Source: Alcanivorax sp. DP30 (lineage in GTDB: Bacteria > Pseudomonadota > Gammaproteobacteria > Pseudomonadales > Alcanivoracaceae). From it: a stretch of DNA of 64,000 nt. The DNA is taken from contig NZ_WTUY01000005.1 in the NCBI RefSeq assembly GCF_009882945.1, positions 475,863 through 539,862 on the forward strand. Direction: 5' to 3'. Shown here piece by piece: positions 1 through 64,000 of this stretch; the first letter of the stretch is position 1; each line of letters opens with the position of its first letter. The notes under the pieces were generated by a model. It was given only the letters and a program-made list of their open reading frames with translations, was not told the origin of the DNA and searched no databases. The translations under genes were made by a program, and so were the position numbers.

Positions 1-3
1 TCG

Positions 4-47
4 AGATACAAAAAAGCCCGACGGGAAACCGCCGGGCTTTTTTGTAT
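4..47. terminator. Bidirectional intrinsic terminator
   Basis: GC-rich hairpin (AAGCCCG...CGGGCTT around a GAAA-type loop) flanked by A and T tracts on both sides, so it can stop transcription in both directions. It lies downstream of the leftward YlqF gene and probably also ends a rightward gene beyond the window edge. Confidence 0.85.
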
Positions 48-149
48 CTGCTGTTTGCAACAGATCCCACTGCGCTGTTCAGTTCCACGCGCTCTGCGGG
101 CGATTGCCTGCAAGCTCCCACAAGGTGTGTGTCTCTCTCGTACTCACCG

Positions 150-1094
150 CTAGTCCTTTTTATTCGCCTTCGCCTTGTAGGCCGCTTTTCTTGCTTGTTT
201 CTTCGCTTCCTTTTCTTCCGCTTTCTGGCGGCGAATCTCGGCCACCTTTACATGCTCCTTTTCGGCCATGGCCGGGGTTTCCAGGGTGATCTGGCCCAGC
301 TTGCCACTGCGAAACTCGTTGATCAGCAGCGTTGCGGTTCGGTCGAAGTCCACATGGCCACCGCGCCCCAGGCAGCCGCGTTGTTTGCCGATGGTTTCCA
401 GGAAGGGGACGCCTTCCCCGGGAAGTGTATCCAGCTGGAAACGCTCCTTCATCAGCGCCGGGTAGGCGTCCATAAGGTATTCGGCGGCGTAGAGCGCCAC
501 ATCATCGTCCTGCATGGCGGTGGCCTTGATGGCGCCTGACAGGGCGAGACGGTAACCGCTGGCCGGGTTTTCAATCTTTGCCCAGAGAATGCCGGGGGTG
601 TCGATAAGGATCAGGCCCTCACCCAGTTCAATACGTTGCTGGCGCTGGGTGACGGCGGGTTCATTGCCGGCCTTGGCGACCTGGCGGCCGGCGAGAGTGT
701 TGATCAGGGTGGACTTCCCCACATTGGGAATGCCGGTAATCAGGGCGGTGATGGTGGTGGCGCGATCAATTTTCTTGTGGACCATCTGTTTGCAGGTTTC
801 TGCCAGCTTGCGGATTGGCTCCGGCTGCTGGGTGGTGATCGCCATGGCGCGCACAGTCGGGTCTTGCTGCAGATGATCCAGCCATTGCCGGGTTGTCGCC
901 GGGTCGGCCAGGTCGCTTTTGCTGAGCAGTTTCAGGCAGGGTTTGTCGGCACGGAAATTCTCGATGACGGGATTGGCACTGCTGTAAGGCAGGCGGGCAT
1001 CTACCACTTCAATGATCAGATCTACCTTGGGGAGGATCTCACGGATTTCGCGGGTGGCCTTGTTCATATGGCCGGGGAACCAGTTGATGCTCAT
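150..1094 (-). CDS. ylqF: Ribosome biogenesis GTPase YlqF/RbgA
   Basis: Circularly permuted cytoplasmic GTPase that assists late 50S subunit assembly. At 314 residues it has the normal family length and opens with the characteristic INWFPGHM segment. The G motifs come in permuted order: a G4-like SKSD at about 58-61, the G1 P-loop GIPNVGKST at 121-129 and G3 DTPG at 165-168. The G4 reads SKSD where NKxD is usual, a conservative change. The C-terminal 40 residues are rich in Lys, Arg and Glu, as expected for rRNA contact. It ends before the bidirectional hairpin at 4-47 and is divergent from the acyl-CoA dehydrogenase pair. Function is assigned from the family; nothing unusual is seen. Confidence 0.93.
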   Translation of the reverse strand: MSINWFPGHMNKATREIREILPKVDLIIEVVDARLPYSSANPVIENFRADKPCLKLLSKSDLADPATTRQWLDHLQQDPTVRAMAITTQQPEPIRKLAETCKQMVHKKIDRATTITALITGIPNVGKSTLINTLAGRQVAKAGNEPAVTQRQQRIELGEGLILIDTPGILWAKIENPASGYRLALSGAIKATAMQDDDVALYAAEYLMDAYPALMKERFQLDTLPGEGVPFLETIGKQRGCLGRGGHVDFDRTATLLINEFRSGKLGQITLETPAMAEKEHVKVAEIRRQKAEEKEAKKQARKAAYKAKANKKD

Positions 1095-1223
1095 TGACGT
1101 GCCTGCAGTGATGAAAGCAAATTTGCCGGGATTATAGCGGGTATGGCGGTGGCCTGCTGATCCTGGCAGGCAAAGGGCCGGGGCGCGTGTTTGAAATGGC
1201 GCATGACGGTTTTCGCCAGGGGG

Positions 1224-1251
1224 CTGATACGTCCCGTCATAAGTGTCTCAC
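1224..1251. promoter_or_regulatory. Putative TetR operator before the dehydrogenase pair
   Basis: Imperfect palindrome CTGATACG-N12-TGTCTCAC with the same arm length and 12-bp spacer as the near-perfect palindrome at 4685-4714. It lies about 50 bp upstream of the first acyl-CoA dehydrogenase start. Assigning it to the TetR protein encoded at 3970 is inference from geometry and shared half-site. Confidence 0.5.
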
Positions 1252-1303
1252 TGGTGCTCCTATACACTGTATACCATTGATTCTGATAACAGCGGAGTAC
1301 GGT

Positions 1304-2506
1304 ATGGATCTGCGTGTGCCGGAGCAGGAAAAGGCATTTCGGGATGAGGTGCGGACCTTTCTGGAAGAAAGTCTGACCCCCGAGATTCGTGAGGCAGGAA
1401 AGATGGTCACCTCGGTGTTCGCGCCGGTAAAGGAAGCCATGGCCTGGCAGAGAATCCTCAATGACAAGGGCTGGGCTGCGCCTCACTGGCCGAAGGAATT
1501 CGGCGGTACAGGCTGGAGTGTTACCCAGCGTGCCATTTTTGCCGAAGAGCTGGTGCGTGCCGAGACCCCGCCGCTGGTGCCCATGGGCCTGCATATGTGT
1601 GGCCCTTGCCTGATCGGTTGCGGTACCGAAGAACAGCAGAAGGAATACCTGCCGAAGATCCTCAACGGTGAGCACTTCTGGTGTCAGGGTTACTCCGAGC
1701 CCGGCTCCGGTTCCGACCTGGCATCGCTGAAGACCTTTGCCGAGAAAGACGGCGATGACTACATCATCAACGGCACCAAGATCTGGACCACCTACGCCCA
1801 CTATGCCAACAAGATGTTCGCGCTGGTGCGTACCAACAAGGACGGCAAGCCCCAGCAGGGCATTACCTTCCTGCTGCTGGACATGGACCTGCCGGGCATC
1901 ACCATTGAGCCCATCGTTGGCCTCGACGAAGTCACCGAGCAGTGCCAGGTGTTCTTTGACAATGTACGCGTGCCCCAGAAGAACCGTGTGGGTGCAGAAA
2001 ACGACGGCTGGACCGTGGCCAAGTACCTGCTCACCTTCGAGCGTGGTGGTCAAGAATATGCGCCGGGTCTGAACGTGCAGCTGGAAAAAATTCGGTTGAT
2101 GGCCGAGAAGCAGCAAACGGTTCATGGTTCCCTGAAGAACGATCCGGTATGGCAGCACAAATTCGCTTCCGTGGAAGCGGACGTACTGGCCCTGGAATTC
2201 ACCGAGATGCGAATCAAGTCGGCATTGTCCGCTGGCAAGGATCCTGGCGCGCTGTCTTCCATGACCAAGATTCTCGGTACCGAGCTGCTGCAGAAAGTCA
2301 CCGAACTGCGCATCGAGACTCTCGGTGCCCAGGCCGCCATCTGGCAGCCCCAGGCCCTGGTGCCCGGTGATGAACAGCCAATTATCGGTCCGGAGTATGC
2401 ACTCACTGCCATGCCCCATTACCTGAACTCACGAGCCTGCTCCATCTACGGCGGCTCCAACGAAGTCCAGCGCGGCATTATCGCCAAAGCCGTCCTGGGT
2501 TTGTAA
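1304..2506 (+). CDS. Acyl-CoA dehydrogenase, large-type subunit
   Basis: FAD-dependent enzyme that introduces the alpha-beta double bond in an acyl-CoA. 400 residues. The FAD and substrate loop reads WCQGYSEPGSGSDLASL, and the C-terminal stretch SIYGGSNEVQRGIIAK is the classic dehydrogenase signature. An in-frame extension back to 1187 exists, but the ATG at 1304 has a GGAG ribosome site 6 bp upstream and begins like family members (MDLRVPEQEKAFRDEV). A second dehydrogenase follows after 25 bp, so the two are co-transcribed. Such large/small pairs (PimC/PimD, ChsE1/ChsE2 types) often form heterotetramers acting on dicarboxylic, branched or sterol-side-chain acyl-CoAs. Family is certain; substrate is unknown. 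Confidence 0.93.
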   Translation: MDLRVPEQEKAFRDEVRTFLEESLTPEIREAGKMVTSVFAPVKEAMAWQRILNDKGWAAPHWPKEFGGTGWSVTQRAIFAEELVRAETPPLVPMGLHMCGPCLIGCGTEEQQKEYLPKILNGEHFWCQGYSEPGSGSDLASLKTFAEKDGDDYIINGTKIWTTYAHYANKMFALVRTNKDGKPQQGITFLLLDMDLPGITIEPIVGLDEVTEQCQVFFDNVRVPQKNRVGAENDGWTVAKYLLTFERGGQEYAPGLNVQLEKIRLMAEKQQTVHGSLKNDPVWQHKFASVEADVLALEFTEMRIKSALSAGKDPGALSSMTKILGTELLQKVTELRIETLGAQAAIWQPQALVPGDEQPIIGPEYALTAMPHYLNSRACSIYGGSNEVQRGIIAKAVLGL

Positions 2507-2531
2507 GCGTCCGCCAACAAGGAGAAGTCTG

Positions 2532-3656
2532 ATGAATTTTCAGTTGAGTGAAGAACAGCAAATGCTGGCGGACAGCGCCAAGCGTTTTGTGCGTGATAAT
2601 CACGATGTGGAGAAACATCGCCAGAACAAGAAGCTGATGCCACTGGACGAAGCGACCTGGAATCAGTTCGCCGAGCTGGGCTGGCTGGCGGTACCGTTTG
2701 ACGAAGAGCACGGTGGCCTGGGCATGGGCCCGCTGGAAACCATGGTGCTGCTGCAGGAGCTGGGCGAAGGTCTGATCATGGCGCCTTATATTGCTACCGT
2801 GGTGTTGGGTGGCGGTTTCCTGCGTCACGCTTCTGACGCGCAGCAGGCGGAAACCATTCCATCGCTGCTGGAAGGGGGGCTGCAGCTGGCGTTTGCTGCC
2901 GAAGAATACGAGCGCGTCTTTACCCTGGAAAACACCGCCATGAAGGGCGACGTGCAGGGTGGAGATGTGGTGTTGAATGGCACCAAGTCCTGCGTACTGA
3001 ACGGTGACCACGCCGATCAGCTTATCGTGCTGGCCCGTACCGCAGGCGAGCCCGGTGACAAGGACGGCCTGAGCCTGTTCCTGGTGGATGCCAACGCCGA
3101 GGGCGTTGAGCGTACACCTCACCGTACTGTGGATGGTCGTCAGGGTGCGGAGATTCGTTTCCGCAACGTTAAGGTGTCGGATGCGGCGCGTATCGGTGAG
3201 TTGAATAAGGGCTATGACATTGCCCGTAGCGTGCTGCTGGAAGGCCTGCTGGCCCTGTCGGCCGAGTGTGTGGGGAGCCTTGCTGTGCTGCTCAACGATA
3301 CCGTGGAATACAGCAAGACCCGCAAGCAGTTCGGGCTGCCCATCGGTAAATTCCAGGTGCTGCAATTCCGCATGGCGGATATGTTCATCGCCATGGAGCA
3401 GACCCAATCCCTGCTGATGGCAGCGACCATGAAGCTGGTGGAAGGGCATGATGATGCGGCCAGAGCGGTGCATGCCATGAAAGCCCAGCTGGGTCGTACC
3501 GGCCGCAAGATTGGCCAGGAAGCCATCCAGATTCACGGTGGCATGGGCATGACAGACGAGCTGAACGTGGGCCACTTTGTGAAACGGCTTAGCGCCGTGG
3601 ACGGCCTGTTTGGTAACGCCGATGTGCACCTGATGGAGATGGCGAAGTCTGCATAA
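2532..3656 (+). CDS. Acyl-CoA dehydrogenase, small-type subunit
   Basis: 374-residue acyl-CoA dehydrogenase, second of the pair. It starts MNFQLSEEQQMLADSAKRF after a strong AAGGAG site. The segment SKTRKQFGLPIGKFQVLQ holds the RxQFG FAD-contact motif, and QIHGGMGMTDELNVGH lies near the C-terminus. It is more divergent than its partner and resembles PimD-type subunits, so it may bind FAD at a shared interface rather than be fully catalytic alone (inference). An intrinsic terminator follows at once at 3675-3699, so the operon holds just these two genes. Probable role: first oxidation step in degradation of a lipid-derived acyl-CoA made by the ligase at 5638. Confidence 0.92.
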   Translation: MNFQLSEEQQMLADSAKRFVRDNHDVEKHRQNKKLMPLDEATWNQFAELGWLAVPFDEEHGGLGMGPLETMVLLQELGEGLIMAPYIATVVLGGGFLRHASDAQQAETIPSLLEGGLQLAFAAEEYERVFTLENTAMKGDVQGGDVVLNGTKSCVLNGDHADQLIVLARTAGEPGDKDGLSLFLVDANAEGVERTPHRTVDGRQGAEIRFRNVKVSDAARIGELNKGYDIARSVLLEGLLALSAECVGSLAVLLNDTVEYSKTRKQFGLPIGKFQVLQFRMADMFIAMEQTQSLLMAATMKLVEGHDDAARAVHAMKAQLGRTGRKIGQEAIQIHGGMGMTDELNVGHFVKRLSAVDGLFGNADVHLMEMAKSA

Positions 3657-3674
3657 TGCCTGCGTATTCGGAAG

Positions 3675-3699
3675 AAGCGGCCCACGGGCCGCTTTTTTT
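3675..3699 (+). terminator. Intrinsic terminator after the dehydrogenase operon
   Basis: Hairpin AAGCGGCCC / GGGCCGCTT followed by a run of seven T, 18 bp after the stop codon of the second dehydrogenase. Confidence 0.85.
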
Positions 3700-3950
3700 G
3701 GCCTTCGCGTATTTGCGGGAACGTCATGTCGTGTGGTCGGAGGTTAGACGCCTGACGTCAGACGTCGGACCAATCTGCATTGCCGCTATTTCGCGAAGCA
3801 CCTTCGCGTGCAAGCACGCTTCCGGAGCAGGAAACAGACAGGGCAGGTTTTCCAGGCGGTTCCCGGGTATTTCCCGATGAACCTTGGGGGGCTGCATGGT
3901 TGGGGCCTGTTTGCGGCAGTCTGGCGCATGGGGTATAAGTCTGAAAAACG
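3700..3950. other. Non-coding gap before the TetR gene
   Basis: About 250 bp between the terminator and the tetR control region. No open frame with a ribosome site, RNA gene or clear repeat was seen, apart from a short TGACGTCA-containing stretch near 3750-3765. Confidence 0.5.
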
Positions 3951-3978
3951 ATGAGACACAGGAATCTGAATGTCACAA
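3951..3978. promoter_or_regulatory. Putative autoregulatory TetR operator over the tetR start
   Basis: Imperfect palindrome ATGAGACA-N12-TGTCACAA. The arms match at 6 of 8 positions and the spacing equals that of the sites at 1224 and 4685. It covers the ATG of the TetR gene at 3970, a position suited to autorepression. Inference from motif geometry. Confidence 0.45.
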
Positions 3979-4596
3979 CAATCCGTTGCCGCTCAAACCC
4001 TTCTCCAGAACCTGAAAGTGCCTGAAGGGGACAAGACCTACGAGAAGATCCTGGATGCCGGGTTGTCGCTGTTTGTGGAATTCGGATTGCGTCGCACCAC
4101 CATGGAAGATGTGGCCACCAGGGCCGGCATTGGTCGCGCAACGGCGTATCGCCGGTTTACCGACAAGGACCAGCTGATCCAGGTGGTCATTCTGCGAGAG
4201 TGCCAGCGAGAGCTGACCAAAATTGAAGCGGATCTTCGCAAGATTGAAGGTGGTCTGGAGCGGGTGCTGGAGTCTTTTGTGTTGGCGGTGACCCGCGCCT
4301 ATCGGCACCCGCTGCTGAGTCGCCTTATGACCTCGGAACCAGAGACGATTCTGCCCATGCTGACACAGCGTCTGTGGCAGATGATGGGGTTCTTTCGTAT
4401 CTACCTGGCCTCCCTGCTGGACAAGGTCAAGAAAGATGGCGCCATCCGTGACCAGTCCAGCGAGATGCTGGCAGAACTGATGTTGCGCCTTATGCAGTCC
4501 ATGGTGCTGTCTCCCGATGGCGTCATGAATCCCGCCGATGAAGCCAGTGTCCGCAAGGTGGCAGATCTCTACCTTAGGCCTTTGCTGGCCAGATAA
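3970..4596 (+). CDS. TetR/AcrR family transcriptional regulator
   Basis: 208 residues. The N-terminal helix-turn-helix is clear: ILDAGLSLFVEFGLRRTTMEDVATRAGIGRATAYRRFTDKDQLI, about residues 26-70. The C-terminal ligand-binding half is helical and unassigned. It sits between two lipid operons and close to palindromes of one design at 1224, 3951 and 4685, so it probably represses both operons and itself, with an acyl-CoA or related lipid as inducer (inference). The start is set by homology to the TetR N-terminus; a GGAA stretch lies about 5 bp upstream. Confidence 0.9.
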   Translation: MSQQSVAAQTLLQNLKVPEGDKTYEKILDAGLSLFVEFGLRRTTMEDVATRAGIGRATAYRRFTDKDQLIQVVILRECQRELTKIEADLRKIEGGLERVLESFVLAVTRAYRHPLLSRLMTSEPETILPMLTQRLWQMMGFFRIYLASLLDKVKKDGAIRDQSSEMLAELMLRLMQSMVLSPDGVMNPADEASVRKVADLYLRPLLAR

Positions 4597-4684
4597 ACCT
4601 TTCCTGGTACAGGCAGCCCTGCGGAGGGTTTCTGCGTGCAATACAGAATGCAGAAATCTGTATGGGTGGCTTGCGACGCCATCC

Positions 4685-4714
4685 TGTGAGACGTATTTTG
4701 TTATTCGTCTCACA
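4685..4714. promoter_or_regulatory. Perfect palindrome, putative TetR operator before the DUF2236 operon
   Basis: TGTGAGACG-N12-CGTCTCACA: two perfect 9-bp arms, 20 bp before the DUF2236 gene start, in a position to block transcription. It is the best copy of the motif also seen at 1224-1251 and 3951-3978. Confidence 0.65.
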
Positions 4715-4733
4715 TTGGCAGTCAGGAGCCGTC

Positions 4734-5651
4734 ATGACAGAAACCTCCGCGCAAACCCGTAGTCCCGACCTCATGCCCCTGGGACCGGACTCCTACACCT
4801 GGCAGGACTTCGGCTCCTGGCGCTTCAATCTGATGCTGCCACAGGCGTTTGTGCTGCAGGTTTCCCACCCGACGATTGACGCCGGCGTTGGTGAGCATTC
4901 TGTCTACAAGACCGACCCCTGGGGCCGTGCCAGGCGTTCTACCGAAATGCTGTGGCCCATTGTTTATGCCCGTCCGCAGAAGGCCATCGAGATGGGCGTG
5001 AAACTCTATGACCTGCATCGCTCTATCAAGGGGGTGGACAAGAGTGGCAAGAAGTACTTCGCCCTTGAGCCTGAAGCCTACAGCTGGGTACACATCACCG
5101 GTTACGACGCCACCATTCGCATGCACGAGTTGATGGGCAAGTCGCCCACAGCAGAACAGCGCACAGCCATGTTTCAGGAGTGGCGTCAGCTGGGCTTGTT
5201 GATGGGTATTCGAGACCAGGATCTTCCTGCCAACGAAAGCGACTACTGGGAATATTTCCACGGCATGATCAAAGATAAGCTCGAGATGACAGATGTGGCT
5301 AAAGACCTGCTCGCGCACAACCACTATCTTGAGATACCAAAACCCCCGGCTGACTGGCTGCCGGATTTTGCCTGGATAATGACCCGGGCGGTGATGGGGC
5401 GCTTTATGCGCTTTATTTTGCGAGCCACGCTACCACATCAGTATCGCGAAAAGTTTGCGATTGCCTGGACACGCAATGACGAACGTTTGTTCAAGGCATG
5501 GTGCCATTTTTATCGGATTGCGCATGCCATGACGCCGAAGAATCTGCGACTGATTCCTCTGGCCCGAAAAGCGTTCAAGGACGCTCGCCAACACCCCGAA
5601 GCCTATAACTTGAATAACACGCAGGAAGATGCGCACTATGAACTCGGATAA
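4734..5651 (+). CDS. DUF2236 (MpaB/Lcp-like) oxygenase-family protein, cytoplasmic
   Basis: 305 residues of the DUF2236 family, which includes latex-clearing protein Lcp and MpaB and is thought to bind heme b. Visible family signatures are LQVSHPTIDAGVGEHS, the DPWGRARRS block, and histidines in YDLHRSIKG and YSWVHITGYDA. No signal peptide is seen, so it should be cytoplasmic. The ATG at 4734 follows CAGGAG; an in-frame upstream start at 4662 lies inside the palindrome region and is less likely. The 3' end overlaps the downstream acyl-CoA ligase by 14 bp, so the two are translationally coupled. Substrate unknown; context suggests oxidation of a fatty acid, isoprenoid or other lipid before or after CoA activation. 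Confidence 0.85.
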   Translation: MTETSAQTRSPDLMPLGPDSYTWQDFGSWRFNLMLPQAFVLQVSHPTIDAGVGEHSVYKTDPWGRARRSTEMLWPIVYARPQKAIEMGVKLYDLHRSIKGVDKSGKKYFALEPEAYSWVHITGYDATIRMHELMGKSPTAEQRTAMFQEWRQLGLLMGIRDQDLPANESDYWEYFHGMIKDKLEMTDVAKDLLAHNHYLEIPKPPADWLPDFAWIMTRAVMGRFMRFILRATLPHQYREKFAIAWTRNDERLFKAWCHFYRIAHAMTPKNLRLIPLARKAFKDARQHPEAYNLNNTQEDAHYELG

Positions 5652-7308
5652 CCGTCCCTGGCTCTCAACCTACGACTCATTGGGCAAGGACTGGCATACA
5701 TTGCCGGAACTCCCCGAGAAAACTCTGTCCGATTATGTGCGTGATTACGCATCACAGTTTCCGGATCGTGAAGCGCTGGTTTTCCTTGGGCAGGGGATTA
5801 CCTACAAACAACTGGATGCGCTGGCCGATCGCATGGCCGCCCTGTTTGCCAAACAAGGCGCCGTGGAAGGGGATGTTCTTGGCATGCAGTTGCCCAACAC
5901 CCCGCAATATGTGATTGGTTTTATTGCCGCTGCCCGTCTGGGCATGGTGACCACCAGTATTTCCCCGCTGATGACTCCGCCGGAAATTACTCACCAGGCC
6001 AACGATGCCAAAGTAAAAATCCTGCTGACCCTGATGCCGTTCTGGCAGACTTCGGTGCAGCCAGTGTTGGGCAAGGTGCCGACCCTGAGCACCGTGATCG
6101 TGTCCGGTCCCATGGACATCATGACCGGGCAGGGCGAAGCGCTGGACGAAACCGTGGCGGGCGTAACGGGCATTTCACTGCATGATCACCTGCCGGAGAC
6201 CACAGCAGCCGTGAACACCAAAGTGGACATGGACAAGGTGCTGTATCTGCAATACACCGGCGGTACCACCGGGTTGCCAAAGGGTGCCAGGCTCACCTCC
6301 CGCAATCTGTTCATGAACAACCTGCAGGCCAACGTGTTCTATGGTTACCGCACGGGTGAAGAGACGGTGGCATCGGCGTTCCCGCTGTTCCACATCGGTG
6401 GTGCAGCGGTGGTGTTCAACGCGTTGCGTACGGCTGCTACCTTTCTGCTGATTCCTGATCCCCGTGACATCGAGCATTTTGTCAGTGAAATGAAGGCGCG
6501 TACGCCGACCGTGCTGGCGGCAGTACCGGCCCTGTACCAGATGCTGTGTGCCAACGAGACATTCAGGAACCTGGATTTTTCCGGTCTGCGTATGGCCATT
6601 TCCGGTGCGGCGCCTTTTGCCCGGGAAGAGGTGCAAAAGCTGGAAAGCGTGGTGGGTGCAGGCAAGTTCTGTGAAGTGTATGGCATGACCGAAACCAGCC
6701 CGGTGATCACCCTGAACCCGGCCTCCCATTTCAAGGAAGCCCACGTGGGTATTCCGTTGCCGGGTACCGATGTGCGCATTGTGGATGCCGAGGATGGCGA
6801 AACGTTGATGCCGTTGGGCGAAGCCGGTGAAATCATCGCTGCCGGTCCGCAGGTGATGCAGGGGTATCTGGAGATGCCGGAAGCCACGCAGAAATCCCTG
6901 CGTGAAATGGACGGCAAACTGTGGATGCACACCGGGGATGTGGGAGTCATGGATGAGGACGGTTTTGTCCGTGTCTGCGATCGCAGCAAGGACATGCTCA
7001 TCGTCGGTGGCTACAAGGTGTTCTCCGTGGAAGTGGAAGGCAAGGTACAGAGCCTGCCCTGGGTGGCCATGTGTGCGGTGGTTGGCCGACCCGACACCAA
7101 CCGTCCGGGTAATGATGTGGTGCAGCTGTACATCGAGCGCACCCCTGACTCCCGGGAGAGTGAAAGTGAACTCAAAGAGCAGTTGCTGAGCTTCTGCCGA
7201 GAGAACATGTCGCCGTACAAGGTGCCCAGGGAAATCTTCTTCATTGATGCGATCCCGCTCACGTCCGTGGGCAAAATTGACAAGAAGGCACTGCGGCAGC
7301 CTGCATAA
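5638..7308 (+). CDS. AMP-dependent acyl-CoA synthetase (FadD-like)
   Basis: 556-residue ANL-superfamily ligase that makes an acyl-AMP and then an acyl-CoA. The phosphate-binding loop is LQYTGGTTGLPKGA, the A5 motif is VYGMTETSP, the hinge region is MHTGDVGVMDEDGFVRVCDRSKDMLIVGGYKVF, and the conserved C-terminal lysine lies in SVGKIDKKAL. The ATG at 5638 has an AGGAAG site 9 bp upstream; the in-frame ATG at 5629 has that site directly against it and is less likely. It sits between two DUF2236 genes in an apparent four-gene operon, so its substrate is probably the same lipid they handle. Long- or medium-chain specificity cannot be told by eye. Confidence 0.92.
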   Translation: MNSDNRPWLSTYDSLGKDWHTLPELPEKTLSDYVRDYASQFPDREALVFLGQGITYKQLDALADRMAALFAKQGAVEGDVLGMQLPNTPQYVIGFIAAARLGMVTTSISPLMTPPEITHQANDAKVKILLTLMPFWQTSVQPVLGKVPTLSTVIVSGPMDIMTGQGEALDETVAGVTGISLHDHLPETTAAVNTKVDMDKVLYLQYTGGTTGLPKGARLTSRNLFMNNLQANVFYGYRTGEETVASAFPLFHIGGAAVVFNALRTAATFLLIPDPRDIEHFVSEMKARTPTVLAAVPALYQMLCANETFRNLDFSGLRMAISGAAPFAREEVQKLESVVGAGKFCEVYGMTETSPVITLNPASHFKEAHVGIPLPGTDVRIVDAEDGETLMPLGEAGEIIAAGPQVMQGYLEMPEATQKSLREMDGKLWMHTGDVGVMDEDGFVRVCDRSKDMLIVGGYKVFSVEVEGKVQSLPWVAMCAVVGRPDTNRPGNDVVQLYIERTPDSRESESELKEQLLSFCRENMSPYKVPREIFFIDAIPLTSVGKIDKKALRQPA

Positions 7309-7344
7309 CGCTGGTTCGAATTAAAATAACAAAGAGAGTCCTCC

Positions 7345-8994
7345 ATGAAAGGTGTACTGCTGTGTCATGGCAAGACGGTGCTGCTGGCGTTGTTGCTGGT
7401 TCTGCAAGGCTGCTCTTCACTCAAGGAGTCGTCCTATGTTCCCCAGTCCCCGGAGGGATTGAGTGAGTGGCGGGTAGAAGGGAAGTTTTCGCTCTATTCC
7501 GAGGGGAAGAAAAGCAAGAGCTATTTCTACTACCAGCAGATAAATGAGAACTACGAACTGGCAGTGCTCATGGATGAGCCGGTGGGAGAGCCCCAGGCCA
7601 TGATCCGCGGTAATGTGTTCGAGCCAGGTAGCGAGTCCGTGGATGTCATGGGTGGTGCAGATGCGCTGTCAGTGGCAGAACACCTTCAGTCGGGAATCCG
7701 TGCCGGCAACCTTTCCTATTGGTTGAGAGGTCTGCCGGCAACCGAGGATGCCACACTTTATCAAGACGGCCTGTATCAGGTCGACCGGATCGAGGAAGCC
7801 GGCTGGGAGATCCATTATCGCGATTACATGTCATTGCTGGGCGGGTATCGTTTGCCCGCAGACATCAAGTTCAAGGCCGATGACAAGACATTGGTGCTGG
7901 AACTGGTTCGTGGCGATACCGGCTATCTCACCCATCCCTGCGATCAGGGCGTTGGCGAGGAAGTCATGGTGATGGCAACGGATCCTGAGCCAGCGGCGGA
8001 TGTTGTCAGCCAACTGGTTCCGCGCAATGGGCAGGCGCCCTTGCCGCGCTGGATCAATGAAGTGGACTTCTGTCGCCAGCTAGCCAAAATTCACGACAAC
8101 AAATTACCCGATACCCGTGAGGGACTGTACGGCCCGGATTCCATGATGTGGAAACTGGATGGACTTAGTGCGCCGCCAGCCTTTGGTGCCGGCCGCGCCC
8201 TGTTGTTGCAGGTAGCACATCCCTGGGTGACGGCGGGCATTGATCAGCATTCCGAAGTGCGCGATGACCCCATGGGGCGTGCCCGTCGCACGTTCTATCA
8301 TATCTCCAGCATGGTCTTTGGCAGCATCCCTCAGGCCATGGCTTCCGCTAACCAGGTGCGCGATATCCATGAAGAGATTGATGGCCAGATGACTGAGCAG
8401 GCAGGCGCCTTCCATCATGGCTCTGAGTACCGTGCCAACGAAGTCAGCGCCATGATTTGGGTGCATGCCACGCTGTGGGAAACCATCGTACACATGTACG
8501 AAAAGCTGGAAGACGATCTCAGCCAGGAAGAGAAAGACCAGTTCTACGAGGAAACCAAGTTATTCGCCATGTTGTTCGGGATTCCGGAAAGCGCCTTACC
8601 GGCGGACTGGAATGAGTTCATGGCCTACAACAAGGCCATGTGGGAAAGCCCGCAGCTCACCGTGACACCCAATGCCCTGCAGCTCAAGGAAGACCTGTTT
8701 GATCCCAAGTCTATCTGGATGATTGCACCGCTGTGGGGACAGGAGATCATTACTTCCGCAGAACTGCCGCCCCGGATTCGCGATCAGTACGGGATGAAAT
8801 ATGGCTGGTGGCAGAAGTTCAACTATGGCTGGATTCGTGCTGCCACCTGGACGGGGCAGGTACTGTTGCCCAAGAGTATGGAGCACCACCCGATCTATCA
8901 TGAAGCCCTGGCGCGGCTGGAAGGTAAGCGGCTGGGCGGCTATAACCAGTGGCTGATCGAGGGTTTCTTCGACAAGGAACGCATCGTTAACTGA
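7345..8994 (+). CDS. Lipoprotein with LolB-like domain fused to DUF2236
   Basis: 549 residues. Residues 1-23 are a lipoprotein signal with lipobox LQGC. Residues ~38-195 resemble the outer-membrane lipoprotein receptor LolB: WRVEGKFSLYSEGKK near the start, YWLRGLP in the middle, GWEIHYRDY and LPADIKF towards the end. Residues ~250-549 are DUF2236: LLQVAHPWVTAGIDQHSEV, the DPMGRARRTFYHI block, QVRDIHEEIDG and IWVHATLWETI. The protein should be anchored in the outer membrane or periplasm, unlike its cytoplasmic relative at 4734. The LolB-like half may bind a lipid and present it to the oxygenase-like half (inference). Its stop overlaps the next start by one base (TGATG). I do not know this fusion as a named protein. 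Confidence 0.8.
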   Translation: MKGVLLCHGKTVLLALLLVLQGCSSLKESSYVPQSPEGLSEWRVEGKFSLYSEGKKSKSYFYYQQINENYELAVLMDEPVGEPQAMIRGNVFEPGSESVDVMGGADALSVAEHLQSGIRAGNLSYWLRGLPATEDATLYQDGLYQVDRIEEAGWEIHYRDYMSLLGGYRLPADIKFKADDKTLVLELVRGDTGYLTHPCDQGVGEEVMVMATDPEPAADVVSQLVPRNGQAPLPRWINEVDFCRQLAKIHDNKLPDTREGLYGPDSMMWKLDGLSAPPAFGAGRALLLQVAHPWVTAGIDQHSEVRDDPMGRARRTFYHISSMVFGSIPQAMASANQVRDIHEEIDGQMTEQAGAFHHGSEYRANEVSAMIWVHATLWETIVHMYEKLEDDLSQEEKDQFYEETKLFAMLFGIPESALPADWNEFMAYNKAMWESPQLTVTPNALQLKEDLFDPKSIWMIAPLWGQEIITSAELPPRIRDQYGMKYGWWQKFNYGWIRAATWTGQVLLPKSMEHHPIYHEALARLEGKRLGGYNQWLIEGFFDKERIVN

Positions 8995-9533
8995 TGAGCA
9001 GGAAACGGTTATGCCTTGCCCTCGGTCTGCTGCTGGCGACACTCTGCCCGTCAGTGATGGCGGTTAGCGGTTATGACGAAACCGAGTACCTTAAACCGGA
9101 AGCGTTTCTACACAAGGTCTATGGTGAAACACTGCCCGGCATCTCGCTGATGCCTCTGCGTGGCGACCTGCGCGAGCAGGTGGAAGCGGTACTGGGTCAT
9201 CGCTACCGAGGCTTGCGTCTGCGCTACTGGGAAAAGGATGGCACCACTGCCTGGATCCTGGATGAGAAGAGCAAGGACATGCCCATGACCATTGGCATTG
9301 GCGTCAATGCCGAGGGCGAGATCGCGGTGCTGGAATTACTGGTGTATCGGGAACCACGGGGTGAAGAAGTGCATCAGGTCGGCTTTCGCAAGCAGTACCT
9401 GGGCATGACCCTCACTGACACCCTCGGTTTGTCTGGCAAGGTGGACGGTATTACCGGCGCGACGCTTTCCGTGGATGCCATGAACCGGGTGGCGGCGGTG
9501 GCGCTGCTTTTGCACCGGGCCGTCCAGCCGTGA
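8994..9533 (+). CDS. Exported FMN-binding domain protein
   Basis: 179 residues with a signal peptide (MSRKRLCLALGLLLATLCPSVMA). The C-terminal half is an FMN-binding domain of the RnfG/NqrC type with the flavinylation motif DGITGATLS, where ApbE would attach FMN to the threonine. The gene is coupled to the LolB-DUF2236 lipoprotein by a one-base overlap. An extracytoplasmic flavin carrier next to a possibly heme-binding lipoprotein suggests electron delivery to the latter (inference). No ApbE or Rnf genes lie in the window. The terminator at 9562-9593 closes the operon. Confidence 0.8.
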   Translation: MSRKRLCLALGLLLATLCPSVMAVSGYDETEYLKPEAFLHKVYGETLPGISLMPLRGDLREQVEAVLGHRYRGLRLRYWEKDGTTAWILDEKSKDMPMTIGIGVNAEGEIAVLELLVYREPRGEEVHQVGFRKQYLGMTLTDTLGLSGKVDGITGATLSVDAMNRVAAVALLLHRAVQP

Positions 9534-9561
9534 CGGCAGCACTTGTTTGATTCGGCGATCC

Positions 9562-9593
9562 ATAAAAAGGGACACTCTGGTGTCCCTTTTTAT
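9562..9593. terminator. Bidirectional intrinsic terminator
   Basis: Hairpin with 14-bp arms (ATAAAAAGGGACAC and its complement) around a TCTG loop, with A and T runs in the stem ends. It lies between the convergent FMN-binding protein and ion channel genes. Confidence 0.85.
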
Positions 9594-9614
9594 GGCGCAC
9601 TGTATGCTAAGGCA

Positions 9615-10442
9615 TCACTTCTTGCCGGACTGTACCAGTCTGGAGAGTTCCGCCAGTTGCTCTTGAATCTCTGTGAGTTGGCGCGTCATTCGTTCTCTTT
9701 CGCCATGGGCCTCTTGCGCTTGTTTGGCGTTTTGTTCTTCGCTCATCACTTCCAGAATGGCACCGATCATCATGTTCAGGAAAACGAAGGCGGTGAGGAA
9801 AATAAAGCTGAGGTAGTACAGCCAGCTGAGTGGATAACTCTCCATGGTGGCGTACATGACGTCAGTCCAGTCTTCGAAGGTGGCCACCCGGAACAGGGTG
9901 AGCATGGAAATGGCCACATCTCCCCACAGGGTTTCATCGACACTGGAGAAGAACATGGATCCCATGGCGGCGTATATGTAGAAGATGATGAACATCAGCA
10001 GGGCGATGTAGCCCATGCGGGGGATCGCCTTGATCAGGGAGTTGATCAGAAAACGCAGTTCTGGCACCACCGACACCAGACGCAATACCCGGAATACGCG
10101 TAGCAGTCGGCCCAGCAGGACGACCTCGGCATTGTCCATCGGAATCAGGCTGCCGATCACCACCAGAGTGTCGAACAAATTCCAGCCATCCATCAGGAAC
10201 CGCTTTTTGTCCTGATGAACTCCGAACCGGAACAGGATTTCCACCAGAAAGAACACCGTGATGGCGTTGTCGAGCACTGCCAGGGTGTCCCCGAATAGTG
10301 GCGGCAAGTTATAGGTGTTGGCGCCGATAGTCAGTGCTGAAAGGATAATGATGGTAATCACTGCGCCCTGAAAAAGTTTGCTCGATTCGATGCGGCGCAG
10401 CTGCTCCAGTGTGAATACGGAGCGGGTCAATTCGGTTGACAT
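9615..10442 (-). CDS. Voltage-gated cation channel (single-domain, BacNav-like)
   Basis: 275-residue six-helix ion channel that would work as a homotetramer in the inner membrane. The voltage-sensor S4 is around residues 110-122, with arginines at 112, 115, 118 and 121. The pore helix and filter read FRVATFEDWTDVMY (185-198), followed by S6 (~206-233). The C-terminus (about 235-270) is a charged helix likely to form a coiled coil, as in NaChBac relatives. The filter carries TFEDW where characterised sodium channels such as NaChBac and NavAb have TLESW, so ion selectivity may differ. The ATG at 10442 has only a weak ribosome site. Divergent from nothing; recD lies 130 bp upstream on the same strand. 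Confidence 0.87.
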   Translation of the reverse strand: MSTELTRSVFTLEQLRRIESSKLFQGAVITIIILSALTIGANTYNLPPLFGDTLAVLDNAITVFFLVEILFRFGVHQDKKRFLMDGWNLFDTLVVIGSLIPMDNAEVVLLGRLLRVFRVLRLVSVVPELRFLINSLIKAIPRMGYIALLMFIIFYIYAAMGSMFFSSVDETLWGDVAISMLTLFRVATFEDWTDVMYATMESYPLSWLYYLSFIFLTAFVFLNMMIGAILEVMSEEQNAKQAQEAHGERERMTRQLTEIQEQLAELSRLVQSGKK

Positions 10443-10572
10443 GACGTGTAAGGGTCCCGTTTGTAATGTGGCTGAACGATGTCAGAACCGAATTCTAATC
10501 GCCCGCGGGCTTGCGCAACAGCGCCCATGTTGGCGCACCAGGCTGATGGTGCGGAGCCCGGGAAACGCCAGA

Positions 10573-12504
10573 CTAGTCTTCCAGCCGTTGAGACAGCCCG
10601 GAGGCTCTCCAGGTGGCTTTTTTTACTGCGCTGTCCCACACGCCGGCCTTGCCGAATTCCAGCAGCGTAAAGGTTTCCCTGGCGCGGGTGACCGCGGTAT
10701 AGACCAGCTCCCGTGTCAGTAGCGGGTGCGGGGTGTCCGGCAGCACCAGCAGGGTATGGCGGAACTCGGAGCCCTGGGATTTGTGCACTGTCATGGCGTA
10801 CACGGTTTCCACGCCATCCAGTCGTGACGGCAGCACCCATTTGATTCGGCCATCGGGTAACTGGAAAGCCACCCTTAGAGCGCGCAGGCCGGCCTCGTCT
10901 TGCTCGCCGGGCAGGGTCAGGCCCACATCCCCGTTCATCAATCCAAGCTGGTAGTCGTTGCGGGTCATCATCACCGGGCGGCCGGGATACCACTCCCGTT
11001 CCGGGGCCAGATCCTGCTGTTGCAGGTAGTGGGTGATCCTCTGATTGAGCTGCTCCACCCCGAACGGGCCGCTGCGCAGTCCACTGAGTAACTGCTGATG
11101 CGTTAGCTGTCTGAGTAATGCTGCGGCCCATTGATCGCGGGTGTGATCCTCCGGCGGCGTCTGTACTGCGTTGAATAAACTGCGCAGGCCATCGTGGCCG
11201 GCACTGCCTTCCAGCAGCAGGTTTTCCAGCTCCTGGCCATCGCTGCGCAGGGAGCGGCGATTCAAGCTGTCCGGGTAATCCGAAAACGCCGTGCGGGTAC
11301 CTTTCAGGTCCGCCTGATTGATGGCGGTAGCCAGGGTGCCGATGCCCGGACTGTCCTTGGAACGCCAGTTCTTCCTCAGCATGGCGGTGCATTGAGCCAG
11401 TGCGGTGCCCTGTGTCGTGCCCGCTGCTTTGAAGGCGGTGATGTCAGTGCCGCAGCTGTCGGCAACAAAGGTAACGGTATCGTCCTGATAACGGCCCTCG
11501 AAGGCATGTCGGCAAAGATCCCCCATCACCGCACCGGCCTCCACGCTGGCCAGCTGATCCTTGTCGCCGAGTAGAATCAGCTGCGCATGAGCGGGGAGGG
11601 CGCCCAGCAGGCTGGCCATCATGTCCATGTCGATCATGCTGGCCTCGTCCACCACCACCAGATCCGCGTGCAGGGGATTGTGGGCATGGTGGCGGAAGTG
11701 TCGGGAGTCTGGGCGGGTACCGAGTAGACGGTGCAGGGTAGTCACGTCCGTCGGAATGCTGTCGCGCACGGCATCGGATACCGGCAGTGCTGCTACCTGA
11801 TCACCGATGGACTCGGTGAGACGGGCCGCCGCCTTGCCGGTGGGGGCGGCCAGCCGGATACGCAATCGCTGCCCCTTCGCCATGGCCAGGCTTTGTAACA
11901 GGCCAAGGAGCTTGACCACGGTAGTGGTCTTGCCGGTACCAGGCCCGCCAGTAATGATACCGATGCCACTGCGACTGGCCAGGGCGCAGGCCACTTGCTG
12001 CCAGTTGGTGTTGTCGTCGCTGTGCGGAAACAGTGCCTGAAGGGGTTGGTGAAGCTCCGCAGCAGACAGCCCCGAAAGTGTTGCCAGCCGAGCGGCAATG
12101 GCCTCGGCCACCGCGCATTCCTGGGACCAGTTGCGGCGCAGATAAAGGCGGTGATTATCCAGCACCAGGGGGGTACTGCCGTCACTGCTGACCAGCGGGC
12201 TTTGCTGCAATGCCTTAAGCCAGTCTGCGGGTTTGCCGGGCAGTAGAGCGGCCAGATTGTCTGGTGGTGAGGTGCCCCACAACTGTTCGCTCAGCCTGTC
12301 ATTGTCCAGGTCTACACACAGGTGCCCACTGGCCTGTTGGTTACTGGTGAGCGCTGCCAGCATCAATACCGCATGGTTGGCACCATTACACTGCTGCTCA
12401 AGGAAGCGGGCAATGGCCACGTCCAGATCACGAAGCAAGCCGTTGTCACGAAGCTGGTTAAGGGCGTCTTCCCAGTGAAGGGTGGTGAACATGTCAGATT
12501 GCAT
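10573..12504 (-). CDS. recD: Exodeoxyribonuclease V alpha subunit RecD
   Basis: 643-residue 5'-3' helicase of the RecBCD double-strand-break repair enzyme. Walker A GGPGTGKT is at 186-193, followed by the Walker B region DEASMIDMDM and the late helicase motif VHKSQGSEF. The ATG at 12504 is chosen because GGAGGG lies 6 bp upstream; the open frame continues to 12612, but that extension is derived from a repeat. It is the last gene of recC-recB-recD, separated from recB by 189 bp that hold an inverted-repeat element, so it may have an altered expression level relative to recB. Length is close to E. coli RecD (608). Confidence 0.96.
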   Translation of the reverse strand: MQSDMFTTLHWEDALNQLRDNGLLRDLDVAIARFLEQQCNGANHAVLMLAALTSNQQASGHLCVDLDNDRLSEQLWGTSPPDNLAALLPGKPADWLKALQQSPLVSSDGSTPLVLDNHRLYLRRNWSQECAVAEAIAARLATLSGLSAAELHQPLQALFPHSDDNTNWQQVACALASRSGIGIITGGPGTGKTTTVVKLLGLLQSLAMAKGQRLRIRLAAPTGKAAARLTESIGDQVAALPVSDAVRDSIPTDVTTLHRLLGTRPDSRHFRHHAHNPLHADLVVVDEASMIDMDMMASLLGALPAHAQLILLGDKDQLASVEAGAVMGDLCRHAFEGRYQDDTVTFVADSCGTDITAFKAAGTTQGTALAQCTAMLRKNWRSKDSPGIGTLATAINQADLKGTRTAFSDYPDSLNRRSLRSDGQELENLLLEGSAGHDGLRSLFNAVQTPPEDHTRDQWAAALLRQLTHQQLLSGLRSGPFGVEQLNQRITHYLQQQDLAPEREWYPGRPVMMTRNDYQLGLMNGDVGLTLPGEQDEAGLRALRVAFQLPDGRIKWVLPSRLDGVETVYAMTVHKSQGSEFRHTLLVLPDTPHPLLTRELVYTAVTRARETFTLLEFGKAGVWDSAVKKATWRASGLSQRLED

Positions 12505-12528
12505 GGAGAACCCTCCGGGGCATTGTGC

Positions 12529-12690
12529 GACAAGCTTCAAGCTGCAAGCGACAAGGCGCGGGAAAGGTGGGAGGAATGAGCTGGGTGGCTGTACCCGCGT
12601 TCTCACCGTCATGAATCGCGGCGCGAGCGGTTACAGTGTGGCTACAACTGGTACCGTGTTGTAGCTTGTAGCTTGAAGCTTGTAGCTTGC
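12529..12690. repeat. Inverted-arm repeat element between recB and recD
   Basis: Left arm 12529-12555 (rich in AAGCTTCAAGCTGCAAGC) and right arm 12659-12690 (AGCTTGTAGCTTGAAGC and further AGCTTG units) are imperfect inverted copies of each other, separated by about 100 bp. Each arm is itself built of AGCTTG-type repeats. This resembles the dispersed AGCTTG repeats of Alcanivorax and Pseudomonas genomes (from memory). It fills the recB-recD gap. Confidence 0.7.
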
Positions 12691-12693
12691 TTC

Positions 12694-15600
12694 TCATTCC
12701 CCACCTCCAAACATCGCATCCAGCCTTTCTATCAGCGCGGTATCCGGTCGATCGAACACTGTTCCCGCCGCCGGGCCCTGCAGGCCACGGAGGAAGACAT
12801 AAACTGCGCCGCCCAGGTGTTGCTCCGGGTTGTAGTTGTCGCCCAAGCGGCTTTTCAGCAAGCGATGCAGGGCCAGCAGGTAGAGCACATATTGCACTTC
12901 ATAGCGCTTGTCGAGCACGGCGCGGGTCATGGCGTCGCGGGTGTAGGCGTTGTCATCCACACCCAGCCAGTTGGATTTGTAGTCGAGCACGTAATATTTG
13001 CCGTCGTGTTCAAAGACCAGATCAATAAAGCCCTTGAGCATACCGTTGAGCGTATCCGCTTCCAGCCGCGGGCGGGTTTGCGCTGGATGGATGTGATCAC
13101 GGATTTGTTGGTCCAGTTCGGCCACGCTCACCCGGTGTGCTGGCAACATGAATTCCATTTCGGGCACATAGCGCTGCATGTGGTGCAAAGAAACCTGGCT
13201 GTCTGCCAAAGGCAGGGGCGTTTGCAATGCCACTTTCCACCATTGGTTGATGGCCTCGCGGTATTCCTGCCATCCCCGGGCCTGAAGTTTTTCCTCCAGC
13301 GTCTGTTCGAACGGTTCGGGCATGCTCAGAGTGGCCACGAAGTCCTGATTGGCGGCCAGTTCAAGGAAATCGTGCAGCAGGGTGCCCGGTGCTGCGCCGC
13401 GCGGAAAAGCATGGATCGTACCCGGTAACGGATCCTGTTCCGGACTGGCATCCTGATCGGGTTGTTCTGCCAGCTGGTCGCTACGCGGATCTGCCGGCGC
13501 CAGGGTTTCCTGTACATGCTTGAGGGCACTGTAGCTGGCAATCCACCAGGGCGTCCGTTTATGTGGCGGTGGGACCTGCGGCGGCAGCAGTGCCAGGTCC
13601 TGTTCTGCCGGCAGGTAATGGTCATCGTTACTTTCCGGGGGGGCGATGACTCTTATGTTCTCGCTGACAAAAGGCGCCAGTGATTTGGTCAGAGCGTTAT
13701 TTTCAATCCCGTCTCCGAACAACAGACGGCCCACTGCACTCTTTTCCAGCTGGTTGGTTTTGCTGTTGCCTTTCACATAGGGTGCGATGCCCAGTGTGCA
13801 GGTATGGCAGGCGCGGGTCAGGGCCACGTAGAGCAGACGCATATCTTCGGCAAGCCGTTCCTCGTCAGCCTTGCGCTCATCCTCTGCATCCGGTTCCAGC
13901 GACACATGTAGCCGGTCATCGTCGTGAAATCGCAGAGGTGGTTTGCTTTTATCTGCGGGGCGGAAGCTGCAGATAAATGGCAGGTACACCAGCGGGTATT
14001 CCAGGCCCTTGGACTTGTGGATGGTGATCACCTTTACCCGGTCATCATCGCTCTCCAGTCGCAGGATGCTTTCCTTGCTGTTGTTGCTTTGTTGCTCCAC
14101 GGTTTCTTCCAGATAGCGGATCAACGCCTGCTCGCCGTCCAGTTGAGTGGCCATGTGTTGAAGCAGCTCGGACAAGTGCAGCAGATTGGTCAGAGCCCGC
14201 TCGCCGTCCAGGCTTTGGCTGAGCCGTACCGGCACATGAAAATCCATCAGCAGGTTGCGCAGCATGGGCAGCACGCCCTGTTGCTGCCATTGCTGGCGAT
14301 AGTCATGGAATTGCTCCACCAATTTTTCCCAGAGCACTTCATCCTGGTTGATGGCATCCAGCTCGGCGTAAGCCATGTCCAGGGAGGCACAGGCCAGGGC
14401 GCTGCGTACCCGGCTGTCGGATTCCGGGCTGGCGCAGGCGTGGAGAATCAGCAACAGGTCGGCGGCTTCCGGTTGCGCAAAGACCGAATCCTGATCGGAG
14501 AGATAGACGCTGCGCACGGATCGCTCCATCAGTGCATCGCGGATGGCCTTGGCTTCAGTGCGGTCGCGCACCAGGATGGCAATGTCATTGGGCTGCAGCG
14601 GCTGAAAACCGTCCCCCTTGCGAAAACCGGTATTTCCCTTGACGGCACCGTTGAGCAAACCGGCAATCTCCGTGGCGCAACGTTCGGCCATCTGTTGGCG
14701 GTACTGTCCGGCGCTGACGGCCTTGTCGCGATCTTCCACCCAGAGAGTGATGCCGGCGGTTGGCGTGCCATCGACTTCCAGCTGCTCCTTGCGGCCTTGT
14801 GCCTCCACAGGTTCAAACGGGAAAGGGCTGCCGGTTTTTTCCATGCGGAACACATCGCCGAAGGTCCGGTCGCTGTAACTGAAAAGTTCGTTTACCGCAT
14901 GCACCATGGCGTGAGCAGAACGGAAATTTCGGCCCAGGGTGTGGTGGCAGCCTTCGGTGGCCTTGCGGGCTTTCAGATAGGTAAATACATCCGCGCCACG
15001 GAAAGCATAGATGGCCTGTTTGGGGTCGCCAATCATGAACCAGCCCGTGTCGGGCTGGTTTTGGTACAGTGCGGAAAAAATGCCGTACTGAACCGGGTCG
15101 GTGTCCTGGAATTCGTCAATCAGAGCGACCGGGAATTGTGTGCGAATGACTGCGGCTAGTCGTTCGCCGTTGTCGCCGTCCAGCGCGTCGCGCAAACGGG
15201 TGAGCATGTCATCAAAACCCAGAGTGGCGGTCTGTCGGCGCACCTGATCCACGCGACGATCAATCCAGGCGGCCACATGGGCAAGCAGATCGGTGCGCGG
15301 CAGGCGGGTGTTTTCGCGCCCTATGAGCATCCGGTCCAGGGTTTTGCAGAACACAAAATCCGGGCGGTGGTCCTGGCCGCTCTTGGTCAGTTTCAGGCCG
15401 TCTTCGGAAAACTTGTAGAGGGTCTCGTAATCTTTGTCGCGCAGGCCCTCGCCGTTGGCGTAGCGCTTCAAGGTCTTGAGCATGCCGGGCACACTTTTGG
15501 TCCGGTAGCTATTGCCGTTTAGCCACTTGTTGTCCTGGGCGGCGCGTAACCATTCAAAAAAATCCGGTAGCGCTTCGGCCAGTTGCTGGCGGGCCAGTCG

Positions 15601-16314
15601 GTCGATCTCGGCCTGGGGATCCGTCTGCGTCAGCCATTTTTTCACGCTGTCGGGCAGCTGTTCCGGGTCTGCTTCTTTGAGCCCCAGCAAGGGGCGTGCT
15701 TCCTTGAGCAGGTTGTCCGGGTTGCCCAGTTTTTCGCTCTGTAACTGATTGGCTGCACTGACCGGGAAACGGGAAATAATATTACGCCAGTAGTCCCTGG
15801 CGGCTTGCTGTTGTTCGTCGCTGGCGTCTTCCTGCAGTTCCAGGCTGAACAGGCTGCCGGAGTCGAAGGCATGCTGCTTGAGCATGCGGTTGCAGAAACC
15901 GTGGATGGTGTAGATGGCGGCTTCATCCATCCACTGCGCCGCAGCGTCCAGACGCTGTGCACATTGCTTGCGCGCATTCGGTTCCGCGTAATCTTCCAGC
16001 AGTTGTGACAGCACCGGATCATCGGCGCAGGCCTGGGGATCGGCAAAGGTGCGGGCGGCATCGGCAAGGCGATCACGAATCCGCTCGCGCAATTCTTCCG
16101 TGGCCGCTTCGGTGAAGGTCACCACCAGAATTTCCGGTGGCAACAGCGGGCGGTGGAAGGCCCGTTCGTCACCGTGACCCAGCACCAGCCGCAGATAGAG
16201 CGCGGCCAGGGTGAAGGTCTTGCCGGTGCCTGCACTGGCTTCAATCAATTGCGCGCCATGCAGGGGAAAGGTGATCGGCAGAGGCGCTTTTTGAGTCTTG
16301 TGGATACTGCTCAT
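12694..16314 (-). CDS. recB: Exodeoxyribonuclease V beta subunit RecB
   Basis: 1206-residue UvrD-like helicase plus nuclease of RecBCD. Walker A ASAGTGKT is at about 26-33, VALIDEFQDTDPVQ is motif II, and VKVITIHKSKGLEYPLV is a late helicase motif. The C-terminal nuclease has GFIDLVFEHDGKYYVLDYKSN, with the catalytic Asp and DYK intact. The ATG at 16314 overlaps the recC stop (ATGA), which decides the start over the upstream frame extension and shows translational coupling. Full family length; no defect seen. Confidence 0.97.
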   Translation of the reverse strand: MSSIHKTQKAPLPITFPLHGAQLIEASAGTGKTFTLAALYLRLVLGHGDERAFHRPLLPPEILVVTFTEAATEELRERIRDRLADAARTFADPQACADDPVLSQLLEDYAEPNARKQCAQRLDAAAQWMDEAAIYTIHGFCNRMLKQHAFDSGSLFSLELQEDASDEQQQAARDYWRNIISRFPVSAANQLQSEKLGNPDNLLKEARPLLGLKEADPEQLPDSVKKWLTQTDPQAEIDRLARQQLAEALPDFFEWLRAAQDNKWLNGNSYRTKSVPGMLKTLKRYANGEGLRDKDYETLYKFSEDGLKLTKSGQDHRPDFVFCKTLDRMLIGRENTRLPRTDLLAHVAAWIDRRVDQVRRQTATLGFDDMLTRLRDALDGDNGERLAAVIRTQFPVALIDEFQDTDPVQYGIFSALYQNQPDTGWFMIGDPKQAIYAFRGADVFTYLKARKATEGCHHTLGRNFRSAHAMVHAVNELFSYSDRTFGDVFRMEKTGSPFPFEPVEAQGRKEQLEVDGTPTAGITLWVEDRDKAVSAGQYRQQMAERCATEIAGLLNGAVKGNTGFRKGDGFQPLQPNDIAILVRDRTEAKAIRDALMERSVRSVYLSDQDSVFAQPEAADLLLILHACASPESDSRVRSALACASLDMAYAELDAINQDEVLWEKLVEQFHDYRQQWQQQGVLPMLRNLLMDFHVPVRLSQSLDGERALTNLLHLSELLQHMATQLDGEQALIRYLEETVEQQSNNSKESILRLESDDDRVKVITIHKSKGLEYPLVYLPFICSFRPADKSKPPLRFHDDDRLHVSLEPDAEDERKADEERLAEDMRLLYVALTRACHTCTLGIAPYVKGNSKTNQLEKSAVGRLLFGDGIENNALTKSLAPFVSENIRVIAPPESNDDHYLPAEQDLALLPPQVPPPHKRTPWWIASYSALKHVQETLAPADPRSDQLAEQPDQDASPEQDPLPGTIHAFPRGAAPGTLLHDFLELAANQDFVATLSMPEPFEQTLEEKLQARGWQEYREAINQWWKVALQTPLPLADSQVSLHHMQRYVPEMEFMLPAHRVSVAELDQQIRDHIHPAQTRPRLEADTLNGMLKGFIDLVFEHDGKYYVLDYKSNWLGVDDNAYTRDAMTRAVLDKRYEVQYVLYLLALHRLLKSRLGDNYNPEQHLGGAVYVFLRGLQGPAAGTVFDRPDTALIERLDAMFGGGE

Positions 16315-19300
16315 GCCGGGTCTCCCAGTTCGGTCCACTGGCTGTTTTGGAAGAGCGGGTCGTACAACTGCTCGGTCCAGTGAATGAAGCCGGGGCGTCC
16401 GTCATGTTCCTGTGCCCATAGATTCTCGAAGTCCGGCCAGGCCCGTGCCAGAGAAGGGTCGTCCACTTCTCCGTGATTAAAGTCGTTGCTGGTGTATTTG
16501 CGTTCCGCGGCTTTTTGCGCACGCTCTTCGTCTTCTTCGGCCAGCCAGGCAAAGGCCGTGGCACAGGCCACGGGCAGGGGCTCGCAAAGCGCCTGTTGCC
16601 AGGCGTGGCCAAGTTGATCCAGCAGACCTTGGGCGTGGGCCTGAGTGACTTGCAAGAGGGTAAAGCGGCCATCCTGGCCTTGAATATAGCTGGTCAAAGG
16701 GTGGCCGGCCGCACAGGCGGCCAGATGGATTACCCAGTCACGGGTGAGTTTGTCGTAACGGTTTTCCAGCTTGCCGGTTTGCAACACCAGCCGTTGCGGG
16801 TTGCCGTCCGGGCCGCGCAGGTCGGTGAGCCAGTCTTCCAGCTCCAGGGGGCCGGCGGTGAGACGGATTTCCTGCTGGGGTTGTGGCGCACCGCTTTTGG
16901 CGAGCAGGGCAAAATAATCGTCCAGGGGATCGCTAAGGGGCACCAGCAGGCTGTCGCGACTGCTTTCGGTAAACGGGGGCAGGGGCAGATCGCCGCTGGC
17001 GGCGAGGCGATTGAGGGTGTCCTGCATGGTGGCCTGTGCCAGCTCCGGGCCCACCCGGAGGGCCTCACTGACCAGTTGATCCTGAAGCTTGTAGCGTTGC
17101 AGTCCATCGAAGCCGAACGGTTCGCAGTCCTCAAGCACATCCAGGTGTTGATCCAGTGAGGCTTTCAACCGTTGCTTGAAGAAATGGGCAACGGGTTGTT
17201 TGAGAAAACGGCCCAGCGCGGTGCAGTTGACCGGTTCCTGATTGTCCAGCGGCGGCAGTGGTTGGTCATTGCGCACCGCAGGCGCCTTAACATCATGGAG
17301 AACCCGCCATTCATTAGCATAGGTGGTCAGTGCCGCATTGGCGGCATCGAAGTAACGGGCGCTGAACGGTTGCAGGGGATGGGACTGGGTAAGGGCGTCC
17401 ACCGGTGCGCCCTGATCTGAGGACCAGCGCTGGTTGATGTGGTCACGGAGCTGGGCCACCAGTACCGAAGGTGGCCGTTCGCTGTTGTCACGCACATTTC
17501 GACCGGTCCAGCTGATATAGAGGCTGTCGCGGGCGCTGAGCAGGGCTTCCAGAAACAGGTAGCGGTCGTCGTCGCGGCGGGAGCGATCGCCGGGGCGGTA
17601 GTTGCCCCATTGGCGCATCAAATCGAAATCCATGGGCTGTGTCGGGCGCGGGTAATCACCGTCCTTCATGCCCAGCAGGCAGACATGGCGGAATGGAATG
17701 GCGCGCATGGGCATCAAGGTACAGAAATTGATGCGCCCGGCCATGAAGCGCTGGGACAGGCTTTCCGAATTGAGCGTGTCCAGGAGCGGCCGCCGGGCCA
17801 CGGTAAGTGGCAGATCGCTGGCAAAGTCCGCTTCCGAACAGGCGGCAAGCCAGTCATTCAGCGCATCGCGCAGGCTGGCGTCCAGCCCCTGGTCATCCTG
17901 CTCTTCGGGGGCGAACAGATCATCCAGCAGTTGGCTGAAGCGTTGCTGCCAGTGTATCGGCGTGGCCGGGGCCCGGAAGGCCTGCCAGTGGTGCTCGAGG
18001 CTGTCCAGCAGTCGCGACAGCCGTCCCGCCAGCTCTGCGCCCAGGCCGGCCACCTCATCCAGGGGCTGGATGTCATTCCAGGCCGGGCCATCGCCCATCA
18101 GGTAACCGGCCAGCATGCGTTTAAGGCCAAAGGCCCAGCTGTTTTGTTCAAAGCCGGGCACGTCCAGAGTGTGGCGCTGCGTGCTGTTGAGGCCCCAGCG
18201 GATACGGGCCTGATCAATCCAGCTGGCCAGTTGGGGCAGGTCGCTTTCCTCAATGCCGAAACGCTGACGGACTGCAGGGACATCCAGCAGATCCAGAATA
18301 TCCCCGGCGGTGAAACGCCACTGGGGCAGGTGCAGCAGGGACTCCATGGCCTGGGCCATGGGCGAGGCGGCACCGGCACTGCGGTCGCTGAGTGTATAGG
18401 GCAGGTAACGGGGATCGTCGCGCTCCATGCGGCCAAATACGGCATCGATGTAGGGGGCGTAGGCTTCGATGTCCGGGACCATCACGATCACGTCGCGGGG
18501 CTGCAGGTAAGGGTCATTGGCAAAGCGTGTCAGCAGGGCGTCCTGAAGAATTTCCACTTCCCGTTGGGCACTGTGTCCGATGGCAAAGTGCAGGGAACTG
18601 TCCGGCTTGAGGAGCGGTCTCTGGCCCGCTGCCGGCTGGGGTTCAAGATCGAGAATATCTTCCTGCAGTTGTTGCAGTAACGAGGTCGGCTCACGGTTTT
18701 CAAACAGGTCGATCTGGTTCTGAAAGGCGCTGCGGTAACTGTCCGGGTCATCATGATCGTAAAGCAGGCCGATAAAGTCCCGGCCCTGCTTGCCCCAGGC
18801 GGCCAGTAGTGGATTGACGCGATTCTCCGGCAACAGATCCATATGACGCTTGCGGTCATCCAGCTGGCGTTTGAGCAGGTGGCGATCTTCCACAATATCG
18901 GCCCAGTAATGCTGGCAGGGATTCTGTACCAGCATGAGTATCTGGCAGTGCTTGCTAAGGGCCGCGAGGGCTTCAAGGGCTTGTTGTGGCAGGGCGCTGA
19001 TGCCAAAGATGATCAGCCGTCGTGGCAGGCCTTCGGGACTGTCGCCCTGACTCAGGCTGTCGACAAAGGCTTCATGGATGGCATTACGACTGAGGCCGCG
19101 TTTTTCGCTGGCCATGTCCGCCAGCAGGGCGCGCCAGAGAAAGGCCTGCCAGCGCTGGCTGGCCGGGAATTCATGGAAGTTGTTGCGATCATGGGCCTGG
19201 CGCAACTGGTCATTGCCGGCTTCCCAGTCGGTGAGCCAGTCAGCCCGGTAGACCTGGTAGGCGTCGTACAGGTCGGCCAGCCGCTCGGCCAGTTGGTGTC

Positions 19301-19682
19301 TTTTGCGACCGTCCTGATCGTCCGCAAGGAAGTGGCGCAGGGGACCAAAGTGTTGGTCGTCCAGTAAGGTGGGCAGCAGACGATACAGCCGCCATAGCAG
19401 CCGTGATTTATCGAATGGCGAGGTGCGCGGCACCTTGTCTTCGCCGAGCACGGTGCGGTAGGCACTCCACAGAAACCGGGCAGGCATCTGGAACTGAAAA
19501 CCGGCACTGATGCCGAGCGCATCGGCCAGCTGCAGTTTCAGCCACTGGGCCATGCCATTGGATTGCACCAGAAAGGTTTCGGTTTCCAGCGGTCCCAGGG
19601 GCTGGCGTTGCAGCCAGTCAGTCACCAGTTCGGTGAGGGTTTCCAGACGGTTGCTGTGCAGCACCATCAGCCCGTTTTGCAT
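16311..19682 (-). CDS. recC: Exodeoxyribonuclease V gamma subunit RecC
   Basis: 1123-residue Chi-recognition subunit of RecBCD. It starts MQNGLMVLHSNRLETLTELV, matching the RecC family N-terminus, after an AAGGA site. It contains the inactive helicase folds typical of RecC (for example QSNGMAQWLKLQLADALGISAG early and CLLGMKDGDYPR midway). First gene of the recC-recB-recD operon on the minus strand, without ptrA between recC and recB, as in Pseudomonas. A leader of about 240 bp up to the next gene holds one dispersed repeat at 19853-19925. Confidence 0.96.
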   Translation of the reverse strand: MQNGLMVLHSNRLETLTELVTDWLQRQPLGPLETETFLVQSNGMAQWLKLQLADALGISAGFQFQMPARFLWSAYRTVLGEDKVPRTSPFDKSRLLWRLYRLLPTLLDDQHFGPLRHFLADDQDGRKRHQLAERLADLYDAYQVYRADWLTDWEAGNDQLRQAHDRNNFHEFPASQRWQAFLWRALLADMASEKRGLSRNAIHEAFVDSLSQGDSPEGLPRRLIIFGISALPQQALEALAALSKHCQILMLVQNPCQHYWADIVEDRHLLKRQLDDRKRHMDLLPENRVNPLLAAWGKQGRDFIGLLYDHDDPDSYRSAFQNQIDLFENREPTSLLQQLQEDILDLEPQPAAGQRPLLKPDSSLHFAIGHSAQREVEILQDALLTRFANDPYLQPRDVIVMVPDIEAYAPYIDAVFGRMERDDPRYLPYTLSDRSAGAASPMAQAMESLLHLPQWRFTAGDILDLLDVPAVRQRFGIEESDLPQLASWIDQARIRWGLNSTQRHTLDVPGFEQNSWAFGLKRMLAGYLMGDGPAWNDIQPLDEVAGLGAELAGRLSRLLDSLEHHWQAFRAPATPIHWQQRFSQLLDDLFAPEEQDDQGLDASLRDALNDWLAACSEADFASDLPLTVARRPLLDTLNSESLSQRFMAGRINFCTLMPMRAIPFRHVCLLGMKDGDYPRPTQPMDFDLMRQWGNYRPGDRSRRDDDRYLFLEALLSARDSLYISWTGRNVRDNSERPPSVLVAQLRDHINQRWSSDQGAPVDALTQSHPLQPFSARYFDAANAALTTYANEWRVLHDVKAPAVRNDQPLPPLDNQEPVNCTALGRFLKQPVAHFFKQRLKASLDQHLDVLEDCEPFGFDGLQRYKLQDQLVSEALRVGPELAQATMQDTLNRLAASGDLPLPPFTESSRDSLLVPLSDPLDDYFALLAKSGAPQPQQEIRLTAGPLELEDWLTDLRGPDGNPQRLVLQTGKLENRYDKLTRDWVIHLAACAAGHPLTSYIQGQDGRFTLLQVTQAHAQGLLDQLGHAWQQALCEPLPVACATAFAWLAEEDEERAQKAAERKYTSNDFNHGEVDDPSLARAWPDFENLWAQEHDGRPGFIHWTEQLYDPLFQNSQWTELGDPA

Positions 19683-19852
19683 GGGTCATCCTTGGCTTAA
19701 AAGAGAGTTAAGCGAAAGGAACTAGCCTAAGGGAGAAGGCCTCCGGACGCCACAACATAGGGACGTTTCCTGACGCGCAAAATCACAGGCTAAGGCCGGG
19801 GCAGGACAGATTCTGTCGCGCAGGGGCTGGGGGGTAAAACAGCGGGACCTCA

Positions 19853-19925
19853 GAAGCGAGTGACGAGTTTGATAAACAACAATCCAGGTCTTGAGGAAGG
19901 GTTTGATTTTCGCAACTCGCAAGAG
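19853..19925. repeat. Dispersed GCGAGT/ACTCGC repeat, copy 1
   Basis: Left end GAAGCGAGTGACGAGTTT and right end TTTTCGCAACTCGCAAGAGC are inverted GCGAGT/ACTCGC arms. Related copies lie at 22215-22289, 28915-28942 and 32957-33042. Located between recC and the LysE gene. Confidence 0.55.
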
Positions 19926-19930
19926 CAATG

Positions 19931-20626
19931 CTACATCACGCTTAGCCACCAGGGCTCACGGTTCCCTGTCGGTTCGGCGGTTTGTGTTGGCTGTGCTTCG
20001 CCAGCCTTGCGCTTATTCGTTTCGCTGGCTTGCAACCCGAAGGTTGGCACCAGGGAAACAATCAGCAGGACGGCCATGGTCCGGTTGAATAGCCGAAGCC
20101 GTCTTCCTTCCGTCAGCCAGTGTTTGAGGACGGCCCCGAACAGGCTCCAGCTACTGATCAGCGGCAGACCCAATAACAGGAATACGCCTGCGATAATGGC
20201 CACGCTGGCCGTGAAATTTTCGGGATCTGTAAAGGTGGCGACACCGGTCAGAATCATCATCCATGCCTTCGGATTTACCCATTGAAACAGGGCTGCCTGG
20301 AAGAACGTAAACGGTTTGCTCTGCGAGGGGCTGTCTTCCACCGTTCTGCTGCGAACCAGTTGCCATGCCAGATACAGCAAGTACAGAGCGCCAGCGAAAC
20401 GTAGCAGGGTGAGTGCCTGTGGGAATTCCCCCAGTAGCTGTCCAAGTCCAAGGGAAACGCACACCAGAATCACCTGGCAGCCGATAGCAATACCGAAAAT
20501 ATGTGGCAGTGAGCGACGGAAGCCTGCGTTGGCGCCGGACGCCATCAGCATCAGATTATTGGGGCCGGGGGTGGCGGTCATGACGGTCACGAATCCGATC
20601 AGGGCCAGGTACTGCTCCGTTGTCAT
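19931..20626 (-). CDS. LysE/RhtB family amino-acid exporter
   Basis: 231 residues with six predicted membrane segments, starting MTTEQYLALIGFVTVMTATPGPNNLMLMASG, which contains the family TPGPNN motif; FQWVNPKAWMM is another family signature. The ATG at 20626 is preferred because it fits the family; ATG 20635 and a TTG at 20659 are possible. The final ~25 residues are hydrophilic. It is divergent from a MocR regulator, a common pairing in which the regulator controls the exporter. The exported compound is unknown. Confidence 0.88.
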   Translation of the reverse strand: MTTEQYLALIGFVTVMTATPGPNNLMLMASGANAGFRRSLPHIFGIAIGCQVILVCVSLGLGQLLGEFPQALTLLRFAGALYLLYLAWQLVRSRTVEDSPSQSKPFTFFQAALFQWVNPKAWMMILTGVATFTDPENFTASVAIIAGVFLLLGLPLISSWSLFGAVLKHWLTEGRRLRLFNRTMAVLLIVSLVPTFGLQASETNKRKAGEAQPTQTAEPTGNREPWWLSVM

Positions 20627-20681
20627 ACTGCGCATCCAGATATCGGGGAAGAACAACAAGAGTAAGTGGACAGCTGGGTGC

Positions 20682-20766
20682 GATACAGATATAAAAAAAC
20701 AAAATTGATACGGTACAGAGTTTGGCTTTTCTGTTCTGTGCTGCCTGTTTTTTCATGAACTGTACT
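20682..20766. promoter_or_regulatory. Repeated GTACAG motifs in the lysE-mocR divergent promoter
   Basis: GATACAG at 20682-20688 and GGTACAG at 20712-20718 are direct repeats 30 bp apart, and the inverse CTGTAC is at 20760-20765. MocR-type regulators often bind repeated sites in such divergent promoters. Weak, motif-only support. Confidence 0.3.
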
Positions 20767-20778
20767 GCCGAGGGTGGG

Positions 20779-22179
20779 ATGACGCTTTACCAGACACTGG
20801 CGGATCATATTCAGGGTTTGATTCGTGATCAGGTTTACCCGGTGGGCAGCCGTTTGCCGGGCGTACGCTTGCTCAGTGCCCAGCATGAGGTGAGCGTGTC
20901 CACCGCGGTGAATGCCTGCCGTGAGCTGGAGCAGCGTGGCGTACTGGAGGCGCGTCCACGTTCCGGATATTACGTGCGTCAGCCCACTCTGGTTCGTGAG
21001 CCTCCGCGGGTGGCCCGGGCCAGCCGCAAGCCCAGGCACATTACCGGTCAGGAACGGGTGTTGCAGATACTTCAGTCGGTGAAGGATCCGGGTGTGGTGA
21101 ATCTGGGGGCGGCCGTACCCGCTCCGGATTTTATGCCGGTGGCTGCCATGGAGAGGGTTTATCACTCGGTGCTTCGCGAAGAGCGGCGCCGCTGTGTAGG
21201 GTATGAGTTTCCTCCCGGAGCGATGGAGCTGCGTACCCAGATAGCCCGACGCCTGGTGGGCTTGCACTGTGACGTCACTCCAGATGAGGTTTTGATTACC
21301 AACAGTTGCCAGGAATCGGTTTCCATTGCGTTGAAGCTGGTTACCCAGCCTGGCGATACGGTGGCCATTGAGTCGCCAACCTACTATGGCCTGCTTCAGG
21401 TGATTGAATCGCTCGGCTTGAAGGCTTTGGAAATTCCTACTGATCCGGTGGAGGGGATTTCGCTTGATGCACTTACCCTTGCCCTGGAGCGATGGGATGT
21501 GGCGGCTTGTGTGGTGGTGAGTAATTTTTCCAATCCGCTGGGGGTGTGTCTTTCGGATCAGCGTAAACAAGCATTGTTGGCGCTGCTGGGCAGGCACAAG
21601 GTGCCGTTGGTGGAAGACGATATCTATGGTGATCTACCGCTCGCAGGCCCTCGCCCAAGACCATTGAAAAGCTGGGACACCCATGGCCTGGTGTACTACT
21701 GCTCGTCATCGTCAAAGACCCTGTCGGCGGGAATGCGTGTGGGTTGGCTTGTTCCGCCTGCAGCCCAGCAGAAACGGGCTGAATATCTGCAGTTCATCAA
21801 TACAGTTTCAGTGAATACGCCGGCGCAGTTAGCTCTGGCAAGGTATCTGGAAAAGGGGCGTTACGACCATTTCCTGCGGCAGCTGTGTGGGGAACATGTC
21901 CGTGGTGTGGCGAGGATGACCGAGCGGGTGACCCAGTTGTTTCCCGTGGATTCGAGGGTGAGCCGGCCTGCGGGTGGTTTTGTCTTGTGGGTGGAATTAC
22001 CGGGTGAGGTGAATACCACTGAGCTTCTGGAAAAGGCCTTGCAAGCAGGTGTCAGTTTTGCGCCGGGGGCCATGTTCTCGGCATCTGGAAAATTTAGCCA
22101 CTGCTTGCGCATGAACTGTGCGGTCCGATGGGATAACCGCGTGGAACAGGCGCTGGTCACGTTGTCGAGATTGCTTTGA
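20779..22179 (+). CDS. MocR-type regulator (GntR HTH fused to aminotransferase domain)
   Basis: 466 residues. Residues 1-75 form a GntR winged helix (LYQTLADHIQGLIRDQVYPVGSRLPGVRLLSAQHEVSVSTAV). The rest is a fold-type I aminotransferase domain with VVSNFSNPLG, VEDDIYGDL and the PLP lysine in SSSSKTLSAGMRVGW. The ATG at 20779 has a GAGGGTGGG stretch upstream. Such proteins sense PLP or an amino-acid derivative bound to it and control a neighbouring gene, here probably the divergent LysE exporter. Confidence 0.9.
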   Translation: MTLYQTLADHIQGLIRDQVYPVGSRLPGVRLLSAQHEVSVSTAVNACRELEQRGVLEARPRSGYYVRQPTLVREPPRVARASRKPRHITGQERVLQILQSVKDPGVVNLGAAVPAPDFMPVAAMERVYHSVLREERRRCVGYEFPPGAMELRTQIARRLVGLHCDVTPDEVLITNSCQESVSIALKLVTQPGDTVAIESPTYYGLLQVIESLGLKALEIPTDPVEGISLDALTLALERWDVAACVVVSNFSNPLGVCLSDQRKQALLALLGRHKVPLVEDDIYGDLPLAGPRPRPLKSWDTHGLVYYCSSSSKTLSAGMRVGWLVPPAAQQKRAEYLQFINTVSVNTPAQLALARYLEKGRYDHFLRQLCGEHVRGVARMTERVTQLFPVDSRVSRPAGGFVLWVELPGEVNTTELLEKALQAGVSFAPGAMFSASGKFSHCLRMNCAVRWDNRVEQALVTLSRLL

Positions 22180-22214
22180 AGCTACCTGAACGGGACGTCG
22201 ATTCTGCTAAAACA

Positions 22215-22289
22215 GAAGCGAGTCGCGAAAAGAAAACCTGACGTATTCGTCCGGTCTTTTGATTTTCGAAACTCGCTGCTCGCAACTCG
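22215..22289. repeat. Dispersed GCGAGT/ACTCGC repeat, copy 2
   Basis: Begins GAAGCGAGTCGCG and ends with the arm at 22263-22289, whose complement matches the left arm of copy 3 (32957-32983) at 25 of 27 positions. Located between the MocR gene and the DUF3332 gene. Confidence 0.6.
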
Positions 22290-22305
22290 TTACCGGGTTC
22301 TGCGT

Positions 22306-22749
22306 TTACAGCAGCATGGTACCCAGCACTTCGCGTTCCTGGTCCTGGATCTTGACGACTTTGCCGTTTTCCTTGATCAGGGTGTAGTTTTCTTCGATGC
22401 CGTTGCTGGTGGCCAGTACGGAGATGGAGCCGTCGGCGTTGTAGGTCAACTCGGCCTGGTTGCCCATGCCGTCAGTGACGGTTTCGGTGGTGCCTGCCAC
22501 CTTGGCGCCCTCATTGCTGATCGGATTGGTGCCGGTCCAGAATTCGATAGAGTTGAATATTATGATATCCCCCAGCAATGACAGACCGTAAACCGGGACC
22601 CACCAGAACACAAAGGAAATGCCCTGGTTCACAAACTTGTTATTGGTGGCGGTGGCATTCCAGTCCTGGACAGTATCGAACAGGGCGTTCTGACCGAGGC
22701 AGCCGGTCAGCATCATTGCGCAGGCTGCACTGGTAAAGGCTTTCTTCAT
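22306..22749 (-). CDS. DUF3332-type small lipoprotein
   Basis: 147 residues with a lipoprotein signal, lipobox LTGC. A hydrophobic segment (GISFVFWWVPVYGLSLLGDIIIF) is followed by NSIEFWTGTNPI, typical of DUF3332 proteins as I recall them. The C-terminal half is a small beta-rich domain. Function unknown. A GGAGA ribosome site lies just upstream of the ATG at 22749. It is read as a single-gene unit between the repeat at 22215 and the terminator at 22875. Confidence 0.75.
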   Translation of the reverse strand: MKKAFTSAACAMMLTGCLGQNALFDTVQDWNATATNNKFVNQGISFVFWWVPVYGLSLLGDIIIFNSIEFWTGTNPISNEGAKVAGTTETVTDGMGNQAELTYNADGSISVLATSNGIEENYTLIKENGKVVKIQDQEREVLGTMLL

Positions 22750-22874
22750 GGTGTTCTCCTCGAAATAATAAGAACGTCCTTACCGGGCAAGTCAGCAAAG
22801 ACGCGTTAGTAATAGCGCACTACAAGTGAAGGTGCCATCGCGAACAGTAGTAAAATGTGAAAGGCGCACCAACA

Positions 22875-22901
22875 AAAACGCCCCGCTGGGCGGGGCGTTT
22901 T
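22875..22901. terminator. Bidirectional intrinsic terminator
   Basis: Hairpin AAAACGCCCCG / CGGGGCGTTTT around a CTGGG loop, just downstream of the kamA stop codon on the minus strand. Confidence 0.85.
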
Positions 22902-22910
22902 GCAATGGCG

Positions 22911-24272
22911 TTAATCCGTTTTTTCCATTAATGCCAATTCGTCCTCGAAGAAGAATTTATCCTCCCCGAAAGCGGGCTCCAGATGATTGAGCCAGGTGGC
23001 GTCTTCGTTGTATTTGGCAAAGAAGGGTCGCTGTACCCAGTCGTGATTACGGCCCTGGATAAAGCGAAGGGCGAAGACTTTTTCACCGTTGATTTCGGTG
23101 ACACCTTGAATTTCCACCTTGCCAGGGTGGCTGGACATGCTTGGGCCACGGGCGGTGCGGGCTATCCCGGAAACCTGTTTCATGGCGTCGCGGTAGATCT
23201 TCCAGGCTTTCGCCAGTGGTACTTCAAAGTAGTGACGGGCGCCGGTGTCGCGTTCCACAAACATGTAATAGGGCACGATGCCCAGTTCTACCTGGGTTTG
23301 CCACAGGCGAGCCCAGTCGTCGGCATTGTCGTTGATGTTGGCCAGTAGCGGACCCTGGGCGCGGATGACCGCACCGGTGGCGCGAACCCGGCGGACAGCT
23401 TCCCTGGCGATCTCGGTTTCCAGTTCCTGCCAGTGGTTGTAGTGCGCCATCAGGGCCAGATGCTTGCCGCTGGCCTGGACTTCGCGGAACAGTTCCAGCA
23501 GGTCCTCGGCATCGTCGTCGGATACCACACGCTGTGGCCAGAAGGTCAGTGCCTTGGAGCCGATGCGAATGGTGCGAACCTGCTCCAGCTCCATCAGTGG
23601 CTCGATATGGGCACGCAGATTTTTGGTTTTCATCACCAGCGGATCGCCACCGGTGATCAGTACGTCGGTAATTTCCGGGTGCGCCTGGATGTACTTCTTC
23701 AGCTGACCGGCTTCCTTGGCGGCAATTTTCAGGTCGTTGTCACCGATGAACTGGGCCCAGCGGAAGCAGAAAGTACAGTAGCTGTGGCATACCTGACCCT
23801 GACTGGGAAAGAACAGCACGGTTTCGTTGTACTTGTGCTGGATGCCATCAATCTTCTCGCCATCCACCTCTGGCATGTTGTGTTCCATCTGGCCGGCCGG
23901 GTGTGGATTGAGGGCCTCGCGGACTTCGGCGATGACGGCCTTGATTTCGGCCTTGTCGCCGCCGCGCATGGCGGTGGCCACTTTGTCAAAGTGTTCCGGT
24001 GCCAGCATGCCTTTCTGCGGGAAGGTCAGCTGGTAGATGGGGTCATTGGGTACCTTGTCCCAGTTGATCAGCTCATTGATCACATATTCGTTGACCCGGA
24101 ACGGAAGCACGCTGGCCACCACTTCCATGGCAAACCGGGTTTCTTCATCAAGACGGGAAAGCGGCTCGATCTTGTCGAGCTGTCGCGCGGTGTAGACCTT
24201 GAACCGGCGCGGCTCGTCGAATTGTGGCTGCGCACTCTGGTGCAGCGGAATAACCGTATTGGTCTTGGGCAT
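22911..24272 (-). CDS. kamA: KamA-family radical SAM aminomutase (lysine 2,3-aminomutase-like)
   Basis: 453 residues. The radical SAM cluster motif CHSYCTFC has cysteines at 162, 166 and 169, and the PLP-lysine motif SSHPGKVEI lies in the C-terminal third. The length and long N-terminus fit KamA-family proteins rather than the ~340-residue EpmB. The family moves an amino group using SAM, an iron-sulfur cluster and PLP; the amino acid here is not proven to be lysine. The ATG at 24272 has GAGGAG upstream; the frame extends to 24341 without a better start. Monocistronic with a terminator just after it. No elongation factor P or beta-lysine acetyltransferase gene is nearby. Confidence 0.87.
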   Translation of the reverse strand: MPKTNTVIPLHQSAQPQFDEPRRFKVYTARQLDKIEPLSRLDEETRFAMEVVASVLPFRVNEYVINELINWDKVPNDPIYQLTFPQKGMLAPEHFDKVATAMRGGDKAEIKAVIAEVREALNPHPAGQMEHNMPEVDGEKIDGIQHKYNETVLFFPSQGQVCHSYCTFCFRWAQFIGDNDLKIAAKEAGQLKKYIQAHPEITDVLITGGDPLVMKTKNLRAHIEPLMELEQVRTIRIGSKALTFWPQRVVSDDDAEDLLELFREVQASGKHLALMAHYNHWQELETEIAREAVRRVRATGAVIRAQGPLLANINDNADDWARLWQTQVELGIVPYYMFVERDTGARHYFEVPLAKAWKIYRDAMKQVSGIARTARGPSMSSHPGKVEIQGVTEINGEKVFALRFIQGRNHDWVQRPFFAKYNEDATWLNHLEPAFGEDKFFFEDELALMEKTD

Positions 24273-24680
24273 GGTTATGCTCCTCATCATGTGCCGATGC
24301 GGGCAGTTCAGCGCTAACATGCAACGCCAACACCGGAACACTGGCTGCCTAAACCAGCAAGATTAATCGTGTATTGCAGATGGCCAGCGGCGGCAGCCGC
24401 TGAAAATGAGCGCGGGGCTCATATGCGTGCGCCACGGGGTGACGCGGAGGATTCGGGTAACAACTGTGTCCAGCCATGCCGGGGACGCAGATGGCGGTCC
24501 GTCCAGGGCCGCGCTAACCGAAAAGAGGACGCATTCTACTGAATGGCGGGCTGATTCGCAAAAAACGTAGAAAATTCATAATGTTCTGTTTCCCGTTGTG
24601 GCGAGGTTCTGTGCTATGTTGGCGGGAATGCCTGCCTGCCAGAGGAGTGGGTAGGGCAGAAAAGCAGGGACTGGAGTGCA
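24273..24680. other. 408-bp divergent non-coding region between kamA and cls
   Basis: No convincing open frame. The part 24380-24530 is GC-rich with several small hairpin-forming segments (for example CAGCGGC...GCCGCTG near 24390 and TGAGC...GCTCA near 24407). The part nearest cls is AT-richer and is the likely promoter. I recognise no known riboswitch or small RNA. Confidence 0.4.
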
Positions 24681-26132
24681 ATGGGCGCGTGGATCAGCGA
24701 CTGGCATCAGATATGGAATGATTGGGTAGACCGGCTTGCGCCGTTCTGGCCGTATATCGCTGCTGTCATCAGCATCAGTCTGGCCATCACCGTCACTATC
24801 CATGTGTCGAAGAACAAACGCGATGCCCGAGCTGCGGCCGCCTGGACTGGCCTGGTCTGGCTGGTGCCGGTAGTCGGCGCGTTGCTTTACCTGATGCTGG
24901 GGGTGAACCGTATCCGGCGTCGGGCCCGGCAGCTGACCGGTGGATTGATCGACAGTGAGGATGGCTGGCGGGTGGCAGCGGAGCCATTACCGGCCTGTGG
25001 TCATCTGCAGGAACTGAGCCGACTGGTCGGCAGGCTGACCCATTTGCCTCTGGTCAACGGCAATCATGTGGAACCGCTGGAGGCCCCCCAGGCCTGGCGG
25101 GCCATGCTCGACGCCATTGATCACGCTCGCGAAAGCATTTACCTGGCCACCTATATTTTCGGAAACGATGCCGCTGGCAAACCGGTCTGCGAAGCCCTGG
25201 AGCGGGCGGTGCAGCGTGGGGTAAAGGTGCGGGTGCTGATTGATGGTGTCGGTGCCCTGTATTCGCTGCCGTCGGTGTTCTGGCGGTTGCGACGCCAGGG
25301 GGTGTTTGTACAACGTTTTCTCTATTCCCTTGCCCCCTGGCGGATGCCTTATATCAATCTTCGCAACCATCGCAAGTTTATGGTGGTGGACCGTCGGCTG
25401 GCGTTTACCGGCGGAATGAATATCCGTGCGGGCTATATTCAGTCTCCGCCGTCCATTACCGATCTGCATGCGCGGGTAGAAGGCCCGGTGGTGGGACAGC
25501 TGCTGCGCAGCTTTGCCGCTGACTGGGTGTTTACCTGCGGCGAAGTGCTGGACACCAGCTACAGCGGCCTGGCACAGGTGGGAGAGGTACAGGCGCGAGG
25601 CATCAGTGCCGGCCCTGATGCGGATTTCGACAAGCGCCGCCTGACTCTGCTGGCGGCAATCGGCAGTGCGGAAAAGCGTATCCGCATTGTCACTCCTTAT
25701 TTTGTTCCCGATCTCACGCTTCTCGCTACGCTGCAACTGGCCCTGCTCAAAGGGGTGGAAGTGCAGATTGTGATCCCGCGCAAAAACAATTTGCGAATGG
25801 TGCATTGGGCCAGCCTTCATGCGTTGCACTGGCTGGTGCAGGAGGGCGCGCAGCTGTATCTGTCCGCTCCCCCGTTTGATCACAGCAAGGTCATGACGGT
25901 GGATGGTCACTGGGTGATGCTGGGCTCCGGCAATTGGGATGCCCGCAGTCTGCGGCTCAACTTCGAGTTTGATCTGGAATGCTACAGCGATGCGCTCACC
26001 GAGACGGTGGATCTCTTTGTGGATGGCCGTATTGAGGCTGCCTCAGCGCTCGACGTGGAGGGATTCCGGCAGATTGCGCCCTGGCGAAAGGTGCGCAATG
26101 CGTTGGCCCATATGATGGAGCCCTATTTGTAA
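24681..26132 (+). CDS. cls: Cardiolipin synthase (phospholipase D superfamily)
   Basis: 483-residue membrane enzyme that joins two phosphatidylglycerols to give cardiolipin. Two N-terminal membrane segments (about residues 15-75, the PLDc_N region) are followed by two HKD motifs: HRKFMVVD with FTGGMN, and HSKVMTVD with GSGNWD. Length matches ClsA-type enzymes. The ATG at 24681 has GGAG about 6 bp upstream. Probably transcribed alone; the START-domain gene follows after 144 bp. Confidence 0.93.
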   Translation: MGAWISDWHQIWNDWVDRLAPFWPYIAAVISISLAITVTIHVSKNKRDARAAAAWTGLVWLVPVVGALLYLMLGVNRIRRRARQLTGGLIDSEDGWRVAAEPLPACGHLQELSRLVGRLTHLPLVNGNHVEPLEAPQAWRAMLDAIDHARESIYLATYIFGNDAAGKPVCEALERAVQRGVKVRVLIDGVGALYSLPSVFWRLRRQGVFVQRFLYSLAPWRMPYINLRNHRKFMVVDRRLAFTGGMNIRAGYIQSPPSITDLHARVEGPVVGQLLRSFAADWVFTCGEVLDTSYSGLAQVGEVQARGISAGPDADFDKRRLTLLAAIGSAEKRIRIVTPYFVPDLTLLATLQLALLKGVEVQIVIPRKNNLRMVHWASLHALHWLVQEGAQLYLSAPPFDHSKVMTVDGHWVMLGSGNWDARSLRLNFEFDLECYSDALTETVDLFVDGRIEAASALDVEGFRQIAPWRKVRNALAHMMEPYL

Positions 26133-26276
26133 GTAGGGTATGGCATAGTGCCATGATTATTGTGGCCTGTGTCACGCTACGGCCTCTGCCGTATTTCACC
26201 ACACCGGGACCCTCGCTAGAGTGCGTGCAGGTTCTCTTCCCGCTCGGGGGAATGATGAGGAGGGCCGGGCAAAATA

Positions 26277-27017
26277 ATGAAAAAAATCATAGTACAGACA
26301 TGGATACTGTTGCTGGCACTGACCTCCGTTGGCCAGGCCTCGGAGCCTGAGCGCAAACCGGAATGGATTCTGGTCACCGACCGCGATGGTGTTCAGGTTT
26401 ATCGACAGGATGAGAACAGCACTCGGCTGAAGACGTTCCGTGGCATTGCCCGCATGAAGGTGGATGACTTCAAGGCCATTGGCGTGTTGATGGACGATTA
26501 CGCCGCGGTGGCGGACTTCATGCACATGGTCTCGGAAATTCGGGACGTAAAGCGTTACTCCCACTTCAAGCGCGATGTGTACATAACCACCCGGTTGCCC
26601 TGGCCGGTCAGTGATCGCGATGCGCCGTTACGGGTTTCCTTCTATCAGGAGCCGGATAGCTATGATCTGGTCATGCCAATCCAGCTCAATCCGGGCATGC
26701 CGGAGCAGAATGGCTATGTGCGTATGCCGCAGATGGAAGGCTATTACCGGTTTTCTCCCGTTGCGCCCGGCGAAATAGAAGTCACCATCGAGGTGATTCT
26801 GGACCCCGGCGGTGCGGTGCCAGCCTGGATTGCCAACATCATCCTGCGGGACATCCCGTACTTTTCCCTCAAGCGCCTGCGCCGGGTGATTAACCAGCCC
26901 CGTTTCCAGGGCGTGGATACTGGCTACTACAAGGTGCCAAAAAGCTGGCAGGAAGCCGAAGAGGCGTCCGTCGCTAACGTTTCAGTGGAGAGCCCGGCCC
27001 CATCAGCGCCCAGATAA
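26277..27017 (+). CDS. Exported START-domain protein
   Basis: 246 residues: a signal peptide (to about residue 21, ending GQASE) followed by a START/SRPBCC lipid-binding domain (KPEWILVTDRDGVQVYRQ ... TTRLPWPVSDRDAP ... IEVILDPGGAVPAWIAN). The family binds lipids in a deep pocket; in proteobacteria such periplasmic START proteins have no settled function. The 3' end overlaps the convergent small gene at 26974 by 44 bp. Being beside cardiolipin synthase hints at a lipid role but is not proof. Confidence 0.85.
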   Translation: MKKIIVQTWILLLALTSVGQASEPERKPEWILVTDRDGVQVYRQDENSTRLKTFRGIARMKVDDFKAIGVLMDDYAAVADFMHMVSEIRDVKRYSHFKRDVYITTRLPWPVSDRDAPLRVSFYQEPDSYDLVMPIQLNPGMPEQNGYVRMPQMEGYYRFSPVAPGEIEVTIEVILDPGGAVPAWIANIILRDIPYFSLKRLRRVINQPRFQGVDTGYYKVPKSWQEAEEASVANVSVESPAPSAPR

Positions 27018-27150
27018 TCAGGCCGATCAACGGCAGGATCAGCACCAGCAGCACCCACAGCACTTTGGCCCCGGTTTCTGCGGATGACTGGATAATCATG
27101 ACAATGGCGTAAATCGTCAGAGCCAAGTGCAGCAATCCAAGCAACTTCAT
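26974..27150 (-). CDS. Small PLDc_N-type membrane protein
   Basis: 58 residues, MKLLGLLHLALTIYAIVMII then a second helix VLWVLLVLILPLIGLIIWALMG, with the pattern of the phospholipase D nuclease N-terminal (PLDc_N) domain found alone. The ATG at 27150 is preceded by AGGGA; the longer frame upstream has no good site. Function unknown. Its last 15 codons are antisense to the end of the START-domain gene. Confidence 0.75.
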   Translation of the reverse strand: MKLLGLLHLALTIYAIVMIIQSSAETGAKVLWVLLVLILPLIGLIIWALMGPGSPLKR

Positions 27151-27223
27151 AGCCAATTCCCTTTTCGTGTTTGTCCTGACCGTGAATGTAGTGCAGCCAA
27201 CACAGAAGGTAAATCCGCAGCGG

Positions 27224-28423
27224 TTAAATACCATCCACTGCGTGGTTTGGGGGGCGGCTGATCCAGAGTCCGTAAAGCAGCGCCAGAATGCCCGTGGCGC
27301 AGCCCAGCACGATCACCCCGCGCCAGTCATGCTGTTGGTAAACCCAGGCTGACGCCAGCGAACCTGCCGCCCCGCCAACGAAGTAAAGAAACATGTAACC
27401 GGAATTGAGGCGGTTACGGATGTCTTCATCCAAAGTGAAAATCAGGTTCATATTGGTGATATGCACTGCCTGCAGCGCCAGGTCCAGCAGCATGATGCCT
27501 GCCACAAGGGCGGCAAGAGAGCGCCCGCCCAGCCCCAGCAACCCCCATGACGCCAGCAGCAGGAGCAGGCCAACTACGGTCAGGCTGCGTCCATGTCCTC
27601 GGTCCGTCAGTACCCCTGCATGGCGGGCGGAGAGTGCGCCTACCGCACCCGCCAGCCCGAACAGACCAATGGTGGCATCGGAAAAGCCCCAGGGTTCTGC
27701 AGACAACAGAAAGGCCAGAGACGTCCACAGGATGCTGAACATGGCAAAGATCAGGCAGCCTAACAGGGCGCGCTGGCGAAACATGGGGTAGTGAAGAAAC
27801 AGGCCGCCGATGGACGCGATCAGACGGTGATAGGAAAGACCGCTATTTTGCTGGTAGCGGGGCAGGGCCCGGAAAAGAATGGCCGTATTCACCAGCATCA
27901 GCGCGGCGGCTACCCAGTACACCGTGTGCCAGTCGCCCAGGGAGGAAAGAGCCCCGGCCACAGTACGGGCCAGCAGAATGCCCAGCAACAGGCCGCTCAT
28001 GACCGTGCCCACGACCCGTCCGCGGCTTGCGACCGGGGAAAGTGTGGCGGCAAATGGCACCAATACCTGAGCTACTACCGAGAAGGCTCCGGTAATCGCG
28101 GTCCCTGCCAGTAACCCCCACAAAGACGTAGCCGTGGCGCTGATCAGGAGCCCGACCGTGGAGGCCAGCATCATGGTGACAATCAGCCCGCGCCGTTCCA
28201 GTAAATCGCCCAGTGGCACCAGCAGTATCAGGCCGACCGCATAGCTGGCCTGGGCGGTGGTAACGATAATACCGGCACGGGCATAAGACAGATTCAGCTG
28301 CTCGGAGATGGTGTGTAGCAGCGGTTGGGCGTAGTAGTTGCTGGCGACCACCAGGCCAGTGGTGGTTGCCATCAACAGGACCAGCCAGGGACTCAAGGGT
28401 GTTTGTCTGGTGCTGGCATCCAT
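27224..28423 (-). CDS. MFS transporter
   Basis: 399 residues with 12 predicted membrane helices. The loop after helix 2 reads PLGDLLERRGLIV, the MFS motif A, and NYYAQPLLHTI in the N-terminus is typical of a broad family of putative efflux or arabinose-efflux-like permeases. No regulator is adjacent, so the substrate is unknown. The ATG at 28423 is taken as the start. It lies next to tRNA-Arg, about 75 bp downstream of it on the same strand. Confidence 0.88.
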   Translation of the reverse strand: MDASTRQTPLSPWLVLLMATTTGLVVASNYYAQPLLHTISEQLNLSYARAGIIVTTAQASYAVGLILLVPLGDLLERRGLIVTMMLASTVGLLISATATSLWGLLAGTAITGAFSVVAQVLVPFAATLSPVASRGRVVGTVMSGLLLGILLARTVAGALSSLGDWHTVYWVAAALMLVNTAILFRALPRYQQNSGLSYHRLIASIGGLFLHYPMFRQRALLGCLIFAMFSILWTSLAFLLSAEPWGFSDATIGLFGLAGAVGALSARHAGVLTDRGHGRSLTVVGLLLLLASWGLLGLGGRSLAALVAGIMLLDLALQAVHITNMNLIFTLDEDIRNRLNSGYMFLYFVGGAAGSLASAWVYQQHDWRGVIVLGCATGILALLYGLWISRPPNHAVDGI

Positions 28424-28499
28424 GGTCTGTGTCCCGGAAAAATTGAATATGATTCATTTTTGCTCCGCAATTTGCCTCGGAGGGAAGCAAAAAGGGAAA

Positions 28500-28576
28500 T
28501 GGCGCCCCGGAGATGATTCGAACATCCGACCTAGCGCTTAGGAGGCGCTTGCTCTATCCAGCTGAGCTACCGGGGC
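28500..28576 (-). tRNA. tRNA-Arg (anticodon CCU)
   Basis: 77 nt including an encoded CCA. Read on the minus strand: acceptor GCCCCGG pairs with CCGGGGC, D-stem GCTC/GAGC, anticodon stem AGCGC/GCGCT with loop CTCCTAA, giving anticodon CCU for the AGG codon. The T-loop is TTCGAAT, discriminator G. The five-base T-stem has one G-U pair. A partial copy of its 5' end and leader lies at 28736-28780. Confidence 0.95.
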
Positions 28577-28735
28577 ATGGGGAAACTGATTGTAGTGACT
28601 TCACGCTCAGACGCCAGTATCCGGCGAGCAAACGGCTCTTTAACGCGCTTGCTCGCCCTCCGGGCGCCGGCAAAGCAGCGGTATCCGCTTCGCGTTCGTT
28701 CGGCCAAAGCACGCTTTGGAAATCCCCGAACTCAC

Positions 28736-28780
28736 CCAGCTGAGCTACCGGGCATGGGGGAACCGATTGTAAGGACTTTT
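28736..28780 (-). pseudogene. Remnant of tRNA-Arg 5' end and leader
   Basis: On the minus strand this repeats the leader and first ~17 nt of the tRNA-Arg at 28500-28576 (39 of 44 positions by eye, compared with 28559-28602), then diverges before the anticodon arm. It cannot fold into a tRNA. It looks like a decayed duplication. Confidence 0.7.
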
Positions 28781-28914
28781 GATCAAGCTGCCACTTTTAA
28801 GGCAACGAGCGGCTATTTTTTAGGCGGAGCAGGATCAGTAGTGCGTTGGGCTTCTCTTCTTCTATTCAACAAACTGGATGTCCCACAAATTCTTATCCGC
28901 CAGCTGATCATCTT

Positions 28915-28942
28915 GCTCGCAACTCGCAACTCGCTCTTCACG
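28915..28942. repeat. Dispersed ACTCGC repeat, partial copy
   Basis: GCTCGCAACTCGCAACTCGC and flanking bases resemble the right arm of the repeats at 22263-22289 and 19907-19925. No clear left arm was found, so this is a partial copy. The rest of 28580-29004 has no gene that I can support. Confidence 0.5.
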
Positions 28943-29004
28943 TAACCTTTGCGACAACCCGGCATCCAATTGGTAGCATTGTTGAAACAGTTATCAGGTG
29001 AGTT

Positions 29005-29961
29005 ATGCAGGACACCCACGACCTTCTCGTGCACAGCACCACGGACTTCCCGTCCTTGCGACGTCAAGCCACGTCCATATTGCAGGTAAACCTGGGTTAC
29101 CTCTGCAACCTCAGTTGTGTGCACTGTCATGTGAATGCTGGCCCGACGCGTACGGAACTGATGGACAAAGAGACCGTGGAACTGGTGCTGGAGGTGATAC
29201 GCGAGCGGGGTATTCAAGTACTGGATCTCACCGGTGGCGCGCCAGAGATGAATCCGCACTTCCGCTATCTGGTCAGTGAAGCCCGCAAGCTGGGCGTAGA
29301 AGTGATTGATCGCTGCAACCTCACCATTTTGCTGGAAGAGGGCTATGAAGACATGGCCGAATTTCTTGCCCGGCAGCAGGTGCATATCGTGGCGTCGCTA
29401 CCATGCTATCTGGAAGATAACGTCAACAAGCAACGCGGCAAAGGCGTGTATCAGGGCAGTATGGAGGCCATTCGCCGCCTCAATGAACTGGGCTATGGCG
29501 ATACGCTTACTCTGGATCTGGTCTACAACCCGACCGGGCCATCACTGCCGCCCCCCCAGGCCGCACTGGAAGCGGACTACAAGCGCGAACTGGCGGAGCG
29601 TTTCGGGTTGCGTTTCAACAGCCTGCTGACTATCACCAACATGCCCATCAGCCGGTTTGGTGCGGTGTTGCTTGCCCACGAACAGTTCAACGATTACATG
29701 CAGCTGTTACGTGACAGCTTCAACCAGCAAACTCTCCCTGCGGTGATGTGTCGCAACACGGTCAGCGTTGACTATCGCGGTTATCTGTATGACTGCGACT
29801 TCAACCAGATGCTGCACATGCCCCTTGGCAACCATGAGGCGCATCCGCATCTCTCATCCTTGCTGGAACATGACCTCGACGGTGAGCCGGTATATGTGGC
29901 CGACCATTGCTTTGGCTGTACCGCGGGAGCCGGTAGCAGCTGTGGTGGTGCCCTGGGGTGA
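29005..29961 (+). CDS. arsS: ArsS-type radical SAM/Cys-rich protein (arsenosugar biosynthesis)
   Basis: 318 residues. The radical SAM motif CNLSCVHC has cysteines at 34, 38 and 41. The C-terminal DUF3641-type Cys-rich region includes CRNTVSVDYRGYLYDCDFNQML and HCFGCTAGAGSSCGG. ArsS proteins transfer the SAM-derived 5'-deoxyadenosyl group to dimethylarsinous acid in oxo-arsenosugar formation. It overlaps the next gene by four bases (GTGA) and is followed by two glycosyltransferases of families long noted as rSAM/selenodomain-associated. No ArsM methyltransferase is in the window, so arsenic as the substrate rests on family knowledge. Confidence 0.88.
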   Translation: MQDTHDLLVHSTTDFPSLRRQATSILQVNLGYLCNLSCVHCHVNAGPTRTELMDKETVELVLEVIRERGIQVLDLTGGAPEMNPHFRYLVSEARKLGVEVIDRCNLTILLEEGYEDMAEFLARQQVHIVASLPCYLEDNVNKQRGKGVYQGSMEAIRRLNELGYGDTLTLDLVYNPTGPSLPPPQAALEADYKRELAERFGLRFNSLLTITNMPISRFGAVLLAHEQFNDYMQLLRDSFNQQTLPAVMCRNTVSVDYRGYLYDCDFNQMLHMPLGNHEAHPHLSSLLEHDLDGEPVYVADHCFGCTAGAGSSCGGALG

Positions 29962-30632
29962 ACTCGGTCAGTGTGATCGTGCCGGTTCTCAACGAGGCCG
30001 CTCAGTTGGCGGAAGTGCTCGCCAGTATTCGCCGTGCCCTGCAAGAAGAGGATGAGCTGATCGTGGTCGACGGCGGTAGCCTTGATGGCAGTGCGGAGAT
30101 TGCGGAGCGGTTCGCCGATCGTGTCGTCCATTCCCCTCCCGGGCGGGCACGACAGATGAATGCCGGCGCAGCACAGTCCAGCGGAGAGTGGCTGTGGTTT
30201 GTGCATGCCGATAGCCAGCTGTTGCCCGCACACCGGGCTGCGCTGGTGAGCTTGCCTGAGAAGGCAAGCTGGGGGCGCTTCGATGTGCGGTTATCCGGCC
30301 AGAGGATGATGTATGCCGTGATCGCCACCTTGATGAATTTACGTTCCCGCTTCACCGCCATTGCCACCGGGGATCAGGCAATTTTTGTTCGCCGGGATGT
30401 TTTCTCGGTGGTGGGTGGCTTTGCGGATCAGCCGTTGATGGAAGATATCGCTCTCAGCGCTCGTTTAAGACAGCGATCACGACCCTGCTGCGTGGGACCC
30501 GCCGTGGTGACCAGCAGTCGGCGCTGGCAAAAAAACGGCGTCTGGAGAACCATCTGGCTGATGTGGACGCTCCGCTGGCGCTACTGGCGAGGGGAAGATC
30601 CGGCTCGTCTTCATCGGGAATATTATGGCTGA
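29958..30632 (+). CDS. TIGR04283-type glycosyltransferase
   Basis: 224-residue family 2 glycosyltransferase. It starts at a GTG within GTGA, overlapping the arsS stop, and begins MNSVSVIVPVLNEAAQLAEVL. The donor-site motifs are VVDGGSLDGS and FVHADSQLLP. This family is called arsenosugar biosynthesis glycosyltransferase or rSAM/selenodomain-associated transferase 2. Tight coupling with arsS and the following gene marks a single pathway. Acceptor and sugar are not determined from sequence. Confidence 0.85.
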   Translation: MNSVSVIVPVLNEAAQLAEVLASIRRALQEEDELIVVDGGSLDGSAEIAERFADRVVHSPPGRARQMNAGAAQSSGEWLWFVHADSQLLPAHRAALVSLPEKASWGRFDVRLSGQRMMYAVIATLMNLRSRFTAIATGDQAIFVRRDVFSVVGGFADQPLMEDIALSARLRQRSRPCCVGPAVVTSSRRWQKNGVWRTIWLMWTLRWRYWRGEDPARLHREYYG

Positions 30633-31290
30633 CCGCGAAGGCCCGAGAATGGGCGCCCCAGCCGCCCGGCGGCACGATCAGGATCTGCTGATCGTTTTTG
30701 CCCGTGCCCTGGAGGCGGGCAAGGTGAAAACCCGGTTGATCCCGGCAGTGGGTGAGCAGGGGGCTTTAAGGGTGTACCGGCAGCTGCTTGATACCACGCT
30801 GGTGGCTGCGCATGACTTTCCCGGACAGGTGGAGTTGTGGACGGACCGTCCGGATGTGACCTTGGCTGCCCGTGCCCGTCGCGCAGGCTGGGGGTGTCAT
30901 GTCCAGCGCGGGGCTGATCTTGGTGCGCGTATGTCCTCGGCCATTGCGCAGGGTCTGCAAACATATCGGCGTGTTCTTTTGGTCGGCAGCGATTGCCCAC
31001 TTCTGCACCACGGTTATTTCCATCAGGCGCTGGATGCCCTGAATGGTGCAGATGTGGTGCTGGGCGCCAGTGAAGACGGGGGCTATGTGCTGCTTGGCAG
31101 TGCCCGGCCAAGAATCTGGAAACGGAATCCGTTTAGCATGGTCAGATGGGGTACGGAACACGCGCTTTCAGACAGCCTGAGCGCTCTCGCACTTCGTTCC
31201 CGGCGCGTGGCTACCTTGGCCGCTCTGTGGGACGTGGATGAACCGCAGGACCTGTCTCGAGCGGTACATGAGGGGCTGATCAAGGGCTGA
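30625..31290 (+). CDS. TIGR04282-type glycosyltransferase (DUF2064)
   Basis: 221 residues, nucleotidyl/glycosyltransferase-A fold of the DUF2064 family (rSAM/selenodomain-associated transferase 1). Early residues include LLIVFARALEAGKVKTRLIPAVGEQGALRVY, with the conserved KTRL; later VLLVGSDCPLL holds the metal-binding SDCP motif. The ATG at 30625 overlaps the previous gene by 8 bp. It is the last gene of the arsS operon; no clear terminator follows. Confidence 0.85.
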   Translation: MADREGPRMGAPAARRHDQDLLIVFARALEAGKVKTRLIPAVGEQGALRVYRQLLDTTLVAAHDFPGQVELWTDRPDVTLAARARRAGWGCHVQRGADLGARMSSAIAQGLQTYRRVLLVGSDCPLLHHGYFHQALDALNGADVVLGASEDGGYVLLGSARPRIWKRNPFSMVRWGTEHALSDSLSALALRSRRVATLAALWDVDEPQDLSRAVHEGLIKG

Positions 31291-31403
31291 AAGGGCGTTT
31301 TGACAGGGATGACTACCCGAAAGTGGAAATATTGGAACTACTGCACATAAGATATATTTCCTAGATGGAACAATGACTAACCGTAAAGGATGACGGAAGC
31401 GCT

Positions 31404-31748
31404 ATGCAGGCCTCAGACACGTTGATTATTGATTCGGACATCGTCGCAGAACTGAAGGATGTGATGGGCGATGACTTTTCTGTGCTGGTTGAGTCGTTTA
31501 TTCGCGACGGCGAGCAGCGGCTTCAGGCCCTAAAGCAGGCGCTTGGGGAAGCCAACCGGGAAGCTTTGCGGGCCCAGGCCCATTCATTTAAAGGCAGCAG
31601 TAGCAACCTGGGGGCCGTGCAAGTCTGTGAGCTATGCCTGGCACTGGAAACTCTCGCAGTGGACGGCGAGCTTGGCAGTGCGCCAGACCAGCTGGATTCG
31701 CTGGAAGGCGCATTCCAAAAGGCCTCGCAAGCCCTTCGCGAACTTTGA
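31404..31748 (+). CDS. Hpt phosphotransfer protein
   Basis: 114 residues, one histidine phosphotransfer domain with the phospho-acceptor His60 in AHSFKGSSSNLGA. It has no kinase or receiver domain, so it passes phosphate between a hybrid kinase and a response regulator encoded elsewhere. The size equals that of HptB of Pseudomonas, which feeds into rsmY control; here it lies about 270 bp from a GacA box and 440 bp from an RsmZ-like RNA. The ATG at 31404 follows a GGAAG site. Confidence 0.85.
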   Translation: MQASDTLIIDSDIVAELKDVMGDDFSVLVESFIRDGEQRLQALKQALGEANREALRAQAHSFKGSSSNLGAVQVCELCLALETLAVDGELGSAPDQLDSLEGAFQKASQALREL

Positions 31749-31776
31749 GCTGCCGTCGGCTGACTGTATGACAGGC

Positions 31777-31813
31777 AAAAAAAACCCTCTTCCAAAAGTG
31801 GGGTGGAAGAGGG
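31777..31813 (-). terminator. Intrinsic terminator for leftward transcription
   Basis: Perfect 10-bp arms CCCTCTTCCA / TGGAAGAGGG with eight A on the left, giving a T tract only when read on the minus strand. No leftward gene is visible upstream of it within the gap, so its transcript is unexplained. Rightward it has no T tract. Confidence 0.6.
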
Positions 31814-32019
31814 GGGTTGTGAGCGCTATTTCTAGCGCCTTGGGGGGATACTGGCTGAACCTGGGAGTTACCCTAAGCTCATAGAATTAATGCTATCTAT
31901 TCATGGGCGTAGCTGCTGTAAGAACGGGTGAGAAATTGTAAAAACTTACCTGTGTTTTACTGGGCCCGTGTAGCGGCGCCATAAAAAAGGCGTTGCAGAG
32001 GAACCACATCACGCTTCTT

Positions 32020-32037
32020 TGTAAGAGATCTCTTACA
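32020..32037. promoter_or_regulatory. GacA-binding upstream activating sequence
   Basis: TGTAAGAGATCTCTTACA is an exact match to the GacA consensus TGTAAG-N6-CTTACA and part of a perfect 20-bp palindrome (32019-32038). It lies about 165 bp before the predicted RsmZ start, close to the distance known for Pseudomonas rsmZ. Confidence 0.88.
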
Positions 32038-32183
32038 AGGCTGTAGGAAATACACGTCATTTGTCACTGATTTCAAACCATGTCTTCAGCTTAACTCATT
32101 GTAAAGGCTGGACTTTCTGGGTTTGTGCGTTTTTTCGCCATACTTTTAATCTTTTTTTTACCCAAAACCTAAAAACCCGTTGC

Positions 32184-32319
32184 TATAGTGGAATCGTGTT
32201 CAGGGACGAGAGCACAAGGACAAGCAAGGATCGCAAGACACGGAAGTCGTGGTGAGCGCAAAAAAGGGTCAGGATGACTCGACGCAAAAAGGGCGGCAGG
32301 ATGCCGCCCTTTTATTTTG
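32184..32319 (+). ncRNA. rsmZ: RsmZ-like CsrA/RsmA-sequestering small RNA
   Basis: Predicted transcript from about 32195 to 32315. A -10-like TATAGT is at 32184-32189, and the intrinsic terminator follows at 32286-32319. Inside are repeated GGA motifs at 32204, 32218, 32228, 32242, 32272 and 32299, with at least two in hairpin loops (CACG-GAAGT-CGTG, and the terminator loop). CsrA/RsmA proteins bind such GGA loops, so this RNA would titrate them. A perfect GacA box lies upstream and fdxA is convergent on the far side, the same neighbour as rsmZ in Pseudomonas. No protein frame fits. Exact ends are estimates. Confidence 0.85.
32286..32319. terminator. Shared terminator of RsmZ-like RNA and fdxA
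   Basis: Stem GGGCGGCA / TGCCGCCC with loop GGA, A tract on the left and T tract on the right, so it can serve both the rightward small RNA and the leftward fdxA. Confidence 0.85.
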
Positions 32320-32385
32320 TCTGCAGAAAAGTTGCAGAAGTCAGCGCCACACAGGGTTATGGCGCTGCCTGGCAGCAGGAAGGCC

Positions 32386-32721
32386 TTAGCCTTCCCACTC
32401 GCGGACCAGCTTGTCCCGCTTGCCAGCCACACCGTCCCATTCTTCAGCATCGTCCGGTGCGTCTTTCATTTCAGTAATGTTCGGCCACTTCTCAGCCAGC
32501 TCCGCATTGATTTCCAGGAATTCCTGCTCGCCGTCGGGGAGCTCATCCTCAGAGAAAATCGCGTTAACCGGGCACTCCGGCTCACAAAGTGCGCAGTCGA
32601 TACACTCGTCCGGGTGGATAACCAGGAAGTTGGGGCCTTCGTAGAAACAGTCTACCGGGCACACTTCTACACAATCGGTGTGTTTGCAGTTAATGCAGTT
32701 TTCACCTACTACGAATGTCAT
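32386..32721 (-). CDS. fdxA: Ferredoxin FdxA (7Fe type)
   Basis: 111-residue cytoplasmic electron carrier. Cysteines at 9, 12, 17, 21 and 25 and a second set at 40, 43, 46 and 50 ([12 protein letters not shown]) fit one 3Fe-4S and one 4Fe-4S cluster as in Azotobacter ferredoxin I. The ATG at 32721 is chosen over the frame extension to 32760 because it aligns with the conserved MTFVV start and has GAGGA upstream. It lies between the RsmZ-like RNA and mutS, as in Pseudomonas. Confidence 0.95.
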
Positions 32722-33174
32722 AGCCTGTCCTCGCCAGGTGTCTTTATCTTGGTACAGCATCTAGCCGCGGATGATGGCGGCTTGAATACGGTCTCACTTG
32801 GGTGGCGCTAGTCTAGCGGCATGGCCAAAGGCAGGCAAACGAAGACTTGATATAACGATATAGCACGGACAGTCCGAAGAGGACACGGTCGGCGTAATGG
32901 GGCATCTGTAGGAGCACCTCTCGGGGTGCGAACACCGGGTTTTGAAATGTGAGTGTCGAGTTGCGAGAAGCGAGTTTCGGAAACCTGAAGCCATCAGGCC
33001 GAGGCGTCTTTTGCCTTTCGATACTCGCGACTCGTCACTCGCCGCTGTTCCACCGCGATTCGCGAAGCGAAACCGACGCCGGATCGAAAGCTCTCACCGT
33101 GCAACACGCAAGGCCTCCACCGAACAGCCCGGTTTATCTCAGTGACCTCTGTGCGCTCTGTGGTAAAACCGCCT
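32722..33174. other. 453-bp non-coding region between mutS and fdxA
   Basis: Holds the fdxA promoter side and a dispersed repeat at 32957-33042. No open frame that I can support and no RNA gene was seen. Confidence 0.5.
32957..33042. repeat. Dispersed GCGAGT/ACTCGC repeat, copy 3
   Basis: The best-formed copy: left arm 32957-32983 (starts CGAGTTGCGAGAAGCGAGTT) and right arm 33015-33042 (TACTCGCGACTCGTCACTCGC) are inverted relatives around a 31-bp centre. The left arm matches the complement of 22263-22289 at 25 of 27 positions. Confidence 0.65.
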
Positions 33175-35757
33175 TTAAACCAGCCCCTTCAGCTTGTACA
33201 ACGCTTCCAGTGCCTGCTTGGGCGTCAGATCATCAGGGTCAAGCTCAGCCAGGGCCTGCTCCGCGGCGCTGGGTTCGGCAAACAGGCTGGCCTGCGCCGG
33301 CGCCGTTGTCGGGGTGCTGGCGGTGGGGATGACCGTGGGAGGTGCATCGTTCACGGTCAGGCTCTGGCCAGCTTCCAGCTCGCGCAGTTTTTCACCGGCT
33401 TGCTGGATCACCCCGGCTGGCACGCCAGCCAGCTGAGCCACCTGCAGACCGTAACTGCGGCTGGCCGGGCCTTCCTGCACCCGGTGCAGGAAGACAATGC
33501 GGTTGTCGTGCTCGCTGGCGGTGAGGTGGGCGTTGTAGATGCCGGGCAACTGCTCGGGCAATTGGGTCAGCTCGAAATAGTGGGTGGCGAACAGGGTAAA
33601 GGCCTTGAGATTGCGGGCCAGATGTTCCGCCGCTGCCCAGGCCAGGCTCAGGCCATCGAAGGTGCTGGTGCCACGGCCGATCTCGTCCATCAGTACCAGA
33701 CTTTGGGCGGTGGCGTTGTTGAGGATGTTGGCGGTTTCGGACATTTCCACCATGAAAGTGGAGCGGCCACCGGCCAGATCATCGGAGGAACCGATACGGG
33801 TAAAGATCCGGTCCAGATTGCCGATGCGGGCGCTGGCGGCGGGCACACAGCTGCCCAGATGGGCCAGCAGGGCGATCAGCGCGGTCTGGCGCATGTAGGT
33901 GGATTTACCGCCCATGTTCGGGCCGGTGATGATCACCATGCGGCGGGCATCGTCCAGATGCAGGCTGTTGGGCACAAAGGCGTCGTCCAGCACCTGCTCC
34001 ACCACCGGGTGGCGGCCATCGACAATCTCGATGATGGCTTCTTCGTCCACCAGCTGCGGGCGCACCCAGTCCAGCGCTTCGGCACGCTCGGCCAGGGCAG
34101 CCAGCACATCCAGCTCGGCCACGGCAGCGGCACAGCGCTGCAGCGGGTGCAGGTCGGCGGCCACTTTTTCCAGCAGCTCTTCGTAAAGGCGCTTCTCCAG
34201 GGTTAGCGCCTTGCTGGAGGCGGACAGCGCCTTGTCCTCGAACTCTTTCAGTTCGGGGGTGATAAAGCGCTCGGCATTCTTCAGGGTCTGGCGGCGCTGG
34301 TAGTCCACCGGCGCATCGTCCGCTTCCCGGCGTGACAGCTCGATGTAATAGCCGTGGACCTTGTTGTACTTCACCCGCAGGGTGGAAAAGCCGGTGCGCT
34401 CGCGCTCGCGGGTTTCGATATCCACCAGTACCTGGCCGGCGTTCTCGCTGATGGAGCGCAGCTCGTCCAGCTCGGCGCTGTAGCCGGGGGCAATCACGCC
34501 GCCGTCGCGGATCAGCATGGGCGGGTTTTCAATCACTGCGCCGCCGAGCAGATCCACCTGTTCCGGGAACTGGCCGATGCGTTCGATCAGTTCATAGAAA
34601 GCATCGGAAGCGGGCAGGGTGCCGATCAGGGCCGGCAGGGATTTCAGGCTGGCGTGCAGTCGGGTGAGATCCCGCGGACGCGCCGAGCGCAGTGCCACCC
34701 GGCCAAGAATCCGCTCCATGTCGCCAATGTCATCGAGCACATCGCGGGCGGACTCAAAGCACCAGCCCTGGCGCAGGGCCTCGATCTGGTCCTGGCGTTG
34801 ATTCAGGGTGGTGCGATTGCGCATGGGCTGATGCACCCAACGCTTCAGCTGACGGGCACCCATGGCGGTCTTGGTGCTGTCCAGTACCCAGGCGAGGGTG
34901 TGCTGTTCCTGGCCATCCAGGGTTTCGGTCAGTTCCAGATTACGGCGGGTGGCGGCATCCATGGCGACGGTGTCATCAAAGCTTTCCACCACCAGCCCGG
35001 TGACATGGGGCAGCTCGCCGCGCTGGGTTTCCTTGGCATAACCCAGCAGTGCGCCGGCAGCGGCTACGGCCACCGGAGAAGGTTCACCGAAGCCGGCCAG
35101 ATCCTGCACCTGAAACTGCTGGCACAGCTGGCGGCGGGCGGACTCCTCATCAAATTCCCAGTCCGGGCGCTTGCGACTACCGGCATTGTCGCTCCAGCGG
35201 CCCGGCAGGGATTTGTCTTCACTATAGAGCAGTTCGGCGGGAGACCAGCGCTCCAGCAGCGCCTGCAACTGCTCGTTGCCTTCCACCTGGGTCACCACAA
35301 AGCGGCCCGCGGCCACATCCAGGCTGGCGCAGCCATACTGATTCTTTTCTTCGTAGACGGCACACAGCAGGTTGTCGCGACGTTCTTCCAGCAGGGCCTC
35401 ATCGCTCACCGTGCCCGGCGTCACGATACGTACCACCTTGCGCTCAACCGGCCCCTTGGCCAGCGCGGGATCACCAATCTGCTCGGCAATGGCCACGGAT
35501 TCACCCAGCTTCACCAGTCGGGCCAGATAGCCTTCTGCCGCGTGGTAGGGAATCCCCGCCATGGGAATCGGTTTGCCGGCACTCTGACCGCGTTGGGTCA
35601 GAGTAATGTCCAGCAGTCGCGACGCCTTCTGGGCATCACCAAAGAACAACTCGTAGAAATCCCCCATGCGGTAGAACACCAGCTGGTCCGGGTGCTCGGC
35701 CTTGATCGCCAGGTATTGCTGCATCATCGGCGTATGTTGGCTCAGGTCCGCGCTCAC
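33175..35757 (-). CDS. mutS: DNA mismatch repair protein MutS
   Basis: 860 residues. The mismatch-reading Phe-Tyr-Glu is at 34-36 ([10 protein letters not shown]), the Walker A is [13 protein letters not shown], and the following [35 protein letters not shown] is the family signature. The C-terminal tail ([20 protein letters not shown]) is the MutS tetramer/β-clamp region. I choose the GTG at 35757: GGAGG lies 5 bp upstream and the protein then begins [14 protein letters not shown] like other MutS, whereas the ATG at 35841 would lie in a repeat end. Normal length for the family. Confidence 0.96.
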
Positions 35758-35831
35758 GCTTCCTCCGGGGGTATCAGTGACAGGAATCAAAGGGGGGATG
35801 ATATAGGGAACGACACAACTTTTCTTCTCAA

Positions 35832-36961
35832 TCGGGGACACCCATCAATCAGGAGATCTCCTACAGGGATTTTAGTCTTTGTCTGATACAGGGCTGCTCA
35901 TTTGGTCAGTATTGTTGGGTCATGGATAAGCAAGGAGGCTGGCCATGACCCGCGCACGATATACCCAGGTATCTCTGGACTCTACGTCTTACTATCACTG
36001 TATCTGCCGCTGTGTGCGGCGGGCGTTTCTATGTGGCAAAGACCATTATTCAGGTCAGGACTATGAACACCGCCGGCAGTGGGTGGTCGACAGGCTGGCG
36101 GTGCTGGTTGAGGTGTTCGCTATTGACCTTTGTGCCTATGCAGTGATGTCCAATCACTACCACCTTGTGGTTCGGATCAATCAACAGCAGGCGCTTGGCT
36201 GGTCTGACCGTGAGGTGGCGGAGCGTTGGATGCAGCTGTTCAGCGGGCCTTTGATCGTGAAGCGATGGTTGAAAGGCGAGACGAAGGCTGCGGAAGACCT
36301 CAAGGTGCAGGAGATCGTGGATACGTGGCGAGAACGGCTCCATGACTTGGGGTGGTTCATGAAGTGTCTGAACGAACATCTTGCCCGAAAAGCCAACGAA
36401 GAAGATTGCTGCAAAGGCCGCTTCTGGGAGAGCCGTTACAAGTGCCAGGCTTTACTGGATGAAAAAGCGGTGCTGCAATGCATGGCCTATGTGGATCTCA
36501 ATCCGGTTCGGGCCCGTATGGCGGACACACCTGAAAACGCCGATTACACCTCTATGAAGCAGCGATCTGAGAAGATTCAGGGTGGCGAAAGCATGAACGT
36601 GCCCGCTTTGCTCCCTATGGTAGATGCAGAAAACACGGAAACCGCTGATCACGATACTGTGTGCCGTTTCAGGTTGATGGACTATCTGGAATTGGTAGAC
36701 AGCACGGGCCGGGCAGTGCGTGATGACAAGCGAGGCTCGATCTCAGCACATGCTGCGGGCGTGCTGGATCGCCTCGGTATTGATGAGAGAGCCTGGCTTG
36801 CACATATGAAGCCGAGAAAACGTCGTCAGCCGATAGCAATGGGGACTCTGGAAAAGCTGAAGGAATACGCCCAGAACACCGGTCGGAAATGGGTAGCGGG
36901 CCAAAGCTTGGTGGTGTGGTAAGTCATGGCTTTGGTTGATTAAATTTGTGCGTGTCCCCGA
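35832..36961 (+). mobile_element. RAYT element bounded by a 10-bp inverted repeat
   Basis: TCGGGGACAC at 35832-35841 and GTGTCCCCGA at 36952-36961 are perfect inverted copies that bracket the transposase gene at 35945-36922. An imperfect hairpin (CCCCG..TCGC / GCGA.CGGGG) follows the right end at 36956-36996. The element lies downstream of the mutS promoter side. Confidence 0.65.
35945..36922 (+). CDS. REP-associated tyrosine transposase (Y1/HUH family)
   Basis: 325 residues. The HUH metal motif appears as AVMSNHYHLVV (His-Tyr-His), with a second block GRFWESRYKCQALLDEKAVLQCMAYVDLNPVRARMA carrying the conserved Y(V/I)xxNPVRA. These single-copy enzymes nick and move REP-type hairpins rather than whole elements. 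The N-terminus MTRARYTQVSLDSTSYYHCICRCVRRAFLC is typical. The inverted repeat ends at 35832 and 36952 and the hairpin at its right end fit such an element. It appears intact. Confidence 0.87.
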   Translation: MTRARYTQVSLDSTSYYHCICRCVRRAFLCGKDHYSGQDYEHRRQWVVDRLAVLVEVFAIDLCAYAVMSNHYHLVVRINQQQALGWSDREVAERWMQLFSGPLIVKRWLKGETKAAEDLKVQEIVDTWRERLHDLGWFMKCLNEHLARKANEEDCCKGRFWESRYKCQALLDEKAVLQCMAYVDLNPVRARMADTPENADYTSMKQRSEKIQGGESMNVPALLPMVDAENTETADHDTVCRFRLMDYLELVDSTGRAVRDDKRGSISAHAAGVLDRLGIDERAWLAHMKPRKRRQPIAMGTLEKLKEYAQNTGRKWVAGQSLVVW

Positions 36962-37022
36962 GTCGCGAGTCGTAACTTCGGCGACGGGGCTTTTGGTCAT
37001 GGGTACCCCCGTCGGGGTAACG

Positions 37023-37916
37023 TCACACTACGGCGCAGCGCTGCACTTGAGAGGACACAGCCCGAGCCAGTTCCTTGGGCCGGCTCAGCGGTGCCCAGTG
37101 AGAGGCATCCAGTTCCGAGCTGCTGTACGTTCTGGTGCCTTGTGCGCATTGCTCAAACACGGAAGGTGGCAGGAAGGGGTCCTTGACTGCCAGCAGCACA
37201 TGAACCGGCACCTGACTGACCACGCGCCGTGGTCGCAAGGTACGCTGCAGCAGGTTAGCGCGGTAGATGCCGAGATAACGGATGGCATCGCCTTCTACGC
37301 CCGGGTTTTTCTGATAGGTAATGCGCGGTTCGAAGTGGGTCACCATGCGTCGCATCATGGCCACCCCCAGGCCCGAACGCCAAAGCAGTTCCGGTAGCAA
37401 CGGCAGGGTAAAGAAGGTCATGAGGGAGTTGCGGCCCAGTTGGCCAAACAGCTGTAGCAGGTTGCGCGGTGTGGGGCGTAGCAGGCGCTTGCGCAGGAAC
37501 AGGCCTACGTGCTCGAGGCTGGGTGACAGGGTGGTGAAGGACGCGATGCGCTTTTCTCCTTCCGGGCTGGCGATGGCTTCCCAGCCGTATAAACCGCCCC
37601 AGTCGTGGCCAACCAGGTGGACTTTCTGGTTAGGGCTCACGGCGTCGATCACCGCGAACAGATCCTCAATCAGGGCCGCATATTTATAATGACGAATACC
37701 GCGAATGGGGGTGGAATCGCCGCAGCCGCGCATATCAAAGGCTACCACGAAGTAGTCCCTTTGCAGTTCTCTGGCAACTTTCTCCCAGAGGACGGCGCGG
37801 TCGGGAAAACCGTGGGCCAGCACGATGATTTCCCGTGGTTGCTCCACGCTGGGTGCCTGGCCCCAAGTGTAAAGTGCCAATTGGATGTCACCGGCCTGAA
37901 TCTTTTGTTTGTTCAT
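37023..37916 (-). CDS. Alpha/beta hydrolase (epoxide hydrolase/haloalkane dehalogenase type)
   Basis: 297 residues. HGFPD near residue 35 forms the oxyanion-hole region, VGHDWGG around residue 100 gives an aspartate nucleophile as in epoxide hydrolases and haloalkane dehalogenases, and LDASHWAPLSRP near the C-terminus carries the catalytic His. So it should hydrolyse an epoxide, halide or similar C-X bond through an ester intermediate. The ATG at 37916 has AGGGA upstream. It is 16 bp downstream of a DUF2306 membrane protein and probably in its operon. Confidence 0.83.
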   Translation of the reverse strand: MNKQKIQAGDIQLALYTWGQAPSVEQPREIIVLAHGFPDRAVLWEKVARELQRDYFVVAFDMRGCGDSTPIRGIRHYKYAALIEDLFAVIDAVSPNQKVHLVGHDWGGLYGWEAIASPEGEKRIASFTTLSPSLEHVGLFLRKRLLRPTPRNLLQLFGQLGRNSLMTFFTLPLLPELLWRSGLGVAMMRRMVTHFEPRITYQKNPGVEGDAIRYLGIYRANLLQRTLRPRRVVSQVPVHVLLAVKDPFLPPSVFEQCAQGTRTYSSSELDASHWAPLSRPKELARAVSSQVQRCAVV

Positions 37917-37932
37917 TGTCGATTGTCCCTGG

Positions 37933-39471
37933 TTAGCCGTGCTCACGGGTAGCCTGCCCATAGATCACATAAAACATGGCGAGAAAGAAAAGACCCAGGC
38001 AGCCCCCTGCGGGTAGTACGTACCCCTGACCGGCAGCCAGGTAGTCCGCCGGCAACCCGACCCAGTTCACCGCCCAGAGCATGCCCAGCAAGAAGGCAGG
38101 GAAGGGCAGCAGGGTGAGCAGAAAGACCAGGCTTTCCTTCATCAGTGCCCGTTGCCCAACATGCCAGGTACCAAGGAAAACCAGCAGGAAGGCCGCCAGC
38201 AGGGTGCCCGCCAGGGTGTAGAGGGTACCGCCGGACAGTAACCCCTTGTTTGGCTGCAAGCCGATATGGTGGCCCATGGCCAGGCTGGCCAGCAGCATCA
38301 GTCCGGTGGCAACGGCGAAAGTGGTCACCATGCGGGAGGAGGTGGGTTGTTGCGGCCGGGTAAACAGCTGGCGTAGCAACCACAGGCCGGTGAACAGTGC
38401 GGTGCCATTGGCGAGGGCAAACAGGGGACCAAGCCAGCCATACTCACTGAGCATGCCGCTTTCCCGGTCCACCAGGGCGGGAGGCATCAGGTTGGCCGGG
38501 GCCAGTGAGAGGATGCCGTCGCTGAACACATAGGCCGTGAGGCTGACCGCAAAGACCAGCGCAGCCAGTCCAAACCAGAGAGGCATGGCGGCGAAAAAGG
38601 CGTGGTTGATGGCCGGCACCCGTGGCGCGGACTTGCGACGTACCAACGCGCGCAGGTACTGGCGGTTTACCAGCGACAGGCCGTAACCGATCAGCAGTAC
38701 CTCAGGCAGCATGATGCCCATGGTGACCAGGTTTAGCGTTTCCTGATCAATGTGGGGAAATGCCCAGGCCAGCACCACCCAATTCCAGCGCAGCATGGGC
38801 GCCACGATCAGGCAGCCGAACGACAGCGCCATCCAGGACTGATGTTCATGAATGCGCTTTGCGCTCAGGGCTCGCATGGCCATGACAATGGCGATGATGG
38901 CCAGTATTCCGAAAACCCACAGTGCACACCAGGCCACCAGGTGGGCGTAGATATTATGCGGCGGCGTAAGGGCTAAATAGACCAGCGACAACATCACCGA
39001 GATGGGGGCGGTCACCACGTAAAGGGCGCCAAACGCACGGTGCACTCGCATGAAACGTTTGCGGAACTGAGGCCAGAACTGAAAACCGCCCACTACCAGG
39101 CAGAACACACCCAGCAGTATATGGCTGACCAGCAATAGCTGATTGTGTGGCGGCATGGTGGTGTAGTAGAGGCTTTGATCCGGCAGCCGGGATTCCGTCA
39201 TTCTTTCTACCGACGTGGCGCGGGCCAGGAAGGCCAGCTCTTCGCTGACATGGCTCAGGGTGTCCAGATCCGGTGTGGCGCGGGCCTGTGCGATCTGATC
39301 ACCAAGAACATCGCTGCTGTCATCAACAATAAACGGCAGCATGAAGCGGGTGGCGCCCTCGTGCAGGGCAATCAAGCCGGTGGCTGCCATGACGAGTGTG
39401 AGCACAAGGACATAAGATAGTGCGGTCTTGTGGCCTAGCCATGCCATTGGTGCGGGCGTGTGTGGTTTCAT
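37933..39471 (-). CDS. DUF2306-type membrane protein
   Basis: 512 residues, about a dozen membrane helices. The block HNQLLLVSHILLGVFCLVVGGFQFWPQFRKRFMRVHRAFGALYV with conserved histidines resembles DUF2306, which has a possible heme-ligating His pattern; the C-terminal half is more variable. The ATG at 39471 is taken because GAAGGA lies 9 bp upstream. Function unknown. It is divergent from the HxlR regulator, and a tandem operator lies between them, so this operon is the likely target of that regulator. Confidence 0.75.
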   Translation of the reverse strand: MKPHTPAPMAWLGHKTALSYVLVLTLVMAATGLIALHEGATRFMLPFIVDDSSDVLGDQIAQARATPDLDTLSHVSEELAFLARATSVERMTESRLPDQSLYYTTMPPHNQLLLVSHILLGVFCLVVGGFQFWPQFRKRFMRVHRAFGALYVVTAPISVMLSLVYLALTPPHNIYAHLVAWCALWVFGILAIIAIVMAMRALSAKRIHEHQSWMALSFGCLIVAPMLRWNWVVLAWAFPHIDQETLNLVTMGIMLPEVLLIGYGLSLVNRQYLRALVRRKSAPRVPAINHAFFAAMPLWFGLAALVFAVSLTAYVFSDGILSLAPANLMPPALVDRESGMLSEYGWLGPLFALANGTALFTGLWLLRQLFTRPQQPTSSRMVTTFAVATGLMLLASLAMGHHIGLQPNKGLLSGGTLYTLAGTLLAAFLLVFLGTWHVGQRALMKESLVFLLTLLPFPAFLLGMLWAVNWVGLPADYLAAGQGYVLPAGGCLGLFFLAMFYVIYGQATREHG

Positions 39472-39489
39472 CTCAAGCATCCTTCATTT

Positions 39490-39536
39490 GGTTCCATTTT
39501 GGAACCGATTGGGATGCTAGGTTCTTTTTTGGTACC
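39490..39536. promoter_or_regulatory. Tandem operator in the DUF2306-HxlR divergent promoter
   Basis: GGTTCCATTTTGGAACC (39490-39506, perfect 7-bp arms) and GGTTCTTTTTTGGTACC (39520-39536) match at 14 of 17 positions and start exactly 30 bp apart, about three helical turns, so two dimers would bind on the same face. Very likely the binding sites of the HxlR regulator encoded at 39582. Confidence 0.75.
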
Positions 39537-39581
39537 ATGTCAACAAACACCATTGGCCGTAGAGCCGAGAAGGGAGTGCTG

Positions 39582-40046
39582 ATGAAGTGGGAAAATGTTG
39601 GAGAGATGAATTGTTCGGTGGCGCGCACCCTGTCGGTGATCGGTGATCGCTGGACCATGCTGATCATCCGCAATGCTTTCATGGGAACTCGGCGCTTTGC
39701 CGATTTCCAGTCACAGCTGGGCATGACCAAGCACCTGCTTTCCGATCGCCTCAAGCGGTTGGTGGAGGTGGGGGTCTTTACCCGGGAGGCTTATCAGCAA
39801 GGCCGATACGAATATCGATTCACGGCCATGGGCGACGCTCTCTACCCGGTCTTGCTGTCGATGGCGGCCTGGGGCGATCGCTGGCTTGATGAAGGCAAGG
39901 GGGCTCCTGTCGTCTTTGTTCACAAGGAGTGTGGCAAGCCCATGACTCCGACCATGGCTTGCTCTGAATGTGGGGAACCTGTGACGGTACATAACGTGAT
40001 TCCTGCTCCGGGCCCAGGGCTGATGACCATTAACGAGAAAGCATGA
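39582..40046 (+). CDS. HxlR family transcriptional regulator
   Basis: 154 residues. HxlR winged helix MNCSVARTLSVIGDRWTMLIIRNAFMGTRRFADFQSQLGMTKHLLSDRLKRLVEVGVFTRE (about 8-68). The C-terminus carries cysteine pairs (HKECGKPMTPTMACSECGEP) that could bind zinc, as in a subset of this family. The ATG at 39582 follows AAGGGAG. It is divergent from the DUF2306-hydrolase operon and flanked by the tandem operator. Likely represses that operon and itself; inducer unknown. Confidence 0.9.
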   Translation: MKWENVGEMNCSVARTLSVIGDRWTMLIIRNAFMGTRRFADFQSQLGMTKHLLSDRLKRLVEVGVFTREAYQQGRYEYRFTAMGDALYPVLLSMAAWGDRWLDEGKGAPVVFVHKECGKPMTPTMACSECGEPVTVHNVIPAPGPGLMTINEKA

Positions 40047-40198
40047 GTCCCGTGCTCTGAGAAGTGATTTGCTGGGTCGGGGGGGCTATACAGAGACGAT
40101 GGTTTCCGCTCCCTGGCAACAGAAATAACCCCGCGCGAATCAATACGAGAACGCCGAGGATGTTGATCCCCGGCGCTCAATCCGGAAGCGCAGGAAGC

Positions 40199-42004
40199 TT
40201 ACGCTTTTACGGCTCTTTTCAAGGGCGCTGAATTCTCTCTTTCTTCCGCTTCTGCTTCCTGGCGGGTCTGCTTTTTTTGTCCTTTCAGTCGGCACGCGGT
40301 CAGTGGGTCGAAGTCGGGGCCCCATTGTGAGAACCGTGACGGATCGGCCAGCACCTTGCCGTTACGGATTTCTTCTTGCAGATTACGCCCGGTGATGGCG
40401 CTAGCTGCATAAAGCCCGCTTAACATGGCTCCTGCCGTCCCCGGCCCCCAGGTGGTGCTGGCCCCGGCCATGAACAGTCCCTTGATGACGGTGTTGACGC
40501 CTGGCCGGAAGGGGCCGAATTGGGTTATCCGAGGTTCGATGCCAAATGCCGCGCCCTGGCTCGTGTAGGTGAACCGCTCCTGGGAGGCGGGCGTGCCTTG
40601 TTCATTCCAGGCAACCTTGGCAGAGGCTCCAGGGTAGGCCTGTTCAATCCGGTCCAGCAGCCCGGTCGAGATGATTTCCTTTATTTCCTGATAGCGAGAG
40701 TCGCGACGGTAGGCGCCGGTGGCCACATCGTAGCCGTTGAACCCCCACAGATTGGGGTCTGAGGGTGCCAGGGTTTGTGCTTCAATGGCGGCATGGCCTG
40801 TGGGTGCACTGCGATGATTGTCCAGGTCTCGTCGGGTTGAACACTGTACAAAGGCTGGCTGGTTACGGGCAAAGTCTTGTGCCCAGTCTATCGGGTCGCG
40901 GCCCGAGGCCCGGGTCACTCGTCGCGAGAAAGACCGATGCAGGTTCCACAGTGAAGAGGTGCTGTCCCAGTTGGGCACAACATAGTAATTGGTGTTCGGG
41001 GTCTTGCTGATATCGATTTCGATACCGAAAAACCCATTGATCAAGGGGTGAGACATTTTCCAGTTTTCGCTGCGGCGAGTGACGGAGGCGGGCAGGTTTT
41101 CGTAGCCTACCAGGTCCCGGTAAGTGCGTTTGATGTCGCCCGCCGCTACCACCGCTGAGGCACGAAGCTCTCTTCCTCCTTCCAGGCGAACCCCTTTGAC
41201 TGCTCCGCCTTCGATCAGAATCCGATCGACATGGGTTTGGGTACGGATTTCACCCCCATGGCTGCGAATCACTTCGGCAAAACCCGCGGCAATCATCTGG
41301 CCACCGCCTTTCGGGTACCAGGCGCCACCGTTGATGAAATCATGCAGAAAGGACGCCCGCATCATCACTGGTGCCGCATCCGGCGTTGTCGCTGTGGCAG
41401 CATCCTGCAGGGAAAGCGTCATGATGGTGCGGGGGCGCAAGCGACAGGCGGCAAGCAAAGAGGCATGAGGCATCATGATCCACGGTGCTGCCCAGCCACA
41501 TCGCGCGGCGAATTTGGCCATTTCGGTTTTCGATGAGAAGGACACGCTGGGGTCCAGACTATTGGCGATTCGCCGCATCACCGAGATATAGAAACGCAGT
41601 CCGCGCGCTTCGCCCGGAAAGGCAAGGAGCAGATTCTCGAGATATTGATCCCAGCAGGAGGGAGTACGAAGCTCCAGATCCGGGCCGATAATGGTATCGA
41701 AGCCGTCGCGATCCAGTTGCAGCCAGTGTATTCGGTCATCCAGACCGAGGCCCTGCATCAACGTTGCTATCGTAGAACCCGGGCCACAATCGCCGATGTA
41801 ATGAATCCCGCAATCGAATTCCCATTTTTTCTTGCGGCGAAAGACATCGGAGCTACCCCCCAGTACGGCATAGCGCTCCAGTAACAGAGTGCGTTTGCCG
41901 GATGCGGCGAGGTAAGCGGCTGACGAGAGTCCACCGAGGCCAGCGCCGATAACGATGGCATCCCAGTTCTCAGAATGCGCGGAAGAAGCGTTTCCAGAAG
42001 TCAT
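40199..42004 (-). CDS. Phytoene-desaturase-like FAD oxidoreductase
   Basis: 601 residues, CrtI/retinol-saturase superfamily. The FAD dinucleotide fold is VIGAGLGGLSSA (about 18-29), followed by LEKYAVLGG-type LERYAVLGGSSDVF. The C-terminal FAD-binding part is GLFMAGASTTWGPGTAGAMLSGLYAA. No other carotenoid genes are near, so carotenoid desaturation is not supported; the family also saturates or desaturates retinoids and fatty or polyprenyl chains. The ATG at 42004 has GGTGAAG upstream; a GTG at 42013 is possible. A weak hairpin at 40152-40175 may end its transcript. It is divergent from the AraC regulator. Confidence 0.85.
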   Translation of the reverse strand: MTSGNASSAHSENWDAIVIGAGLGGLSSAAYLAASGKRTLLLERYAVLGGSSDVFRRKKKWEFDCGIHYIGDCGPGSTIATLMQGLGLDDRIHWLQLDRDGFDTIIGPDLELRTPSCWDQYLENLLLAFPGEARGLRFYISVMRRIANSLDPSVSFSSKTEMAKFAARCGWAAPWIMMPHASLLAACRLRPRTIMTLSLQDAATATTPDAAPVMMRASFLHDFINGGAWYPKGGGQMIAAGFAEVIRSHGGEIRTQTHVDRILIEGGAVKGVRLEGGRELRASAVVAAGDIKRTYRDLVGYENLPASVTRRSENWKMSHPLINGFFGIEIDISKTPNTNYYVVPNWDSTSSLWNLHRSFSRRVTRASGRDPIDWAQDFARNQPAFVQCSTRRDLDNHRSAPTGHAAIEAQTLAPSDPNLWGFNGYDVATGAYRRDSRYQEIKEIISTGLLDRIEQAYPGASAKVAWNEQGTPASQERFTYTSQGAAFGIEPRITQFGPFRPGVNTVIKGLFMAGASTTWGPGTAGAMLSGLYAASAITGRNLQEEIRNGKVLADPSRFSQWGPDFDPLTACRLKGQKKQTRQEAEAEERENSAPLKRAVKA

Positions 42005-42199
42005 TATCTTCACCGATATTTTAATGGTTTCTCGCGGTCAGGCTTGATCGCCTGGCGTTGGGCTTGTCCTCATACGGTGAGGGGCCATTTGCATCAGTAA
42101 GCCGGGAGCCCGAGATCTTGATTTGACAAATCTAGTGAGGATGATGACATTGGTGAATGACAAAGTGGTGCAGAAATTTGACTTTTGGGGACATCATTA

Positions 42200-43234
42200 A
42201 TGCCGGTTAAGCCCTACTGGGATGTTTTGCGGCCCTCTAGCAGCTTGAATATCCTGCTGCAATGCGCAGGAGACTATGGCCTTGGCAGTGAACGGTGCTT
42301 GTCCGGCAGCGGAATAGAGGAGGACAGTCTGCTTGCGCCGCAGGCGCATATATATGGAAGGCAAGAGTTGCATGTGATTCGCAATATTCTTGCCGAGCTG
42401 GGCCCCGGGACGCCGCTGGCTCTTGAAGTGGGTTGCCGTCAACATGCCACCACCTTTGGCATGTTGGGCTTTGCCATCCTGAGTAGCCAGAACCTGCAGG
42501 AAGCCATGCAGCTTTTTCTTCGCCACATACGCATGACGTCTTCCTACTCCCGTATCACCCCTGCCTCTGGGAATGGTGAGGCGTTGCTGCGGGCCGATAA
42601 TTCCCAATTGCCAGCGGATGTCCGCAACTTTCTCGTGGAACGTGAACTTGCCACGCTGATTACGCTTGAGAGAGATCTGGCACCGCTGGACATGCGAGCC
42701 CAGGCCGTAAGGTTCCAGTTCCCTGAGCCTTCGTATGCTCATCGGGTCGAGGGCATTCTGGGCATTGTTCCGGAATATGATTTTCCCACCAATGAATGTG
42801 CGTTTCCCGTTGAAATGCTGAAGATGCCCTTGTCGCAGAGTAACCCGGCGACCCGGCAAGCCTGTGAAGAAGAGTGTCGTCGTTTATTGCAGACAATGAG
42901 CGACCGTTCCGGACTGGCAAGCCAGGTGAGAGACCGTTTGGTCAATAGTGCTTCGCTCTTTCCGAGCATGCAGTCGTTGGCCGATGATATGAATATTCAC
43001 CCGAAAACCCTGCGCCGCCGTCTGGCCAAAGAGGGCGTGATTTTCTCGGACTTATTGGAGGAGGTGCGCAGGGCGATTGCGGAAGAATTACTGGCCAATA
43101 CCGAGTTGTCCCATGAAGAGATCTCCGTGCGTCTTGGCTATTCCGAGACGTCTGCGTTTTCCCGAGCGTTCAAACGCTGGAATTCGGTTTCTCCTCGTCA
43201 GTTCAGGCGTGATCTAAGAGCCAAAGAGCACTGA
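42200..43234 (+). CDS. AraC family transcriptional regulator
   Basis: 344 residues. The N-terminal ~190 residues are the AraC arabinose-binding-like domain of the OruR/ArgR-type group; the C-terminal double helix-turn-helix begins around residue 245 (SLADDMNIHPKTLRRRLAKEGVIFSDLLEEVRRAIAEELL ... EISVRLGYSETSAFSRAFKRWNSVSPRQFR). The ATG at 42200 is used; the frame's TTG at 42185 is less likely. It is divergent from the phytoene-desaturase-like gene, which it probably controls. Confidence 0.9.
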   Translation: MPVKPYWDVLRPSSSLNILLQCAGDYGLGSERCLSGSGIEEDSLLAPQAHIYGRQELHVIRNILAELGPGTPLALEVGCRQHATTFGMLGFAILSSQNLQEAMQLFLRHIRMTSSYSRITPASGNGEALLRADNSQLPADVRNFLVERELATLITLERDLAPLDMRAQAVRFQFPEPSYAHRVEGILGIVPEYDFPTNECAFPVEMLKMPLSQSNPATRQACEEECRRLLQTMSDRSGLASQVRDRLVNSASLFPSMQSLADDMNIHPKTLRRRLAKEGVIFSDLLEEVRRAIAEELLANTELSHEEISVRLGYSETSAFSRAFKRWNSVSPRQFRRDLRAKEH

Positions 43235-43520
43235 ATCGTTACTGAAGCAGGGCTCAATGCTGTTGTTGTGCTGAGTGGCCGCGATGAATGCCGTGCACCG
43301 TTACGCGGTTTACTGCCGGCGGGCTGTTTCGCTGACTCGCAAGTTGATGGCATACGGGCTACCGCCCGGCTGAGGGTATCCAGAATGTCTGGCCGGGTAA
43401 TGAAGTTGCCGGCCTTGGGGCACTGTGCGGGGAGATCAGCGGTGGCTATCGTAGTTAGGTCGGTGTCTGCCTTTTCAAAAGACAAGTACGGCAACGGTTA
43501 TAACGACACACTTTTCAAGA

Positions 43521-44024
43521 TCACTGATGGCGTTCCGCCAGCCGCGCCATGACGATCTTTCCCTTGTCATCATCCCGCTGGAATTTCCTGTCCAGGTCAC
43601 GGGCCATGAGCGCGGCGATCTTCTGTCCTACCACAGGCACATTCACATTGATGTTGAAGTTCAGGTCCAGGGTGGTTTGCTCGCCCTGATCGATCAGCCG
43701 CATGTCACAGGTCACTCGGGCGGGGGTGCCTTTCATGGTGATATCGAGAGTGCCGGTTTTGCTTTTCAGGTCCCAGGTATCTGTCTGGGTGAGGGTGATG
43801 GTGTCGTCAATGAATTTGCGAGCAAAACGGGGCAAAGGGATTTCCAGAGACACATCGCGCTGGACGGTAATGCGGCTTCGGCTATTGTCGCAGGAATGAT
43901 CCAGCAGCGTGATGTGGCGGGCCCCCGTAAGCCGGTATTTTTCCAGGAAGTAGTCCTTGTCCGAGAACAGCCTGATAACCACATCACTGGGTAGCGGATA
44001 GGTGCTTTGTTTGTGGAATCTCAT
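43521..44024 (-). CDS. DUF2505-type SRPBCC protein
   Basis: 167 residues, a single lipid- or polyketide-binding START-like fold of the DUF2505 type (MRFHKQSTYPLPSDVVIRLFSDKDYFLEKYRLTGARHITLLD ... INVNVPVVGQKIAALMARDLDRKFQRDDDKGKIVM). No signal peptide. Function unknown. Transcribed alone on the minus strand. The 286-bp gap to the AraC gene (43235-43520) contains no gene that I can support. Confidence 0.8.
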   Translation of the reverse strand: MRFHKQSTYPLPSDVVIRLFSDKDYFLEKYRLTGARHITLLDHSCDNSRSRITVQRDVSLEIPLPRFARKFIDDTITLTQTDTWDLKSKTGTLDITMKGTPARVTCDMRLIDQGEQTTLDLNFNINVNVPVVGQKIAALMARDLDRKFQRDDDKGKIVMARLAERHQ

Positions 44025-44254
44025 GGTCCCTCCCAGCGAAGTCGTGCGGCAACCCGTTATGCGGCCATGGGTGGTTTGACCACGCTTTTGCTAACGACTA
44101 GCTCCATCATTGCCCAGAATGGGGCGCGGGTAACGATCTTTTTGCCTGCCAGACAGGGAAAGTGCCCTGCAGCGTTGCCGGGTGTTAAGGTGTTTATCCG
44201 GTTCCTCCTCTCTTTCTTTATTTCAACGGGTTCCGGTGCTGTCAGGAATTTTTT

Positions 44255-44728
44255 ATGACCCGCATCGCGGTTTTTGCCGACGTTCAGAATATTTATTACA
44301 CCGCTCGCCAGTCATTCGGTAGGCAATTCAATTACCGGGCCCTGTGGCAGCAATTGCAGGCACGGGGGGAGATTGTCCATGCCTTTGCCTATGCGACCTA
44401 TCGTGGGGATGATGGGCAGACCAAGTTTCAGGATGCCCTCAAACACATTGGATTCACGGTAAAACTCAAGCCTTTCATTCAGCGCAGCGATGGCTCAGCC
44501 AAGGGGGACTGGGATGTGGGTATTGCCGTGGATGTGATGACCCTGGCCCCGGAGGTGGACACGGTGGTGCTGCTTTCCGGAGATGGGGATTTTGATGTGT
44601 TGTTGCAGGCGGTGAACGAGCGATTTGCTGTCCGCACCGAGGTGTATGGAGTGGCGTCGTTAACGGCAAAATCCCTTGTTGAAAGTGCCTCAATCTTTCA
44701 CGTCATCGATAATGATCTACTGTTGTAG
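44255..44728 (+). CDS. NYN-domain (LabA/DUF88) putative ribonuclease
   Basis: 157-residue PIN-like NYN domain. The acidic metal-site residues appear in VFADVQNIYY (Asp9), GDWDVGIAVDVM and LLSGDGDFDVLLQ. The family cleaves RNA and acts in RNA processing or degradation. Whole protein is the domain. Start ATG 44255 lacks a strong ribosome site but is the only in-frame choice at the N-terminus of the domain. Confidence 0.88.
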   Translation: MTRIAVFADVQNIYYTARQSFGRQFNYRALWQQLQARGEIVHAFAYATYRGDDGQTKFQDALKHIGFTVKLKPFIQRSDGSAKGDWDVGIAVDVMTLAPEVDTVVLLSGDGDFDVLLQAVNERFAVRTEVYGVASLTAKSLVESASIFHVIDNDLLL

Positions 44729-44933
44729 CGGGTGACAGCTCTACCTCCAGGTGGGGCGACAAATTCCTCGCTGCGCCCCGGTCCAGCCATGTCGTCACCG
44801 CTTTGATGGTGCTGTAAATCAGCAGTGCAGAGTCCACACCAGCAATTAGCAGGGTTTCGCCTGTATTGCGGTGCTGAATGCTGAACCCGGACAGCAGCTT
44901 TGCCAGCCGATGCACAGGGTTACAAAACTTCAT
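44703..44933 (-). CDS. Possible small hypothetical protein
   Basis: 76-residue frame, MKFCNPVHRLAKLLSGFSIQHRNTGETLLIAG and on. The middle reads like a folded domain, and an AGAAGG stretch sits just before the ATG at 44933. It overlaps the end of the convergent NYN gene by 26 bp. I do not recognise the family. Coding status is uncertain. The rest of the gap to 45218 shows no gene. Confidence 0.3.
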   Translation of the reverse strand: MKFCNPVHRLAKLLSGFSIQHRNTGETLLIAGVDSALLIYSTIKAVTTWLDRGAARNLSPHLEVELSPATTVDHYR

Positions 44934-45218
44934 CCTTCTGCTGGCACAAAAACTGGACAAGCGACCAAATTTGGTGATTCATTAGGGCTTGGCCAGCCAT
45001 CGCGCGCGACAACAGGGTCAATAACTAGCAGACAAGCAGAACGGGCAGGGTGCCCGGAAGAGGGGCAGGCGGAAGAATATTGTCCGCATCAGCGGATTCT
45101 TTCCTGGCTGATATGCCGGTCGGTGCCGACCCCTGGGCTCATGCCTGTATTCTGACGCGTGCCGTTTGGGCGCTGCTTGTATGAATTCCAACAAAACGCT
45201 GGAGAGAGGAGAGCAAGA

Positions 45219-46841
45219 ATGAACGGAACCATGATGCATGAATCGCTGACGGTGGGGTCGTTGCTGGACCATGCCATGAACTACCACGCCGGCACCGAAG
45301 TGGTCTCTGTGGAAGTCAACGGTGATGTTGAAACCCTGAACTGGGGCCAGATTTCCCACAATGCCCGCCGTCTGGCGGCGGTGCTGGACAAGCTTGAGGT
45401 TCCGGTGGGCAGCCGTTGCGGCACCATTGCCTGGAATAACCGTCGCCACCTGGAAATCTACTATGGGGTGGCCTCCAGCGGCCGCATCACCCACACCATC
45501 AATCCCCGTCTGCACCCTGAGCAGCTGATCTTCATTGTGGAGGATGCGGATGATCAGGTGTTGTTCTTCGACCGGACTTTCCTGCCGGCAGTTGCTGCGC
45601 TGAAGCCCAAGCTCAAGAGCATCAAGCATTTCATTCTCATGGGTGGTCGTGATGCCGAAGCGGAAGCCATGCTGGATGGGCTGAAATTCTATGATGAACT
45701 GCTCGACGAGGTGGAGCCTGTCGCGCAATGGCCCGAGATTGATGAGACCAGTCCCGCTGCCCTGTGTTACACCTCGGGTACCACTGGTAACCCCAAAGGG
45801 GTGCAATACACTCACCGCTCCACGGTGCTGCATTCCCTGTCGGGCAATCAACCTGACGGGCTGGCCATTGCCGCACGCGATACGGTGCTGCCCGTGGTGC
45901 CCATGTTCCATGTGAATGCCTGGGGCGTGCCCTATATCGCTGCGGCGGTGGGTGCCAAGCTGGTCTTGCCGGGGCCGCACCTGGACGGCGAAAGCCTGGT
46001 GAACCTGCTGAACGATCAATCGGTGACGATGGCACTGGGTGTGCCCACCATCTGGATGGGGCTGCTGGAAGCCATGGCGCGTACCGGCAAGAAACCGGAA
46101 AGCCTGGAACGTACCGTGGTAGGTGGATCTGCACTGCCGCCGTCCATGATTGATCAGTTCCGTGACAAGTACGGCGTCGAACTGATTCATGCCTGGGGCA
46201 TGACCGAAACCTCTCCTCTGGGCACCATGAACCAGTTGCTGCAGAAGCATCAGGGGCTGAGCGATGAAGAGAAAGCCTTGCTCCGCCAGGGGCAGGGACG
46301 TCCGCCCTATGGGGTTGCCTTGCGTATCGTTGATGAGGAAGGCAAGCCGCTTCCCCATGATGGCAAGACCCAGGGCGACCTGCAGATTCGCGGTCACTGG
46401 ATTGTGGAAAGCTACTTTGGCAAGGGTGAATCCGCGCTGACTGCCGATGGCTGGTTTGATACCGGTGACGTGGCCACCGTGGATGAAGACGGCTACATGA
46501 TCATCCGCGATCGCTCCAAGGACATCATCAAGTCTGGTGGTGAGTGGATCTCCACGGTGGAACTGGAAAACATTGCCATTGCCCATCCGGGTATCGCCAA
46601 CGCAGCGGCCATTTCGGCCCGTCATCCCAAGTGGGATGAGCGCCCGATCCTGGTCGCTATCAAGAACGGTGAGGCTGACGTGTCCGAAGAAGCCTTGCTG
46701 GCGTTCTACAAGGGCAAGGTGGCCAGCTGGCAGATCCCGGACAAGGTCATCTTTGTGGATGAGCTGCCCCTGGGTGCTACCGGCAAGGTGATGAAGAACC
46801 AGCTGCGTGAACGCTTCGGTGACGTTTTGCTGGAAAGCTGA
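45219..46841 (+). CDS. Acyl-CoA ligase, AlkK-like medium/long-chain type
   Basis: 540-residue AMP-forming ligase. P-loop [20 protein letters not shown]5 motif AWGMTETSP, hinge [35 protein letters not shown], and the C-terminal lysine in [15 protein letters not shown]. The length and the [13 protein letters not shown] segment fit AlkK and related ligases, which activate fatty acids from alkane oxidation. The ATG at 45219 has GAGGAGAG upstream. A hairpin terminator follows at 46897 and a TetR gene lies beyond it. Probable role: activate fatty acids for beta-oxidation or for the wax-ester synthase at 48531. Confidence 0.92.
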
Positions 46842-46896
46842 TCACGCCAGCGGCTGCTTGCAGCTGCTTCTTCTGAACACTACTGCCTGATTAACG

Positions 46897-46929
46897 CCTG
46901 CCTTGGGGGCTCTCCCCGGGGCAGGTTTT
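46897..46929 (+). terminator. Intrinsic terminator after the acyl-CoA ligase
   Basis: Stem CCTGCCTTGGGG / CCCCGGGGCAGG (two G-T pairs) with a 5-base loop and a TTTT tail, 55 bp after the ligase stop. Confidence 0.65.
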
Positions 46930-46955
46930 GGTCGGGTTAACGTGGCGAGACAGGC

Positions 46956-47570
46956 ATGACGGATTCAGTAACCGACAAGCTTCAGTTACGAGAGCAGCGT
47001 AACTCCCAGAAACGTAATGAAAAAAAAGCCCTGATTGCTGACAGTGCCCTGCAGGCGTTGCATGAGCTTGGTTTCGCCAACACCAGTTTGCGCGATATTG
47101 CGGCCAGGGCCGGATTGTCGCTGGGGATGTTGCATTATTACTTCGAAGACAAGACAGCGCTGATCGCTTATTGCGTGAAGACTTACAAGTCCGGTTTTAT
47201 GGCGTCCCTGGAGGGGGCGCTTGCCGGTGAGCAAGACCGGGCGGCGGTAGTTGCCCGGCTGTCTGGCGTACTGGCGTTTGCCATTTTCAATGATGGCCCG
47301 ACCCACCGGCTCTGGTATGACATTCGCAACCAGGCACTGTTTGATCCCGCTTTTCGGGAAACGGTCAATGATATCGAGCAGAGTCTGGTTCAAGTCATGA
47401 AGAATGCGTGGGTTCTGGCGGGGCACAGTGATTCGTCGTTTTCCCCACTGGTTTACTCGGCCGTTGACGGCGCTTTCCAGTACCTGGTGCACCAGCAAGC
47501 GCTGGGGGTGGCGAAGAATCAGCAAGCCATTGCCGGGGAGCTCCAGTGGGTGCTGGAGCGGATTTTATAG
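46956..47570 (+). CDS. TetR/AcrR family transcriptional regulator
   Basis: 204 residues. N-terminal helix-turn-helix ALIADSALQALHELGFANTSLRDIAARAGLSLGMLHYYFEDKTALI (about residues 24-68). The C-terminal domain resembles the BetI/TetR_C group. It lies downstream of the acyl-CoA ligase and upstream of atfA2, so it may control one of these, but no matching palindrome pair was found. Start ATG 46956 follows a weak GAGACAGG stretch. Confidence 0.88.
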   Translation: MTDSVTDKLQLREQRNSQKRNEKKALIADSALQALHELGFANTSLRDIAARAGLSLGMLHYYFEDKTALIAYCVKTYKSGFMASLEGALAGEQDRAAVVARLSGVLAFAIFNDGPTHRLWYDIRNQALFDPAFRETVNDIEQSLVQVMKNAWVLAGHSDSSFSPLVYSAVDGAFQYLVHQQALGVAKNQQAIAGELQWVLERIL

Positions 47571-47817
47571 CGGTTGCCTTGTGCCGGCCCGGGGCGGAGG
47601 CCCACTGGGCCGGGGCTGGCGCCCATGTCCAATGTGTGGATTATCGTTCCCCGGTTGAGAGTTCTGGATCGTCTTTTGTGCGGCAGGCCGCAACGGCCTG
47701 ATCCAAATCAGTGTTTTTTCCCCCGAGCGCGCATACTGTTGAATAAGACTGGATCCTGGCAGGGCCCTGTGCTGCCGGGTGACGGCGTGTGATACAGCGG
47801 TCATGGGAGCTTGAAGG

Positions 47818-48276
47818 ATGAGTGTAGAAACCGTTTACGATGTCATGGAGCTGACTCGCAAGGTGCATCACAAACTGGCTGAGGATCTGGATAACTGCTA
47901 CACGGTGGAAGGCAGGGAGCGTGTCCGCATGTTGCTCGCCTATCTGAGTGAGCATGAGTCGAAGCTTGAGGCGGTGATCAAACAGGCGGAGCAGGATGCT
48001 GTCAAAGCTATCCTGAATACCTGGCTAAGTGATTACCTGGATGGCTTTGCTGCCCTGCAGCATCTTTCCGCACCGCTGGAATGTGATCGTGGTGATGCCG
48101 ATGCCGTGCTGGCGGCTGTGCTTGTCATGCATGAGCGATTGATCGAGCTCTATCGCTACCTGGCAGACAAGGCGCCGACCCCCTCGGTGGCGGAATTGCT
48201 CGGTAGCCTCATGGAGCTGGAACACAGTGAAGCCATGCGCATGGCTCGTGATGCCGGACGCTTGAACGATATCTGA
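47818..48276 (+). CDS. Hypothetical helical protein
   Basis: 152 residues, predicted wholly alpha-helical, in a pattern that suggests a four-helix bundle such as a hemerythrin- or ferritin-like fold (MSVETVYDVMELTRKVHHKLAEDLDNCY). Histidines and glutamates are present (VHHKL, LSEHESKLEAV, MELEHSEAM) but no established metal motif is clear. Family not recognised. It lies upstream of atfA2 with a 254-bp gap. Confidence 0.7.
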   Translation: MSVETVYDVMELTRKVHHKLAEDLDNCYTVEGRERVRMLLAYLSEHESKLEAVIKQAEQDAVKAILNTWLSDYLDGFAALQHLSAPLECDRGDADAVLAAVLVMHERLIELYRYLADKAPTPSVAELLGSLMELEHSEAMRMARDAGRLNDI

Positions 48277-48384
48277 CGCACTGCAAACTGGAGCGGGACG
48301 GGAACACTCGGGTTTGCGGTTTTGTGTGGGCGAAAACCGGTTGCCGCCGCCGCGGCAGCGCCTGTGTCGTGTTGATTCTGCTCG

Positions 48385-48400
48385 TCCGGATGTATCCGGA
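48385..48400. promoter_or_regulatory. Palindrome upstream of atfA2
   Basis: TCCGGATGTATCCGGA: two TCCGGA units around TGTA, 130 bp before the atfA2 start. Possible operator or short hairpin. Motif only. Confidence 0.3.
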
Positions 48401-48530
48401 AATAACCAAATGCAACGAATCTGGCAATGAGTCCGAGGGAGAAATCCTGACAATAAAGCATTTGGCATTGATGTCAGGAGAGTGGCATCGTGTTGATCAA
48501 ACAATAAAGAATAACGTTCGGGAGCAGATT

Positions 48531-49883
48531 ATGGCGCGCAAACTTTCCATTATGGATTCCGGCTGGCTGATGATGGAAACCCGGGAGACCCCCATGCACG
48601 TGGGCGGGCTGGCATTGTTCACCATTCCCGAGGATGCCCCGGCGGACTACATGGAAAGCATGTATCGCTACCTGGTGGATGTGGATGGAATCTGTCGTCC
48701 GTTTAGCCAGAAGATCCAGTCGCATTTGCCGCTGCGAATGGATGCGGCCTGGGTGGAAGACGAGAATTTCGATATTGATTATCACGTGCGCCACTCCGCC
48801 TTGCCGCGCCCGGGCCGGGTCCGCGAACTGTTGGCGCTGGTGTCCCGTTTGCATGCCCAGCGCCTCGATCCCAGCCGTCCCCTGTGGGAGTGCTACCTGA
48901 TTGAGGGGATTGAGGGGAACCGCTTTGCGCTCTACACCAAGATGCACCATTCCATGGTGGACGGCATGGCGGGCATGCACCTGATGCAGTCACGCATGGC
49001 GAAGAGTGCGGATGAGGGTATCCCCGCGCCCTGGTCCGGTGAGTGGGATGCCAACAAGCCCAAGCGCTCACCCGGAGAAAAAGTGAAGGCGTCCGTGCGG
49101 CAGGGCTTTAGCAATGTGTCCAAAGGCACGGGGCAGCTGGTCGACCTGTTGCGTCAGCCCAAGGATGGCAACGTGAAAACCATTTACCGGGCACCCAAAA
49201 CCCAGCTTAACCGTCGGGTGACGGGCGCTCGACGGTTTGCTGCCCAGTCCTGGTCCCTGCCGCGCATCAAGGCAGCGGCAAAGAAGCACAACGGCACAGT
49301 GAACGATATCTTTCTGGCCATGTGTGGCGGTGCTCTGCGGCGTTACCTGCTGTCCCTGGACAGTCTGCCGGACGAGGCGCTGGTGGCGCAGGTGCCGGTG
49401 GCGCTGCGCAGTGCGGATCAGGCCGGGGAGGGCGGTAATGCCATTACCACCGTGCAGGTCAGCCTGGGCACCCATTTGGGCACGCCGGAAGAACGCCTGG
49501 CCGCGATTCAGGATTCCATGAAATCGGTCAAAGATCGCCTTGGCGATATGCAGAAAGCCGAGATCGACGTGTATACCCTGCTCACCAATGTGCCGTTGTC
49601 TCTGGGGCAGATTACCGGTTTGTCCGGGCGCGTCAGCCCCATGTTCAATCTGGTGATTTCCAATGTGCCAGGGCCGAAGCAAACCTTGTATCTCAACGGT
49701 GCCGAGATGCAGGCTACCTATCCGGTATCGTTGGTGCTGCACGGCTATGCGTTGAACATTACCGTGGTCAGCTACAGGGACAGCCTGGAGTTCGGGGTCA
49801 TCGGTTGTCGCGATACCCTGCCGCATATCCAGCGTTTCCTGGATTACTTCGAACAATCCCTGGCTGAGCTGGAGCAGGATTGA
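48531..49883 (+). CDS. atfA2: Wax ester synthase/diacylglycerol acyltransferase AtfA2
   Basis: 450-residue WS/DGAT that joins acyl-CoA to fatty alcohols (wax esters) or diacylglycerol (triacylglycerol), the carbon store of Alcanivorax. The catalytic motif HHSMVDG is at 139-145; PLWE is at 117-120, and NDIFLAMCGGALRRYL and SNVPGPKQTLYLNGA are further conserved blocks. From memory the sequence closely matches AtfA2 of A. borkumensis. The ATG at 48531 has a GGGAG site; the frame extends to 48324, but the protein starts here. It is followed after 20 bp by a small membrane protein. Confidence 0.95.
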   Translation: MARKLSIMDSGWLMMETRETPMHVGGLALFTIPEDAPADYMESMYRYLVDVDGICRPFSQKIQSHLPLRMDAAWVEDENFDIDYHVRHSALPRPGRVRELLALVSRLHAQRLDPSRPLWECYLIEGIEGNRFALYTKMHHSMVDGMAGMHLMQSRMAKSADEGIPAPWSGEWDANKPKRSPGEKVKASVRQGFSNVSKGTGQLVDLLRQPKDGNVKTIYRAPKTQLNRRVTGARRFAAQSWSLPRIKAAAKKHNGTVNDIFLAMCGGALRRYLLSLDSLPDEALVAQVPVALRSADQAGEGGNAITTVQVSLGTHLGTPEERLAAIQDSMKSVKDRLGDMQKAEIDVYTLLTNVPLSLGQITGLSGRVSPMFNLVISNVPGPKQTLYLNGAEMQATYPVSLVLHGYALNITVVSYRDSLEFGVIGCRDTLPHIQRFLDYFEQSLAELEQD

Positions 49884-49903
49884 TAACCACCTTGGGGTGA
49901 AGG

Positions 49904-50194
49904 ATGGTTGAGTGGGTGTGGGCCGCGGCGATTACCGTTTGGCTGGTCTGGGGGGGCTATGAGGCGGTGTCCGGCAGGTTGCTGCATGCTGCGACACTCA
50001 TGACTCTGCTCTGGTGGGCCGTGCTTTTTTCAGTTGTATTCTATTTTGGCGCCAGCGCCTTTCATCTTCTCTGGATCATGCCGTTGATTTACCTGATGGC
50101 GCACATGGTCACTGTGAACACCCCAATACAGTCATGGGTAATGTCGGTGGTGATGATGTCACCACTGATGGTGTCGCTTGCCGTGTTTGGCTGA
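49904..50194 (+). CDS. Small hypothetical membrane protein
   Basis: 96 residues with three or four hydrophobic segments. No family recognised. It starts 20 bp after the atfA2 stop, after an AGGATG-type site, so it is probably co-transcribed with atfA2. Whether it acts in wax-ester storage is unknown. Confidence 0.7.
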   Translation: MVEWVWAAAITVWLVWGGYEAVSGRLLHAATLMTLLWWAVLFSVVFYFGASAFHLLWIMPLIYLMAHMVTVNTPIQSWVMSVVMMSPLMVSLAVFG

Positions 50195-50237
50195 AGCAGC
50201 GGCAGAGCAGATACAATACGGCGTCAAGGAGACGGCC

Positions 50238-50801
50238 ATGTATTACCGGAACGTGATGCGTAGATTAGTGCTGCTGTTGTCATGCCTGTTGGCTCAGGCG
50301 TCATGGTCTTCCGGGCCTCCCGGAGAATTTGTCGATGAGGGCGTTTGTCCTTTTGAGTGTTGCGAGTACGGTCGCTGGACGGCGGTTCAGTCCGTGACGG
50401 TTTTTGATCAGGTGGAGGGTAAACCGGTTGCCAAGCTGCATCCCGATGAGTCGGTGGATGCCCTGACGGGGGATGTATATATCAGCGAGCCGGGACTTGT
50501 TGTGGTACGGCGTGATTATCAGAGTCCGGAGTCCGGTCGCCGCTATCAGGCGGGTGACAGGATGTATGTCTATACCTCCCAGGGAGAGGGCTTCTTCCGG
50601 GTCTGGGTGGATCAGGCCTGGTTGAGTGAGGAGATCACGTTTCTGGCCGGTTGGGACAGCTGTGAAGAGGATGACAGTTGCTGGGGAGAGGTGGTGCGTG
50701 TGCCGGCATCCCGTTGGTGGATCAATGTCCGGCAGGATAATGGACAGCAAGGCTGGGTTCAGGATACGGACGTCTTTCTGGGTAGTGACGCCTGTGGTTG
50801 A
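50238..50801 (+). CDS. Exported protein with SH3-like repeats
   Basis: 187 residues with a signal peptide (MYYRNVMRRLVLLLSCLLAQASWSSG). A cysteine cluster (CPFECCEYG) follows, then two short beta segments like bacterial SH3 domains (TVFDQVEGKPVAKLHPDESVDALTG and the C-terminal WWINVRQDNGQQGWVQDTDVF). It may bind a cell-wall or surface ligand (inference). The ATG at 50238 has an AAGGAG site. It is rightward, with the start 43 bp after the previous gene. Confidence 0.7.
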   Translation: MYYRNVMRRLVLLLSCLLAQASWSSGPPGEFVDEGVCPFECCEYGRWTAVQSVTVFDQVEGKPVAKLHPDESVDALTGDVYISEPGLVVVRRDYQSPESGRRYQAGDRMYVYTSQGEGFFRVWVDQAWLSEEITFLAGWDSCEEDDSCWGEVVRVPASRWWINVRQDNGQQGWVQDTDVFLGSDACG

Positions 50802-50813
50802 TCCGCGCCAGGT

Positions 50814-51221
50814 TTAGAAACGCGGTCCTGTGCGATGCCAGTCCGGTAGCCGCTCGGGCTGGCAGACACGGAATCCGAAGCTGCCGTAAAGGTTGGCGGT
50901 GGTGCCACAATGGTAGACAACGTAATTGGGTGGGTAACGCTCAGGAATCGCGACCAGGTGATAATCCAGAATGGACGCACATTGGTCCCGTTGCGCTGAT
51001 GACCAGTGGGACGGAAATTCCACTGACCACCTTCCGGGGCCGCTCCGGCCAATGAGCACTTCCCCTGACAATTCTGGTGCGCCGGCTTCACTGTTCTGGC
51101 CCTCCAGGGCCAACCAGGGGGTGCGCACTTTGGCGGGGCTCCAGCGAAAACGCAGCCAGCCTTTGTGATAAAGCCAGGGCCCCAGGCTGCGGTCAAACAT
51201 GTTAAACAAACGAGTGAGCAC
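50814..51221 (-). CDS. Hypothetical protein downstream of fumC
   Basis: 135 residues. Family not recognised. The GTG at 51221 is preferred: AAGGAAAG lies just upstream and overlaps the fumC stop, while the ATG at 51200 has no ribosome site. A 13-bp gap to fumC shows co-transcription. One cysteine pair (YHCGTTA, RVCQ) is present; no membrane segment. Confidence 0.65.
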   Translation of the reverse strand: MLTRLFNMFDRSLGPWLYHKGWLRFRWSPAKVRTPWLALEGQNSEAGAPELSGEVLIGRSGPGRWSVEFPSHWSSAQRDQCASILDYHLVAIPERYPPNYVVYHCGTTANLYGSFGFRVCQPERLPDWHRTGPRF

Positions 51222-51234
51222 CGGGTGTCTTTCC

Positions 51235-52617
51235 TTATGGCCGGGAGGTGTTGTCCGTCAATGTGGCCGGGTCGAGAAGGCGTTCCAGTTCTTCGCGTTC
51301 CAGGTCGGTGTGTTCTGCGGCCACATCAATGATCGGGCGGTTTTGCTGGTAGGCCAGCTTGGCAATTTCTGCCGCTTTCATGTAGCCGATCACCGGGTTC
51401 AGCGCGGTGACCAGAATCGGGTTGCGGGCCAGCGCCTCATTCAGTTTCTCTTCCCTTACCGTAAACGTAGCGATGGCCTTGTCCGCCAGCAGGCGGCTGA
51501 CGTTGCTGAGCAGACTGATGCTTTCCAGCAGGTTTTTCGCCACCAGCGGCAGCATGACGTTCAGTTCGAAATTTCCCGATTGCCCGGCCACGGTGAGGGT
51601 GGTGTCGTTGCCGATGACCTGGGCGGCCACCATGGCGGCGGCTTCCGGAATCACCGGGTTAACCTTGCCGGGCATGATGGAGGAACCCGGTTGCAGGGCT
51701 TGCAGTTCGATTTCCCCTAAACCGGCCAGCGGCCCGGAATTCATCCAGCGCAGATCGTTGGCGATTTTCATGAGCGACACCGCAGTGGTCTTCAGCTGGC
51801 CAGACAGGGCCACGGCAATATCCTGGGAGCCGATGTGGGTGAAGAAGTTTTCTGCCGGCGTGAAGGTGATGCCGGTATGGGTGCTCAGGGCCCGACTAAA
51901 GGCGGCGGCAAACTGTGGGTGGGCGTTGATGCCGGTCCCCACCGCAGTGCCTCCCTGGGCCAGGCTCTGGATAGATGGCTGCAGCTGTTTCAGGTGGGTA
52001 ATGTTGCGTTCTATCTGGTCGGCCCAGGCGTGGAGAGCCTGGCTCATGCGCACCGGCATGGCATCCATCAGATGGGTACGGCCGGTTTTTACATGGTGAT
52101 GTACCTCATCCGCCTTGCGGCGGGTTACCTGCACCAGATGTTGAAGCGTCGGCAGTAAATCTTCCGCCAACGCCATGGATGCGCTGACATGGATAGAGGT
52201 GGGGATCACATCGTTACTGCTCTGGCCACAGTTGATGTGATCGTTGGCGTTGACTGGCTTGCCGTAACGGTGGCTGGCCAGGGTGGCCAGCACTTCGTTG
52301 GCGTTCATGTTGGAGCTGGTGCCTGAGCCGGTCTGGAATACATCCACCGGGAAGTGCTGCATGAAATCGCTAGCCAGTAACTCATCCACACACTGACAAA
52401 TGGCGTCGCCCATTGGGGCCGGAATCTGTTCCAGTTCGTTGTTGGCCGTGGCTGCTGCCCGTTTCACTAAAAGCAGGGCGCGAATGAAGGCCTCGGGTAG
52501 CGGCTGACCACTGACGGGGAAATTGTCGATGGCCCGCTGCGTTTGTGCGCCGTAAAGCGCATCTGCGGGCACATTCAGCTCACCCATGCTGTCTTTTTCG
52601 ATGCGAAAGCGGGTCAT
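51235..52617 (-). CDS. fumC: Class II fumarase FumC
   Basis: 460-residue cytosolic fumarate hydratase of the TCA cycle, iron-free. The family signature GSSIMPGKVNP is present, and TGTSSNMNANEVLA and GRTHLMDAMPVRM match catalytic regions. The ATG at 52617 follows GGGAG. It precedes the hypothetical gene at 50814 in an operon. Normal length, nothing unusual. Confidence 0.96.
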   Translation of the reverse strand: MTRFRIEKDSMGELNVPADALYGAQTQRAIDNFPVSGQPLPEAFIRALLLVKRAAATANNELEQIPAPMGDAICQCVDELLASDFMQHFPVDVFQTGSGTSSNMNANEVLATLASHRYGKPVNANDHINCGQSSNDVIPTSIHVSASMALAEDLLPTLQHLVQVTRRKADEVHHHVKTGRTHLMDAMPVRMSQALHAWADQIERNITHLKQLQPSIQSLAQGGTAVGTGINAHPQFAAAFSRALSTHTGITFTPAENFFTHIGSQDIAVALSGQLKTTAVSLMKIANDLRWMNSGPLAGLGEIELQALQPGSSIMPGKVNPVIPEAAAMVAAQVIGNDTTLTVAGQSGNFELNVMLPLVAKNLLESISLLSNVSRLLADKAIATFTVREEKLNEALARNPILVTALNPVIGYMKAAEIAKLAYQQNRPIIDVAAEHTDLEREELERLLDPATLTDNTSRP

Positions 52618-52723
52618 GGTTTGCTCCCTGTCAGCGGTCCAGACCACGAGTGTAGCAGTTGCCCATGGCTATCGCCCGGCGGGTACCCGGTTGGCGCCGG
52701 ATACCCGGTATTCGGGCGGCTCA

Positions 52724-53113
52724 TCAGTCTTGCCCGGCTGGTAAAACCTCGAGCAATTGCAGCTGCAACGTTCGGTTTCGATAGGGCCAGTCGATGGTGT
52801 CGCCAACCGCAAGCCCAAGCAGGGCTGCGCCAGCAGGGCTCAGGATCGAAATGGCGTCCGTGTAGAGTTCGCGGTCGGCGGGCATTGCCAGCACGCGTTG
52901 GTGTTCCTTGCCTGTTGTCGTCTCGCGAAAGCGCACACGGCTACCCAGGCAAACGGTGCCTTCAGGCAGCTGCTCCGGAGGGACGACGTGAGCCCGTTCC
53001 AGCTCCGTATAAAGGTGGTCTGCTTCGTCGCTGTCGTCCTGCTGGTGTTCGAGCAAGGCATACAGACGGGCACGATCCAGCGTGCTGATGGTAATAGGGG
53101 GCAGATTGGCCAT
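52724..53113 (-). CDS. rnk: Regulator of nucleoside diphosphate kinase Rnk
   Basis: 129 residues, GreA/GreB-like protein: N-terminal coiled segment then a C-terminal GreA domain (SRVRFRETTTGKEHQRVLAMPADRELYTDAISILSPAGAALLGLAVGDTIDWP). It binds RNA polymerase and in E. coli influences nucleotide kinase levels. The ATG at 53113 has AGGAG and replaces the longer frame start at 53170. Separated from fumC by 106 bp on the same strand. Confidence 0.88.
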   Translation of the reverse strand: MANLPPITISTLDRARLYALLEHQQDDSDEADHLYTELERAHVVPPEQLPEGTVCLGSRVRFRETTTGKEHQRVLAMPADRELYTDAISILSPAGAALLGLAVGDTIDWPYRNRTLQLQLLEVLPAGQD

Positions 53114-53438
53114 TGGGTTCTCCTGAAAAAGTCCGATTGTGAGGTGCTGGAGGCGCCGAACTTCCGGCACGGGCTCGGACGTTCGGCGTCAGGAGAGAAA
53201 GGCAGGGATGCTCGCAACCATGCCCGCGTTGGGGGTGGCTGTCTGGGGGAGAAGTCGCAGGCTCACCGTCACGGGAGCAAAGTTAACGGTCATGGTGTGA
53301 GCGTAGCAGAAAGGCGGTGGTTGTCCAGATGACTCACCCTGAATCCATAACCCTGTATTGCCTGAAGGAGGTGTCGAGTCGATCGTCAGGTGGGTAACAT
53401 ACCCGGCAATGACCCTACAGGTGGACAGGAAGGCGAAC

Positions 53439-53927
53439 GTGGAAAAGGACGCGATACAACAGGCGGCGCAGCTGCTGGCAGAGACTCTGCTCCGGCAGCA
53501 ACTGATGGCGGTGACAGCAGAATCCTGTACCGGTGGCGGTATTGCCCAGGTACTTACGGAGATTCCCGGTTCCTCTCGCTGGTTTGAACGAGGTTTTGTC
53601 TCCTATTCCAACGAGGCCAAGCAGGACCTGCTGGGGGTTACCGCTGCGACCCTTGATGCCCATGGCGCGGTGAGTGAAGAAACGGCGCTGGAAATGGCCC
53701 GTGGTGCGGTAAGTCATTCCCGTGGCCATGTCAGCGTGGCAGTGACCGGCATTGCCGGGCCGGACGGAGGCAGCCGGGACAAGCCGGTGGGCACGGTGTG
53801 GATTGCCTGGGGGCAGAAGCTGGGCTACGCCGAAGCGCAATGCTTCCATTTTCAGGGCGACCGCCATGCCGTTCGTCAGCAGACCATTCTGGAAGCCATC
53901 AAGGGCTTGAATGCCCGCCTTCAGTAG
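53439..53927 (+). CDS. pncC: NMN amidohydrolase PncC (CinA C-terminal family)
   Basis: 162 residues. Converts nicotinamide mononucleotide to nicotinic acid mononucleotide in NAD recycling. Signatures TAESCTGGGIAQ, RGFVSYSNEAKQDLLGV and GIAGPDGGSRDKPVGTVWIAW are present. I choose the GTG at 53439 because AGGAAGG lies upstream and the length fits E. coli PncC; an ATG at 53409 without a ribosome site is the alternative. It directly precedes recA, as is common. Confidence 0.88.
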   Translation: MEKDAIQQAAQLLAETLLRQQLMAVTAESCTGGGIAQVLTEIPGSSRWFERGFVSYSNEAKQDLLGVTAATLDAHGAVSEETALEMARGAVSHSRGHVSVAVTGIAGPDGGSRDKPVGTVWIAWGQKLGYAEAQCFHFQGDRHAVRQQTILEAIKGLNARLQ

Positions 53928-53986
53928 TCACAATCTGCCCATGCGATAAACAGGGTTGCAAAGGACAGGAATACCTGTTCATAATA

Positions 53987-54002
53987 CTGTCCATATTGTC
54001 AG
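53987..54002. promoter_or_regulatory. LexA-box-like site upstream of recA
   Basis: CTGTCCATATTGTCAG has the CTGT-N8-ACAG form with one mismatch in the right arm. It lies 80 bp before the recA start, the expected region for SOS control. Confidence 0.55.
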
Positions 54003-54081
54003 TGCTGACTGAAAGGCCAGTCTGGCGACACAGATACCGGCGATGCAATGACTGTCACGCCGACAAAGGAGAGGGGTCACA

Positions 54082-55116
54082 ATGAGCGATAAATCCAAGG
54101 CGTTGTCCGCCGCACTGTCCCAGATCGAACGTCAGTTTGGTAAAGGTTCCGTGATGCGCATGGGCGACCGCAAGCGTGAGCGCATGCCGTCCATTTCTAC
54201 TGGCTCCCTGGGGCTGGACATTGCATTGGGCATTGGCGGTCTGCCGAAAGGCCGTATCGTCGAAATCTACGGCCCTGAATCTTCCGGTAAGACGACCCTG
54301 ACCCTGAGTGTGATCGCCCAGGCACAGAAGAAAGGCGCCACTTGTGCCTTTGTGGATGCAGAACACGCCCTGGACCCGGACTACGCCGAGAAGCTGGGCG
54401 TGAACGTGGACGACCTGATCGTGTCCCAGCCGGACACTGGTGAGCAGGCGCTGGAAATCACCGACATGTTGGTCCGTTCCGGGGCCGTGGACGTGGTGAT
54501 TGTGGATTCCGTGGCGGCCCTGGTGCCGAAGGCCGAGATCGAAGGTGAGATGGGTGATGCCCACGTAGGTCTGCAGGCCCGCCTGATGAGCCAGGCGCTG
54601 CGCAAGATCACCGGTAACGTAAAGAATGCCAATACGCTGGTGGTGTTCATTAACCAGATCCGCATGAAGATCGGTGTGATGTTCGGTAACCCGGAAACGA
54701 CCACCGGCGGTAACGCGCTCAAGTTCTACTCCTCCGTCCGTCTGGATATTCGCCGTATTGGTGCAGTGAAGCAGGGCGATGAAGTCACCGGTAACGAGAC
54801 CCGTGTGAAGGTTGTGAAGAACAAGGTGTCTCCGCCGTTCCGTCAGGCCGAGTTCCAGATTCTCTACGGCCAGGGGATCAACCAGCTGGGTGAAGTGCTG
54901 GATCTGGGCGTTCAGCAGGGCCTGGTGGACAAGTCCGGTGCCTGGTATGCCTACAAGGGCGACAAGATTGGCCAGGGTAAGCAGAACGCCTGCGAGTACC
55001 TGCGTGAGAACCCGGCCATTGCCGAGGAAATCGAGCTGGAAATCCGCGCCCGTCTACTGCCGGATCCGAACGCCGAAGCGCCAATGGAAGAGGAAGTTGC
55101 GGCGGACGATGAGTGA
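54082..55116 (+). CDS. recA: Recombinase RecA
   Basis: 344 residues. Walker A GPESSGKT at 64-71 and the RecA core ([46 protein letters not shown]) are intact; the C-terminus is acidic ([11 protein letters not shown]). Strand exchange in repair and SOS induction. Preceded by an AAGGAGAGG stretch and by a LexA-box-like site. recX overlaps by 8 bp. Confidence 0.98.
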
Positions 55117-55579
55117 ACCGCTGACTGAATCCGAGCTGCGTCAGCGGGCTGTCAGCCTGCTGGCGCGTCGGGATCATGCCCGCCGCGAGTTGGAAACCAA
55201 GCTGCGCAGCAAGGTGGGTGACCACCCGGCACTGGCCGCGGTGATCGAGTGGTGCGAAGAACATGGCTTTATCGATGACCGGCGCTTTGCCGGTTTTTTT
55301 GTGCGCTCGCGAATCGAGAGAGGGCATGGGCCGCTGCGGATTCGACAGGACATGCAGCTGCGCGGCGTGGACCGTGAACTGATTGAAGTGGCATTGAGTG
55401 AAGCCGGTGACGAGGAGGGCATGGACTGGTTCGCTCTGGCCCGTGAAACCCGTGCCCGTCGGTTTCGTGCCTATCCCCAGGATCAAAAAGAAAAAGCCCG
55501 CCAGCTGCGTTTTCTGCAAAGCCGCGGGTTTAATGCCGAGCAGAGTTTTGCGGCGCTGGACATGCGCGAAGAGGAATAG
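55109..55579 (+). CDS. recX: RecA regulator RecX
   Basis: 156 residues. Inhibits RecA filament growth. The RecX pattern [19 protein letters not shown] and [17 protein letters not shown] is clear. The ATG at 55109 overlaps recA by 8 bp, so expression is coupled. The upstream frame to 54890 lies inside recA and is not used. Confidence 0.92.
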
Positions 55580-55888
55580 ACGCTCTACGCCAAATACAGG
55601 GATCATCAAGGCTGATCCTTGTCTCAGATTGCATCACCCTACCTGGAAATTTGTCACCCCTGACAGGCGCCGCAGGGGCTTATTCTGGGAGCGTGCTTGC
55701 AGGAGAATGAATTCCGCCACGGATATACGCTTCGCGTGCAATCTCGCCTCTGCAGCACTTGCATTTGATACAGCCAACTCCGGGTGCGGTGGTTTTCCTC
55801 TAGTCTGCGATGAACCTGACGCAAGCGGTGTCTGTTGCGCCCGAGCTGATTTTCGAAGAGGTGTAGTGGTGTTCGATGGGTGGAGGAA
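55580..55888. other. 309-bp non-coding region between recX and bepA
   Basis: Both genes converge here. I saw no gene or clear terminator. Confidence 0.4.
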
Positions 55889-57325
55889 TCAGAACTCTTC
55901 TTCAGACAACCGCTGCATGGTTTTCATCCGGCCACTGAGCTTGCTGTAGAGCGCAAAGTCATCTTCTGCATCCTGCAAGGCATATTGCATCTGCAGTAAG
56001 GCCTTGCTGCCGTTGCCGCGCAGGAACTGACTTTCAGCACGGGCATGAAGGGCGCGAATCCGATCACCACTGTTGCCATAGGCGTCCGCAGCCAGATCCC
56101 AGATTTGCGGGTCGGTGGGCCTTTTGTTGAGCAGGGGTTTGAGCACGGGAAGCGCCAGGGTGGGTTGTTTGCTACGCAGGTAGGCTTTGCTCAACAGGAT
56201 AGAAGCGGCATAGTCATCCGGTGAGATTTTCAGTACCCGCCGGGCTTCATCGATGGCGCGGGGATAGTCCTCTTCATCCACGGCCACTTCTGCCAGACCG
56301 AGGCGAAACCAAAGTTCATCCGGATACTGCGCGGCCAGCTGCTCCATGAGAGAACGTGCCAGGTCGTAGTGATTGGCGCGCAGATGACTCAGAGCCAGGC
56401 CATAGCGGGCTGCCTGCAAGGCGAGGGCACTGCGTTCATTGCTGTAGCGCTCAAAATAGGAAATGGCCTGATCATCGCCCTGAATAAATGCCGCTCTCAA
56501 TCTGGCCTGCACCAACAGGTAGTGTGGCGATACGGTCATGGGCGGAGAAGGCAGGTTTCGGGCCCGGGCGCGGCTGTCTGAAATCCGGCTTTCCGTGACC
56601 GGGTGAGTGAGCAGAAACTCGGGCGGATCACCGGAAAACTGTTTTTCGTTGTGCATGCGCTCAAAGAAACGCGGCATACCGCCGGGGTCCATGCCCGCGG
56701 AGACCAGTGTCTGCATCCCTACACGGTCAGCTTCGCGTTCATTCTGGCGGGAGTAGGCCAGTTGCGCCTGGATGGCGCCGGCCTGGGTGGCAGCAATGCC
56801 CGCCATGCCGGCTTCCCCGTCGCCGGCGATAGCAATGGCGAGACTGGCCAGCATGGCAGCCAGCACGGCGGTATTGACCTTTTTGGAGTCCAGATAGCGG
56901 CGTGCAAAATGCCGTTGGCTGACGTGGGCAATTTCGTGGGCGACCACGCCGCCGACTTCGGATTCATCCTCGGCATTGAGAAACAGCCCCGCGTTCAGGC
57001 CGATAACCCCGCCGGGTACCGCAAAGGCGTTGATCTGGCGGCTGTTGATCACCACGATATCAAGATCAGGCTCTTTGAGGTCACTGAATGACGCCAGTTT
57101 GTAGACCAGACTTTCCACATATTCCTGAATCAGTGGATCAGACATGATGGAGGTCTGGCCGCGCAATTGCCGCAGCCATGCCCTGCCCAGCCGGTACTCC
57201 TGGTCCGCTGACATCAACGCGGCAGTCGGATCGCCCAGTATGGGCAGATCGTCATTGGCGCTGGCCGGGGCCGGGTTTGACAGCAGGCAGCAAAGAAGCA
57301 ATAACGCGCGATGTAACAACTTCAA
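55889..57325 (-). CDS. bepA: BepA-like M48 metalloprotease with TPR repeats
   Basis: 478 residues, periplasmic. Signal peptide up to about residue 24, then an M48 protease domain with zinc motif HEIAH (130-134) and the third ligand in NEREADRVG, then tetratricopeptide repeats (from about 290). BepA trims or chaperones outer-membrane proteins with the Bam complex. The start codon is TTG at 57325, after GGAG; the next in-frame ATG would delete the signal peptide. Divergent from tusA-perM. Confidence 0.9.
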   Translation of the reverse strand: MKLLHRALLLLCCLLSNPAPASANDDLPILGDPTAALMSADQEYRLGRAWLRQLRGQTSIMSDPLIQEYVESLVYKLASFSDLKEPDLDIVVINSRQINAFAVPGGVIGLNAGLFLNAEDESEVGGVVAHEIAHVSQRHFARRYLDSKKVNTAVLAAMLASLAIAIAGDGEAGMAGIAATQAGAIQAQLAYSRQNEREADRVGMQTLVSAGMDPGGMPRFFERMHNEKQFSGDPPEFLLTHPVTESRISDSRARARNLPSPPMTVSPHYLLVQARLRAAFIQGDDQAISYFERYSNERSALALQAARYGLALSHLRANHYDLARSLMEQLAAQYPDELWFRLGLAEVAVDEEDYPRAIDEARRVLKISPDDYAASILLSKAYLRSKQPTLALPVLKPLLNKRPTDPQIWDLAADAYGNSGDRIRALHARAESQFLRGNGSKALLQMQYALQDAEDDFALYSKLSGRMKTMQRLSEEEF

Positions 57326-57398
57326 TCAGGACTCCATGTCGGATGGGCAGGCATGTGACTATAATGCCGTCAGGCAGACAATCAATGAAACCCTGTGC

Positions 57399-57647
57399 AT
57401 GACCGACCCGTTAATTGATCTTCAAATAGATGCTTCTGGCTTGCAGTGCCCGATGCCGCTACTCAAGACCCGTCAGGCTCTCAGACACCTGAATCCCGGA
57501 CAGGTTCTTGAAGTGATCGCCACCGATGCGTCATCGGCGCAGGATATTCCTGCGTATTTGAGACAGTCCTGTCACCAACTGGTTCGCTGCAATGAACAGC
57601 CCGGGCGCTGGATATTCCTGATTCGCCGAGGAGAAAGGGAGAGCTGA
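57399..57647 (+). CDS. tusA: TusA-family sulfur carrier
   Basis: 82 residues. The active cysteine lies in GLQCPMPLL at residue 17. TusA proteins carry sulfur to tRNA thiolation or other sulfur transfer. The ATG at 57399 has no strong ribosome site; the longer frame overlaps bepA and is unlikely. It overlaps the next gene by one base (TGATG), so the two are coupled. Confidence 0.87.
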   Translation: MTDPLIDLQIDASGLQCPMPLLKTRQALRHLNPGQVLEVIATDASSAQDIPAYLRQSCHQLVRCNEQPGRWIFLIRRGERES

Positions 57648-58738
57648 TGGTACGTATTCTGAAGCACTGGATGGACCAGTACTTCTCTGACGAGGAGGCG
57701 GTATACCTGTTGGTGGTGCTGCTGTCCGTGGGGCTGATCATCGCCTTCCTGGGTGGCATGCTGGCGCCTGTGCTGGCGGCCATGGTGATTGCCTATCTGA
57801 TGCAGGGGCTGGTGGCTGCCCTGGAACGGCGCGGCATGGGCAGAATGCTGGCGGTGGGCTCGGTGTTCACGCTGTTCATGGGGCTGCTGATCGCAACCCT
57901 GGTGGTGCTATTGCCCATGGTCTGGCGGCAGACGGTATTGCTGGTGCGTGACCAGTTGCCCCATGTTTTGAAGGGCGGGGAGGCCTGGTTGCGTGAGCTG
58001 CCTACCCGCTATCCGGAAATGGTGTCCCTTGAACAGATTGATTCCATTGTGGCGGTAATCCAGCGGGAAGTGGCAGAGGTGGGGCAGGGTGTATTGACCC
58101 TGTCGCTGGCGTCCATTCCCAACCTGGTGGAAGTGATGGTCTTCCTGGTGCTTTTGCCACTGTTGGTGTTCTTTTTCCTGAAAGACAAGGATGCCATTGT
58201 CAGCTGGCTGATGCGTTTTTTGCCGGATCGCCGTCGGGTGCTATCCCATGTGTGGCAGGAAATGGATGGGCAAATCGCCAACTATGTGCGCGGCAAGGCC
58301 ATCGAGATTCTGCTGGTGGGCAGTGCTACCTTTGTGGCCTTCATCCTGTTCGGTTTGAACTATGCGGTGCTGCTCAGTGTGCTGGTGGGACTGTCGGTGG
58401 TGGTGCCTTACATCGGGGCCACGGTGGTTACCCTGCCGGTGGCCGCAGTGGCCTATGTGCAGTTTGGCTGGAGCGGCGACTTTGCGCTGGTGATGGTGGT
58501 CTACGGTGTGGTCCAGTTTATTGATGGCAATATTCTGGTGCCGTTATTGTTTTCCGAGGCCGTCAATCTGCACCCGGTAGCGATTATCACCGCGATCCTG
58601 CTGTTTGGCGGCATGTGGGGGCTGTGGGGTGTGTTCTTTGCGATTCCTCTGGCCACCCTGATCAAGGCGGTGATCAATGCCTGGCCCAGTCATGGTGACT
58701 ATCCACCGGAGGCATCGTCTGAGCAGGCTGGGGAGTAA
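57647..58738 (+). CDS. perM: AI-2E/PerM family transporter
   Basis: 363 residues, about eight membrane helices with a large hydrophilic loop after the third, as in this family (PF01594). The conserved segment ANYVRGKAIEILLVG and the C-terminal GGMWGLWGVFFAIPLATLIKAVI are typical. Members have been called AI-2 exporters, PerM or sodium/proton antiporters; the substrate is unproven. In E. coli perM is divergent from bepA, as here. Confidence 0.87.
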   Translation: MVRILKHWMDQYFSDEEAVYLLVVLLSVGLIIAFLGGMLAPVLAAMVIAYLMQGLVAALERRGMGRMLAVGSVFTLFMGLLIATLVVLLPMVWRQTVLLVRDQLPHVLKGGEAWLRELPTRYPEMVSLEQIDSIVAVIQREVAEVGQGVLTLSLASIPNLVEVMVFLVLLPLLVFFFLKDKDAIVSWLMRFLPDRRRVLSHVWQEMDGQIANYVRGKAIEILLVGSATFVAFILFGLNYAVLLSVLVGLSVVVPYIGATVVTLPVAAVAYVQFGWSGDFALVMVVYGVVQFIDGNILVPLLFSEAVNLHPVAIITAILLFGGMWGLWGVFFAIPLATLIKAVINAWPSHGDYPPEASSEQAGE

Positions 58739-58755
58739 CGGCCTGAACGGAACAA

Positions 58756-58780
58756 AAAGGGGCGCTTCTGCGCCCCTTTC
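58756..58780. terminator. Intrinsic terminator between perM and bcp
   Basis: Hairpin AAAGGGGCGC / GCGCCCCTTT with TTCT loop between these convergent genes; it may serve both. Confidence 0.75.
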
Positions 58781-58791
58781 TGATATCAGGA

Positions 58792-59268
58792 TTAGATACC
58801 CAGCTGATCCAGTTCGGCGAGAAGATCCTCGTGATGGGTCTTGGTCTTGAACTTGTCCATCACCTTCAGCAGTTTGCCGTCCTTGCCGATGATAAAGCTG
58901 GTGCGGATGAGCCCCATGAATTCCTTGCCCATGAACTTCTTCATTCCCCAGCAGCCGTATTTTTCTGCAACTGCATGATCCTCATCAGACAGTAACGTGA
59001 AGTTCAGATCATGCTTGTCGATGAATTTGGGGAGACGCGATACGGCGTCCGGGCTGATGCCAAATACCACGACGCCACGCTTTTCCAGCTCCGCTTTGGT
59101 GTCACGAATACCGCAGGCCTGCACGGTGCAGCCTGGTGTCATGGCCTTGGGATAGAAGAACAGCACCACCGGATTCTTGCCCTTGAACTGTTTCAGCTCA
59201 ACGGTATTGTCGTCCTGATCCTGCAGTTTGAAGTTGGGGGCCAGATTACCAATCTTGGGATGTGCCAT
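58792..59268 (-). CDS. bcp: Thiol peroxidase Bcp (peroxiredoxin Q)
   Basis: 158 residues. Thioredoxin-dependent peroxide reduction. Peroxidatic Cys47 in TPGCTVQACGI and resolving Cys52 show the Bcp type. Follows gcvR on the minus strand in the order known from E. coli. The ATG at 59268 is the natural start. Confidence 0.95.
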   Translation of the reverse strand: MAHPKIGNLAPNFKLQDQDDNTVELKQFKGKNPVVLFFYPKAMTPGCTVQACGIRDTKAELEKRGVVVFGISPDAVSRLPKFIDKHDLNFTLLSDEDHAVAEKYGCWGMKKFMGKEFMGLIRTSFIIGKDGKLLKVMDKFKTKTHHEDLLAELDQLGI

Positions 59269-59334
59269 ATCGGTTCAATGCTCTTCGTTTGATGTTTTAG
59301 CGTATTGCGCGCCGCGTAATGCCTGCTGCGCAAG

Positions 59335-59862
59335 TCAACGTTTCGGGCTCATGGTGGCATCCAGGTTGCGGGCTTCGCAGAAATCCAGGAAGGCATCGCG
59401 CAACTGGGCCACGGATTGTTCCGCACTCATGCTCAGTACCAGGTGAAGGCTGAACATGGGGGTGCCGGTGTGGGGCGCAGCATAGGTGCCAGTGTGCAGG
59501 TCATCAATATTGATGCTGCGGGAAGAGAAGAAGTTGGCAATTTCATGGACGATGCCGGGGTTGTCCATGGCCACCACCTCCACTTCGTAGGGCAGGGCGG
59601 CGTGTCGCTGATCACGCTGGCGGGTGCGTTTGAGTGTAATCAGCAGATCAAGTTCCTCGCCCAGGCTCTGCTGGTCTGTTTCCAGCTGGCTGAGGGTGCC
59701 TTCGCTGCCGGCCACCAGCATCAGAACCGCAAACTCCCCGCCCAGCACGGTCATGCGCGAATCGAGGATGTTGCCCTGGCGCTCCAGCACCGCGCGGGAC
59801 AGGGATTCAACGATACCGGGACGATCAGAGCCCAGTGCAGAAATGACGATCAGCTGTTCCAT
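59335..59862 (-). CDS. gcvR: GcvR-like glycine cleavage regulator
   Basis: 175 residues, two ACT domains ([37 protein letters not shown] and [31 protein letters not shown]). In E. coli GcvR binds GcvA and represses the glycine cleavage operon when glycine is scarce. The ATG at 59862 has GGGAGA; the open frame continues far upstream to 60954 but that part is antisense to dapA. Precedes bcp. Confidence 0.9.
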
Positions 59863-60120
59863 GGTGTGTCTCCCTGAAATCCTGTTTCTGAGTGGCCTCC
59901 CAGGAGGCATTATTATTGGATATTGAGCATGTAAGCTGGAGTGTAGAGTGCGCAACAGGATTCTGCACGGGCCAGGTTGGCCCTGCCGGGCGTCCGGGTG
60001 TCGCCTTTCCCTGCTGGCATCTGGCGTCCAGCCCTGTCGGAGTTTACCATAGCGCCCTTCACCATTTAGGCAGGGTCCGGTGCACAGGAGTACCGGTTTT
60101 GCGGCCAACAGGAGACAGGC

Positions 60121-61005
60121 ATGATTCGCGGCAGCATTGTAGCGTTGGTTACCCCCATGCGTGGGGACGGTTCCGTAGACTGGGAACATCTGCGTTCGCT
60201 GGTGAACTGGCATGTGGATCAGGGCACCCACGCCATCGTGGCAGTGGGTACCACCGGTGAATCTGCCACCCTTGGCTTCGAGGAGCATGACAGTGTGATT
60301 CGCGAAGTGGTTGCCATTGCCAAGGGTCGCATTCCTGTGATCGCCGGGACCGGAGCCAATAACACCGAAGAAGCGATTCGCCTGACCCGAGACGCCAAGC
60401 GTGATGGCGCGGATGCCTGCCTGCTGGTTACGCCTTACTACAACAAGCCGCCACAGGAAGGCCTGTACCAGCATTACCTGGCCATTGCCCGTGCCGTGGA
60501 TATCCCGCAGATTCTCTACAACGTCCCTGGTCGTACCGCCTGTGACATGCTGCCGGAGACTGTGGAGCGCCTCAGCAAGGTGCCCAATATCATCGGCATC
60601 AAGGAAGCCACCGGCAATCTGGAGCGTGCCCGCGAAATCCGTGAGCGTTGCGGTGATGATTTCATGCTCTACTCTGGTGACGATGCCACCGCCTGTGATT
60701 TCATCCTGGCCGGCGGTCATGGTGATATCTCGGTGACTGCCAATGTGGCCCCGGCCAAGATGGCGGCCATGTGCGAAGCAGCCCTGGCCGGCGATGCCGA
60801 CAAGGCTCGTGAACTGAATGCGGAACTTGAACCCCTGCATCGGGATCTGTTTATTGAAGCAAATCCGATTCCGGTTAAATGGGCATTGTATGAAATGGGC
60901 CTGATTGACGCGGGTATCCGGCTGCCGCTGGTGTCGCTGTCTGAGGCAGCCCAACCGCGGCTGCGCGATTCCCTGCGCCAGTGCGGGCTTCTGGAGGCTA
61001 AATGA
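60121..61005 (+). CDS. dapA: 4-hydroxy-tetrahydrodipicolinate synthase DapA
   Basis: 294 residues. Condenses pyruvate with aspartate semialdehyde on the lysine and diaminopimelate route. Schiff-base Lys161 in IGIKEATGN, Tyr133 in LYNVPGRTA, Tyr107 in TPYYNKP, and Thr44-Thr45 in GTTGESATL. The ATG at 60121 has AGGAG. bamC follows with an ATGA overlap. Divergent from gcvR. Confidence 0.97.
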
Positions 61006-61658
61006 AGCAAGTGGAAACGACCTCTTCGCGTCGCTTTTCGATCATGAAGAGGCGTTTGCCGGGTACCCTGGCAGTGTTGGCCTTGATCAGCGGCTGCAGC
61101 TGGTTACCCAACAGCAGTCTGGATTATCGTAATGCCGAGGTGAGCGATCCGATTCAGGTGCCGGAAGGTGGTGTGTTCATTGGTGAGCAGGCTCTGTATG
61201 CCGTGCCCCGCCAGGACGAGCGCCTGATCGGCAAACAGCCGGACGAAGACAAATACGTGCCGCCAACGCCCCCGGTACTGGTGGTTCTGGGCAATGAGCC
61301 GGAAGATCCCGAGAATGCACCGGTGCCGGAAGGTGAATCCGCCCGGGCGATTCTGGCCCGTGATGGCAACGGCTACCCGATCCTGATGATGTCGACCCGT
61401 TTCGCCTGGGCTTGGGAATATATTGGCGACGCACTGAAAGAAACCGATCTGAAAGTGTCGGACCGGGATCGGGAAATTGGCGTCTTTTACCTGAAGGTAC
61501 CGTCTCGCTACGAGCTGGGAGCCCGCGAAGCCCAGCTCAAGCTGAGCCATACCACCAACGGTATTCAGGTAGCGGTACTGAACAACAAGGGCACTGCGCT
61601 GGTTGAAAAGACGCCGGGACTGGCGATCCTTGAGCGCATTTACGAAGAGCTGGATTAG
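61002..61658 (+). CDS. bamC: Short BamC-like outer-membrane assembly lipoprotein
   Basis: 218 residues, lipobox LISGCSW (about 29-32). The segment after it fits BamC's unstructured N-terminus and first helix-grip domain ([42 protein letters not shown]). E. coli BamC has 344 residues with two helix-grip domains; only one is seen. The ATG at 61002 has GGAGG and overlaps the dapA stop; an internal ATG at 61044 has none. Position between dapA and purC supports the name. Confidence 0.85.
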
Positions 61659-61664
61659 ACACTG

Positions 61665-62438
61665 ATGCGTCTTGCCTCCCTGGGCAGTGGCAGCAAGGGC
61701 AATGCCACCCTGGTTCAGGCGGATGACACCCTGGTCCTTGTGGATTGCGGGTTCACTGTCAAAGAAACCCTGGCTCGTCTGGCTCAGCGCGGTTTGCCGC
61801 CGGAGAGTCTCAGCGCCATTCTGGTCACCCATGAACACGGTGATCATGTACGCGGGGCCGGGGCGCTGGCGCGCAAGACGGGCTGCCCGGTCTACAGCAC
61901 CTTTGGCACCGCCTGTGCGGTTCGGGACAAGCCGGCCAGCTTTCGCAACGCGGACTGGCAGGAAGTGCGCCCGGGCCGGAGTTTTCAGGTTGGAGCGCTG
62001 GACATCCTCCCGGTGCTGGTGCCCCATGATGCCCGTGAGCCGTGCCAGTACCGTTTTGCCTGGCAGGGCCGCACAGCGGGTGTGCTCACTGACCTGGGCT
62101 CGGTAACCCCCCACGTGGTGGATGCCTACAGCGAATGCGATGCCCTGGTGCTGGAGTGCAATCATGACCGCCAGATGCTGGAAGGCGGCCCCTATCCTGT
62201 TTCGTTGAAGCGCCGGGTGGGTGGTATGTTAGGGCATCTGAGCAACGACCAGGCGGCGGCGCTGTTGCGCCAGACCAATGTGGACCGCCTGCAACATCTT
62301 GTGCTCTCTCACCTGAGTGAGCAGAACAATACGGCCATGCTGGCGCTGGATGCCATCGAGCGGGTAATGACCTGCGGCCGGGAACGAATTGGCGTGGCCA
62401 GTCAGACCGAAGGGTTCGACTGGCTGCAGATACATTGA
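61665..62438 (+). CDS. MBL-fold metallo-hydrolase (YycJ-like)
   Basis: 257 residues. Zinc motif THEHGDH at 55-61, further ligands in VPHDARE and LECNHD, and LVLSHLSEQNNT near the C-terminus, the pattern of YycJ/WalJ-type hydrolases. Those are phosphodiesterase-like enzymes of uncertain substrate. It lies between bamC and purC with only 6 bp to bamC, so co-transcribed. Start ATG 61665. Confidence 0.85.
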   Translation: MRLASLGSGSKGNATLVQADDTLVLVDCGFTVKETLARLAQRGLPPESLSAILVTHEHGDHVRGAGALARKTGCPVYSTFGTACAVRDKPASFRNADWQEVRPGRSFQVGALDILPVLVPHDAREPCQYRFAWQGRTAGVLTDLGSVTPHVVDAYSECDALVLECNHDRQMLEGGPYPVSLKRRVGGMLGHLSNDQAAALLRQTNVDRLQHLVLSHLSEQNNTAMLALDAIERVMTCGRERIGVASQTEGFDWLQIH

Positions 62439-62456
62439 CGGGTGATAGGCCTTTTC

Positions 62457-63173
62457 ATGGAAAAACGCGACGAGTTGTATGCCGGCAAAGCCAAGTCTGT
62501 ATACACCACTGATGATGCAGACCAGCTGGTAATGGTGTTTCGTGATGACACTTCTGCCTTTGACGGCAAGAAGAAAGAAGCCCTGGCGCGCAAGGGTGCC
62601 GTGAACAACCAGTTCAACGCTGCCATTATGGAAAAGCTGAAGGCCGCCGGCATTCCCTGTCACTTCGAGAAAATGCTGTCTCCCACCGAGTCGCTGGTGA
62701 AGAAGCTGGACATGATTCCGGTGGAATGTGTGGTGCGAAATGTCTCCGCCGGTTCCATTTGCCGTCGTCTTGGCGTGGAAGAGGGGCTGGAGCTGAATCC
62801 GCCGACCTTTGAGTTCTTCCTCAAAAACGATGATCTGGGTGATCCCATGGTCAACGATTACCACATCCGCAGCTTTGGTTGGGCTACCGATGAGCAGGTT
62901 GCTGAAATGAAGGAACTGACCTTCAAGGTGAACGATGTGCTCAAGCAGCTGTTCCTGGATGGCGGCATGCTGCTGGTGGATTACAAACTGGAATTTGGCG
63001 TGTTTAATGGGGAAGTGCTGCTGGGTGATGAATTCAGCCCGGACGGCTGTCGCCTGTGGGACAAGGATACCCGCGAAAAGCTGGACAAGGACCGCTTCCG
63101 CCAGGGGCTGGGTGGCGTAGTTGAAGCCTACGAAGAAGTCGGGCGTCGCCTGGGTATGACCTTCGATTATTGA
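62457..63173 (+). CDS. purC: SAICAR synthase PurC
   Basis: 238 residues. Purine biosynthesis: ATP-dependent joining of aspartate to CAIR. The N-terminus [20 protein letters not shown] and DDTSAFDG, and the later DYKLEFG and [12 protein letters not shown], are the family signatures. The ATG at 62457 aligns with E. coli PurC; a GTG at 62442 would add five residues. A GC hairpin without a T tract follows at 63183. Confidence 0.95.
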
Positions 63174-63182
63174 GGGTCTACT

Positions 63183-63203
63183 GCCGGCGCGGAAAGCGCC
63201 GGC
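63183..63203. other. GC hairpin downstream of purC
   Basis: GCCGGCGC / GCGCCGGC perfect 8-bp arms around GGAAA. Without a T tract it is not a standard terminator; it may be a transcript-end stabiliser. Confidence 0.4.
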
Positions 63204-63229
63204 ACACAAATAATAAGAAGGAGAAGAAG

Positions 63230-63463
63230 ATGAAAAGCGTAATTCGTCTGGCCGCCGTGGCCATGTTGTCGGTAGTGTTGAGTGGTTGCTTCCTTACCAA
63301 GATTGTAACTACCCCCATGCGCCTGGTTGGCGCGGCAGGCTCGGTGGTGGGCGCAGCTTTGTCTATCATTCCTGTGGCGGGTAATGCTGCGGATGAAGCG
63401 CTTGAGAAAGTGGATGGCGCTATCGACACCACCGCGGACAGCATCGACAAGATCCCGCTGTAA
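63230..63463 (+). CDS. Small DUF6726-like lipoprotein
   Basis: 77 residues with lipobox LSGC (MKSVIRLAAVAMLSVVLSGCFLTKIVTTPMRLVGAAGSVVGA). The hydrophobic middle and acidic C-terminus (IDTTADSIDKIPL) are like the DUF6726 family as I recall it. Function unknown. The ATG at 63230 has an AAGGAG stretch. Confidence 0.72.
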   Translation: MKSVIRLAAVAMLSVVLSGCFLTKIVTTPMRLVGAAGSVVGAALSIIPVAGNAADEALEKVDGAIDTTADSIDKIPL

Positions 63464-63577
63464 CCGGTTGGACATTCGGGTTGGCGCCGGAGCGCTTGTA
63501 ATCCACGGGGGGCTGTGAAGAATAAGGTTTGCGCCCTCCCGGGACGCCCGACATAACAACAAGAACTGGAGTTCGCC

Positions 63578-64000
63578 ATGCGTCGCTGGCTTGTGTCTCT
63601 CATTGCCTTATTGCCATTTTCCGCTCAAGCGGACGATGCCCTGATCGGTCTGGGTTACCTGAATGGCCTGGTGGGCATCAATCTGGAGTGGGCCACCACC
63701 CAGAACAGTTTCTTTGCTCTTCCTGCCTACTATGTTGATTCCTCCGGTCTGGATACGGACGAATTTCGCTGGGTGGTTGGCTGGCGCCATAAAATGGAGC
63801 GCGGCATGATGGATGAGAGCGGTTTCTATACCGGTCTGATGGCCGGCGATCTGGGCGGTGAGCGTCATTATGAGCGTCTGGGTGCCGGGTTTGAAATCGG
63901 CCATCAGTGGGTAAAGCCCTATTCACGCTGGACTGTCAGCGCTGCCATTGGTGCCCTTGAGGCGCTGGAGTGCGCCGACTACAAGGCTGCCATCCGCTGT
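63578..64000 (+). CDS. Exported protein, cut by the window end
   Basis: First 141 residues: a signal peptide (MRRWLVSLIALLPFSAQA) then alternating beta strands (LIGLGYLNGLVGINLEWAT, RLGAGFEIGHQWVKPYSRWTV) that could belong to an outer-membrane barrel. Family not assigned. The ATG at 63578 follows GGAG. The C-terminus lies outside the window. Confidence 0.65.
   Translation, partial: MRRWLVSLIALLPFSAQADDALIGLGYLNGLVGINLEWATTQNSFFALPAYYVDSSGLDTDEFRWVVGWRHKMERGMMDESGFYTGLMAGDLGGERHYERLGAGFEIGHQWVKPYSRWTVSAAIGALEALECADYKAAIRC

Follow-up and report, generated by a model that had tools for sequence, protein, structure and literature searches.

A conserved GacA box precedes a probable RsmZ-type small RNA beside fdxA in the Alcanivoracaceae

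Introduction

Within the 64,000-nt stretch of Alcanivorax sp. DP30 DNA analysed here (the window), a 637-bp interval that holds no recognised gene separates a gene for an Hpt-domain protein from the ferredoxin gene fdxA. What does this interval encode, and what would control it? The original prediction, made from the sequence alone, placed an RsmZ-like small RNA in it, downstream of a GacA box. An RNA in the corresponding place has since come to our attention in the literature: CsrR2 of A. dieselolei B-5, a small RNA between hpt and a ferredoxin gene, was reported in 2022 from differential RNA-seq (PMC9788540). Its authors describe six unpaired GGA motifs, a promoter of its own and conservation in the Alcanivorax genomes compared there, find a constant level on acetate and hexadecane, and liken CsrR2 to the fdxA-rsmZ arrangement of Pseudomonas (PMC9788540). 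The same report presents CsrA control of alkane genes in Alcanivorax as a prediction, and the term GacA does not occur in its main text (PMC9788540). In our literature search, mostly of papers outside subscription, none of the titles listed concerned a GacA box for Alcanivorax. Judged by gene order alone, the DP30 RNA is the probable orthologue of CsrR2; the two share the order hpt, small RNA, ferredoxin gene, and both have six GGA motifs (PMC9788540).

Results

Gene order around the interval

The Hpt-domain gene (31404-31748, + strand; PF01627, 61.5 bits) lies upstream of the RNA in the same direction, and fdxA (32386-32721, − strand, with an inferred start codon; NF045490, 168.5 bits against a cut-off of 135) is its convergent neighbour, followed by mutS (33175-35841, − strand; TIGR01070). 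Among the 35 homologous loci of the family, the Hpt gene is found upstream in 34, the sole exception being a cut contig; fdxA is the convergent neighbour in all 35, and mutS is present in 34, the remaining locus (L082) being a short contig. A phosphorelay link between the Hpt gene and the RNA beside it is possible.

Three further elements lie nearby. A hairpin behind the Hpt gene (31785-31813) was spotted by eye and was not called by the terminator scan. At 31914-31947, some 75-105 bp upstream of the GacA box, a direct repeat of TGTAAAAAC-like motifs is recognisable in 17 aligned loci of the genus and, from its sequence, is possibly the site of a second regulator. Between fdxA and mutS, TGTAGGAGCACCTCTCGGGGTGC (32907-32930) resembles a REP-type element.

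A GacA box with a third half-site

The GacA box, or upstream activating sequence, TGTAAGAGATCTCTTACA (32020-32037), is a perfect 18-bp match to TGTAAG-N6-CTTACA and is enclosed by a perfect 20-bp palindrome, TTGTAAGAGATCTCTTACAA (32019-32038), just as the original prediction described. The perfect pattern is unique within the window and appears in none of 100 dinucleotide shuffles. Allowing up to two mismatches yields two boxes in the window, an unexceptional number since 22 of 100 shuffles reach it. A third half-site, TGTAGG (TGTAGGAAA; 32042-32047, + strand), follows 4 bp downstream of the box. TGTARG or CGTARG is found 3-5 bp past the box in 33 of the 35 family loci (the exceptions are L030 and L082); the seven loci that score above the cut-off of the Rfam model RF00166 (PrrB_RsmZ) show a TGTARG/CGTARG half-site in three cases, TGTGAG in three and CGTCAG in one.

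A comparable arrangement has been described at csrB of E. coli, where UvrY binds TGTGAGAGATCTCTTACA, centred at −183/−182, and TGTAGGAGA lies 5 bp beyond that site (PMC4682653). The UvrY site described there is one base different from the Alcanivorax box, the box centre is similarly far upstream (about −168/−167 in Alcanivorax), and a TGTAGG half-site closely downstream of the box is common to both (PMC4682653). A consensus scan for IHF sites, allowing up to one mismatch, found none in the spacer between box and promoter.

A predicted GGA-rich RNA with a shared terminator

Downstream of the box, the predicted −10-like element was found as an extended −10, TGCTATAGT (32181-32189, + strand), with no consensus −35; a consensus scan for sigma70-type promoters called none. 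This element would place the RNA start near 32196, at a distance of 158 nt from the box, and the RNA would extend over 122 nt (32196-32317, + strand), both ends being deduced from the sequence. This stretch carries six GGA motifs, four of which are ANGGA; four GGA lie in predicted hairpin loops and two are single-stranded. The expectation of a GGA-rich RNA with several motifs in loops is thus borne out, and its "six or more" narrows to exactly six. Counted on both strands, six GGA are reached by 1.3% of the 122-nt stretches of the window and four ANGGA by 0.11%. Inside the 637-bp intergenic region GGA density is just moderately unusual: its maximum of seven GGA is reached in 25 of 500 shuffles and its maximum of four ANGGA in 10 of 500.

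The RNA folds better than all of 200 shuffles (z −4.5). Predicted hairpins include SL1, GTGTTC(AGGGACGA)GAGCAC (32196-32215), with a loop GGA at 32204; SL3, GAC(ACGGAA)GTC (32237-32248), with a loop GGA at 32242; and SL4, GGGTCA(GGA)TGACTC (32266-32280), with its GGA at 32272, all on the + strand. Not every hairpin appears in each predicted minimum-energy fold. Over 34 aligned family loci, the mean unpaired probability of GGA is 0.85. A further stretch without GGA, TGAGCGC (32253-32259, + strand), is identical in all 34 aligned rows and all 26 named loci and is also readable in L081; its mean unpaired probability in the predictions is 0.51. It is absent from the five loci inspected outside the family, three of which are RF00166 loci above the cut-off.

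The element closing the RNA is a G+C-rich, bidirectional intrinsic terminator (32287-32313) with T runs on both strands and a loop GGA at 32299. It would end the RNA on the + strand and can serve fdxA on the − strand, in keeping with the proposal of a terminator common to both.

Conservation within the family

By DNA similarity, a homologous locus is present in 35 of 57 genomes: DP30 itself, all 16 of the other genomes searched in the genus and 18 of 19 from the rest of the family. The sole family genome without a match is 86% complete, and none of 21 genomes from other families has the locus by this measure. All 35 loci have fdxA, and their GacA boxes deviate from the consensus at no more than one position. 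In each of the 34 loci that were measured, the box lies 157-171 nt before the start (starts deduced from the sequence), an extended −10-like pattern, TGNTANNNT, stands at the corresponding place, and the RNA carries six or seven GGA. The spacer between box and promoter has mostly diverged, except for the third half-site and, within the genus, a T-rich block before the promoter. The comparison across Alcanivorax genomes that had been proposed as a check thus shows box, RNA and fdxA recurring in 35 of 36 family genomes, and this conservation is the strongest argument against chance.

Starting from seven aligned Hpt proteins, we also scanned titled records and retained 80 of 90 loci, of which 48 went into an RNA search with our covariance model R2 and all 80 into a search for fdxA. 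fdxA was found in 26 of the 80; these are the same 26 in which R2 detects the RNA, and every one of them has the box. The scan is only partly independent, because many of these genomes were already in the similarity search or had fed model R2. The carriers are mostly Alcanivorax and Alloalcanivorax, including A. nanhaiticus, A. jadensis, A. hongdengensis, A. profundi, Alloalcanivorax marinus, Alloalcanivorax venustensis and Alloalcanivorax xenomutans. In a survey of 55 fdxA neighbourhoods, eight have a box (R/Y allowed, up to one mismatch) no further than 750 bp away, three of them from this family, so box and fdxA do not always occur together in the order.

Covariation in the predicted helices

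Covariation was scored on the named structure, and misaligned rows were retained and counted as breaks. Alignment A1 comprises 34 rows, 31 of them distinct, and omits one of the 35 family loci, L081, which has a different terminator loop. Alignment A2, without the terminator, keeps 24 of these rows after removal of near-duplicate or misaligned ones (L011, L013, L014, L020, L021, L022, L026, L029, L079 and L082).

Partners in the named helices pair in 87.6% of cells in A1, compared to 41-47% with slid partners, and in 90.9% in A2, compared to 27-45%. Cells changed on both sides number 26 in A1 against 11.4 in shuffles, which ignore the relatedness of rows, and 13 in A2 against 4.9; none of 500 shuffles reaches either count. 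The number of pairs in which both partners have changed is a weaker signal: eight in A1 against 5.4 (reached by 19 of 500 shuffles) and four in A2 against 2.9 (127 of 500). Further pair types are not above the shuffles in A1 (301 of 500 reach the observed value) and are reached by 92 of 500 in A2. In SL1 two of six pairs have changed on both sides, and two pairs of the terminator show compensatory changes. RNAalifold recovers just 15 pairs on A1, which we attribute to several rows being misaligned at the 5′ end.

These patterns bear on two other accounts of the interval. A small protein-coding gene in 32181-32330 could use one of the open frames present there, all of them short and the longest of 34 codons, but one- and two-base insertions between species and compensatory changes suit RNA helices rather than codons, and we find such a gene scarcely credible. 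Alternatively, the RNA might act mainly as an antisense RNA to fdxA, with CsrA binding secondary. The convergent genes with one common bidirectional terminator would favour such a role, and CsrR2 was called antisense to fdx by its authors (PMC9788540). However, some 70 nt would separate the end of the RNA from the fdxA stop codon, limiting the overlap to the terminator and the 3′ UTR, and the GGA loops and covarying helices are conserved. In the DP30 RNA, the antisense overlap described for CsrR2 (PMC9788540) would thus be limited to the 3′ end, and an antisense function as the main one appears very improbable.

Relation to RsmZ of Pseudomonas

As described for Pseudomonas, rsmZ is surrounded by fdxA, mutS and rpoS (PMC4353343) and is placed at rpoS/fdxA (PMC3349714). 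The fdxA-mutS neighbourhood and the convergent orientation are alike in the Alcanivorax locus (PMC4353343), whereas the upstream gene differs, being hpt in Alcanivorax and rpoS at the Pseudomonas rsmZ locus (PMC3349714). Both RNAs are about 120 nt long with GGA hairpin loops. The CsrB RNA of E. coli has roughly three times this length and around 18 GGA motifs, and is located elsewhere.

The RF00166 model matches 32195-32316 over its entire length (model positions 1-133 of 133) with 18.4 bits and an E value of 0.058. The Rfam scan suggested along with the original prediction therefore gave an end-to-end match to the RsmZ model, but one that falls short of the gathering score of 44; at gathering scores the sole Rfam match in the window is a tRNA. 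Rfam annotation consequently overlooks the Alcanivorax RNA, which is an RsmZ orthologue by locus, structure and box and not a formal Rfam member. A whole-genome RF00166 search of 194 genomes of the order gave matches in 23, seven of them above the cut-off, and DP30 is not among the genomes with a listed match.

Among 20 RF00166 loci retrieved from other families, fdxA lies no more than 1.5 kb away in 12 (five of seven above and seven of 13 below the cut-off), and none has a hit to the Hpt gene nearby. All seven loci above the cut-off come from one family, presumed to be the Pseudomonadaceae; fdxA and mutS both adjoin in five of them, and each carries a box that departs from the consensus by one base at most. 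By our arithmetic this box precedes the match by 160-172 nt, compared to the 157-171 nt of the Alcanivoracaceae. Of the 13 loci below the cut-off, two contain such a box anywhere in the locus. The Alcanivorax RNA differs from RsmZ in having diverged in sequence below the Rfam cut-off, in bearing a GGA in its terminator loop and in its TGAGCGC stretch, absent from the RF00166 loci inspected. The resemblance to Pseudomonas rsmZ in box distance, GGA content and fdxA neighbour, as originally noticed, holds on all three counts and is conserved across the family.

Two loci from other families are of separate note. L127 (1150-1347) has two tandem RsmZ-like units beside fdxA with the box TGTGAGATATCTCTTACA, the second unit being weak (E 0.014), and L157 (446-873) has, next to fdxA, an extended GGA-rich region in which AAGGAAGCTAGAGC is repeated in tandem, in a CsrB-like style.

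We also searched with covariance models of our own. R1, which includes the terminator, matched in 92 of the 194 genomes; outside the family, scores were mostly in the range of 20-30 bits and some of the matches covered nothing but the terminator, so these matches were discarded. R2 was accordingly built without the terminator. In a small search it recovered four of the seven RF00166 loci above the cut-off, and in a genome search it found the correct RsmZ place in two of six genomes, G095 (E 0.0085) and G220 (E 0.14 and 0.27), and missed it in G055, G127, G154 and G178; in G127 it matched eight places, none of them the RsmZ locus. The case for common descent with RsmZ is thus made mainly by gene order, box and architecture, and the model scores lend it weak support.

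In DP30, R2 finds one place at E ≤ 1. The RsmY model RF00195 gives 17 weak matches in this genome, none above the cut-off (best E 0.012), and also matches in 10 of 14 control genomes. DP30 apparently has one sponge RNA of the RsmZ type; it could have a further Rsm RNA of another design.

Look-alike boxes in dispersed repeats

Does the box at this locus belong to GacA? The DP30 genome holds 21 box sites at up to one mismatch, compared to two for the reversed pattern, and 14 sites of the form TGTARGN6CYTACA, compared to none for the reversed control. The latter form occurs at 10-15 sites per genome in all four genomes of the genus searched, at 1-5 sites in four genomes from three other genera of the family, at 1-3 sites in three presumed Pseudomonadaceae genomes, and at 0, 0 and 2 sites in three genomes of other families; the reversed pattern is absent from the eight family genomes and occurs zero times or once in the other six.

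Nine of the 14 DP30 sites sit in two dispersed repeat families, A (L067, L069, L071, L073 and L075) and B (L063, L064, L066 and L072), each of which carries a GacA-like box such as TGTAGGATATGGCTTACA; the common stretches run from about 50 to over 400 bp. The repeats mostly adjoin open reading frames without a Pfam match, and L067 adjoins a gene for Shedu SduA. Two more look-alike boxes were noted, one upstream of a HigB-like gene (L078), which has partial similarity to repeat A, and one near an integrase (L077). One query of a plasmid collection with repeat A returned no match. The 21 sites resembled a regulon and were considered as further small RNAs, a reading that we set aside; nine of them belong to the two repeats.

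Because dispersed repeats bear such look-alikes, a match to the GacA box by itself carries less weight in this genome than the original prediction assumed. The repeats could be mobile elements with a recombination site similar to the box, or their boxes could be real GacA sites. This abundance of near-identical boxes lends some weight to the reading that the RNA is an RsmZ-homologous CsrA sponge and its palindrome serves another regulator. However, the rsmZ box lies outside both repeat families and its flanks are unlike theirs. In G025, the single TGTARGN6CYTACA site is the rsmZ box, showing that the box persists where look-alikes are missing. Its position and spacing also fit the RF00166 loci above the cut-off and the csrB site described for E. 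coli (PMC4682653). We therefore regard another regulator at this palindrome as quite unlikely, and favour GacA.

The Gac/Rsm cascade in the genome

The control implied by the original prediction has its components encoded in the genome. GacA is recognised with 304 bits against a curated equivalog cut-off of 280, and its gene adjoins uvrC. A GacS-type kinase of 898 amino acids has the order HAMP, kinase, receiver, Hpt; its best match is BarA, with 759 bits, below the cut-off of 890. Further kinases include a RetS-like one with two receivers and several of LadS-like type, both named from their domain architecture. No sCache_4 domain was found in the DP30 genome. One CsrA match, above the curated cut-off, is present and differs at 3 of 56 positions from the CsrA of the solved structure 1y00. 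In Alcanivorax, LadS and RetS have been described as accompanying GacS and GacA (PMC7366521).

Discussion

Sequence elements, conservation, covariation, an rsmZ-like gene neighbourhood and the genes of the cascade are all observed at this locus or in this genome. From them we infer transcription of the RNA in DP30, its dependence on GacA, its binding of CsrA and the existence of target genes. Taken together, these results indicate that the DP30 RNA is very probably the Alcanivoracaceae orthologue of RsmZ, activated by phosphorylated GacA (GacA~P) and sequestering CsrA.

In the mechanism that we propose, GacS, modulated by the RetS- and LadS-type kinases, would phosphorylate GacA. GacA~P would bind the 18-bp box together with the third half-site, some 167 bp upstream of the start, and would activate the extended −10 promoter without a −35 element, presumably via DNA bending. 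The resulting 122-nt RNA would display GGA motifs in hairpin loops and linkers and bind several CsrA dimers, and this titration of CsrA would free CsrA-repressed mRNAs. The original prediction proposed lipid storage or attachment as possible outputs.

The RNA is of an ordinary kind and has already been reported in Alcanivorax as CsrR2. What is added here is modest: the conserved GacA box, the third half-site next to it and a cascade assembled from genes of the genome. The combination of gene order and box identifies an RNA that the Rfam RsmZ model leaves unannotated, and could be used to extend that model.

It is conceivable, if unlikely, that box-bearing, mobile-like elements have carried GacA control to accessory genes within Alcanivorax sensu stricto. 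If this were true, GacA~P would directly switch the accessory genes behind the repeat boxes, some of which have a third half-site, in addition to rsmZ.

For the biology of the organism, the orthology with RsmZ would place a GacS/GacA-RsmZ-CsrA cascade in a major marine oil-degrading genus and would provide a signal input for the predicted CsrA control of alkane genes in Alcanivorax, to which we found no earlier tie in the literature searched. Pseudomonas has two to three such small RNAs, and a system with one would be genetically simpler to dissect (PMC2375449).
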